From Chloroflexota bacterium (lineage in GTDB: Bacteria > Chloroflexota > Anaerolineae > Promineifilales > Promineifilaceae): 36,810 bases of DNA. The notes beneath the pieces were generated by a model. It did no database searches and was not told the DNA's origin. It worked only from the letters and a program-made list of their open reading frames with translations. The position numbers were made by a program, and so were the translations under genes. Positions within the stretch are counted from its first letter, which is position 1; each line of letters begins with the position of its first letter. Of this stretch, positions 1 to 36,810 are shown one piece after another. Where the stretch lies: contig JAAYYY010000562.1 of assembly GCA_012515125.1 (NCBI GenBank), positions 1 through 36,810 on the forward strand, read 5' to 3'.

Positions 1-2
1 GC

Positions 3-458
3 GCAACGGAGCCTGCCCCGCCGGAGTGGCGTCTACTGGCCACCTTCAGCCTGCCCAGCGAGCCCGGCAACGAACGGCGCGCCATGGAAGAGGTAGCAGC
101 AGTCGTCGCTGCTCTGCCGCTCTCCGCAGCCAAGCTAGAACGATTGAAGACTGCCGTCGCCGAGGCGACGATGAACGCTATGGAACATGGCAACCAGTAC
201 CGCGCGGAGGAGCCGGTCACGGTCGAAGTCCTGACCAACGATCAGTCACTTGCCGTACGCATCCACGATCAGGGTGGCGGCGCGATCATTCCGCGCAGCG
301 CCAGGCCGGATCTGGAAGCGAAACTAGCCGGCCAGCAAAAACCGCGTGGCTGGGGCCTTTTCCTAATCGAGAATATGGTGGATAGTCTCAACATTCACAG
401 CGATGAAAGCCATCACGTCGTCGAGCTGATTATGCACCTGTCCTCAGGAGAAGCGTGA
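3..458 (+). CDS. RsbW-like anti-sigma factor / HATPase_c serine kinase, 5' truncated by window edge
   Basis: Frame open from base 3 (ATEPAPPEWRLLATFSLPSEPGNERRAMEEV...). N-box-like 'KTAVAEATMNAMEHGN' and G-box-like 'GWGLFLIENMVD' typical of RsbW/SpoIIAB-type GHKL ATPases. The supplied ORF starts at an internal ATG (84). Confidence 0.85.
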   Translation, partial: ATEPAPPEWRLLATFSLPSEPGNERRAMEEVAAVVAALPLSAAKLERLKTAVAEATMNAMEHGNQYRAEEPVTVEVLTNDQSLAVRIHDQGGGAIIPRSARPDLEAKLAGQQKPRGWGLFLIENMVDSLNIHSDESHHVVELIMHLSSGEA

Positions 459-459
459 A

Positions 460-825
460 ATGCAGCGCCTTCAACAGGACTTTTCCGCCAGCGTACGCTA
501 TCCCGATGCCGGCCGGCCGGTGGCCATCATCGATTTGCAGGGCGAAGTAAACAGCTTTGCCGAGTCGGCACTCAACGAAGCCTTTGGCGTCGCCGAAGCG
601 CAGGAGCCGGAAGTCATCATGCTCAACTTCAGCGCTGTCGATTACATTAACAGCACGGGCATTGCCCTGATTGTCGCCCTGCTGGCGCGCGCCCGCCGGG
701 CCAACCGGCGGCTGCTCAGCTATGGCCTCGACGATCATTACGAAGAGATTTTCCGCATCACGCGCCTGGCCGATTTTATTGGCGTACATCCCGACGAAGA
801 GAGTGCGTTGCAGGCCATTGCCTGA
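460..825 (+). CDS. STAS-domain anti-anti-sigma factor (RsbV/SpoIIAA-like)
   Basis: 'VIMLNFSAVDYINSTGIALIVALLARARR' matches the STAS core with the Ser-containing loop (NSTG); follows the RsbW-like gene by 1 bp. Confidence 0.88.
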   Translation: MQRLQQDFSASVRYPDAGRPVAIIDLQGEVNSFAESALNEAFGVAEAQEPEVIMLNFSAVDYINSTGIALIVALLARARRANRRLLSYGLDDHYEEIFRITRLADFIGVHPDEESALQAIA

Positions 826-856
826 CACTGTTTGATTCCCATCAAGGAGGGCCGAC

Positions 857-1210
857 ATGCCGCAAGCCAATGTGACGATGAACGTCCGCCACCCCAACAG
901 CGCCGTCAGCATCATCGACATCGCCGGACAGGTCACCGCCTTCGCCGAAAACGTGCTCATGGACGCCTACACCGAAGCCAGCAATGAGACGACGCGGGCC
1001 GTTATTCTCAACTTCAGCGAGCTGGAGTACATGAACAGCTCTGGCATCGGTCTGCTGGTCACCCTGCTCATTCGCGCCCAGCGCCAGAAGCAGCAGCTTC
1101 TCGCCTACGGCCTCAACGACCACTACCGGCAGATTTTCGACCTCACCCGCCTCGACGAAGCGATTGCCCTCTACTCGAGCGAGGCCGAGGCGCTGGCTGC
1201 AGTCGGCTAA
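857..1210 (+). CDS. STAS-domain anti-anti-sigma factor, paralogue of the preceding gene
   Basis: 'VILNFSELEYMNSSGIGLLVTLLIRAQR'; shares 'YGLNDHYRQIFDLTRL' with the upstream STAS ORF; RBS 'aaggaggg' upstream. Confidence 0.88.
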   Translation: MPQANVTMNVRHPNSAVSIIDIAGQVTAFAENVLMDAYTEASNETTRAVILNFSELEYMNSSGIGLLVTLLIRAQRQKQQLLAYGLNDHYRQIFDLTRLDEAIALYSSEAEALAAVG

Positions 1211-1220
1211 AGGAGGCCTG

Positions 1221-1988
1221 ATGGCCGAAGACAAGGAACAGCCACGCGGCGCCTGGGCGCCGGCGGTCGAGCGCCTCTCCGTCTCTGACGTACCCGAAGG
1301 GGCGATTAATCTGAACCTGGAAGGGCGCGTACCCGTCAGCCCACTACAGGGCTTCGGCCCGCTCTGGCAGAAGAGCTTTCGCATCCGCCTGCGCGGGCTG
1401 GATAAGTCCCCGGCTGAGGTCATGGCTATCTGGAAGGCAGAGTTCCCGCGCTTCCAGCCGCCGGGCAATAACTTCTACCCGACGCTCGCCGGGGTCCAGC
1501 CGGGCGAGCTGATCTTCATCGACAGCGCCGTTTCGGCGATGCCCGGTGTGCTGCCGGCGATCCCCATCGCCAGCGGCGTGCGCGTGATCTTCGCCGACGA
1601 CGAGACCTTCACCATCATGACGCCGCAAGGCTTCCCGGAGGCGGGCTGGAACACGTTTGCGACGTTTGAGGAGGATGGCAGCACGTGGGCGCAGGTACAG
1701 ACGATGGCCCGCACTTCCGACCCCATCTACGAGTTTGGCTTCCGCTTTATGGGCGGCAGCCGCTTCCAGGATGAGACGTGGCACCACGTGCTCACCTCGC
1801 TCGCCGGCTATCTGGGCGTCAACGACGAGTGGGTGCAGGTCCGCAAGGTCTGTATCGACCCGCGAATCCGCTGGCGTGGGATCACTAACGTCTGGCACAA
1901 CGCCATGATCCGCAGCATGATCGGCATGCCCGGTTGGGCGCTGCGCAAGATCCTCGGCCGGGGTCGCGAGCAGAAAAAGGGCTGGTAG
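1221..1988 (+). CDS. Uncharacterised protein, tandem paralogue A
   Basis: ATG at 1221 after 'aaggaggcctg' RBS (supplied ORF starts at 1164 inside the upstream gene). Shares 'AINLNLEGR..GPLQGFG.LWQKS', 'F.IMTPQG', 'SDPIYE.G.R', 'NVWHNA.IRS' with the next ORF. Confidence 0.75.
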   Translation: MAEDKEQPRGAWAPAVERLSVSDVPEGAINLNLEGRVPVSPLQGFGPLWQKSFRIRLRGLDKSPAEVMAIWKAEFPRFQPPGNNFYPTLAGVQPGELIFIDSAVSAMPGVLPAIPIASGVRVIFADDETFTIMTPQGFPEAGWNTFATFEEDGSTWAQVQTMARTSDPIYEFGFRFMGGSRFQDETWHHVLTSLAGYLGVNDEWVQVRKVCIDPRIRWRGITNVWHNAMIRSMIGMPGWALRKILGRGREQKKGW

Positions 1989-1990
1989 CG

Positions 1991-2722
1991 ATGGAACCAG
2001 AAGAGAACCCTCAACAGGGAACGTGGGCCCGTCCCGTAGACCGGCTGACCGTCGCCAACCGCCCGCCGTCGCAGGCCATTAACCTGAACGTGGATGGGCG
2101 CGAGCTGACCGGCCCGCTGCAGGGCTTCGGCCAGATGTGGCAAAAAAGCTACACCGTCCGTCTGAGCGGCGCCGGCGTGACGCCGGAGCAGGTCGTCGCT
2201 ACCTGGAAGGCCCGCTTCGGCGATTTCTGGCCCCGCGGCAATCGCTTCTACGGCTCCCTGCAGGGCATCACGCCCGGCGACGTGGCCGTGCTGAACCTGG
2301 CTGCGCCCGGCGGCTTGCCCCTCTCGACCGGCGTCCTCGTCATTTACGCCGACGATAACTCCTTCAGCTTCATGACGCCGCAGGGCCACATGTTCGCCGG
2401 CATGATCACCTTCAGCGCCTACGAAGAAGACGGGACCACAGAAGCGGAAGTGCGCGCCCTCATCCGCGCCAGCGACCCGATCTATGAGATTGGCTGCCGG
2501 CTGGGCATCGTGCACCGTCTGGAGGACAACTTCTGGCGGGAGACGCTGGAACAGCTCGCCGCCCATTTTGGCGTCAACGGGCAGGTGCAGATCCAGACCA
2601 GCCGTGTTGACGACAAGGTCCAGTGGCGGCGGGCCGGCAACGTCTGGCACAACGCCGCCATCCGCAGCGCGCTCTATGCACCCCTGCGGGCGCTGCGCCT
2701 GCTGCTGCGGCGATCCGGATAG
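1991..2722 (+). CDS. Uncharacterised protein, tandem paralogue B
   Basis: ATG at 1991 (supplied ORF starts at 1934 inside the upstream gene); high similarity to paralogue A along its length. Confidence 0.75.
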   Translation: MEPEENPQQGTWARPVDRLTVANRPPSQAINLNVDGRELTGPLQGFGQMWQKSYTVRLSGAGVTPEQVVATWKARFGDFWPRGNRFYGSLQGITPGDVAVLNLAAPGGLPLSTGVLVIYADDNSFSFMTPQGHMFAGMITFSAYEEDGTTEAEVRALIRASDPIYEIGCRLGIVHRLEDNFWRETLEQLAAHFGVNGQVQIQTSRVDDKVQWRRAGNVWHNAAIRSALYAPLRALRLLLRRSG

Positions 2723-2728
2723 GCTGCC

Positions 2729-4174
2729 TTGTCCCGCAGCCGCCCCACCCTTTCCGGAACCGATTACGATGCCGTCGTCGTCGGCAGCGGACCGAATGGC
2801 CTTGCTGCGGCGATTACGCTCGCGCGGGAGGGCTGGCGCGTGCTTGTGCTCGAAGGGCATGAGACGATTGGCGGCGGGACACGATCGCTGCCGCTGACAC
2901 TGGACGGCTTCATCCACGACGTCTGCTCCGCCGTCCATCCGCTGGCCCTGGCCTCGCCCTTTTTCCGCACGCTGGACCTTGCCGCCTACGGTCTGGAATG
3001 GGTACAGCCTGCTGCCGCCGTCGCTCACCCCCGGGATGGCGAGCCGGCGGTTCTGGTTTATCAATCGCTACGCGAAACAGCGCAGGGCCTCGGCTGTGAC
3101 GGTCCCCGCTATGAGGCGCTCATGGCTCCTCTGCTCGCCGCCTGGGAAGAGCTGATGAGCATCTTTCTGGCCCCCTTCCACCTGCCCCGCCATCCGCTGC
3201 TCGCCGCCCGCTTTGCCCTGCCGGCGTTGCGCTCGGTGCGCGGCCTGGCGCAGGCCAGATTTGAGCGTGAACCAACGCGAGGTATGTTTGCCGGCCTCGG
3301 CGCGCACAGCATCCTGCCCCTCCACTGGCCCGGCACCGCCGCCTTCGGCCTGCTGCTCGGGCTGCTCACCCACGCCGTCGGCTGGCCCATCGCGCGTGGC
3401 GGCAGCCAGCAAATTGCCAACGCCCTGGCGGCCCATCTGCGCGCCCTCGGCGGCGAGATCGTCACCGCCTTTCCCGTCAGCAGCCTGGAACAGCTTCCGC
3501 CAGCCCGTGCGACGCTGCTGGACGTCACGCCCCGCCAGTTCGTAGAGATCGCCGGCGAGCAGTTACCGCCCGGCTACCGCCGCCAGCTTGAACGCTACCG
3601 CTACGGCCCCGGCGCCTTCAAGATCGACTACGCCCTAAGCGAGCCGATACCCTGGCGTGACCGTTCGGTGGCCCTCGGCGGCACCGTGCATCTGGGCAGC
3701 AGCCTGGCCGAGATCGCTGCCAGCGAGCTGGCCGTCTGGCGCGGGCAGCACCCTGAGCGCCCCTACGTGCTCCTCGTGCAGCCGACGAACTTCGACACCA
3801 GCCGCGCCCCGACCGGGCGGCACGTCGCCTGGGCTTACTGCCACGTGCCCAACGGCTCGACCGCCGACATGACGGCGGCCATCGAAGCACAGATCGAGCG
3901 CTACGCTCCCGGCTTTGGCGACACCGTTCTGGCCCGCCACACCTATACGGCGGCCGAGCTGGCCCGCTACAATCCCAACTATGTCGGCGGCGACATCAAC
4001 GGCGGCACCCAGCACCTGCTGCAGCACTTTAACCGTCCTGTCGCCCGGATCAACCCGTATAGCACGCCCGTTCCGGGCCTCTTCCTCTGCTCCAGCGCCA
4101 CGCCGCCCGGCGGCGGCGTACACGGTATGGCCGGCTACTATGCCGCGCGCAGCGCGCTCCGCCGGCGCGGTTAG
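2729..4174 (+). CDS. Phytoene dehydrogenase-like FAD-dependent oxidoreductase
   Basis: TTG start; N-terminal dinucleotide-binding motif 'DYDAVVVGSGPNGLAAAITLAREGWRVLVLEGHETIGGGTRS'; C-terminal 'GLFLCSSATPPGGGVHGMAGYYAA' typical of the CrtI/PYROXD2-like family. Confidence 0.88.
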   Translation: MSRSRPTLSGTDYDAVVVGSGPNGLAAAITLAREGWRVLVLEGHETIGGGTRSLPLTLDGFIHDVCSAVHPLALASPFFRTLDLAAYGLEWVQPAAAVAHPRDGEPAVLVYQSLRETAQGLGCDGPRYEALMAPLLAAWEELMSIFLAPFHLPRHPLLAARFALPALRSVRGLAQARFEREPTRGMFAGLGAHSILPLHWPGTAAFGLLLGLLTHAVGWPIARGGSQQIANALAAHLRALGGEIVTAFPVSSLEQLPPARATLLDVTPRQFVEIAGEQLPPGYRRQLERYRYGPGAFKIDYALSEPIPWRDRSVALGGTVHLGSSLAEIAASELAVWRGQHPERPYVLLVQPTNFDTSRAPTGRHVAWAYCHVPNGSTADMTAAIEAQIERYAPGFGDTVLARHTYTAAELARYNPNYVGGDINGGTQHLLQHFNRPVARINPYSTPVPGLFLCSSATPPGGGVHGMAGYYAARSALRRRG

Positions 4175-4581
4175 GCGCCGCCCTCCAGCTTTTTCCGCCA
4201 GTCGGCAGCCGCCGCGGCTCCGGCCCGCCCCGGCTCGCCACCGCCGGCCGCAAGCAGGCTGCCGAGCAGCGCGTAGAGCGGCTGCAAACGCAGCCGGTAA
4301 AAGGTGACCGGCACGCCCCGCTCGATCCCGATACGGGTTTCCAGAAAACCGCGTGCCGCGCACCACGCGGCGATCTTCTTCACCCGGTATTCCGACAGCT
4401 TCAGCTCTTTTTCCCAGTAGGCGTAGCTGCAGGCCTGCCAGCTCTCGTCCCCCGACTCCCAGGCCAGGAGCTGGGTGAGGAAGAGCGCCCCGTGCGCTGA
4501 GCCCGTCAGGCGCAACAACGCCAGCGGGACCGGCAGAGCGTGGCCCGGGCTGCCGGGCAGCTCGTCAAACTTCGGTTGCAT
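4171..4581 (-). CDS. Small protein with replication-initiator-like winged-helix domain
   Basis: 'GALFLTQLLAWESGDESWQACSYAYWEKELKLSEYRVKKIAAWCAARGFLETRIGIERGVPVTFYRL' resembles N-terminal wHTH domains of plasmid/phage Rep-like proteins; ends 4 bp into the convergent neighbour. Confidence 0.55.
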   Translation of the reverse strand: MQPKFDELPGSPGHALPVPLALLRLTGSAHGALFLTQLLAWESGDESWQACSYAYWEKELKLSEYRVKKIAAWCAARGFLETRIGIERGVPVTFYRLRLQPLYALLGSLLAAGGGEPGRAGAAAAADWRKKLEGGA

Positions 4582-4755
4582 CGGCTTCCCCTCGTGTCAT
4601 CAGGTTATGGTGCCCATGCTAGCCTGCTTGCGGCCGGGATCGCGTAAACAGGATGTGAAAAGCGCTCCGGCGATTGCCGGCTAGTTTCCCCGAAGGCGCT
4701 TCCCGCTTATCATTAGCGTGGAGGTTGCTCAAACAAACCAGGGAGAGGGAGAAAG

Positions 4756-5844
4756 ATGGAACTGCGTCTGATGTACAACGAAGCGTCGGTCGGCGCGCTG
4801 GCGAACGCCATCGTCGCTGTCTATCCCCCATTCGCCCGCGAGCCGTTTCTGGCGGCTGTCTTTGCGCCGGGCTGGGACGATCTCGCGCTCAAGCAGCGCA
4901 CGCGGCGCATTACGACGGCGCTGCATGACTTCCTGCCGGCCGATTATGCCCAGGCGCTGGATATCCTCCGCCGGGCGCTCCCGCTCCTCGGCGAGCAGGG
5001 CTTCGAAAAGATGGTCTTTCCCGACTATGTGGAGTGTTACGGTCTGGACCATCTGGAGGCCTCACTCGACGCGCTGGAGGCGTTCACCCAGGAAGTATCG
5101 GCCGAGTTTGCCATCCGGCCGTTCATCGACCGCTACCCGCAGGAGACAATGGCCCGCATGGCGCAATGGGCCCGGCACCCCCACTCCGGCGTGCGCCGCC
5201 TCGCCAGCGAAGGCTGCCGCCCGCGCCTGCCCTGGGGAATGGGACTACGGGCGCTGAAGGAAGACCCCTCGCCCATCCTCCCGATCCTCGAACAGCTTCG
5301 GAACGACCCGGACGAAGTGGTGCGCCGCAGCGTCGCCAACAACCTGAACGACATCGCCAAGGACAATCCCGCCGTCGTCCTTGATCTGCTCGGCCGGTGG
5401 CAGGCAGACGCCACGCCGGAGGTCGCCTGGATAACGCGCCACGCGCTGCGCACGCTGGTCAAACAGGGCCATCCCGGCGCGTTGGGCCTGCTCGGCTACG
5501 GCGCCGCCAGGGTGTCGGTTTCCCCCGTTAAGGTGTCGCCGGAAACAGTGATGATGGGCGATCGGGTGACGTTTTCCTTCACCATCACCTCCACAGGCGA
5601 CGCCCTGCAGGATCTCGTCGTCGATTACGCCCTGCATATGGCGCGCGCCAACGGCAAGCAGACGGCGAAAGTCTTCAAGATCGGCAAGTGGACGCTCGGA
5701 CCCGGCGAGACAGTGACGATTACCCGCTCGCACAGCTTCCGGCCGATCACGACGCGCACCTATTACGCCGGCGCCCACGCCATCCAGCCGCAGGTGAACG
5801 GCGAGCTTTACGAGCGCGCAGAGTTTGTCCTGCTGGCGGATTGA
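4756..5844 (+). CDS. DNA alkylation repair protein, AlkC-like (HEAT-like repeats plus C-terminal Ig-like domain)
   Basis: HEAT-like repeats ('HPHSGVRRLASEGCRPRLPWGMGLRALKEDPSPILPILEQLRNDPDEVVRRSVANNLNDIAKDNP') followed by a beta-rich 'VSPVKVSPETVMMGDRVTFSFTITSTGDALQDLVVDYALH...' domain; RBS 'gggagagggagaaag'. Confidence 0.75.
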   Translation: MELRLMYNEASVGALANAIVAVYPPFAREPFLAAVFAPGWDDLALKQRTRRITTALHDFLPADYAQALDILRRALPLLGEQGFEKMVFPDYVECYGLDHLEASLDALEAFTQEVSAEFAIRPFIDRYPQETMARMAQWARHPHSGVRRLASEGCRPRLPWGMGLRALKEDPSPILPILEQLRNDPDEVVRRSVANNLNDIAKDNPAVVLDLLGRWQADATPEVAWITRHALRTLVKQGHPGALGLLGYGAARVSVSPVKVSPETVMMGDRVTFSFTITSTGDALQDLVVDYALHMARANGKQTAKVFKIGKWTLGPGETVTITRSHSFRPITTRTYYAGAHAIQPQVNGELYERAEFVLLAD

Positions 5845-5856
5845 GGGGCGCAGGAG

Positions 5857-7686
5857 TCAGGTCGCTTCATCTGCCTGTTCCGACTCCCACTCCCCTTCCC
5901 AGAGAGCGCGCATTGCCTCAGAGCGGGCCAGCAGCTCGGGCAGAGCCCCACGCTCCACGATCCGGCCGTTCTCCAGCAGCAGGATCTGGTCGGCCCGGCG
6001 CAGGGCGGCCTGGCGGTGGCTGACGACGAGGCAGGCCGGGCGCTCCGGCAGCGCGAAGAGCCGCTCCCAGAGCGTGCGCTCCGTCTCCACGTCCAGCGCG
6101 CTGGAGAGGTCGTCGAAGACGAGCAGCTGGGGCCGGCGGGCGAACATCCGCGCTGCGGCAGAGCGCTGGATCTGCCCGCCGCTGAGGCGCACGCCGCGCG
6201 GCCCGACGACGGTTTCCAGCCCGTGCTCCATGCCCGCCAGATCGTGCTCCAGCACTGCCTGGTAGATCGCCCGGTCGAGATCCACACTTTCCGGCGGCAG
6301 CCCGAGCAGGATATTTTCGCGCAGGGTGGCGCTGAACAGGCGCGGCGCCTGGGCGGTGTAGGCCACCTGCGGCGGGACCATAAAGCGGGTCGGATCGTCC
6401 ACAGGCTCGCCGTTCCACCACAGCCCGCCCTCCTGCGGCGGCAGCAGCCCCAGCAGGCAACGCAGAAGGGTGGACTTGCCGGCGCCAATCCGGCCCGTCA
6501 CCACGGTGAAGCTGCCGGCTTCCAGCACGAGATCGATGTTCTGGATGCCGCCTCCTCCCTCGAAACGGTAGCCAAGCCCGCGCGCCTCCAGCCGGCGGAG
6601 CGGCGCCGGCTCTGGCAGCGGCGGTGGGGCCGGGTGGGGCCGGCGCAGGTAGATGGGCCGGTGGGCCACGACCGCACCCGGCGGCAGCCCGCGCATGATC
6701 GCCTCCATCCGCTGGGTGCTCACACCCACCTGCCGGTAGCGGGTTAGCAGGCGTCCGATGACGCGCATCAGTTGTGTCGCCGGGTCCAGATAGGCGACAA
6801 AGAGGGCAAAGTCGCCCACGGTTAGCTCGGCGTTCAACAGGGCGCTGGCAGCCACAAGCAGCACCAGCCCCATGCCAATGTTGCCTGAGCCGTGGCCGAG
6901 GGCGTCCACGATCTGCAGCAGCAGGCGGTCCCTGACCATCGTCTCGCGCCGCCGGTCGTTGACTTCTCGGAAGCGCGCGATGACCCGCTCCTCGGCTCCG
7001 GCAACCTTGATGGCCTGGGTGGCGTGGAACATATCGGCGATCATCCCCGTAACCTGCGCCGTCGCCGCGCGGCTGGCCTGCCGGTAGCGGCGGGCGAGCC
7101 CGCTCAGCCGGTGGGAAACGTACAGGATGAGCGCCAGCGGCAGGAAAATACCCACCGTCACCCAGAAGTCGATGCTGAACATGACGGCGAAGGCGATGAT
7201 TGCCGTAAAGAGCCCGGCCACGAAGTCGTCGATAATGATGATCGCTTCGGTCATCTCCAGGGCGTCGTCGCGGAGCGTGCTGACCGTCTGCCCCGTCGAG
7301 AGCGCGACTCCCTTTTCGTCGCGGGGCAGGGCCACGCCGGCCGGTAGCTGCAAGATGCGATCCATCATGTTGCGGACGATCAGCGCCATGCCGTGCTGGG
7401 TAAAGTTGATATAGCCCAGATAGGCTGCGTAGAGCGTGGAAACCCGTATGACGATCCAGGCCAGCTGCAGGAGCAGGATTGCCATGAGTGGCAGGATGAA
7501 GCCGGGCTCGCCGGTGAGGTTGTCGAAGTAGGCGCGCAGCAGCAGCCCCGTGACAGCGCTCATTCCAAAGCTGCTGGTGACGCCGAGCAGGTCCTGGGCA
7601 TAAAGGCGCGGCCGGAAGCGGATCAAGCTCCAGAGATAACGCCAGGTAGGCCAGGCCGGCACGGCGTGCGTGGGTGGGGCAGCCAT
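5857..7686 (-). CDS. ABC transporter, fused permease/ATPase (degenerate-site half)
   Basis: TM region then Walker A 'VTGRIGAGKSTLL', signature 'LSGGQIQRSAAARM', Walker B 'LLVFDDLSSALD', H-loop 'VVSHR'. Confidence 0.92.
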   Translation of the reverse strand: MAAPPTHAVPAWPTWRYLWSLIRFRPRLYAQDLLGVTSSFGMSAVTGLLLRAYFDNLTGEPGFILPLMAILLLQLAWIVIRVSTLYAAYLGYINFTQHGMALIVRNMMDRILQLPAGVALPRDEKGVALSTGQTVSTLRDDALEMTEAIIIIDDFVAGLFTAIIAFAVMFSIDFWVTVGIFLPLALILYVSHRLSGLARRYRQASRAATAQVTGMIADMFHATQAIKVAGAEERVIARFREVNDRRRETMVRDRLLLQIVDALGHGSGNIGMGLVLLVAASALLNAELTVGDFALFVAYLDPATQLMRVIGRLLTRYRQVGVSTQRMEAIMRGLPPGAVVAHRPIYLRRPHPAPPPLPEPAPLRRLEARGLGYRFEGGGGIQNIDLVLEAGSFTVVTGRIGAGKSTLLRCLLGLLPPQEGGLWWNGEPVDDPTRFMVPPQVAYTAQAPRLFSATLRENILLGLPPESVDLDRAIYQAVLEHDLAGMEHGLETVVGPRGVRLSGGQIQRSAAARMFARRPQLLVFDDLSSALDVETERTLWERLFALPERPACLVVSHRQAALRRADQILLLENGRIVERGALPELLARSEAMRALWEGEWESEQADEAT

Positions 7687-9464
7687 CAGGCCAGCGCCTC
7701 CTCCAGGCCGACGCGCAGCAGGTGCGCGAAGCGGCTCTCCGGGTCGGCCGCCAGCGCTGCCCGCTCCCCGTGCTCGATCACCCGCCCATCTTCGAGGATC
7801 ATGATCTCGTCGGCGCGCTGGATGGTCGCCAGCCGGTGGGCAATGATGATCGTCGTGCGCCCCTCCAGCAGCCGGTCCAGCGCCCGCTCCAGCAGCCGCT
7901 CGGTGGCAGGATCAAGCCGCGAGGAGGCTTCGTCGAGGATGACCAGACCGGCGTCGGCGAGAAAGACGCGCGCCAGAGCCAGCAATTGTGCTTCCCCGGC
8001 CGAAAGGCTCTCGCCCGCCTCCAGCGGCGTGTCCAGACCGGCCGGCAAGCTATCCAGCCAGGGGCGCAGCCCGAGCGCTTCCAGCGCCGCGACCAGCCGG
8101 GCGTCGTCCACGCTGTCGTCAAACAGGGTCAGGTTATCACGCAGCGTGGCGTGAAAGAGCTGCACCTCCTGCGTGACCATGCCCACCTGCGCGCGCAACG
8201 CCGCCGGCGCCACCTCGCGCACATCAATCATGCCCCGGTCTCCATCGCCCGATCCGTCCCTCCCAACGCAGATCTTGCCCGCTATCGGGTCGTAGAAGCG
8301 CACCAGCAGCCGGATCAGCGTCGTCTTGCCGCTGCCCGTGCGCCCCAGCAGGCCGAGGACCCGGCCGGGCGCCAGGGAAAAATCGACGTCGCGCAGGACG
8401 AGCGCTTCCGGCGGATCGTCGTCGTAATGGAAGCTGACACCGTCAAAGCGGACGGCGAGCGGACCATCGGGCAGCGCGGCACTGCCGCTCTCGTCGAGGG
8501 CAGGCTGCTCGCCGAAGAGGGAGAGCACGCGGTTGAGGCTGGCCGAAGCCCGCTGCAGATCCTGCACCTGGCGCTGCACCGTCCACAGCGGGCCGATGAT
8601 CAGGTTGATGTAGTAGAAGACCAGATAGAGGGCGCCGATGGTCAGTACGTCGCCGCGGAAGAGCCGGTCGCCCCAGAAATAGGCCACGAAATAGGCGAAG
8701 CCGGGCAGCGCCACCGGCAGGGCCATTACCCCCATATTGGCCCGTCCGGCGCTCACGTTGGCCCGCCAGCGGCTGCGGCTCAGGGTCGCCAGCCGCTCCA
8801 GCACATACGGCGCGCCCCGGCTCGTTTGCAGCGCTTCCGTGCCGTCCAGCCACTCTTCGACGTAGCCGAAGAGATTGGCTTCCACTTCGCGCACCTTCTG
8901 CCAGCGGGGCACGACCAGCCGGTTGAAATAGCGCAACACCAGCAGTCCGGCGAGCAGGACGACGAGCATCGAAAGGCCGATGCGCCAGTCCAATAGCCAG
9001 AGAAGCACGACGACGCCGCTGACGAGGATCAGGTTGCTCGTCAGCTCCACAAAAAGCTGCGAAAAGAAGTTCGCCAGCAGGTTCACGTCGCCGTCCATCC
9101 GCTCAATCAGCTCGCCTGGGCGGCGCCGCTTGTGGAAAGACATATCCAGCCGCAGGCAGTGCAGGGCCAGGTCGGCGCGCAGGGCGTTGGTGGCCCGCCA
9201 GGCAACGTTCTCGCCCACGTAGGCGCCGGCGACGCGCAAGCCCTGGCCCACCAGGGCGATGAACATGAACAGGCCGCCGGTCCACAGCAGCTCCTCCAGG
9301 CTGCGACCCTGCTCCGCCGCGTCGAGAAAGCGGCGGATAAGCTGCGGGTTCAGCAGTTGCAGGAAGATGCCGCCGAGCACCAGGATGGCGAGAAGAACGA
9401 CCGCACCCCGCTGGGGTCGCAGATAATGGCGCAGCAGGCCCGAGTAAGTACGCGGAACAGACAC
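7686..9464 (-). CDS. ABC transporter, fused permease/ATPase (partner half)
   Basis: TM region then Walker A 'GLLGRTGSGKTTLI', signature 'LSAGEAQLLALARV', Walker B 'LVILDEASSRLD', H-loop 'IIAHR'; GTG start at 9464; overlaps downstream partner by 1 bp. Confidence 0.92.
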   Translation of the reverse strand: MSVPRTYSGLLRHYLRPQRGAVVLLAILVLGGIFLQLLNPQLIRRFLDAAEQGRSLEELLWTGGLFMFIALVGQGLRVAGAYVGENVAWRATNALRADLALHCLRLDMSFHKRRRPGELIERMDGDVNLLANFFSQLFVELTSNLILVSGVVVLLWLLDWRIGLSMLVVLLAGLLVLRYFNRLVVPRWQKVREVEANLFGYVEEWLDGTEALQTSRGAPYVLERLATLSRSRWRANVSAGRANMGVMALPVALPGFAYFVAYFWGDRLFRGDVLTIGALYLVFYYINLIIGPLWTVQRQVQDLQRASASLNRVLSLFGEQPALDESGSAALPDGPLAVRFDGVSFHYDDDPPEALVLRDVDFSLAPGRVLGLLGRTGSGKTTLIRLLVRFYDPIAGKICVGRDGSGDGDRGMIDVREVAPAALRAQVGMVTQEVQLFHATLRDNLTLFDDSVDDARLVAALEALGLRPWLDSLPAGLDTPLEAGESLSAGEAQLLALARVFLADAGLVILDEASSRLDPATERLLERALDRLLEGRTTIIIAHRLATIQRADEIMILEDGRVIEHGERAALAADPESRFAHLLRVGLEEALA

Positions 9465-9473
9465 AGATCAAAC

Positions 9474-9503
9474 AGTATAAGCCAGTTTCCCCTATCTATA
9501 CAA
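9474..9503 (-). promoter_or_regulatory. Candidate sigma70-type promoter for the ABC exporter pair
   Basis: On the minus strand: TTGTAT (9503-9498), 18-nt spacer, TATACT (9479-9474). Confidence 0.4.
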
Positions 9504-9525
9504 CCTTCGCCAAATCGGCTATGAT
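9497..9525 (+). promoter_or_regulatory. Candidate divergent promoter toward the 1475-aa ORF
   Basis: TATACA (9497-9502), 17-nt spacer, TATGAT (9520-9525). -35 is weak (4/6 of TTGACA). Confidence 0.25.
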
Positions 9526-9728
9526 TGCCTGTGAGGGCCGCCGCTCCGACTATGTGGACCGGCGCGGAACCGTGGAGTTCGATTATCCAGTTCGTCGGAA
9601 GCCAGGTTATCCACAGGCAGATCCCATTTCATCCGTACGCATGACTGGAAAAGATCCAGGTGGCGCCATTTCGCCGGCCGACGGGGGCCGGCCCGCTCTC
9701 TTGATATTGGGCACAGGAGGTCTCTATC

Positions 9729-12700
9729 ATGAGCACGAAGTTTGGTCTTCACGTCGCTTCGGGCAGCCACAACGGCTATGGTGACGTCGTCGCCGCGGCG
9801 CCCGCCGTCGTGCTCGCCGTTGGCGAAGGGGGCGCGCTGGTCGAAGCGCGGGAAAAAAGCGTGGCGGCGCCGGGCGCAGCGCCGCGGACCATCACCATCT
9901 TCCGCGACCAGACCGTCTTCCACGACGCCCCGCCCGGCATCGACCAGATGAGCGAGGCGCAGGCCAGGGCGGCTGCCGACCAGTACTGGCCCCAGCTCAA
10001 AGAGAAATACCGGCTCAACCCGGCCGATTACTACCAGGTAACCAACGAGTACGGGGGCGATAACCCCACTTCTCTGGCCAACCTCGTCGCCTTCGAGACA
10101 CGCCTGATGGAGCTGGCCGAGCGCGATGGCTTCAAGCTGGCGGTCGGCAGCCCTGCCGGAGGCAGCCCCGGTAGCTGGGAGCTGTGGGTCCGCTTCTACG
10201 TACCCCTCATCCGCCGCGCGGGCGAGGGAGGCCACATCTACAGCCGCCATGCCTACGGCGGCGTCGTCCATCCAGACGGCATTGCCACGCTGACCGCGCC
10301 CGACGGTCAGGCTGCCGACGATAACGCCGGCCGGCCCTTCCGCGAGGCCGCCTACCTGCGCGCGCAGGGAATTCGCACGCCGATCGTCATCACCGAAGCG
10401 GGGCAGAACGGCGGCTTCCGTTTTCCCGGCGTCGATACGTTCATGGAAGACATGGCCCGCTATGACCGGCTCTGCCGGCAGCACGAGAACATCTGGGGCT
10501 TCTGCGCCTGGACCTACGGCAAGTACCTCGACTTCCCGGCCAACATCGAACCCGCTTCCAGCCGCATGGCCGACTACCTACGGCAGCAGGGGGGCGCCAC
10601 GCGGCCGGTCTATCCCACCGTCGCGGGAGGCGTGACGCCGCCCGCGCCCGAGCCGGCTGTCACCACCGAAAGCCCGTCTGCGCCAACGTCAACCGGCTTT
10701 CGCTTTACCCACTGGCCGACCGAATACCGCCGGATCAACCAGGCCTACAACAACGATCCCGCCTACTACGGCCAGTGGGGGCTGACCGGGCACGAAGGGC
10801 TGGACATCCAGGCGCCGCTCAACAGTCGCATTTTTGCCTGCGCGCCCGGCCGGGTCGAGCTGGTACGTCGCGAGGCGGAGGGCCATCCCTATGGCAACGC
10901 CGTCTACATGCGTCACGACGACGGCTACCGCACTACCTATGCTCATCTGCAGCAGGTCAACGTGGCTGCGGGCGACCAGGTCGCCGGCGGCCAGCTGCTG
11001 GGGCTGGCGGGCAGTACCGGCAACTCGCGGGGCGCCCACCTGCACCTGACCCTGTATAAAGACGGCGCGACAGCCCGCGGCGAGACACGGCAGCCTCGCG
11101 ACATCATCGACCCGACGCCGTTTGTCAACGCCCTGCGCGCTGCCGAATGGGCGCCGCCGCAGCCGCCGCTGCTCAATGGCTGGGGTTTCGCCACAAGCAT
11201 CGAGCGAGCCGGAGAGCTGGGCCGGGTTAAAGAGGGCATCAACATCAATCTGCGCGCCCAGCCCAGCCAGCAGGCCGGCAAGCTTGGCGCGGTGCCCGCC
11301 GGCACCGTCGTGCGCGTCACCGGCAATGCCCAGAACGACTATCTGCCGATCCAGGTGGCCGAAGCCGCCGTTACCGAGCGCGCGGGGGCGGCTCCCGGCA
11401 CTCACGCCTACGAGTTCATCAGCTTTGAGAACAGCGCCGGCGACTACACCAACGTGCAGCCCGGCCGGCAGTTCACCGCTTCCTGGGTCGTGCGCAACAG
11501 CGGCGGGTTGCCCTGGTCGGGCGATTTCCAGCTCGCCTATAGCGACGAGCCGGTCGCGCAGACGGCTAACCAGGCGCGCTCGCGGCTGGGCGCGCCCGCT
11601 TCCAGCACCTTCCGGCAGCTCAGCGGGCGCGAGCAGATTGCCCCGGGCGAATCGCTCACCTTCCAGCTCAAGCTGACCGCGCCCCTGCAGCCGGGCTGGT
11701 ACGCTTCCCACTGGCAGCTGCGCACGGCCGGCGGCGAGGTGATCGGCCGGCCCCTCTGGCTGCACATCAACGTGGCGGGCGCGGTCGATCCCATTGTGAT
11801 CGGGCCGGCAGCGCCTTTCCAGGCGGGGATGAACATCAACCCCGACGTGCATCCGCCAGACGTAGACCGGCTGCGCGGCCTGAGCTGGGTGCGCTTCCCC
11901 TACAAGGCCTCGGCTAAACACCGCAACGTGGACCAGGCGTTCAACGACGAATACCGCGCCCTCATCCAGGCCTATGCGAATGCCGGCATCAAGAGCCTGC
12001 TCATCCTCAACCAGGAGACGGAGTGGGGCAACGCGCCCTGGCACAACGGCGATTGGCCCGGTTACGCCGGCTCGCTGGCCCGCGCGGCGCGGCGCATTGC
12101 CGAGCTGGCGGCTCCGTTTGGCGATAAGGTCGCCTACCAGATCTGGAATGAAGGAGACAGCGATCCGACCAACCCCTCGGCCATCGGCGTCAGCCCGGAG
12201 AACTTCGCGCCGGTACTGCAGCAGACCGCCGCCGCCATCCGCGCCGTGGACCCCGACGCGACGATTGTCTTCGGCGGGCTGAACACAGGGCCGGAAAACG
12301 CCGTGGCCTATGCGCGCCGCGTGCGCGACCTGCTCGGGGGTCGCCTGCCCGTCGATGCGCTGGCCTACCACCCCTACGGTCGCTACGTCGAGTTCGACCC
12401 GTTCTATGGCAAGCAGTTCGGCCGGCTGGACGACGCGCTGCGCGTTTTCAAACAGGCGTTCCCCGACCTGCCCCTGTGGATAACCGAGCTGGGCATCGCC
12501 AACGATACGCCCATCGGCCCCGAGCATTACGAGAAAATCGCCCGCTACATGCGCGAGGTCGTCAGCGCCATCGCCGACCGCCACGCGAAAAACGTCCCGG
12601 TCCTCATCTGGTTCGCCTGGTCCGACCACATGCGCAACGCCGGCATCTCCACCACGAGCGGCGAGCTGAAGCCGCACATCAAAGAGGCTTTTCAGGCGCT

Positions 12701-14156
12701 GGTCAACGCGGGCAAGGCCGCTCCCGCCTTCGCCGACATGCGCTTTGCCGCCGGCCGGCCCCAGCCCATGGCGGAGTTCGTCAGCTTCAGCACCACGCTT
12801 ACCGACCATAACGCCGTGCCCGCCGGCAGTACCTTCGCCAATACCTGGCGCTTCCGCAACACCGGCGGAACGACGTGGGACGAAGGCTACAAGCTCGTCT
12901 ACGCACCGCAGGGCGCGACGAGCCACCCGATGATGAACGAGAAGAGCTTTTCCCTGGCCAAAGTCGCCAGCCCGCTGCCCGCCGCGCCGGGCGACGAGGT
13001 AGCGATCAACCTGTCGCTCACTGCGCCCGAACAGCACGGGCGCGTCTACCGCAGCCCCTGGCAGATTCGCGACGCAGCAGGCAAGGCCTTCGCCCACCTC
13101 TATGCCGAGATTACGGTCATCCCGGCTTCTACCGAAGGGAGCGGCGCACGGCAGGCCGACATGCGCTTTATCGCCGACCATACCATCCCCGACGATACGC
13201 CTCTGCCGGAGGGGCAGACCTTCCTCAAGCAGTGGCGCGTGCAGAACACCGGCGCGCGGCATTGGGGCAGCGGCTTCCGTCTCGTCTTCGTCGAGGGCGA
13301 CCTGCAGATGGCGGCGGGCATTGCCTCGCACATGGTTCCCGAATCGAAACCGGGCGACGAGGTCATTCTCTCCGTGCCCATGGTCGCGCCGGTCGCCCAG
13401 GAGAAGCGCGCGACGACCTACAGCAGCCTCTGGCGGCTCCAGGATGACCGGGGCAACTTCTTCGGCGCGCCTATCTGGGCGCGCATCATCTCCCAGCCCG
13501 GGGAGATGGTCACGCCGCTCGGCCGCTTCGCCGATATGTCCGGCTGGTATTCACAGCACGATCCCCGTTGGGCCAACGAGCGACTGGGCCACGGCCAGCA
13601 GACCATCGGCGCGTGGGGCTGCCTGCTGACCTGTTACGCGATGATGCTCACCGCCTACGGCCTGCGCGTGACGCCTGCCGACGTGAACCGGCGCTTCCAG
13701 CAGCTCGGCGACCAGGGGTTCCGCGGCTCCGATGTGCAGTTCATCGCCCCCACCCATCTGCTCGCCGGGCTGACCCTGGGCCGCAACCTGCGCTCCTGGC
13801 CGACCCCGGAGCTACCGTTTACGGAGTGGACGGGCGAGGATCCGATTGCGCGCATCGACAGGGCCATCGCCGACGGCTTCACGGTGCTCGCCCAGGTAGA
13901 CCGCAGGCCCAACGATGCCTTCTACCACTCCAACACGGAGCAGCACTGGGTCATCCTCGTCACGCGGACGCCCGACGGCTCCGATTATCTGATGCTCGAC
14001 TCGATCACGCCGCCCGGCCAGCTACAGAACCAGCCGCTCTCGCTGATGCGCAAATATGGCAGCCCCGCGCCCAGCCGCTCCCACGAGGACAACCTGCGCC
14101 ACGCCATCAAATCGGCCCTGATCTACCTCTTCTCCGGGCAGCCCGGCAGCGGCTAG
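9729..14156 (+). CDS. Giant modular cell-wall/polysaccharide-active protein: glycosidase-like, M23 peptidase, SH3-like, NBR1-like Ig, glycosidase-like, two more NBR1-like Ig, C39-like peptidase
   Basis: M23: 'GHEGLDIQAP...YAHLQ...HLHLTL'. Glycosidase-like 1: 'YYQVTNEYGGDN', 'PIVITEAGQNG'. Glycosidase-like 2: 'VAYQIWNEGDSDP', 'LPLWITELGIAND'. NBR1-like: 'FTASWVVRNSGGLPWSGDFQLAY', 'FANTWRFRNTGGTTWDEGYKLVY', 'FLKQWRVQNTGARHWGSGFRLVF'. C39-like: 'YSQHDPRWANERLG...GAWGCLLTCYAMML', 'QHWVILV', 'MLDS'. RBS 'caggagg'. Confidence 0.88.
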   Translation: MSTKFGLHVASGSHNGYGDVVAAAPAVVLAVGEGGALVEAREKSVAAPGAAPRTITIFRDQTVFHDAPPGIDQMSEAQARAAADQYWPQLKEKYRLNPADYYQVTNEYGGDNPTSLANLVAFETRLMELAERDGFKLAVGSPAGGSPGSWELWVRFYVPLIRRAGEGGHIYSRHAYGGVVHPDGIATLTAPDGQAADDNAGRPFREAAYLRAQGIRTPIVITEAGQNGGFRFPGVDTFMEDMARYDRLCRQHENIWGFCAWTYGKYLDFPANIEPASSRMADYLRQQGGATRPVYPTVAGGVTPPAPEPAVTTESPSAPTSTGFRFTHWPTEYRRINQAYNNDPAYYGQWGLTGHEGLDIQAPLNSRIFACAPGRVELVRREAEGHPYGNAVYMRHDDGYRTTYAHLQQVNVAAGDQVAGGQLLGLAGSTGNSRGAHLHLTLYKDGATARGETRQPRDIIDPTPFVNALRAAEWAPPQPPLLNGWGFATSIERAGELGRVKEGININLRAQPSQQAGKLGAVPAGTVVRVTGNAQNDYLPIQVAEAAVTERAGAAPGTHAYEFISFENSAGDYTNVQPGRQFTASWVVRNSGGLPWSGDFQLAYSDEPVAQTANQARSRLGAPASSTFRQLSGREQIAPGESLTFQLKLTAPLQPGWYASHWQLRTAGGEVIGRPLWLHINVAGAVDPIVIGPAAPFQAGMNINPDVHPPDVDRLRGLSWVRFPYKASAKHRNVDQAFNDEYRALIQAYANAGIKSLLILNQETEWGNAPWHNGDWPGYAGSLARAARRIAELAAPFGDKVAYQIWNEGDSDPTNPSAIGVSPENFAPVLQQTAAAIRAVDPDATIVFGGLNTGPENAVAYARRVRDLLGGRLPVDALAYHPYGRYVEFDPFYGKQFGRLDDALRVFKQAFPDLPLWITELGIANDTPIGPEHYEKIARYMREVVSAIADRHAKNVPVLIWFAWSDHMRNAGISTTSGELKPHIKEAFQALVNAGKAAPAFADMRFAAGRPQPMAEFVSFSTTLTDHNAVPAGSTFANTWRFRNTGGTTWDEGYKLVYAPQGATSHPMMNEKSFSLAKVASPLPAAPGDEVAINLSLTAPEQHGRVYRSPWQIRDAAGKAFAHLYAEITVIPASTEGSGARQADMRFIADHTIPDDTPLPEGQTFLKQWRVQNTGARHWGSGFRLVFVEGDLQMAAGIASHMVPESKPGDEVILSVPMVAPVAQEKRATTYSSLWRLQDDRGNFFGAPIWARIISQPGEMVTPLGRFADMSGWYSQHDPRWANERLGHGQQTIGAWGCLLTCYAMMLTAYGLRVTPADVNRRFQQLGDQGFRGSDVQFIAPTHLLAGLTLGRNLRSWPTPELPFTEWTGEDPIARIDRAIADGFTVLAQVDRRPNDAFYHSNTEQHWVILVTRTPDGSDYLMLDSITPPGQLQNQPLSLMRKYGSPAPSRSHEDNLRHAIKSALIYLFSGQPGSG

Positions 14157-14163
14157 CCAAGAA

Positions 14164-14190
14164 GGAGCGCCGGCATCCTGCCGGCGCTCC
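14164..14190. terminator. Perfect 12-bp-stem hairpin between convergent genes
   Basis: ggagcgccggca-tcc-tgccggcgctcc; followed by 'ttctt' on the minus strand but no strong T-tract on the plus strand. Confidence 0.6.
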
Positions 14191-14196
14191 CCCACC

Positions 14197-15660
14197 TTAC
14201 AACCGGCTCACGTCGTGCGGGGCGCTTTCCTTCATCCCGGCCGGGCTGATCTCGATGAACTCCGCCTTCTCCTGCAGCTCGGCAATTGTCGTCGCGCCGC
14301 CATAGCTCAGACCCGAGCGCAGCCCGCCGACGAGCTGGTAGAGGATTTCCTGAACGTGCCCGCGATAAGGCACGACCGCTTCCACCCCTTCGGGCACGAC
14401 CTTGTCCCAGTCCTGCTGGTCTTCGGCGCTTTCGTCCTCGGCCGCCTCGGCCACCTGCCGGCTGATTGCCGCCCCCAGCGAGGCCATGCCGCGCACGACC
14501 TTGACCTTCTGCCCGTTGCGGATGACGGGTGCGCCGGGCGCTTCCTCACAGCCGGCGAAGAGGCTGCCGATCATCACCGTATTCGCGCCGGCTGCCAGCG
14601 CCTTGACCATATCGCCCGACGTACGGATGCCGCCGTCGGCGATGATCGGGACGTGACGGCCGCTATCGGCGACGCCCGCGGCGCTGTCCATGATCGCCGT
14701 GAGCTGCGGCACGCCAAAGCCGGTGACCACGCGCGTGGTACAGATCGAGCCGGGCCCAATGCCCACCTTGATGGCGTCGGCGCCGGCCTCCGCCAGCTCG
14801 CGCGCCCCTTCCCGCGTCGCCACGTTGCCGGCAATGATCTGCGCCTGCGGGTATTCGCGCCGCAGCGCCCGGATCATCTCGATGCAGTGGTCGGCGTGGC
14901 CGTGGGCAATATCCAGCACCAGCACGTCGGCGCCCGCCTCCAGCAGCGCCCCGGCGCGCTCCCGATCTTCCGGCCGCACGCCGATAGCCGCGCCGACGCG
15001 CAGCCGGCTGCGCTCGTCTTTCACAGCCAGGGGGAATCGGGCCGGCTTGATCACGTCCTGCGCCGTGATCAGCCCCACCAGATTGCCTTCCTCGTCGAGC
15101 ACGGGCAGCTTTTCCACCCGGTGCTCGTACAGGACGGCCCGGGCCTCGTCCAGCGTCACGTCGGGCCCGACGCTGATGATCTGGTCGGGCAGGGTCATCA
15201 CGTCACGCACCTTCAGCTCCGGCGACGGCGCCAGCAGGATGTCCCGTTGGGTGACCAGGCCGATCAGCTTCGTCTGCCCGTTGGTCACCACCAGACCGCC
15301 CACCTCGTAGCGGGCCATCAGCTCGGCCGCCTCGGCCAGCGTCGCACCCTGGTTAACGGCATAGGGATGCTCGACGACGAAGCCCTCGGCGCGCTTCACC
15401 CGCCTGACCTGCCGCACCTGCGCCGCGACCGGCATGAAGCGGTGCAGCACGCCCAGGCCGCCGGCGCGGGCCATCGCAATCGCCATCGTAGCCTCCGTGA
15501 CGGTGTCCATGTTGGCGCTGAGAATCGGAATCTGCAGGCAGATCGCAGGGGTCAGCCAGGTCGAAGTATCCACGTCCTGTCGCGAGCTGACCGGCGACCG
15601 TTTTGGAACCAGCAAGACGTCGTCAAACGTCAGGCCGCGTGTCTTCCGTATCTTACTCAT
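14197..15660 (-). CDS. guaB: Inosine-5'-monophosphate dehydrogenase
   Basis: '[13 protein letters not shown]', CBS pair, catalytic loop '[20 protein letters not shown]', '[30 protein letters not shown]'. Confidence 0.97.
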
Positions 15661-16511
15661 GATCTTTCCTTATTTAGTTCAGGCTTATCTCGATTAGCCT
15701 GACAGAGATAGGCCGCCGGCACCAGCGGCGCCAGCTGTTCGTAGACCCATCCTTCTACCTCGCGCAGGCCGCCGGCCAGCCTGATCGCTTCGTCCAGCGT
15801 GAAGGCCTCGCCGACGCGCAGCTCGTAGCGCTGGCCCAGGTTCAGCCCGCCGGTCGTCTCCACACTATACGCCCGCGCGCCGGCCAGACCCAGGCCGACA
15901 AAGAGCAGGCAGAAGTCGGCTACGCGCTTGCGCCGCGCCTGGGCCAGCAGCAGACTGACCGGTCGCATCCCCTCCGGCGGCGCGAGGCAGGGTCGCCGGC
16001 CCACCTGGGGCGCGACGAGGACGAGACTGCCCCCGGCCAGGCGCTCGATGGCCGCCCGGCTATAGGTCATGACGTTTTGCCCGCTGGAGGGGTCGAGCCC
16101 GTATCTGGCGACGGCTTCTGGCGAGGTCATCGGCGCAATATCCACGGCGAAGAGAGTGGCTAACAGATCGATGGAGCGGCGCTGCACGAGGTGGCTGGCC
16201 GCAGGCGCCAGCATGGGCAGCCGCCGTAGGGCCGGATGCGCAAAGAGCAGGCGAAAGGTGTCGAAGCCGTCCCGCAGGGAGAAATGGTTGATCAGGACGA
16301 GCACGCCCATCCCTGAGCCGGCCAGAAAGCCGGCCCGCTGCAGCCCGCCCCGGTTCGCCTCAATCCGTCCGGGCAGCAGAGGCGCAACCAGCGGCGCGCT
16401 CAGGCGCCGCATGGCAACCTTTGCTTTGCTTAGCTGCGCAGCAGACACCGCCACTACCTCGTCGGGCCGAACTGGCCCTCGATCCGCACCCTCCCCACCA
16501 GTCGCCAGCAT
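15657..16511 (-). CDS. Putative PlsC-like acyltransferase
   Basis: '[20 protein letters not shown]' carries an NH-x4-D motif; 4-bp overlap with guaB. The supplied ORF starts at 16592, but that extension reads through a dyad-symmetric element; internal ATGs at 16511 or 16412 are alternatives. Confidence 0.6.
15679..15702 (-). repeat. Inverted repeat upstream of the guaB start
   Basis: tcaggct-tatctcgatt-agcctga (7-bp arms, 10-nt loop), immediately before the guaB ribosome-binding site 'aaggaaag' (minus strand). Confidence 0.4.
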
Positions 16512-16567
16512 AGCCGAGGCGCGAAAAGACGCAAGCGATTGCCAGCCGCAAGACAGATTCAGCGATT

Positions 16568-16583
16568 CAGTACTTTCGTACTG
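16568..16583. promoter_or_regulatory. Dyad-symmetric element 1 (CAGTAC-N4-GTACTG)
   Basis: Perfect 6-bp arms around tttc. Confidence 0.5.
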
Positions 16584-16600
16584 TATTTTCAACCGGGGCT

Positions 16601-16616
16601 AAGTACTCTGGTACTT
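16601..16616. promoter_or_regulatory. Dyad-symmetric element 2 (AAGTAC-N4-GTACTT)
   Basis: Perfect 6-bp arms around tctg; shares AGTAC-N4-GTACT core with element 1, centre-to-centre distance 33 bp. Confidence 0.5.
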
Positions 16617-16802
16617 CTGTAAGCACTGCGAATTTGCTATCATGTTTTCGCGGTGGTAAGTTGCAGTGAGTGAAAGGAATTATCTGACATCCCAATATCG
16701 GTTTCCACTATTATCCTGCTGGTCTTGTTCGCACTGTGCTGAACGCTGCGCCAATGCCGCGATTTATAAGACCATAGAATGACGGCGCCCGGACGGCGAG
16801 AC

Positions 16803-16820
16803 TGTCGCCCGCGGGCGACA
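16803..16820. promoter_or_regulatory. 18-bp perfect palindrome TGTCGCCCGCGGGCGACA
   Basis: Self-complementary over all 18 bases; located in the noncoding region upstream of the EPS sugar transferase. Confidence 0.5.
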
Positions 16821-16949
16821 ACGTTAGTTGGAAGTCTCCTTCTCGCTACCGTGACGCTGGCAGGACCTATGAGCTGACATACAAGCATTCATCAGGGAGC
16901 TGGGTCCGGAGCAGGAAGGGGAGTCGTCATCCCGTATGGAGTCAATGTC

Positions 16950-17621
16950 ATGATGCAGCGTGAAGTATCGCCATTTCAGCAAATCGTTCCCGTGCAGCGG
17001 CCGCCGGTCGTCCTGTTCCGGCGCCCCTACCGCATCAGCAAGCGGCTGTTTGACATTACCCTCTGCTTGCTGGCCCTACCTATATTGCTGCCGCTCGGCG
17101 CTCTGATCGCCCTGCTCATCTGGCTCGACGATCCGGGCCCGGTTCTCTTCCGGCAGTACCGTACCGGCTTGGGTGGGCGGCGTTTTGCTATGTACAAGTT
17201 CCGGACGATGGTTACCAATGCGGAAGAGTTGAAGGCGAAGTACGCGCACCTCAACGAGCTAACCTGGCCCGATTTCAAGATCACGGACGATCCCCGCGTC
17301 ACGCGGATGGGCCGGTTCCTGCGCAAGACAAGTCTGGACGAGCTTCCTCAGGTTCTTAACGTGCTCAAGGGGGACATGAGCCTGGTCGGCCCACGCCCGA
17401 CGTCGTTCGACGTGAGTACCTACTCGCTCTGGCACACCGAACGACTGGAGGTACTGCCGGGCATCACCGGGCTATGGCAGGTCAGCGGTCGGAGCGACAT
17501 CGATTTTGACGAACGCCTGCGCCTGGACATTGAGTACATCGAGCGGCAAAGCCTGCTGTTTGATCTGGCAATCCTGTTCCGCACAGTTGGCGCCATATTC
17601 ACCAGCCGGGGCGCCTATTAA
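16950..17621 (+). CDS. Undecaprenyl-phosphate sugar phosphotransferase (initiating EPS sugar transferase)
   Basis: 'SKRLFDITLCLLALPILLPLGALIALLIWLDDPGPVLFRQYRTGLGGRRFAMYKFRTM', 'RKTSLDELPQVLNVLKGDMSLVGPRP', 'LPGITGLWQVSGRSDIDFDERLRLDIEYI'. Confidence 0.95.
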   Translation: MMQREVSPFQQIVPVQRPPVVLFRRPYRISKRLFDITLCLLALPILLPLGALIALLIWLDDPGPVLFRQYRTGLGGRRFAMYKFRTMVTNAEELKAKYAHLNELTWPDFKITDDPRVTRMGRFLRKTSLDELPQVLNVLKGDMSLVGPRPTSFDVSTYSLWHTERLEVLPGITGLWQVSGRSDIDFDERLRLDIEYIERQSLLFDLAILFRTVGAIFTSRGAY

Positions 17622-17743
17622 GGGACAGACGCGGCAGGAACCTGTGCTGCAGATTACCAGGGCTCGTTTAACTTCTGAATAAGGAAGTAGTAACAGATTG
17701 TTAGCAGCATGGAAACCGGGACACCTTTTAAGGAAGTAGGGCG

Positions 17744-18607
17744 GTGAAGCGTTTTCGACTCACTCTCGTACTGATTATCACCTGGTTCTTTCTACTCTAT
17801 AACGTCGAGCGGTTGGATGGGCCATCGGTTAACCTTGCCTCGTTTGTGTACGGTTTTGCCTTTGTGACGGCAGTCGCCGTGATCGCCGTGCCGGCCCTCC
17901 ACGAGTGGCCGTTGCCCAGGGTTCTCCTGATCATTCTGCCGCTTTACTTCCTGCTGAAGGTCTACCTCGATTATCCGATTGTCGGGGATGGCCTGATGCA
18001 CCTGCCGATCACGGTCACCGAGATTGCGGCTCTCGTCGTCACCCTGCTTCTCGCGCGGGATATCATGCAGCGCTTCACCCATCTCCAGAAGGGGCTCGCT
18101 CGTGTGACGCTGTCGCACCTCGACGATGCCTCTCCGTTTGAGGATGGGCAGAGCCTGATCTACCGGGAGATCCGCCGCGCGCGCCGCCGGCAGCGGCCGC
18201 TCGCCCTGCTCGCGCTGAAGCCAACGGCGTCCTCGGTCTCCTACTCCATGGATCGCTTCCTGGAAGAAGCACAGGCCGAAATCATCAAGCACTACATCGG
18301 GGCGAACGTCGCCAACCTGCTGCTGACGACCCTGGAAGATTATGACATTGTGACCCGGCGCAACAACCATTTCATCGTCGTGCTGCCCGAAGCAGACGAG
18401 GATGAGCTGCAAGAAACGATCGACCGGCTGCAGCGCGAGGCGCGCAACCGGCTGGGTATTGAGTTCAGTATCGGTACGGCCCGGTTCCCCGACGACGCCG
18501 TTACCTTTGGCCAATTGTTGACCGATGCGGAACGGGCCATGCACCGTTCGTCGGCCAGCGAGCCACCGGCCGAAAGAGAAACAACCGCCGTCGAGAGTGC
18601 GGCGTAG
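17744..18607 (+). CDS. Membrane protein with degenerate GGDEF domain
   Basis: Several N-terminal TM segments; 'IYREIRRARRRQRPLALLAL' (GGDEF-domain N-terminal helix/strand) and 'YDIVTRRNNHFIVVLPEADEDELQETIDRLQREARNRLGIEFSIGTARFPDDAVTFGQLLTDAERAM'; GTG start. Confidence 0.75.
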   Translation: MKRFRLTLVLIITWFFLLYNVERLDGPSVNLASFVYGFAFVTAVAVIAVPALHEWPLPRVLLIILPLYFLLKVYLDYPIVGDGLMHLPITVTEIAALVVTLLLARDIMQRFTHLQKGLARVTLSHLDDASPFEDGQSLIYREIRRARRRQRPLALLALKPTASSVSYSMDRFLEEAQAEIIKHYIGANVANLLLTTLEDYDIVTRRNNHFIVVLPEADEDELQETIDRLQREARNRLGIEFSIGTARFPDDAVTFGQLLTDAERAMHRSSASEPPAERETTAVESAA

Positions 18608-18659
18608 CGAGCCGGCTCGTCCTGCGGACCGAGGGGGCTTACCTGGAGAGAGAATCACC

Positions 18660-20324
18660 ATGGAAAAACAACATCTACGCCGTCTGCTCCGTCGCTGGTT
18701 GTGGCTGTTCCTGCTGGGAGCCGTTGTCGCCGGCGCCATCAGTTATGCCATTGAGAGCCGCAACCCGCCGCTGTACGCGACGACCGCCAGGCTGATTGTC
18801 GGGCCGGGCATCGACAGCCCCAGCCCCGACCTCAACGACCTGCGCGCTGGCGGCCAGCTGATGCAGACCTACGCCGAGTTGCCGGAGACGACGCCGTTCC
18901 TGCGTTCGGTTATCGAACAGCTCAACCTGAACCTGACGCCTTCTCAGCTGGAGGACATGATCACGGTCTATACCAATACCGATACGCAGCTACTCAGCAT
19001 CGACGTGGTCACCCCCGATCCTGTTATGGCGACGGCGATTGCCAACTCGGTGGCAGAGACCCTCGTCCGTTATAGCCCCTCCGGGGGCGAGACGCCGGCC
19101 GGCGCCCTGCACCAGCAGATTCTCCGGCAGGCGGATGAGATCGAAGCCTCTATTCCGGTAATCACTCAGCGGATTGAAGAGCTGGAGCAGAACATTGCGG
19201 CAACGGACGACGTCGAGGCGCAGCAGTTCCTCGCCGAGCAGCTCTTCGCCGAGCGGGAACGGCTTGACGAGTACCGTAGCACGCTGACGGGCCTCTTCGA
19301 GACGCTGCAGCGGTCGGCGACGAACCAGGTCAAGATCATCGAGCCAGCGCGACCGCCGACGCTCGTAGCTTCGCGGCTCTGGCTTGCGGTAGCCATCGGT
19401 GTTCTCGCCGGGTTGACCTTCAGCGCCCTTCTCGTCTTCGGTTACGAATACCTGACCGACAGTGTCGATACTGCCGAGGAAATGAGCGAGGCGACCGGCG
19501 TGGCTACGCTGGCCACCCTGGCTCGTAGCAAACCCATGCACAGCCCGCCACACATGAAAATGGTGGTCCGCGCGCAACCGACATCGGCAGCGGCCGAGGA
19601 ATACCGCACGGCGGCGATCAAGCTGCTCTTTGCCCGCCAGACGGGCCGCCCGATGCGTTCCATCCTGATGACCAGCGTGGAAGAAGAGCAGGATATCGGC
19701 GAGATCGCCGCGAACCTGGCTATCGTGCTGACCCAGACGGGCAGCCGGGTGGTGCTTGTGGACGGCAATATGCAGCGGCCAACCATCGGCCAGCACTTCG
19801 GCTTCCTCGACCGCTGCGGCCTGACCGACGTTCTGCGCGGCGCCTGCACGACGGCCGATCCCACCACCGTATACTGGGCGCCAGGGCTTTCCGTCCTGCC
19901 CAGCGGCTCGCTAACCGACAATGCCTTTACCCTGCTGGCCTCGCCGCGCATGGTGGACGTGCTGCAAGAGCTACAGGCGCGCACGGATATCGTCCTGATC
20001 ACCGCCTCGCCCCTCAGCAGCTCGGCCGACAGCCTTTTCCTCGCTCCGCACGTGGACGGCGTCATCCTCGTCGCTCAGAGCCGGCAGGCGCGCCGCCGTA
20101 TGCTGCGCAGCGCCGTCGCCAGCCTGCAGGCGGTCGGCGCCTCTATCGTCGGCGGCCTCCTCCAGGAAGGGGGCCGGCCCACGCGCCGCATCGCCTGGGG
20201 CCGCCAGCCAGACGTGGTGCGCGAGCTGGAAGACACCCTTCCCCTCCGCCCAGAGGAAGAGGATGTCCCCGAGCCCGAACAGGCCGAAGTAGGGCGTTCC
20301 TTCGACACCCTCCCTTCACAGTAA
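18660..20324 (+). CDS. Wzz-type chain-length determinant fused to a degenerate BY-kinase/CpsD-like domain
   Basis: N-terminal TM and Wzz region ('LRRLLRRWLWLFLLGAVVAGAISYAIESRNPPLYATTARLIVG'), second TM at 'LWLAVAIGVLAGLTFSALLVFGYEYLTDSVDTAEEM', then a MinD/BY-kinase-like domain. ATG at 18660, not 18525. Confidence 0.88.
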   Translation: MEKQHLRRLLRRWLWLFLLGAVVAGAISYAIESRNPPLYATTARLIVGPGIDSPSPDLNDLRAGGQLMQTYAELPETTPFLRSVIEQLNLNLTPSQLEDMITVYTNTDTQLLSIDVVTPDPVMATAIANSVAETLVRYSPSGGETPAGALHQQILRQADEIEASIPVITQRIEELEQNIAATDDVEAQQFLAEQLFAERERLDEYRSTLTGLFETLQRSATNQVKIIEPARPPTLVASRLWLAVAIGVLAGLTFSALLVFGYEYLTDSVDTAEEMSEATGVATLATLARSKPMHSPPHMKMVVRAQPTSAAAEEYRTAAIKLLFARQTGRPMRSILMTSVEEEQDIGEIAANLAIVLTQTGSRVVLVDGNMQRPTIGQHFGFLDRCGLTDVLRGACTTADPTTVYWAPGLSVLPSGSLTDNAFTLLASPRMVDVLQELQARTDIVLITASPLSSSADSLFLAPHVDGVILVAQSRQARRRMLRSAVASLQAVGASIVGGLLQEGGRPTRRIAWGRQPDVVRELEDTLPLRPEEEDVPEPEQAEVGRSFDTLPSQ

Positions 20325-21959
20325 ATGGCCTACATCGCCGAGGAACAGGATTCGCAGGGTAATTCCATGACATCCGAACCACCCGTCGTTCCGGTCGCGG
20401 AGATGGCCGACGGCGCCTCTACCCGCGACCAGGGAGCGAAGGCCACACGCCGCCACATCCGCGGCTCGTCTATCCTCTTTGCCGGACGGCTGATTTCCAT
20501 CGCCCTCAACTTTGGCGTGCAGGTGCTCACCGTTCGCTATCTGTTGAAGAGCGACTACGGCGCCTTCGCCTACGCCCTGTCCATTGCCTCAATCGGTGCA
20601 AGCGTCGCCCTCTTTGGCCTGGACAAGGCGGTAGCGCGCTTCATTCCCATCTATGAGGAGCGCGGCGAAGATGACAAGATGCTCGGCACCATCGTCATGA
20701 CGCTGCTGACCATTCTGGGAATTGGCGCTGCGCTCGTCCTGGGCGTCATTGGCTTTCGCGGCCTCATCGGCGACCGCTTCGTCCAGGACCCGCTCGCCGT
20801 CTCGCTGCTGGTTCTGCTGATTCTGCTTTCGCCCCTGCAGGCTATCGATAGCTGGTTCCAGGGGCTCTTCGCTGTGTTCGCCAAGCCGCAGGCCATCTTT
20901 GTACGCCGCTACGTGCTGGGACCGGTCATGAAGCTCGCTGCCGTGCTCGTCGTCATCCTCAGCCGTCAGGGCGTCTACGTGCTCGCCGTCGGCTATCTCG
21001 TCGCCGCCATCATCGGCTCTCTGATCTATGCCGCCATGCTGCGCCAGCTTTTCCGCGAGCGCGGCATCCGCGTCAGCGAGACGCTACGGCGCATTGTCTT
21101 CCCGGTGCGCGAGGTCTTCTCCTTCAGCACGCCGCTGCTGACCAGCGACGTCATGAACATCCTGAAGTCCAGTTTTGTCGTCGTCTTGCTGCAATATTTC
21201 GCCAGCACGACAGAGGTGGCCGAGTTCCGCGCCGTCGTCCCCGTTGCCGGCCTCAACCTCATTGTCATGCAAAGCTTCAAATATCTCTTCACGCCGGAAG
21301 CGGCCCGCCTCTTTGCCCGCCAGGATAGCCAGGGGATCAACGACCTCTACTGGCGTTCGGCTACGTGGATCGCCGTGATCACCTTCCCGGTGTTCGCCGC
21401 CTCCTTCTCCCTCGCGCGCCCCCTGACGGTTCTGCTCTTTGAGGAGCGCTACGCCAGCTCGGCGACGGTGCTGGCGCTGCTCACGCTGGGCAACTATATG
21501 AACGCCGCTATGGGCTTCAACGCTTACACCCTGCGCGTCTTTGGCAAGGTTGGCTATATTGTCGCCATCGACCTGTTCACCGCGCTCGTCGGCGTGGTCC
21601 TGAACGTCCTGCTCATCCCGCCCTATGGGGCCATTGGCGCCGCCATCGGTACGACGGCTGCGCTCGTTCTCTACAACCTGCTCAACCACGCCGGCCTGCT
21701 GCTGGGCACACAGATCCGGCTCTTCCAGCCCCGTTACCTGCGCGTCTATGCCAGCATTGTCCTCGGCGCTGTCGTGCTGCTGCTGATCGACCTGCTGCTT
21801 GAGCCGGGCGTTGTCGCCGGAGGCCTGTTGATCGCCGCCATTTCCCTGCTGCTCGTCCTCTTTAACTGGCAGGTGATGGAGGCCGGCCGGATGTTCCCCG
21901 AGCTGCATCGCATTCCGGTCCTCGGCCCGCGTCTGATGGCCCTGGAGAAACAATCATGA
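20325..21959 (+). CDS. Polysaccharide flippase (Wzx/oligosaccharide flippase family)
   Basis: Many TM segments; 'RGSSILFAGRLISIALNFGVQVLTVRYLLKSDYGAFAYALSIASIGASVALFGLDKAVARFIP' typical of Wzx. An internal ATG at 20367 is an alternative start. Confidence 0.9.
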   Translation: MAYIAEEQDSQGNSMTSEPPVVPVAEMADGASTRDQGAKATRRHIRGSSILFAGRLISIALNFGVQVLTVRYLLKSDYGAFAYALSIASIGASVALFGLDKAVARFIPIYEERGEDDKMLGTIVMTLLTILGIGAALVLGVIGFRGLIGDRFVQDPLAVSLLVLLILLSPLQAIDSWFQGLFAVFAKPQAIFVRRYVLGPVMKLAAVLVVILSRQGVYVLAVGYLVAAIIGSLIYAAMLRQLFRERGIRVSETLRRIVFPVREVFSFSTPLLTSDVMNILKSSFVVVLLQYFASTTEVAEFRAVVPVAGLNLIVMQSFKYLFTPEAARLFARQDSQGINDLYWRSATWIAVITFPVFAASFSLARPLTVLLFEERYASSATVLALLTLGNYMNAAMGFNAYTLRVFGKVGYIVAIDLFTALVGVVLNVLLIPPYGAIGAAIGTTAALVLYNLLNHAGLLLGTQIRLFQPRYLRVYASIVLGAVVLLLIDLLLEPGVVAGGLLIAAISLLLVLFNWQVMEAGRMFPELHRIPVLGPRLMALEKQS

Positions 21960-23239
21960 TCGCCCACGCCGAACAGACGCTCGAACGCGACCTGGAGCAG
22001 AGGCTGGAGCCACAGCCGCAGCCGCCGCGCGTGGCCTATATTATGTCGCGCTTCCCCAAGCTGACAGAGACGTTTGTGCTGCTGGAGATCATGGCGCTGG
22101 AAGCCCAGGGCTTTTGCGTGGAACTCTTCCCGCTGTGGCGCGAAAAGGCGACGACCATCCATCCCGAGGCGCAGGAGCTGGTCGAGCGCGCCCATTACAC
22201 GCCCGCCCTCAACCTGCCTATTCTGCGAGCCAATCTGCGCGCGCTGTGGAAGCAGCCCCGCGCTTACCTGGGCGCTCTGGGCACGCTGGTGCGGACCAAC
22301 CTGGGCAGCTCGCGCTATCTGGCCGGCGGGCTGGCCGCCTTCCCTAAGGCCGTCTACATGGGCGAGCAGATGCTGGCGGCCGGCGTCGGCCACGTCCACG
22401 CTCATTTCGCCAGCCACCCGGCAGCCGCCGCCTTCGTCATCCATCGCCTCACCGGGCTACCTTACAGCTTCACGGCCCACGGCTCTGACCTGCATCGCGA
22501 CCAGCACATGCTCTGCGAGAAGGTCGCCGAGGCGGCCTTCGTCGTAGCCATTTCCGACTATAACCGCAACGTCATCCTGTCGCACTGCGGCGGCCAGAAA
22601 AACGGCCATCTGCGGGTGATCCACTGCGGTGTGGACACGACCCAGATTGAACCGCGCTGTAGCTACGAGCAGCACGGCCCTCTGCGTCTGCTCTGTATCG
22701 GCACGCTGCACACCGTCAAAGGGCAGAGCTATCTCATCGCGGCGCTGGCCGAGCTACGCCGGCAGGGCATCGACGCGACCGTCGATTTTGTTGGGGACGG
22801 CCCGGACCGCGCCGCGCTGGAGCAGCAGGCCGAGCAGGCCGGCGTCGGCCCGTTTGTGCAGTTCCACGGCGCGCAGACCCGCGAGCAGGTGATGGCCCAC
22901 CTGCGCCGGGCTGACGTGGCCGTGGCCCCCAGCGTGCCTACCGCCGATGGCCGGCGCGAAGGCATCCCTGTCGCCCTGATGGAGGCGATGGCGGCGGGCC
23001 TGCCTGTCGTCGCCAGTCGGCTCTCCGGCATCCCCGAGCTGGTGACGGACGGGAAGTCCGGTCTCCTGACCCCACCCGGCGACGTGGCGGCGCTGGCAGC
23101 GGCTATCCGGCGCCTGCACGACGATCCGGCGCTGCGCGAGAGGCTCGGCCGGGCCGCGCGCGCCACCGTCGAGCGGGATTTCGACCTGCACGGCAACGTC
23201 GCCCTGCTGGCCCGGCAGTTCCAGGAGGCGCAGGCATGA
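21956..23239 (+). CDS. Glycosyltransferase family 4 (GT-B)
   Basis: 'VHAHFASHPAAAAFVIHRLTGLPYSFTAHGSDLH', 'VAVAPSVPTADGRREGIPVALMEAMAAGLPVVASRLSGIPELVTDGKSGLLTPPGD'. Confidence 0.95.
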   Translation: MIAHAEQTLERDLEQRLEPQPQPPRVAYIMSRFPKLTETFVLLEIMALEAQGFCVELFPLWREKATTIHPEAQELVERAHYTPALNLPILRANLRALWKQPRAYLGALGTLVRTNLGSSRYLAGGLAAFPKAVYMGEQMLAAGVGHVHAHFASHPAAAAFVIHRLTGLPYSFTAHGSDLHRDQHMLCEKVAEAAFVVAISDYNRNVILSHCGGQKNGHLRVIHCGVDTTQIEPRCSYEQHGPLRLLCIGTLHTVKGQSYLIAALAELRRQGIDATVDFVGDGPDRAALEQQAEQAGVGPFVQFHGAQTREQVMAHLRRADVAVAPSVPTADGRREGIPVALMEAMAAGLPVVASRLSGIPELVTDGKSGLLTPPGDVAALAAAIRRLHDDPALRERLGRAARATVERDFDLHGNVALLARQFQEAQA

Positions 23240-24405
23240 GGCTGTTCCTCTTCTGGAGTTCGGTAGGGCTGCTGATCTACACCTATTTCCTCTTCCCGCT
23301 GCTCGTCGCCGCGCGCGCCGTGCTGCGCCCCCGGCCGCACCGGGAGGCAAACATTACCCCATCCGTCAGCGTGATCATCGCCGCGCACAACGAAGAGGCC
23401 GTCATCGGCCCCAAGCTCGACAACCTGCTCTCGCTCGACTACCCGCGCGACTGCCTGGAGGTGATCGTCGCCTCCGATGGGTCGGATGACGGCACGAACG
23501 AGCTGGTGCGCACCTACGAGTGGCAGGGCGTGCACCTGCTGGCCCTGCCCCGGCAGGGCAAAGCGGCGGCCCTCAACGCCGCCGTCGCCGAGACCAAGGG
23601 CGAGATCCTCGTCTTCTCGGACGCCAACAGCATCTACGCGCCCGGCGCGCTGCGGGCTCTCGTCCGCCCCTTCGCCGACCCGACCGTGGGCGGCGTGGCC
23701 GGCAACCAGGTCTACCGGCCCGCCCCGGAGGCCAGCCTGGCCGGCGAGGGCGAAAAGCAATATTGGGGGCTGGATCGTCAGCTCAAGCTGTACGAAAGCG
23801 CCGCCGGGAACGTCATTTCGGCGACCGGGGCCATCTATGCCATCCGCCGCGAGCTGTTCGCGCCGGTCGCTGAGGGCGTCACCGACGACTTCTACACCTC
23901 AACGGGCGTGATCGCCCAGGGTTACCGCCTCGTCTTTGCGCCGCAGGCCATCGCCTACGAAGCGGTGGCGGGAAAGAGTGGCGACGAGTTCGGCCGCAAA
24001 GTGCGCGTCATCACCCGTGGCCTGCGGGGCGTCCTGCTGCGCCGCGAGCTGCTGGACCCGCGCCGCCACGGCTTCTACGCACTACAGCTCTTCTCGCATA
24101 AGGTGCTGCGGCGGCTGGTCGCCGTGCCGCTCCTCTTGCTGGCCCTCGTCAGCCCGCTGCTGTGGGCGCGCGGCGCGCTCTACCGTCTCGCCACGCTCGG
24201 CCAGGCGCTGTTTTATGGCCTGGCGGCCGCGGGCATCGCCGCGGAACGTTCGGGTCGCAAGCTACACAGGCTGCTGGCGCTGCCCGCCTACTTCTCGCTG
24301 GTCAACGTCGCCGCGCTGCAGGCGACGCTGAACGTCTTGCGCGGGCGCTCCATCGTCGTCTGGGAGCCGACCCGCGCCACGGCAGCGCCGGAGGAGGGAC
24401 GATGA
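23236..24405 (+). CDS. Glycosyltransferase family 2, membrane-associated
   Basis: 'PSVSVIIAAHNEEAVIGPKLDNLLSLDYPRDCLEVIVASDGSDDGTNELV', 'VFSDANSIYAPGALRALV'. Confidence 0.95.
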   Translation: MRLFLFWSSVGLLIYTYFLFPLLVAARAVLRPRPHREANITPSVSVIIAAHNEEAVIGPKLDNLLSLDYPRDCLEVIVASDGSDDGTNELVRTYEWQGVHLLALPRQGKAAALNAAVAETKGEILVFSDANSIYAPGALRALVRPFADPTVGGVAGNQVYRPAPEASLAGEGEKQYWGLDRQLKLYESAAGNVISATGAIYAIRRELFAPVAEGVTDDFYTSTGVIAQGYRLVFAPQAIAYEAVAGKSGDEFGRKVRVITRGLRGVLLRRELLDPRRHGFYALQLFSHKVLRRLVAVPLLLLALVSPLLWARGALYRLATLGQALFYGLAAAGIAAERSGRKLHRLLALPAYFSLVNVAALQATLNVLRGRSIVVWEPTRATAAPEEGR

Positions 24406-25979
24406 GCACACTGAGCGCGCGCGCCGAATCACTGCGCCTGTTCCTGCGTGCCTACAAGCCAGTCGTGGTCCTGCTGCTGGCGGTGCTGGGCGGCGTCATA
24501 GGCGGCCTGCTGGCGACCTCGCCGCTGCTGGCGCTGGCAAGCATCGTGCTGCTGGTGGTCTCCATCACGGTTCTCAGCTGGCCGGAAGCAGCCACGTTGC
24601 TGGTCATCTTTATCCTTTATAGCAACATCGCCGTCGTCCTGGTGCGGTTCCACGGCGTGCCGTTCATCGCCGGTGCGGCCTTTCCGTTGTTGCTGGCTCT
24701 CCCGCTGGCGATTTACCTGGTTCTGGAACGGCGCCCGCTGCGCATCACGCCCGCGCTGCCCTACGTCGTCCTCTTCATGGCCGCCCAGCAGGTCAGCCTT
24801 CTGTTCTCGAACGATCCTGCCGCCTCTTTCCGTGAAGTCACCAACTTCGTCCTCGAAGGCTTTCTCATCTACCTGCTGGTGATTAACGTGGTACGGACGC
24901 CCCGCACCCTGCGCCATGTAGCCTGGACGCTGCTGCTCGCGGGTATCGTCCTGACGGCGGCGCCCTTTTACCAGCAGATAACGGGTAGCTTTGACGACAC
25001 GTTGGGGGGCTTCGGCCAGCTCTCCGAAGTTGGCTTCCGCACGGGGGAAACGAACCTGGTGGAGGGCGATTTACGCCAGTACCGACTCTCGGGCCCCATC
25101 GGCGAACAAAACCGCTACGCCCAGGTGTTGCTCATGCTGGTGCCGCTCGGCTGGTTTGCCCTCTATTTCGAGCGGTCGCTCGGCCTCAAGCTGCTGGGTC
25201 TGGCCCTGGCCGGCGTTGCGCTGGGCGGTGTGGCCCTTTCCTTTTCTCGTGGCGCGGCCGTGGCTTTTGTCATCCTCGTGTTAGCCATGCTGGTGACGCG
25301 CCTGCTTCGCCCGGCCCATTTCCTCGTCTTCCTGCTGCTTGTCGCCGTCGTCCTGATGGCTGTGCCGCAGCTAACGGTGCGCCTGGTGACGATCCCCTCA
25401 GTGACAGATCTGCTCAGCGAGGAGACGACGACGAGCGAGCTGGACGGCGCCATCCGCGGGCGGGCGACGGCCATGATTGCCGCCGCTCTCGTCTTCGCCG
25501 ACCATCCGATTGTCGGCGTAGGGCCGGGGCAATTTCAGTTCTATTCCGCCGAGTACGGGAACCGGCTGGGCATCCGTATTCTGGAAGGGAATCGGGAGGC
25601 CCATTCGCTCTTCCTCGACGTGGCCGCCAACTATGGCATCCTTGGCCTGATCTCTTTCCTGGCTATGGTCCTGGTGCCCATCCGCGTTATTCTGGCTGCC
25701 CGGCACAAGCTGGCAGGTCGCCGGCCGGCGCTCAGCTACCTGACGATTGGCTTTGCTTTTGCCATTCTGGCCTATCTGGGTACGGGCATCTTCCTGCACC
25801 TTTCCTACGTGCGCTATTTCTGGCTGATGCTGGGCCTGGCCGATACGGCTGCGCTGATTGCCCAGCGCGCAGCCAATGAAGAACCGATCGTGCGCGCCTA
25901 CGCGGCGACGGCTGGCCTGAACGCGCGAGATTACGCAGGCGAATGGCTGCCCGGCGAGACAGCAGGAGGCTCGCAATAA
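24402..25979 (+). CDS. O-antigen ligase/polymerase-like membrane protein
   Basis: Multi-TM; Wzy_C-like 'GRATAMIAAALVFADHPIVGVGPGQFQFYSAEYG...REAHSLFLDVAANYGILGLISFLAMV'. ATG at 24402 rather than 24162. Confidence 0.88.
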   Translation: MSTLSARAESLRLFLRAYKPVVVLLLAVLGGVIGGLLATSPLLALASIVLLVVSITVLSWPEAATLLVIFILYSNIAVVLVRFHGVPFIAGAAFPLLLALPLAIYLVLERRPLRITPALPYVVLFMAAQQVSLLFSNDPAASFREVTNFVLEGFLIYLLVINVVRTPRTLRHVAWTLLLAGIVLTAAPFYQQITGSFDDTLGGFGQLSEVGFRTGETNLVEGDLRQYRLSGPIGEQNRYAQVLLMLVPLGWFALYFERSLGLKLLGLALAGVALGGVALSFSRGAAVAFVILVLAMLVTRLLRPAHFLVFLLLVAVVLMAVPQLTVRLVTIPSVTDLLSEETTTSELDGAIRGRATAMIAAALVFADHPIVGVGPGQFQFYSAEYGNRLGIRILEGNREAHSLFLDVAANYGILGLISFLAMVLVPIRVILAARHKLAGRRPALSYLTIGFAFAILAYLGTGIFLHLSYVRYFWLMLGLADTAALIAQRAANEEPIVRAYAATAGLNARDYAGEWLPGETAGGSQ

Positions 25980-25983
25980 ACCG

Positions 25984-27099
25984 ATGACAGACAACCATCG
26001 CAGCATCGAATTCAACTTGCATAATCTCGTCACCATTCGCGTCGTGGATGGCGGCCCGGCCGACGTTGCCGCCGTGCGCCGGCAGGTTGGCCTGCCCGCC
26101 ATGCCGGTGCAGGAGTCGGGCCCGGCTCCCGACATCACCATTCGTTTCGTGGATCGGCTGGATACGCCGGGGCTGCGGTACATCGGCGTGGACGATGCAG
26201 CTTTCACCAACGATGCCTTCTTTGTCCTGCGCGGGAAAAATAAACGGCTGATTAAAGTCCAGATACCGTTCGCGGAGATTGGCACGCCAACCACGCTGGT
26301 CAGCGAGCGTAACGTCGGCGCCATCCCCCTGCTCACGGCGATCACCAACCTCACGGCGCTGGCGAAAGGGGCGCTGCCCCTCCACGCCGCTGCTTTCTGC
26401 TACGGCGGCCACGGCGTCCTGACCACAGGCTGGTCTAAAGGCGGCAAGACGGAAACACTGCTGGGCTTCATGGCCCACGGCGCCACCTTCATCGGCGACG
26501 AGTGGGTTTACCTCAGCCCCGACGGCGCCCGGATGTACGGCCTGCCCGAACCGGTGCGCATCTGGGAGTGGCATCTGAGCGAGATGCCCGAATACCGGGC
26601 AAGGTTGAGCCCGAAGCAGCGCGCACGTATGGCCTTGCTGCGGGTGCCGATCGCCCTCGCCGACCGGGCCGCTGAACGAGATGGAAACAGCCTGCTGCGC
26701 CGCGCCCGCCCGCTGTTGCGCCGGCAGCACGGCCTGAATATCTCGCCGCAGCGCCTCTTCGGCCATGATCGCCTGCTTTCGTCCGGCCCGCTGGACAAGG
26801 TCTTCTTTGTCGTCAGCGGCGAGGCGCCAGAGGTGACTGTCGAGCCGGGCGACCCCGAAGACGTGGCGGCGCGGATGCTCTTTTCTCTGCTGGAGGAGCA
26901 GATGCCGCTGCTCTCTTATTACTGGAAATATCGCTTCGCCTTCCCCGAACGGCCCAACGAGCTGCTGGAAACTGTGCAGCAGCGGCAGGCCGAGGCCCTG
27001 CAGCGGGTGCTGGCGGGCAAAGAGCTATACATCGTCACCCACCCCTACCCGGCGCCCATCCCCGCTATGGTCGCGGCTATGGCGCCCGTTCTGGCCTGA
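25984..27099 (+). CDS. HPr kinase/phosphorylase (HprK C-terminal)-like P-loop protein
   Basis: 'GVLTTGWSKGGKTETLLGFMAHGATFIGDEWVYL' aligns with HprK 'GDSGIGKSETALELIKRGH.LVADD'; P-loop at 26428-26451. Confidence 0.7.
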   Translation: MTDNHRSIEFNLHNLVTIRVVDGGPADVAAVRRQVGLPAMPVQESGPAPDITIRFVDRLDTPGLRYIGVDDAAFTNDAFFVLRGKNKRLIKVQIPFAEIGTPTTLVSERNVGAIPLLTAITNLTALAKGALPLHAAAFCYGGHGVLTTGWSKGGKTETLLGFMAHGATFIGDEWVYLSPDGARMYGLPEPVRIWEWHLSEMPEYRARLSPKQRARMALLRVPIALADRAAERDGNSLLRRARPLLRRQHGLNISPQRLFGHDRLLSSGPLDKVFFVVSGEAPEVTVEPGDPEDVAARMLFSLLEEQMPLLSYYWKYRFAFPERPNELLETVQQRQAEALQRVLAGKELYIVTHPYPAPIPAMVAAMAPVLA

Positions 27100-27109
27100 G
27101 TGGAGCCCT

Positions 27110-27850
27110 GTGAAGGAAAAACGGAAAGGTACGCACGAGAAAATGTTCTCAGTGGCCCTCATTGGCGCCGACGGCGCAGGAAAAACCACGGTCGCCCGCC
27201 ATCTTGAAGTCCGGCAGGAAATGCCTGTCCGTTACCTGTATATGGGCGTCAGCAAAAGCTCCAGCAACCGGATGCTGCCCACAACTCGTCTGATGCTGGC
27301 TCTAAAGCGGGCTGCCGGCCGGGATGACGACGAAGGCGGGCCGCCCAATCCCGCGCGGCAGGCACGGCCTGCGCGTGGCTGGCGCCGCCTGCTGCGATCG
27401 GGCAAGCGGGCGCTCTCGCTGGCGAACCGCCTGGCCGAAGAGGGCTACCGGGCGCTTCTGGCGACGCACTACCGCCGCCAGGGCTATATTGTTCTATTTG
27501 ACCGTCACTTCTACAGCGATTACTATGCTCATGATATCGTCGGCAACGGCCATCAAACCCGCTGGCGGCGCATACACGGGCTCTTTCTCAACCACTTCTA
27601 CCCAAAGCCCGATTATTTGATTCTTCTCGACGCCCCGGCGCCCGTCCTGCACGCGCGCAAAGGGGAAGGTACGGTTGAGCTACTTGAACGTCGTCGCGCT
27701 GAATACTGGCAGCTTCGGGAACAGGTTCCCTATTTTTCCGTCGTCGATGCGACCCAGCCGCAGGAGGCCGTCGTGCAGCAGGTGACCGACCTGATCCGCA
27801 ACTTCCAGAAACAGCAGCGCGAACCTATTGTGGGCGGGGTGGAGGATTGA
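27110..27850 (+). CDS. Thymidylate kinase-like P-loop kinase
   Basis: 'VALIGADGAGKTTVARHLE', 'VLFDRHFYSDYYAHD', 'PDYLILLDAPAPVLHARKGEGTVELLERRRAEYWQL'. Confidence 0.75.
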   Translation: MKEKRKGTHEKMFSVALIGADGAGKTTVARHLEVRQEMPVRYLYMGVSKSSSNRMLPTTRLMLALKRAAGRDDDEGGPPNPARQARPARGWRRLLRSGKRALSLANRLAEEGYRALLATHYRRQGYIVLFDRHFYSDYYAHDIVGNGHQTRWRRIHGLFLNHFYPKPDYLILLDAPAPVLHARKGEGTVELLERRRAEYWQLREQVPYFSVVDATQPQEAVVQQVTDLIRNFQKQQREPIVGGVED

Positions 27851-29064
27851 TTATGCCCACCGTTCTGGTGACGGACGCCAGCCGTGGGAGCGCCATCACC
27901 ATCATCCGCTCGCTGAGCAAGATGGGCTGGACGGTGGTTGCTGCCGACGCCACTCGCCGCAGCCTGGGCTTTCGGTCGCGCCATGCACACCACCGCTTCG
28001 TCTACCCTTCGCCCTCTGCCGAGCCGGAAGCCTACGTCACCGCGCTGTGCGAGGCGGTGAGCCGGTATGCTGTGGACCTGCTCATTCCCATTACCGACGA
28101 GACGATACTGCCGCTGGCCCGCGCGCGCATTCGCTTTGCCGGGCAATGCCGGCTGGCTATTGCCGGCGATAAGGCGCTCCAGGCTGTAACCGATAAGCAG
28201 GTCACGCTCGATCTCTGCGAGGAGCTTGGCATTCCGGTGCCCGAGACCTACGTCGCCTACAGCGTCGAGGAGGCCCAGGAAGTAGCCCACTTGCTGCCCT
28301 GGCCCATTGTGGTCAAGGCCCAGCGCTCGCGCCGCCTGGTGAGCGGCGCCGGCGTGCAGAACACCGGCCCGGTCGGCTACGCCAACTCGGTCAAGCAGCT
28401 GATCGACCAGGCGGAGCGGCTCATCCAGCACGGGCCGGTCCTCCTGCAGGGCTACCAGCCGGGCACGGGCCAGGGGGTCGAGATGCTGGCCTACGAAGGG
28501 CGGCCGCTGGCTATATTCCAGCACCGCCGGCTGGCCGAGGTGCCGATTACCGGTGGGGCAAGCGCCTGGCGAGAGAGCGTCCCCCTGAACCCCACGCTCG
28601 TCGAGTACAGCCGGAGGCTGGTCGAAGCGCTGAACTGGACCGGGCTGATCATGGTCGAGTTCAAGGTCAATGAGACGGACGCCGTCCTGATGGAAGTCAA
28701 TGGACGGGTCTGGGGCTCGCTGCCGCTGGCCGTACATAGCGGCATGGATTTCCCCGCCCGGCTCGCCGAGCTTTACCTGAACGGCTCGCCACCGCCAGAA
28801 CCGCCGGCAACTGATTACCGCCGAGGCGTGCGCGCCTCCAATCTGGAGTTGATGGCCGTCTGGTTTGCCCAGGTTCTGCGCAAGCGCCGTCGCTATCCCT
28901 TTATCCCGCAGCCAGGGCGGCGCGATGCCCTGCGGGCCCTGCTGGGCATGTTCGGTCGTCGCCAGAAATTTGACGTACAGAGCTGGTCGGACCCCCTGCC
29001 CGGCCTGTTCCAGATAGGCCATACGCTGACCCACCTGAGCCGCAAAGCACGCGCCGCCAGTTGA
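27847..29064 (+). CDS. ATP-grasp family ligase (carboxylate-amine ligase-like)
   Basis: 'VLVTDASRGSAITIIRSLSKMGWTVVAADATRRSLGFRSRHAHHRFVYPSP', 'PWPIVVKAQRSR', 'LIMVEFKVNETDAVLMEVNGRVWGSLPLAVHSGMDFP'. Confidence 0.88.
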   Translation: MIMPTVLVTDASRGSAITIIRSLSKMGWTVVAADATRRSLGFRSRHAHHRFVYPSPSAEPEAYVTALCEAVSRYAVDLLIPITDETILPLARARIRFAGQCRLAIAGDKALQAVTDKQVTLDLCEELGIPVPETYVAYSVEEAQEVAHLLPWPIVVKAQRSRRLVSGAGVQNTGPVGYANSVKQLIDQAERLIQHGPVLLQGYQPGTGQGVEMLAYEGRPLAIFQHRRLAEVPITGGASAWRESVPLNPTLVEYSRRLVEALNWTGLIMVEFKVNETDAVLMEVNGRVWGSLPLAVHSGMDFPARLAELYLNGSPPPEPPATDYRRGVRASNLELMAVWFAQVLRKRRRYPFIPQPGRRDALRALLGMFGRRQKFDVQSWSDPLPGLFQIGHTLTHLSRKARAAS

Positions 29065-30062
29065 TGGAGGATAGATTGTCGAAGTCGTTCGCCCGCACCG
29101 TCACCAATAGCTCCCTGGCCAACCGGCTGATGTCCCTGCTGGAACAGCTCCGGCCGGCCTCGCCGCATCATTTCCAGGCACTGACCTACCACCGGGTGCT
29201 CGACGGCGACGCCTTCGCCGCCCAGATGGCCTTTCTCGTGGACCATTACCGCGTGATCGGCATGGACACGCTGCTGGCGGCAACGGAGGGCCGGCACTCT
29301 CTGCCCCCACACGCGCTGCTGATCACCTTCGACGATGCCTACCAGGATTTCGCCGAAGTGGCCTGGCCCATCCTGCAGTGGCACGGGCTGCCGGTCACGT
29401 TGTTTGTGCCCAGCGGCTTCGCTCAGGAAAAGGCCCCGGCCTTCTGGTGGGACGTGGTCGAGCACGCCTTCTTGCATACCGAGCGCCTCGAGCCGCTGGA
29501 GACGTCCGCCGGCCGCCTCTCGCTGGAGAGCGAAGCCCAGCGCCGGCAGGCCCTCAGGCGCGTGAAGCGCTATCTCTGGAGCGTGCCGCCGGCGCGCGCC
29601 CCCCACGAGGCACGCCGGCTGACGGCGGATCTGTCAGTCGCGCCGCCAGAGAGTCGGGCGCTCGGCTGGGGAGAGCTGCGGCGGCTGGCTGCTGAGGGCG
29701 TCACGATTGGCGCCCACACGCGCAATCATCCCAACCTTGCCCGCCTGAATCGCGAGGCAGCCCGCGAAGAGATCGCCGGCTCCTGGCACGATCTTTGTAC
29801 CCACATGGGCAGCGTCGCCCCCGTTTTTGCCTATCCCGGGGGCCATTACCGGCACGAGACAGTCGAGCTGGTGGCCGAAGCAGGCTTCAAGCTTGCGTTT
29901 ACCACCCAGCGGGGCGCCAATGACATACGGGAGAAGCAGAGCTACCTGGAGCTGCGCCGCATCAACGTATCGGCGCAGGCGACAGTCCCCGAATTACGGA
30001 TGCGGCTGCTCCAGGCTGCCCCGCTCTTCAACCGTTTTCATGGCAGCCTCAAAGGAGGCTAG
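29061..30062 (+). CDS. Polysaccharide deacetylase (NodB-like)
   Basis: 'LTYHRVLDGD', 'LLITFDDAYQDFAEVAWPILQWHGLPVTLFVPSGF', 'GVTIGAHTRNHPNLARL'. Confidence 0.93.
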   Translation: MMEDRLSKSFARTVTNSSLANRLMSLLEQLRPASPHHFQALTYHRVLDGDAFAAQMAFLVDHYRVIGMDTLLAATEGRHSLPPHALLITFDDAYQDFAEVAWPILQWHGLPVTLFVPSGFAQEKAPAFWWDVVEHAFLHTERLEPLETSAGRLSLESEAQRRQALRRVKRYLWSVPPARAPHEARRLTADLSVAPPESRALGWGELRRLAAEGVTIGAHTRNHPNLARLNREAAREEIAGSWHDLCTHMGSVAPVFAYPGGHYRHETVELVAEAGFKLAFTTQRGANDIREKQSYLELRRINVSAQATVPELRMRLLQAAPLFNRFHGSLKGG

Positions 30063-30068
30063 TTTCCG

Positions 30069-30959
30069 ATGGACGTTGTCGAGCCCATTGTGATTGTAGG
30101 TACGGGGCGCTGTGGTTCCACGCTGCTGCATCGTCTGCTGGCTCAGCACGACGATGTGGGCTGGCTTTCGACGTGGAACGAAGTCTTTCCGAGTATGACG
30201 GGGCTTTCACGTTTTTCAAACCTCTACCGGCTGCCGATGCTCAGCCGGCGCGTGCGCCATTCCAAGATCTTCCCGAAGCCGTTCGAAAACTACCGCTTCT
30301 GGGAATCCTACCTGCCCGGCTTCTCGCGGCGCGAGCGCCCGCTGACCGCGGACGATGTGCCCGTGGAGGCCATTCCCAAGGTGCGCGAGCGCGTGGCGCG
30401 GATCCTGAAAGCCCAGGAACGGGATCGCCTGCTGGTAAAAGTCACCGGCTGGGCGCGCATGGTCTACTTCGACCGCATCTTCCCCGATGCGCGCTTCATC
30501 TGGCTGCAGCGCCACGGTCTCTCCGTCGTCAGCTCCTGGGTACAGGCGGGCTGGCTTGACGTGACCAGCACCCCCGACAGCCCAAGCTGGCAGTGGGGCG
30601 AGGTTCCCGAACCCTATTACCGGCTGTGGCAGGAGCTGGGCGGCGGCCCGCTCCTATCGGCAGCGCTCAAGATCCAGCTCGACCTGGACGATATCCGGCG
30701 CAATAGGCTGTACTTCCCGGAGCGCACGCTGGAGGTGACGTACGAAGAGCTGATCAACGAGCCCACGGCGACGCTCCATGAGATGTGCGGCTTTGCTCAC
30801 CTCTCCTGGTCGCACGGGCTGGCCCGTGCCGTCGCCGCCACTCGTTTCGTCGATCGCACGAACAAATGGCGTGAATACCTGGCCGAGGAGGAAGCCGAAC
30901 GCGTGGTCGAGTTCTTCGACCGGGCCAGCGCCTACCAGCTATGGGCACAGCCGGCATGA
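30069..30959 (+). CDS. PAPS-dependent sulfotransferase
   Basis: 'IVIVGTGRCGSTLLHRLLAQHDDVGWLSTWNEVF' (5'-phosphosulfate-binding loop); 'DARFIWLQRHGLSVVSSWVQAGW'; 'LEVTYEELINEPTATLHEMCGFA'. Confidence 0.88.
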   Translation: MDVVEPIVIVGTGRCGSTLLHRLLAQHDDVGWLSTWNEVFPSMTGLSRFSNLYRLPMLSRRVRHSKIFPKPFENYRFWESYLPGFSRRERPLTADDVPVEAIPKVRERVARILKAQERDRLLVKVTGWARMVYFDRIFPDARFIWLQRHGLSVVSSWVQAGWLDVTSTPDSPSWQWGEVPEPYYRLWQELGGGPLLSAALKIQLDLDDIRRNRLYFPERTLEVTYEELINEPTATLHEMCGFAHLSWSHGLARAVAATRFVDRTNKWREYLAEEEAERVVEFFDRASAYQLWAQPA

Positions 30960-31882
30960 CCTCGTTGCCTTACGATGCGCGCCGCCAGGGCAGCGTCCTG
31001 GCCTCCGTGGCTGCCCGCGGCAGCCGCCTCCTGCAGGCGGCCCGCACGCAGCTCTGGTATAAGGCGCTGGATGCTGTCGTGACGGCACCGGTCCGGCCGC
31101 GTGCATCGTTCGGCGCGTCCCTGCGCCTGCTGCTCGATCCGCGCCAGGCGCACTACGATCGGGTGGGCGCGCTGGTCGGCGCCGCCGAACAGCTGTTGCC
31201 GGGCACGAGCAGGCGGCTGGCCCGCGCCCTGCTTCGGCCCGAGGCGCTGCCCCTCAACGCCGGCCGGGCCGAGCTGATGGCCTATGGATCGGGCGGCACG
31301 GTCTTTCTGCTGGCGCTGGGCGACGAGCGCTGGGTCCTGAAGATCTATCGCCGCTCGCTCGGCATGCAGGGCGAGCGCCTGACCGCAATCGCCCGGGAGT
31401 TCCAGGAGAAAGCCGCCACGGTTGCGCGCTGGTACGACGAAGAGCCCGATCAGCTCGTCGCGCCGGTCCATTTCCTGATCGCGCACAGCCCGCTGCGCCG
31501 CGCGCCGGCGCTGGCTTCCCTGCAGCGCTACCTGCCCGGGCCGCATCGCGATCTCTTTACCGGCATTTCCGACGACGAGCTGCGCCAGTTGGGACAGCGC
31601 GATCCTGCGTTCTGGCGGCAGCTCCGCCATTTCGTACAGGTGACGCTGCGTGTCTACGCCAACGAAGGGCGCTGTCTCGATTTCGTGGGCACGGGCAACG
31701 TTATCGTCGTTCCGGCCGGGGACAGGCAGCGCATCGTCATCCTGGACTACGGCATCTTTGACCGCGACCTGCTGGCCCGCGCGCCGAAGACGTCGGCACG
31801 GCTGGAGGAACGCCTGGTGCGGCTGCATGCCCTGGAAGCGTTACTCTCCGAAGCCGGCCGGCCAGAAGGATGCAATGGCTGA
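30941..31882 (+). CDS. Atypical protein/carbohydrate kinase-fold protein
   Basis: 'MAYGSGGTVFLLALGDERWVLKIYRRS' (Gly-rich loop and Lys) and 'CLDFVGTGNVIVVPAGDRQRIVILDYGIFD' (D..N loop and DYG). Internal ATG at 30956 possible. Confidence 0.65.
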   Translation: MGTAGMTSLPYDARRQGSVLASVAARGSRLLQAARTQLWYKALDAVVTAPVRPRASFGASLRLLLDPRQAHYDRVGALVGAAEQLLPGTSRRLARALLRPEALPLNAGRAELMAYGSGGTVFLLALGDERWVLKIYRRSLGMQGERLTAIAREFQEKAATVARWYDEEPDQLVAPVHFLIAHSPLRRAPALASLQRYLPGPHRDLFTGISDDELRQLGQRDPAFWRQLRHFVQVTLRVYANEGRCLDFVGTGNVIVVPAGDRQRIVILDYGIFDRDLLARAPKTSARLEERLVRLHALEALLSEAGRPEGCNG

Positions 31883-33146
31883 AATGGCTCGTTTCGCACG
31901 CCCTCTGGCGCTTCTGTTCCCACTCCTGTGGGCGGTCGCCTGCGCCGAACAGGCGCCGGAAGTCGTGCGCACGCCCACGCCGCCCTTACCGACGACGACG
32001 GCGCCCCGTGCAACGGCGACGCCGCTGCCGGGCTCTGGTGCAGCTGCGCCCGTCGTGGCCGACGAGTCAGCGCCATCCCCCAGCCCAACGCCGGCCTATG
32101 ATCCTGATTCGCCACGGGCTGTCGCTCCCTATCGCGGGATCTGGCTGGCGCAGCAAGAGCTGGAGCAACTGCCGATGAGCGGCGCCGCGTGGGAGAATCT
32201 TCTGGCGGCAGCCGACCAACCGCTGCCCGGCCCGGATATCGCCGACCAGGATGACATGAGCGACGTCTATCTGCTGGCACGCGCGCTGGTCTACGCCCGC
32301 ACCGGCAATCCGCGCTATCGGGAAGCCGTTCTCGATGGCATCGAAGCGGTCATGGGCGCCGAAGGGAATCCACGCAAAACGGGTATCCTGGCTGTGGCCC
32401 GCAATCTGCCCGGATACGTGATTGCCGCCGATCTTGCCAACCTGTCTGCTGAGAGCGGCCTGGGTCCGGCTTTCCGGCGCTGGCTGGAAACGATGCGAAC
32501 GACTACCTTTCACGGCAGTGGCGGCAGCTATACGCTGTCCGGCTGCCACGAGACACGCCCCAACAATTTCGGCACCCATTGCGGCGCGGCGCGGATCGCC
32601 ATCGACCTTTATCTCGGCGATGAGGAGGACCTTGAGCGCGCCGCTACCGTCTTTGAGGGTTGGCTGGGCAACCGCGACGCCTACGCCGGCTTCATCTATG
32701 GCCGGGCCACCTGGCAGGCCAATCCCGGCACGCCGGTCGGCATTAATCCACCGGGAGCCGAGATCGCGGGCTATGACGTCGGCGGCGCCCTGCCCGAAGA
32801 GATGCGCCGTGCCGGCGACTTCCGCTGGCCGCCCAAGAGGACTCAGTATGCCTGGGAAGCGCTGCAAGGGGCTGTCGTTCAGGCCGAACTCCTTTCGCGG
32901 GCCGGCTATCCCGCCTGGCAGTGGGAGGAGCAGGCTTTGCTGCGCGCCGTGCAATTCCTGCACGCGATCGAATGGGAAGCGCAGGGCGACGATCAATGGC
33001 AGCCCTGGTTGATCAACGCGGCCTACGGCGCCGATTTCCCCGCCCACAGCCCTGCGCGTCCGGGCAAAAACATGGGCTGGACCGACTGGACCCACGGTCA
33101 GACGAGCCGCGAGCAGGCCGGGAATGGCGCCAATGCCGATGGATGA
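31875..33146 (+). CDS. Lipoprotein/secreted protein with alginate-lyase-like fold
   Basis: ATG at 31875 (overlaps previous gene); 'RPLALLFPLLWAVACAEQ' signal with possible lipobox; Pro/Thr-rich linker; 'ALVYARTGNPRYREAVLDGI', 'NNFGTHCGAARIAIDLYLGDEEDLERAATVFEGW' resemble PL5/alginate-lyase-superfamily alpha-barrels. Confidence 0.65.
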   Translation: MAEMARFARPLALLFPLLWAVACAEQAPEVVRTPTPPLPTTTAPRATATPLPGSGAAAPVVADESAPSPSPTPAYDPDSPRAVAPYRGIWLAQQELEQLPMSGAAWENLLAAADQPLPGPDIADQDDMSDVYLLARALVYARTGNPRYREAVLDGIEAVMGAEGNPRKTGILAVARNLPGYVIAADLANLSAESGLGPAFRRWLETMRTTTFHGSGGSYTLSGCHETRPNNFGTHCGAARIAIDLYLGDEEDLERAATVFEGWLGNRDAYAGFIYGRATWQANPGTPVGINPPGAEIAGYDVGGALPEEMRRAGDFRWPPKRTQYAWEALQGAVVQAELLSRAGYPAWQWEEQALLRAVQFLHAIEWEAQGDDQWQPWLINAAYGADFPAHSPARPGKNMGWTDWTHGQTSREQAGNGANADG

Positions 33147-33185
33147 TCTGTTTTTTGTGCTGCCTGTGAGAATGAGACGGGAAAT

Positions 33186-35477
33186 ATGGCGCTGTTAACG
33201 AAGTTGAAGATGCCGATCATCGCGCTCCCGCCGGTAGCCCTGGCTTTGCTGGTGCTGCTGGGAGCGCTGGGTGTGCGGCCGAACGAGGTGTCCGGGGCAG
33301 CGCAGATCTGGGTCGGCCGGGTAGCCGAGCTGGAGCAGGACGGCCTGCCGCCCAGCTTTGTGGCGGCCCGCGGCGACGAGCCGCTTCCCGTGCTCATTAC
33401 CTCCGGAACGGCGCAGGCTGTGACCGCCGGCAGCCGGCTGGAGATCAGCTGGCCTGCCAGCCAGGCCGAGGCAGGAAGGCTGGTCGTCGCCTTCGATGCG
33501 GCCCAGGAGCGGCTCTACCTGCTCGACCCGCTTACCGGCGAGCTGTATACAGCAAACCCCGGCAGCCAGACAATCCAGACGGCCGGCGTCATCGCCGCAG
33601 CCGTTGGCTCGCGGGCGCTGGCCGTCGATGGCGCCGGCAACCGGCTCTACCTGCTCGACGCCGCCGGCACGCGCGTCTTCAGCCTGCCGCTCTCGGCAAC
33701 CGGGACCGCCCCGGCCACGCCGGTCGCCGATCTGACCTCCCTCGGGCTGGCCCCGGCCGGGGCGCTGGCGCTGCATCCTGAAGATGGGCGCCTCTACCTG
33801 CTCAGCCTGCGCGGCAGCTCTCTCTATCAGCTCTCCACAGCCGGCGAGCTGCAGGATAGTTTTGCCATCCCGCCTGCTTCGCCCAGCCGGGTCAGAGCCA
33901 TGACCTTTGCGCCAAGCCACGATGCGACGGACGCACCCGAGACGCAGAGCCTCTACGTCGTCGGCGAGACCGCAACCTACGAGTGGTGGCCGCAGAACGC
34001 GCCGAATCTGGTTGCCGAGACGCTCGTCGCCGATCTTGTGCAGAGCACAGATACGTCGCTCTATGACATACCCAGCCCGGATCCGGCCGGCCTTGCCTAT
34101 TGGCCAGGTGTAGATCGTCTGGTGGCGACAGATTCGGAAGTCAACGAGACCGACATCTTTGACGGTCGCAGCGCCTTCGTAGTCACCCGCACGGGTACGG
34201 CAACTCATGGAAGCGATTTGACGCCGGTGACAGATGAGCCGACCGGCGTCGCCATGAATATCCCCGCCGGTACCGTCTTCTACTCCGACGATACCGGGAC
34301 AAGGACTGTCTACGAGGTCAACAAGATGCCGAATGAGGTTGTGAGTGCCGGCAACGTCGTCGGGGTCTACCCAATCGGCGGCGATCCCGAAGGGGTGGCC
34401 TTCGACGCGGCTGGCAGGCGCCTCTTCATTATCGACGGGCAGAACAGGGATTTGCACGTCGTGACACGCACCGATTCAGGTGGCGGGCCGTTCCTCGCCG
34501 CCGGCGCCTCTCACGTTCTCTCGACTTTCGATCTGGGCATCCATAATCTCGTCGATCCCGAGGGCGTCGAGTACGACCCGGACACAGGCCTTATTTACGT
34601 GCTTGATAGTGCGGCGCCTTACTTGATTTACGAGTTTGAGCTGGATGGCGACCTGACTCTGCTCAACACCATCGACATTTCCGCAGCCGGGCCGGACAAG
34701 CCGGCGGGCCTCGCCATTGCCCCAAGCAGTAACGGCGGCGCCGGCCGCAACTTCTACATCGTCGATCGCGGCGAGGATAGTGGTAGTAACGTGACGAACA
34801 ACGACGGCCGGCTCTACGAGCTTTGCGTGGGCGCCTGCGCCAACATGCCGGACACGACGCCAGAGACGCCAGCGCCTACCGATACGCCGGAGACGCCAAC
34901 GGCGACCGCCACCATAACGCCGACCGAAACGCTTATTCCCACAGCCACAACAGCCGCAGCCACGCCGACGGCCGAACCGACGGCAACCGAGCCGTCGCCA
35001 CGCACGCCGACCCCCACCGGCACGCTGGTGACGCCGACGGCTACCGCGACTGCCACGGCGACCCGTACGCCTGGCCCCGACGACGTCCAGTTCTTCTTCT
35101 CGGTCATGGCCGTGAGCCGTGGGGGTTTTGGCGAGGAGAACGACGACTGCAGCGAAGCGCATCCGGTACGGCTGAACAATCCGCTCGAATTCTTGCCGGA
35201 AGACGGCGTCGACTGGTATCGCTTTAGCACGCCCACAGCCGGGCATCTGGTCGTCCGTGTTACCGGCTTCGTCCCGGTGGAGGGGCAGGTGGCGGTATAC
35301 CGCGGAGAAAGCTGCGAACAAGCGCAATTTCTCAAGAACATGGGGACGATTGGCTCGACAAAAACGGTTGACCTTGGCAACCAGCCTGCAGGTAACTACT
35401 TCGTCTTTGTCAGTAACGACGGCCCGCTTATGAATCAACCCTACCAACTCACGATTGAGTTTACGGCCAGCAACTAA
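33186..35477 (+). CDS. Secreted beta-propeller protein with Thr/Pro-rich linker and C-terminal PPC-like domain
   Basis: N-terminal signal/TM; repeated 'RLYLLDPLTGELYT', 'RLYLLDAAGTRVFSL', 'RLYLLSLRGSSLYQL', 'RLFIIDGQNRDLHVV', 'LIYVLDSAAPYLIYEF'; C-term 'DDCSEAHPVRLNNPLEFLPEDGVDWYRFSTPTAGHLVVRVTG...PYQLTIEF'. Confidence 0.8.
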   Translation: MALLTKLKMPIIALPPVALALLVLLGALGVRPNEVSGAAQIWVGRVAELEQDGLPPSFVAARGDEPLPVLITSGTAQAVTAGSRLEISWPASQAEAGRLVVAFDAAQERLYLLDPLTGELYTANPGSQTIQTAGVIAAAVGSRALAVDGAGNRLYLLDAAGTRVFSLPLSATGTAPATPVADLTSLGLAPAGALALHPEDGRLYLLSLRGSSLYQLSTAGELQDSFAIPPASPSRVRAMTFAPSHDATDAPETQSLYVVGETATYEWWPQNAPNLVAETLVADLVQSTDTSLYDIPSPDPAGLAYWPGVDRLVATDSEVNETDIFDGRSAFVVTRTGTATHGSDLTPVTDEPTGVAMNIPAGTVFYSDDTGTRTVYEVNKMPNEVVSAGNVVGVYPIGGDPEGVAFDAAGRRLFIIDGQNRDLHVVTRTDSGGGPFLAAGASHVLSTFDLGIHNLVDPEGVEYDPDTGLIYVLDSAAPYLIYEFELDGDLTLLNTIDISAAGPDKPAGLAIAPSSNGGAGRNFYIVDRGEDSGSNVTNNDGRLYELCVGACANMPDTTPETPAPTDTPETPTATATITPTETLIPTATTAAATPTAEPTATEPSPRTPTPTGTLVTPTATATATATRTPGPDDVQFFFSVMAVSRGGFGEENDDCSEAHPVRLNNPLEFLPEDGVDWYRFSTPTAGHLVVRVTGFVPVEGQVAVYRGESCEQAQFLKNMGTIGSTKTVDLGNQPAGNYFVFVSNDGPLMNQPYQLTIEFTASN
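34849..35079 (+). repeat. Low-complexity Thr/Pro/Ala-rich coding repeat
   Basis: Degenerate 'acgccgac' units encoding PDTTPETPAPTDTPETPTATATITPTETLIPTATTAAATPTAEPTATEPSPRTPTPTGTLVTPTATATATATRTPGP. Confidence 0.85.
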
Positions 35478-35504
35478 CGGCCGCGGTCGGAGGAGTATTT
35501 GCGA

Positions 35505-36810
35505 TGGATGAACAAGAATTTCAGGATTACCGGCTTCTGGATCGCCTGAGCCGCAGCGCCAGCGGCGATCTTTACCGCGCTGTGGCGCATACCGGCACGC
35601 AGGAGCTACTGCTGCAACAGCTCCCGTTAGAGCTGCCCGCCGAGCAACTGGCCCAGGATATGCGCTGGCTGGCCCGGCCGGTGGCCGCGCTCGGGCGGCC
35701 CGCTGTGTCACGCATCGTCTCCTCTGGCCAGAGCGATGAGGGTAAGCTCTACCTGGTCTATGAGAACACAGCCGGCCAGCCCCTGCAGGCGCTCATCCCT
35801 GGCGCGCCGGAAAAGCTGGAGCCGGCCGCTGCTCTGACGCTCGCCGGTCAAATCGCCCATGTACTGGAACGCGGGCTGAAGGCGGGCATCATCCACAAGT
35901 TGCTGCTGCCGCACTTTCTCTTCCAGCAACCGGGGCAGCCGCCGACCGTTACCATTCTTGGTCTGGACTGGCCAGCCACGCTCTCCAATACTCTGCTTCC
36001 GCTGCTGCCGGAAGAAGAACTCGTCTACCTCTCGCCGGAACAGCGCCAGGGGAACGTCATCGACGGTCGCAGCAACATCTACTCGCTCGGCGCGATACTC
36101 TATAGCCTGTTCACCGGCGAGCCGCCGCTACCCACCGGCCCGGATGGCAAACACATCCCGCTCGCCGAGCGCCGGCCCGATCTGACCCAGCCCACCATTC
36201 GCCTGGTCGAGACCTGTCTGCAGCCGAATAGCTGGATGCGCTTCCAGACCTATGAGGCGCTGCGCAACGCCATCGACCAGGCTGCCGGGGTCGAATCGCC
36301 ATCCGATTCCACCGCAGTGATTACCTATCCCGTCGCGCCGCCTGCCTCGCGCCGCCGGCCTTTCCACCTGCGCACGTCGCTGGCACCATTGCTCGCCGCA
36401 CCCGTTCTTTTCATGGTGGGCGCGCTGTTAGCCCTCGGCGGCGGGGCATGGCTGCTCTTTGGCGGCGGCGCGAACGAGATGTCCGAACTGGACATGCCCG
36501 CGCCAACGCCGACACGCCCTGCCCTGCTGGAGGGCGCCGGGGATGGTCCGACCTCCGGCGATGCCACGAGGGCGCCCGGGCCCACGCCGACGTTGTTAGC
36601 CACGTCTACCCCCGAAGGCGATGTGGAGGGCGTCGCCGCCGTCGAGCCGCAAGACACCCCTACGAGGAGTGTACAGCCGACGCCAACCCTGGCCGATGAA
36701 AGCGAGGGCGCACAACCGACAAGCCCGCCGAGGGCAAGCACGCCCCGGCCGACTGTGTCGCCCACTCCGCTTATCTTTCCGACGGTAACGGCAACCAATG
36801 AACCGCCGCC
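35505..36810 (+). CDS. Membrane-anchored Ser/Thr pseudokinase with Thr/Pro-rich extracytoplasmic region, 3' truncated by window edge
   Basis: Not in the supplied ORF track because it has no stop in the window. ATG at 35505 with RBS 'ggaggag'; translation MDEQEFQDYRLLDRLSRSASGDLYRAVAHTG...YLSPEQRQGNVIDGRSNIYSLGAILYSLFTGEPP...LLAAPVLFMVGALLALGGGAWLLFGGG...PTPTRPA... Confidence 0.85.

Follow-up and report, generated by a model that had tools for sequence, protein, structure and literature searches.

The 36,810-nucleotide stretch of DNA analyzed here, referred to as the window, carries a Wzx/Wzy-type polysaccharide locus with two adjacent degenerate signaling genes. They encode a membrane-anchored pseudo-GGDEF protein and a Wzz co-polymerase fused to a BY pseudokinase domain. 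The degenerate features of both genes, which are intact, are conserved beyond chance in the sequences compared. We propose that the initiating phosphoglycosyl transferase (PGT) has the pseudo-GGDEF protein as a non-catalytic subunit in the membrane, and that the co-polymerase functions independently of phosphorylation; we give this explanation as a whole a probability of about 0.58. Pseudo-GGDEF regulators of polysaccharide synthesis are generally taken to be c-di-GMP receptors, and Wzz kinases are taken to be switches operated by phosphorylation. In the window, both signaling enzymes are dead and under selection, in a genome in which no c-di-GMP machinery was found. The retention of the two dead enzymes across many relatives suggests that contacts between proteins, rather than c-di-GMP or tyrosine phosphorylation, control the polymer.

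Gene content of the locus

The window spans the whole of contig C484. The draft Chloroflexota genome to which it belongs is 4.69 Mb long and 94.5% complete. The named relatives of this genome are Anaerolineae/Chloroflexi MAGs, and the genomes compared are draft MAGs; the relatives also include the near-complete genomes G514 and G563. A forward run of genes from position 16950 encodes the PGT, the pseudo-GGDEF protein, the Wzz/BY-kinase-like protein, Wzx, GT4 and GT2 glycosyltransferases, and a Wzy-like protein (Table 1). The run continues with HprK-related, thymidylate-kinase-like, and ATP-grasp proteins, a deacetylase, a sulfotransferase, an alginate-lyase-like protein, a repeat protein, and a Ser/Thr kinase-like protein. 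The gene order from the PGT to the kinase-like protein is identical in a relative from the same genus, G001. The PGT contains the Bac_transf catalytic domain of monotopic phosphoglycosyl transferases, without the N-terminal four-helix/CoA_binding_3 module. Two further PGTs of the genome are 479–499 residues long and carry an N-terminal CoA_binding_3 domain.

Table 1 Features of the polysaccharide locus in the window.
Feature	Position	Strand	Basis or detail
Short initiating PGT (Bac_transf), 223 aa	16950..17621	+	Pfam Bac_transf PF02397, 9.4e-67
Membrane-anchored pseudo-GGDEF protein, four helices and degenerate GGDEF domain, 287 aa, GTG start	17744..18607	+	Pfam, model, conserved family
Predicted membrane-helix region, aa 2-127	17747..18124	+	Helices 2-24, 32-48, 57-75, 89-127 in model
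I-site RxxD position reads EDYD (E198-D-Y-D201), arginine lost	18335..18346	+	Alignment of 65 relatives
GG[DE]EF position reads RNNHF (aa 206-210)	18359..18373	+	Alignment
Wzz-type polysaccharide co-polymerase fused to BY pseudokinase domain, 554 aa	18660..20324	+	Fold, motif table
Lost Walker A, EEEQDIGE instead of xxGEGKST	19680..19703	+	Motif table
Altered Walker A', VDGN instead of VDAD	19752..19781	+	Motif table
Lost Walker B, DIVLITASP (VLITASP) instead of xVILDSPP	19986..20012	+	Motif table
Wzx flippase, same operon	20325..21959	+	Polysacc_synt, 9.4e-20
GT4 and GT2 glycosyltransferases and Wzy/O-antigen-ligase-like polymerase	21956..25979	+	Order kept in G001
Ser/Thr protein kinase-like pseudokinase, end of conserved run, open at contig end	35504..36808	+	Lost catalytic motifs

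The Ser/Thr kinase-like protein at the end of the run had been described as catalytically degraded in the initial annotation. Its β3 lysine is replaced by glutamine, HRD by HKL, and DFG by GLD, and its homolog at the same place in G001 (L183:3178-3848) is degenerate as well. The protein has a long Pro/Thr-rich tail. The HprK-related, thymidylate-kinase-like, and ATP-grasp proteins (25984-29064) lie inside the EPS operon, and their order is kept in G001. A 1475-residue protein encoded at 9729-14156 contains M23 peptidase, SH3, and glycosyl-hydrolase-like domains, and three NBR1-type Ig-like (N_BRCA1_IG) domains.

The pseudo-GGDEF protein and its link to the PGT

The pseudo-GGDEF protein scores 27.1 bits against the Pfam GGDEF profile, narrowly above the cut-off of 23.8. 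In the predicted model, its C-terminal domain matches solved GGDEF structures with a best TM-score of 0.73 (by target length), and Foldseek aligns it to a Thermotoga GGDEF domain with an E-value of 2e-7, and also to FimX; the predicted models are of modest confidence (pLDDT approximately 71 for the pseudo-GGDEF protein, and 63). By its predicted fold, the protein belongs to the GGDEF domain superfamily. The diguanylate cyclase signature GG[DE]EF is absent from the window protein and from all 65 full-length relatives in Chloroflexota that were examined in detail. The window protein also lacks the I-site RxxD of PelD-, PssE-, and YdaK-type receptors. Between the helices and the GGDEF domain, where PelD has a GAF domain, there is no Pfam match to GAF and no extra domain in the model.

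Profile and sequence searches identified relatives of the pseudo-GGDEF protein in 12 of 59 near relatives, one of which, G049, contributes an unrelated active-type GGDEF protein. This match (L054) was excluded from the family because its GGDEF motif is intact and there is no PGT in its vicinity. The relatives occur throughout the class, and also beyond it within the phylum. Flanks are readable in 61 loci: the PGT lies beside the pseudo-GGDEF gene in 55 of them (directly downstream in 50 and directly upstream in five), is fused to it in five, and is missing from one. Since adjacency or fusion is found in 60 of the 61 testable loci, the PGT, and not Wzz, is the main partner of the pseudo-GGDEF protein as judged from gene neighborhoods. 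The search profile was not selected on neighboring genes, and the linkage is therefore not built in.

The five fusions form one branch, corresponding to one change on the tree. In natural fusions such as L051, L135, and L140, the pseudo-GGDEF part occupies the place where large PGTs carry their N-terminal four-helix module. The PGTs that partner separate pseudo-GGDEF proteins are short, mostly 215–300 residues. As the partner PGTs are short and two other PGTs of the window genome have CoA_binding_3, the pseudo-GGDEF protein appears to replace the module that large PGTs carry at their N-terminus.

A reading with the pseudo-GGDEF and pseudokinase genes as the core pair was dropped in favor of the pseudo-GGDEF protein and the PGT after the neighborhood counts. 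Most pseudo-GGDEF loci have no full-length BY-kinase-type Wzz alongside. The pair present in the window is one sub-type of pseudo-GGDEF loci.

The window and G001 share full-length open reading frames in the same order, with 46–49% identity and codon-position conservation. The dN/dS between them is about 0.2–0.3, with dS near saturation, and that of closer pairs is 0.16–0.33; by gene, it is 0.16–0.33 for the pseudo-GGDEF protein and about 0.25 for the pseudokinase. The soluble domain of the pseudo-GGDEF protein contains invariant positions, for example F248-P249 and T254-F255.

The Wzz pseudokinase

The Wzz reading frame is open from 18525, but the ATG at 18660 is the likelier start because the G001 ortholog begins at the same residue (MEK...). 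The protein has TIGR01007/EpsG-type matches below the curated cut-offs. Its kinase domain is nevertheless predicted to adopt the BY-kinase fold, with TM-scores of 0.86–0.89 to CapA1B1 and CapA2B2. None of the features of BY-kinases such as Wzc and CapB, namely Walker A, A', and B motifs and a Tyr-rich tail, was found in the window protein, which combines a Wzz-type PCP with a BY-kinase fold devoid of catalytic motifs and Tyr tail, as in PCP-2 proteins with a BY pseudokinase. The description of adjacent, degenerate GGDEF and BY-kinase genes in the initial annotation is correct in both parts.

A full-length Wzz-kinase is encoded within two genes of the pseudo-GGDEF gene in ten loci, and all three ATP motifs are gone in nine of them. 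The tenth kinase (G030, L045:3653-5338) has the Walker A sequence GEGRST, with lysine changed to arginine, and its other motifs are intact; from its sequence, it is possibly a halfway state. Among the other full-length Wzz-kinases, one of 48 (G148) lacks all three motifs, and another (G047) is partly degenerate; linkage of most of these 48 controls was judged by separate pseudo-GGDEF searches, not from long flanks. The difference corresponds to a Fisher p of about 1e-8, which is not an independent count, as the pseudokinases share one origin. G148 has no pseudo-GGDEF gene within about 8 kb. The comparison set leaves out G021, whose pseudokinase Wzz lies about 250 bases from the start of its contig, where a pseudo-GGDEF neighbor is uncheckable. 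The two degenerate genes had been suggested to form a conserved arrangement, with unlinked genes or intact motifs in relatives indicating local decay instead, and the counts for linked and other kinases uphold the conserved arrangement.

In a tree of Wzz-kinases computed with the motif columns and tail removed, the 11 pseudokinases form one side of a branch with an SH-aLRT of 100, and the G030 kinase adjoins them with a support of 100. The pseudokinases span six families (f1, f39, f35, f40, f38, and f56). On this unrooted tree, the loss of kinase function seems to trace to a single ancient event, in a lineage that was already linked to the pseudo-GGDEF protein.

Some pseudo-GGDEF/PGT loci encode Wzz proteins with a degenerate GGDEF domain where the window type has the pseudokinase. 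The domain is located C-terminally in L061:11925-13058, L121:6582-7718, L107:3928-5142, L118:5494-6744, L099:1208-2308, L125:8788-9960, and L135:9507-10778. These Wzz-fused domains have lost the GGDEF motif and have mostly kept RxxD. In the literature outside most subscription papers, we found no description of PGT–GGDEF or Wzz–GGDEF fusions.

Proposed mechanism, alternatives, and related systems

We hypothesize that the pseudo-GGDEF protein, encoded by a separate gene, supplies the module of four helices and a cytosolic domain found N-terminally in large WcaJ-type PGTs, and that it sets where or when the PGT is active via protein contact. The sequences and models show the degeneracy, the folds, the conservation, the purifying selection, and the linkage and fusion to the PGT; a physical complex, the direction of regulation, and a scaffold role are inferred, as adjacency and fusion are indirect evidence of contact. 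The Wzz co-polymerase would assemble and disassemble with no cycling of tyrosine phosphorylation, since its kinase domain has become a pseudokinase, which may serve as a structural or docking part; the analogy to EcpK and HfsB suggests that it acts by contact (PMC12004946). The module likely began as an I-site c-di-GMP receptor and would have been kept for another use after c-di-GMP signaling shrank in this lineage. RxxD is kept in 39 of the 65 relatives, including those in every one of the ten sampled genomes that have at least five (5–34) GGDEF matches, and its loss is seen only in genomes with 0–3 matches, a trend in a small, related sample. This history is not tight, because G034, G014, G022, G002, and G062 keep RxxD without detectable cyclases. 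We also considered a wider arrangement in Chloroflexota, in which pseudoenzymes alone control Wzx/Wzy polysaccharides: degenerate GGDEF domains on or beside PGTs would pair with degenerate GGDEF or pseudokinase domains on Wzz, and couple chain initiation and length by contacts, without cyclase, c-di-GMP, or kinase activity. We regard this generalization as doubtful.

Gene decay in the window genome alone could produce the loss of several independent catalytic motifs in neighboring genes, but full-length orthologs with the same losses occur in at least six families, and the genes are under purifying selection with no frameshifts or stops. Conservation and dN/dS rule this explanation out, leaving it a probability close to nil. 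The pseudo-GGDEF protein could instead bind c-di-GMP at an I-site in the ordinary way, as PelD, PssE, and YdaK do; like them, it is encoded in an EPS operon and combines helices with a degenerate GGDEF domain, and the retention of RxxD in relatives with many GGDEF matches fits such a function. However, the I-site of the window protein is gone, and profile searches of the window genome recovered no GG[DE]EF cyclase, no EAL match, and no PilZ match. Sensing of c-di-GMP is therefore unlikely here, and an ordinary receptor is a highly improbable reading. Besides the window protein, the genome has a single GGDEF-type match, a receiver-domain protein (L186:1279-2184, contig C690) that lacks the motif. 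Proteins of this kind, with a receiver and a GGDEF-like domain in which GHASSxxF replaces the motif, are also encoded at L187, L185, and L190, and occur in many relatives.

In a possible arrangement put forward in the initial annotation, a ligand is sensed by the pseudo-GGDEF protein, and the state of this protein is relayed directly to the neighboring pseudo-BY-kinase/Wzz, the protein that sets chain length. The two genes adjoin in G000, G001, G030, G361, G399, and G411, the pseudo-GGDEF proteins linked to the pseudokinase branch belong to three separate branches (a single clade is rejected with a p-AU of 1e-53), and degenerate GGDEF domains are fused to Wzz itself in other loci. Nevertheless, the usual neighbor is the PGT without a kinase-type Wzz, the PGT gene sits between the pseudo-GGDEF and Wzz genes in G344, G146, and G165, and no ligand is indicated; ligand sensing is unsupported. 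Such a relay is possible but secondary and unproven, and we consider it unlikely as the main explanation. It is also rather unlikely that the pseudo-GGDEF protein has no regulatory role, being a leftover of a large PGT or simply a membrane anchor, with the pseudokinase serving only as the structural base of the co-polymerase. The partner PGTs do lack the usual four-helix module, and the fusions put the pseudo-GGDEF part exactly at its position, but the dN/dS of the soluble domain and its invariant positions go beyond an anchor's needs.

The system of the window resembles PelD, PssE, and YdaK on the one hand, and EcpK and HfsB on the other, but the defining I-site is absent. PelD of Pseudomonas aeruginosa is composed of four membrane helices, a GAF domain, and a degenerate GGDEF domain that binds c-di-GMP via RxxD, and is part of an inner-membrane glycosyltransferase complex (PMC8461298). 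The window protein shares the four helices followed by a degenerate GGDEF domain and the location in an EPS operon, but has neither GAF nor RxxD, and Pel is synthase-dependent, whereas the window locus is of the Wzx/Wzy type with a PGT (PMC8461298). YdaK of Bacillus subtilis (PMC7064775) and PssE of Listeria monocytogenes (PMC4125290) similarly have helices and a degenerate GGDEF domain without GAF and belong to EPS operons; they differ in having RxxD and binding c-di-GMP, and their operons are not built around a receptor-adjacent PGT. Large WcaJ-type PGTs have the layout of the fused relatives, with four helices, a cytosolic domain, and a C-terminal PGT domain, but contain CoA_binding_3 where the fused relatives have the pseudo-GGDEF domain.

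EcpK/EpsV of Myxococcus and HfsB/HfsA of Caulobacter are Wzx/Wzy-pathway pairs of a BY pseudokinase and a PCP-2 co-polymerase, proposed to work independently of Tyr phosphorylation (PMC12004946). EcpK and HfsB are separate proteins, whereas the window pseudokinase is fused to Wzz and encoded beside the pseudo-GGDEF/PGT pair. Wzc and CapAB share the Wzz part and BY-kinase fold with the window protein, which has lost all ATP-binding motifs and the Tyr cluster.

If the partnership with the PGT is true, control would be exerted at the first committed step of synthesis in the Wzx/Wzy pathway, a mode that our literature searches did not find described earlier. The loci provide a natural series, with the I-site kept or lost, the kinase intact or lost, and the domains fused or split, for asking how signaling enzymes become scaffolds.

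Two Wzz-BY-kinases, L027:1474-3303 and L039:1462-3270, carry a C-terminal MerR/excisionase-like helix-turn-helix, which is odd for a membrane protein; the kinase of L039 is also partly degenerate.

Follow-up and report, generated by a model that had tools for sequence, protein, structure and literature searches.

A Chloroflexota clade of Wzz/PCP-2a proteins with a fused BY-kinase fold that has lost its catalytic motifs

The window, by which we mean the whole stretch of DNA analyzed (36,810 nucleotides), is contig C484 of a Chloroflexota assembly of 4.69 Mb in 721 contigs (94.5% complete, 8.8% contaminated). It carries an exopolysaccharide cluster with Wzx- and Wzy-like genes, in which the following features are considered here:

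16950..17621, + strand: polyprenyl glycosylphosphotransferase, the initiating sugar transferase (Bac_transf, 224 bits)
17744..18607, + strand: membrane protein with a degenerate GGDEF-like domain, RNNHF replacing GGDEF (GGDEF 27.1 bits, cut-off 23.8; orthologue alignment)
18660..20324, + strand: Wzz/PCP-2a protein with a fused BY-pseudokinase domain, 554 aa (translation, profile matches, PDB matches, model)
18660..19488, + strand: PCP part of this protein, about aa 1-276, with two transmembrane helices and an extracytoplasmic Wzz-like region (Wzz match, model)
19596..19616, + strand: position of the octamer-interface motif EX2RX2R, reading EEYRTAA, last Arg replaced by Ala (alignment)
19671..19721, + strand: Walker A position, TSVEEEQDIGEIAANLA, aa 338-354, Ile346 in place of the catalytic Lys (gapless alignment with canonical relatives)
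19749..19781, + strand: Walker A' position, VVLVDGNMQRP, aa 364-374, second Asp replaced by Asn370 and Arg by Gln (alignment)
19992..20012, + strand: Walker B position, VLITASP, aa 445-451, Asp replaced by Thr448 (alignment)
20166..20321, + strand: C-terminal tail, the 52 residues past aa 502, without Tyr, acidic and predicted to be disordered (sequence, model)
20325..21959, + strand: Wzx-like flippase (Polysacc_synt, 71.6 bits)
24162..25979, + strand: Wzy/O-antigen ligase-like polymerase, a mechanical ORF whose true start is probably further in (Wzy_C, 69.8 bits)
27110..27850, + strand: thymidylate-kinase-like (TK-like) P-loop protein with an intact GADGAGKTT (Thymidylate_kin, 27.5 bits)

Downstream of the PCP gene the cluster encodes Wzx, glycosyltransferases, the Wzy_C protein, an ATP-grasp protein, a polysaccharide deacetylase and a sulfotransferase, and there is no second Wzz in it. 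A 1475-aa protein encoded at 9729-14156 has matches to M23 peptidase, to a cellulase-like domain and to three NBR1-type Ig-like domains.

The PCP-pseudokinase gene extends beyond the interval, 19653-20060, in which the first-pass annotation had placed a Wzz/BY-kinase fusion. Its probable start is the ATG at 18660, preceded by the purine-rich GGAGAGAGA, and the mechanical ORF runs from 18525; two antisense ORFs (18990-19796 and 19442-20065) overlap the gene, and homologues match the sense frame. The protein scored 93.5 bits against NCBIfam eps_fam, under the cut-off of 108, and also matched polys_exp_MPA1, while a sequence search of the PDB returned CapAB/Wzc. The Wzz family match (18675-18923) has 22 bits, under the cut-off of 25.5, and orthologue L056 reaches 34 bits. 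An AlphaFold2 model made with 58 relatives in the alignment (pLDDT 89.6) places transmembrane helices at 14-33 and 240-265, flanking the extracytoplasmic Wzz-like region; together with the fused BY-kinase fold and the surrounding Wzx/Wzy cluster, these are the characteristics of a PCP-2a protein. The solved kinase domain that fits best is CapA1B1 (4jlv; TM 0.94 by target length, rmsd 1.5 Å), and full-length Wzc chains also match the predicted structure. As modeled, the cytoplasmic domain retains the BY-kinase fold, in agreement with the earlier claim that fold-level sequence had been kept.

All of the features of an active BY-kinase that we considered, i.e., the Walker A Lys, the DxD of Walker A', the Walker B Asp, the Tyr cluster and EX2RX2R, are absent from this domain or incomplete in it. 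Gapless alignment also shows that the Asn of VLN, which closes the last strand, is replaced by Gln502, and the tail that follows has 0/52 Tyr compared to a median of six in other full-length relatives. For Walker A, Walker B and the tail, the residues to which the first-pass annotation had drawn attention are present and its reading of them holds: Ile346 occupies the place of the P-loop Lys, Asp has become Thr448 and the tyrosine cluster is missing. The Walker A' sequence that it quoted is present as well; the second Asp there is Asn370 but the first, D368, is kept here and in every one of the eight pseudokinases described below (8/8), so that the loss of this motif is partial. A P-loop elsewhere in the domain was looked for and none was found: there is no Lys after K321, and therefore no P-loop is possible elsewhere in the kinase-like domain. 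A compensated frameshift hiding a P-loop was ruled out, as the other two frames encode none. With a BY-kinase fold but neither the Walker motifs nor a Tyr tail, and with these losses common to its orthologues, the protein is a BY pseudokinase in the sense applied to EcpK and HfsB, the retained first Asp of Walker A' notwithstanding.

Could such losses be errors of sequencing or assembly, or the decay of one pseudogene? The fragmentation of the assembly might encourage that idea, but it is ruled out by seven orthologues from other assemblies (L055, L056, L057, L015, L058, L066 and L067) that have the same losses in full-length frames with no stops, and we give it a negligible probability. The searches covered relatives, family and class as well as genome contigs, and duplicates with identical sequences were equated (L014 = L055, L069 = L056, L068 = L057); a search of plasmids gave distant matches only. 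The seven come from other Chloroflexota and are 34-49% identical, the nearest named relatives being Chloroflexota metagenome genomes, of which one is Caldilineaceae. The Walker A Lys, the Walker B Asp, the VLN Asn and the last EX2RX2R residue are lost in 8/8 proteins and the second Asp of DxD in 7/8, while the tail has no Tyr in 7/8 and a single Tyr in the eighth.

A 70-protein tree places the eight pseudokinases in one clade (support 100/100), with L059 (G047) as its sister (99/97). L058 and L067 have long branches there; however, a tree built from the PCP part, without the kinase columns, recovers the same group, though support falls to 90/79 (100/100 when the sister is included), and we therefore reject long-branch or motif-driven clustering as its source. 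In the sister the Walker A Lys is Arg (GEGRST) and Walker B reads LDSPA, but DADLRRP, EX2RX2R and three tyrosines in the tail are retained, and its upstream genes are those of the pseudokinase loci. The position of the group among canonical Chloroflexota relatives suggests an origin inside the phylum. Two other Chloroflexota PCP/BY-kinase proteins with damaged motifs, L041 (G030; Walker A Lys replaced by Ala, Walker B Asp by Cys) and L033 (G036; VGRT and DGN), lie elsewhere in the tree and look like separate losses. Judged from sequence, the catalytic losses are old, shared and retained in one Chloroflexota clade.

A loss beyond those listed in the first-pass annotation is that of EX2RX2R: at its last position all eight pseudokinases have Ala or Gly, where the sister and 60/61 other full-length relatives have Arg. 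This motif, on helix alpha-2, and the Tyr cluster each contribute one half of the BY-kinase octamer interface (PMC3795738). Because its loss, combined with that of the Tyr tail, strikes parts of both halves, canonical ring assembly by the pseudokinase clade appears unlikely, and a scaffolding role of the domain, should it have one, would probably take a form other than the canonical ring. A reasonable alternative is an oligomer driven by the PCP part, a step that we infer from the corresponding periplasmic motif interface, where the buried area in Wzz is about twice that in Wzc (PMC8285477).

A major question arising from these losses is why the domain has been kept. All eight proteins still have about 200 residues of sequence resembling a BY-kinase, with 16 positions conserved across pseudokinases and canonical relatives, and mean identity within the eight is nearly the same in the kinase-like domain (37.3%) as in the PCP part (37.6%). 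Nei-Gojobori (NG86) dN was below dS in every comparison in which both could be estimated, although third positions are near saturation, the values are rough and one comparison gave no estimate. Canonical pairs at similar PCP distance, on the other hand, share 47.7% identity in the kinase domain compared to about 37% in the pseudokinases, and we take the domain to be kept under a constraint that is weaker than, or different from, that on an active kinase. The proposal that this is a pseudo-BY-kinase kept by selection is thus well supported, as the fold is kept, the losses are common to a divergent monophyletic clade and constraint persists.

The same numbers bear on the possibility that the domain is a passive relic, required only for folding or stability while the PCP part does all of the work as a constitutive Wzz-like oligomer. 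Erosion of both octamer-interface halves and the lower conservation relative to canonical proteins at equal PCP distance are what such a relic would be expected to display, and HfsB is reported to matter for the stability of HfsA (PMC12004946). However, a useless cytoplasmic end could simply be dropped, as the architecture of PCP-1 proteins illustrates, whereas here it persists in 8/8 proteins with its shared conserved positions and an identity equal to that of the PCP part; we consider the relic possible, with perhaps one chance in a few of being correct.

Might phosphorylation occur in trans instead, with the dead domain as an allosteric partner in mixed oligomers with an intact BY-kinase encoded elsewhere? 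The check for such a kinase that the first-pass annotation had suggested was positive: at least five other loci of the assembly have an intact P-loop lysine, and BY-kinase-like proteins with intact motifs are encoded on contigs C279, C169, C479, C53, C424 and C143, which indicates that the organism still has BY-kinases in general, although with 8.8% contamination some of these loci may be foreign. L007 and L008 (on C53 and C424) are short contigs with near-identical BY-kinase ends, perhaps a duplicate, a strain variant or an assembly artifact. There is also a precedent in inactive CapB1, which has been proposed as an allosteric partner of CapB2 (PMC3795738). But the tail offers no acceptor tyrosines and the EX2RX2R contact is damaged in 8/8 proteins, no BY-kinase or tyrosine phosphatase gene was recognized in the exopolysaccharide cluster, and the assembly has its two LMW phosphatase genes on other contigs. 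Phosphorylation in trans is, in our estimation, improbable. No match to a CpsB/CapC-type phosphatase was found in the assembly.

The clade sits in a recurrent module of glycosylphosphotransferase, GGDEF-like membrane protein, pseudokinase-PCP and, often, TK-like protein. The GGDEF-like gene is present within 1.5 kb in 6/9 pseudokinase or sister loci (the window, L055, L056, L057, L059 and L067; L015 is a short contig that lacks the upstream side). In the orthologous membrane proteins the GGDEF position reads RNNHF, RNDHF, RDEHF or RGDHF, and RDDHF in the sister, with His-Phe conserved. A TK-like gene directly follows the PCP gene in five loci (L056, L057, L059, L066 and L067), where its homologues are longer than that of the window (e.g., 8009-9331 in L056 and 7357-8727 in L057); in the window and L055 it is found downstream at a distance of about 7 kb. 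The TK-like proteins of L059 and L067 have a weak N-terminal nucleotidyltransferase match (NTP_transf_5). Neither gene was found in the flanks, about 1.5 kb wide, of the 64 other PCP-kinase loci (0/64). The model of the GGDEF-like neighbor is poor (pLDDT 71.6) and its PDB matches are not significant, so its assignment depends on Pfam scores just above the cut-off. Other GGDEF-like members adjoin sugar transferases at places where short flanks showed no relative of this PCP, and the GGDEF-like protein may consequently belong with the sugar transferase instead.

PCP-2 proteins in the standard model cycle between octamer and monomer through tyrosine phosphorylation. By sequence and model, the protein described here keeps its PCP part and BY-kinase fold and has lost the residues for ATP phosphotransfer and for autophosphorylation of the tail. 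We lean toward the explanation that it is the co-polymerase of the Wzx/Wzy exopolysaccharide cluster and would control polymerization and chain length with no need for cycles of phosphorylation. In this view the PCP part, in the membrane and outside the cytoplasm, would keep the oligomer together in a manner similar to PCP-1 Wzz, and other products of the cluster may dock onto the dead cytoplasmic domain. The candidate partners suggested by gene neighborhood are the glycosylphosphotransferase, the GGDEF-like membrane protein and the TK-like protein. Counting against docking, the flanks compared were mostly 1.5 kb and common descent accounts for part of the synteny inside a single clade, the loss of EX2RX2R could equally mean that the domain contacts nothing, and the lower identity (37 versus 48% at matched PCP distance) fits relaxed as well as changed selection. 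A more specific version, in which the dead domain is an adaptor coupling the PCP to the GGDEF-like and TK-like proteins, so that another control input replaces the tyrosine cycle, we put forward as speculation that is rather unlikely to be right. Retention of the domain for scaffolding or assembly, as originally proposed, is nonetheless plausible by analogy with EcpK and HfsB.

BY pseudokinases have been described before, EcpK and HfsB as separate proteins and fused PCP/pseudokinases by sequence in Proteobacteria (PMC12004946). EcpK of Myxococcus xanthus, which belongs with EpsV to a Wzx/Wzy EPS pathway, has a BY-kinase fold without Walker A, A', B or C-terminal Tyr, a loss common to its orthologues, and although it lacks all motifs it is important for EPS synthesis (PMC12004946). 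It differs in being a separate protein with a basic-helix end beside a PCP without a kinase domain (PMC12004946), whereas the window protein has its domain fused to the PCP, a disordered acidic tail and the first Asp of Walker A'. HfsB, with HfsA in Caulobacter crescentus, is likewise a pseudokinase needed for a Wzx/Wzy polysaccharide, in a bipartite and proteobacterial system (PMC12004946). Closer in architecture are SMc01795, BCETI_6000729, Mlr8439 and VV1_2305, each a PCP and a catalytically incomplete BY-kinase domain in one polypeptide (Cuthbertson et al., via PMC12004946); these are proteobacterial, and the likeness to the Chloroflexota clade is drawn from their description in that source. 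Wzc of E. coli and CapA/CapB of S. aureus share the PCP-2 architecture and kinase fold and are the nearest solved structures, but they have Walker motifs and a Tyr cluster, and Wzc and CapB2 are active kinases. PCP-1 Wzz proteins work without a kinase and, in contrast to the window protein, have no cytoplasmic kinase-fold domain.

We found no paper on Chloroflexota PCP/kinase proteins in the open-access literature. We conclude that this is a real Chloroflexota clade, a new family of a fused dead kinase kind already reported in a few other bacteria. With no active site, no substrate tail and part of an interface motif gone, and with a syntenic sister in which the Lys has become Arg but DxD, the interface motif and tail tyrosines stay, the clade constitutes a natural loss series that lets one ask what non-catalytic role the kinase domain has and in which order its parts went.
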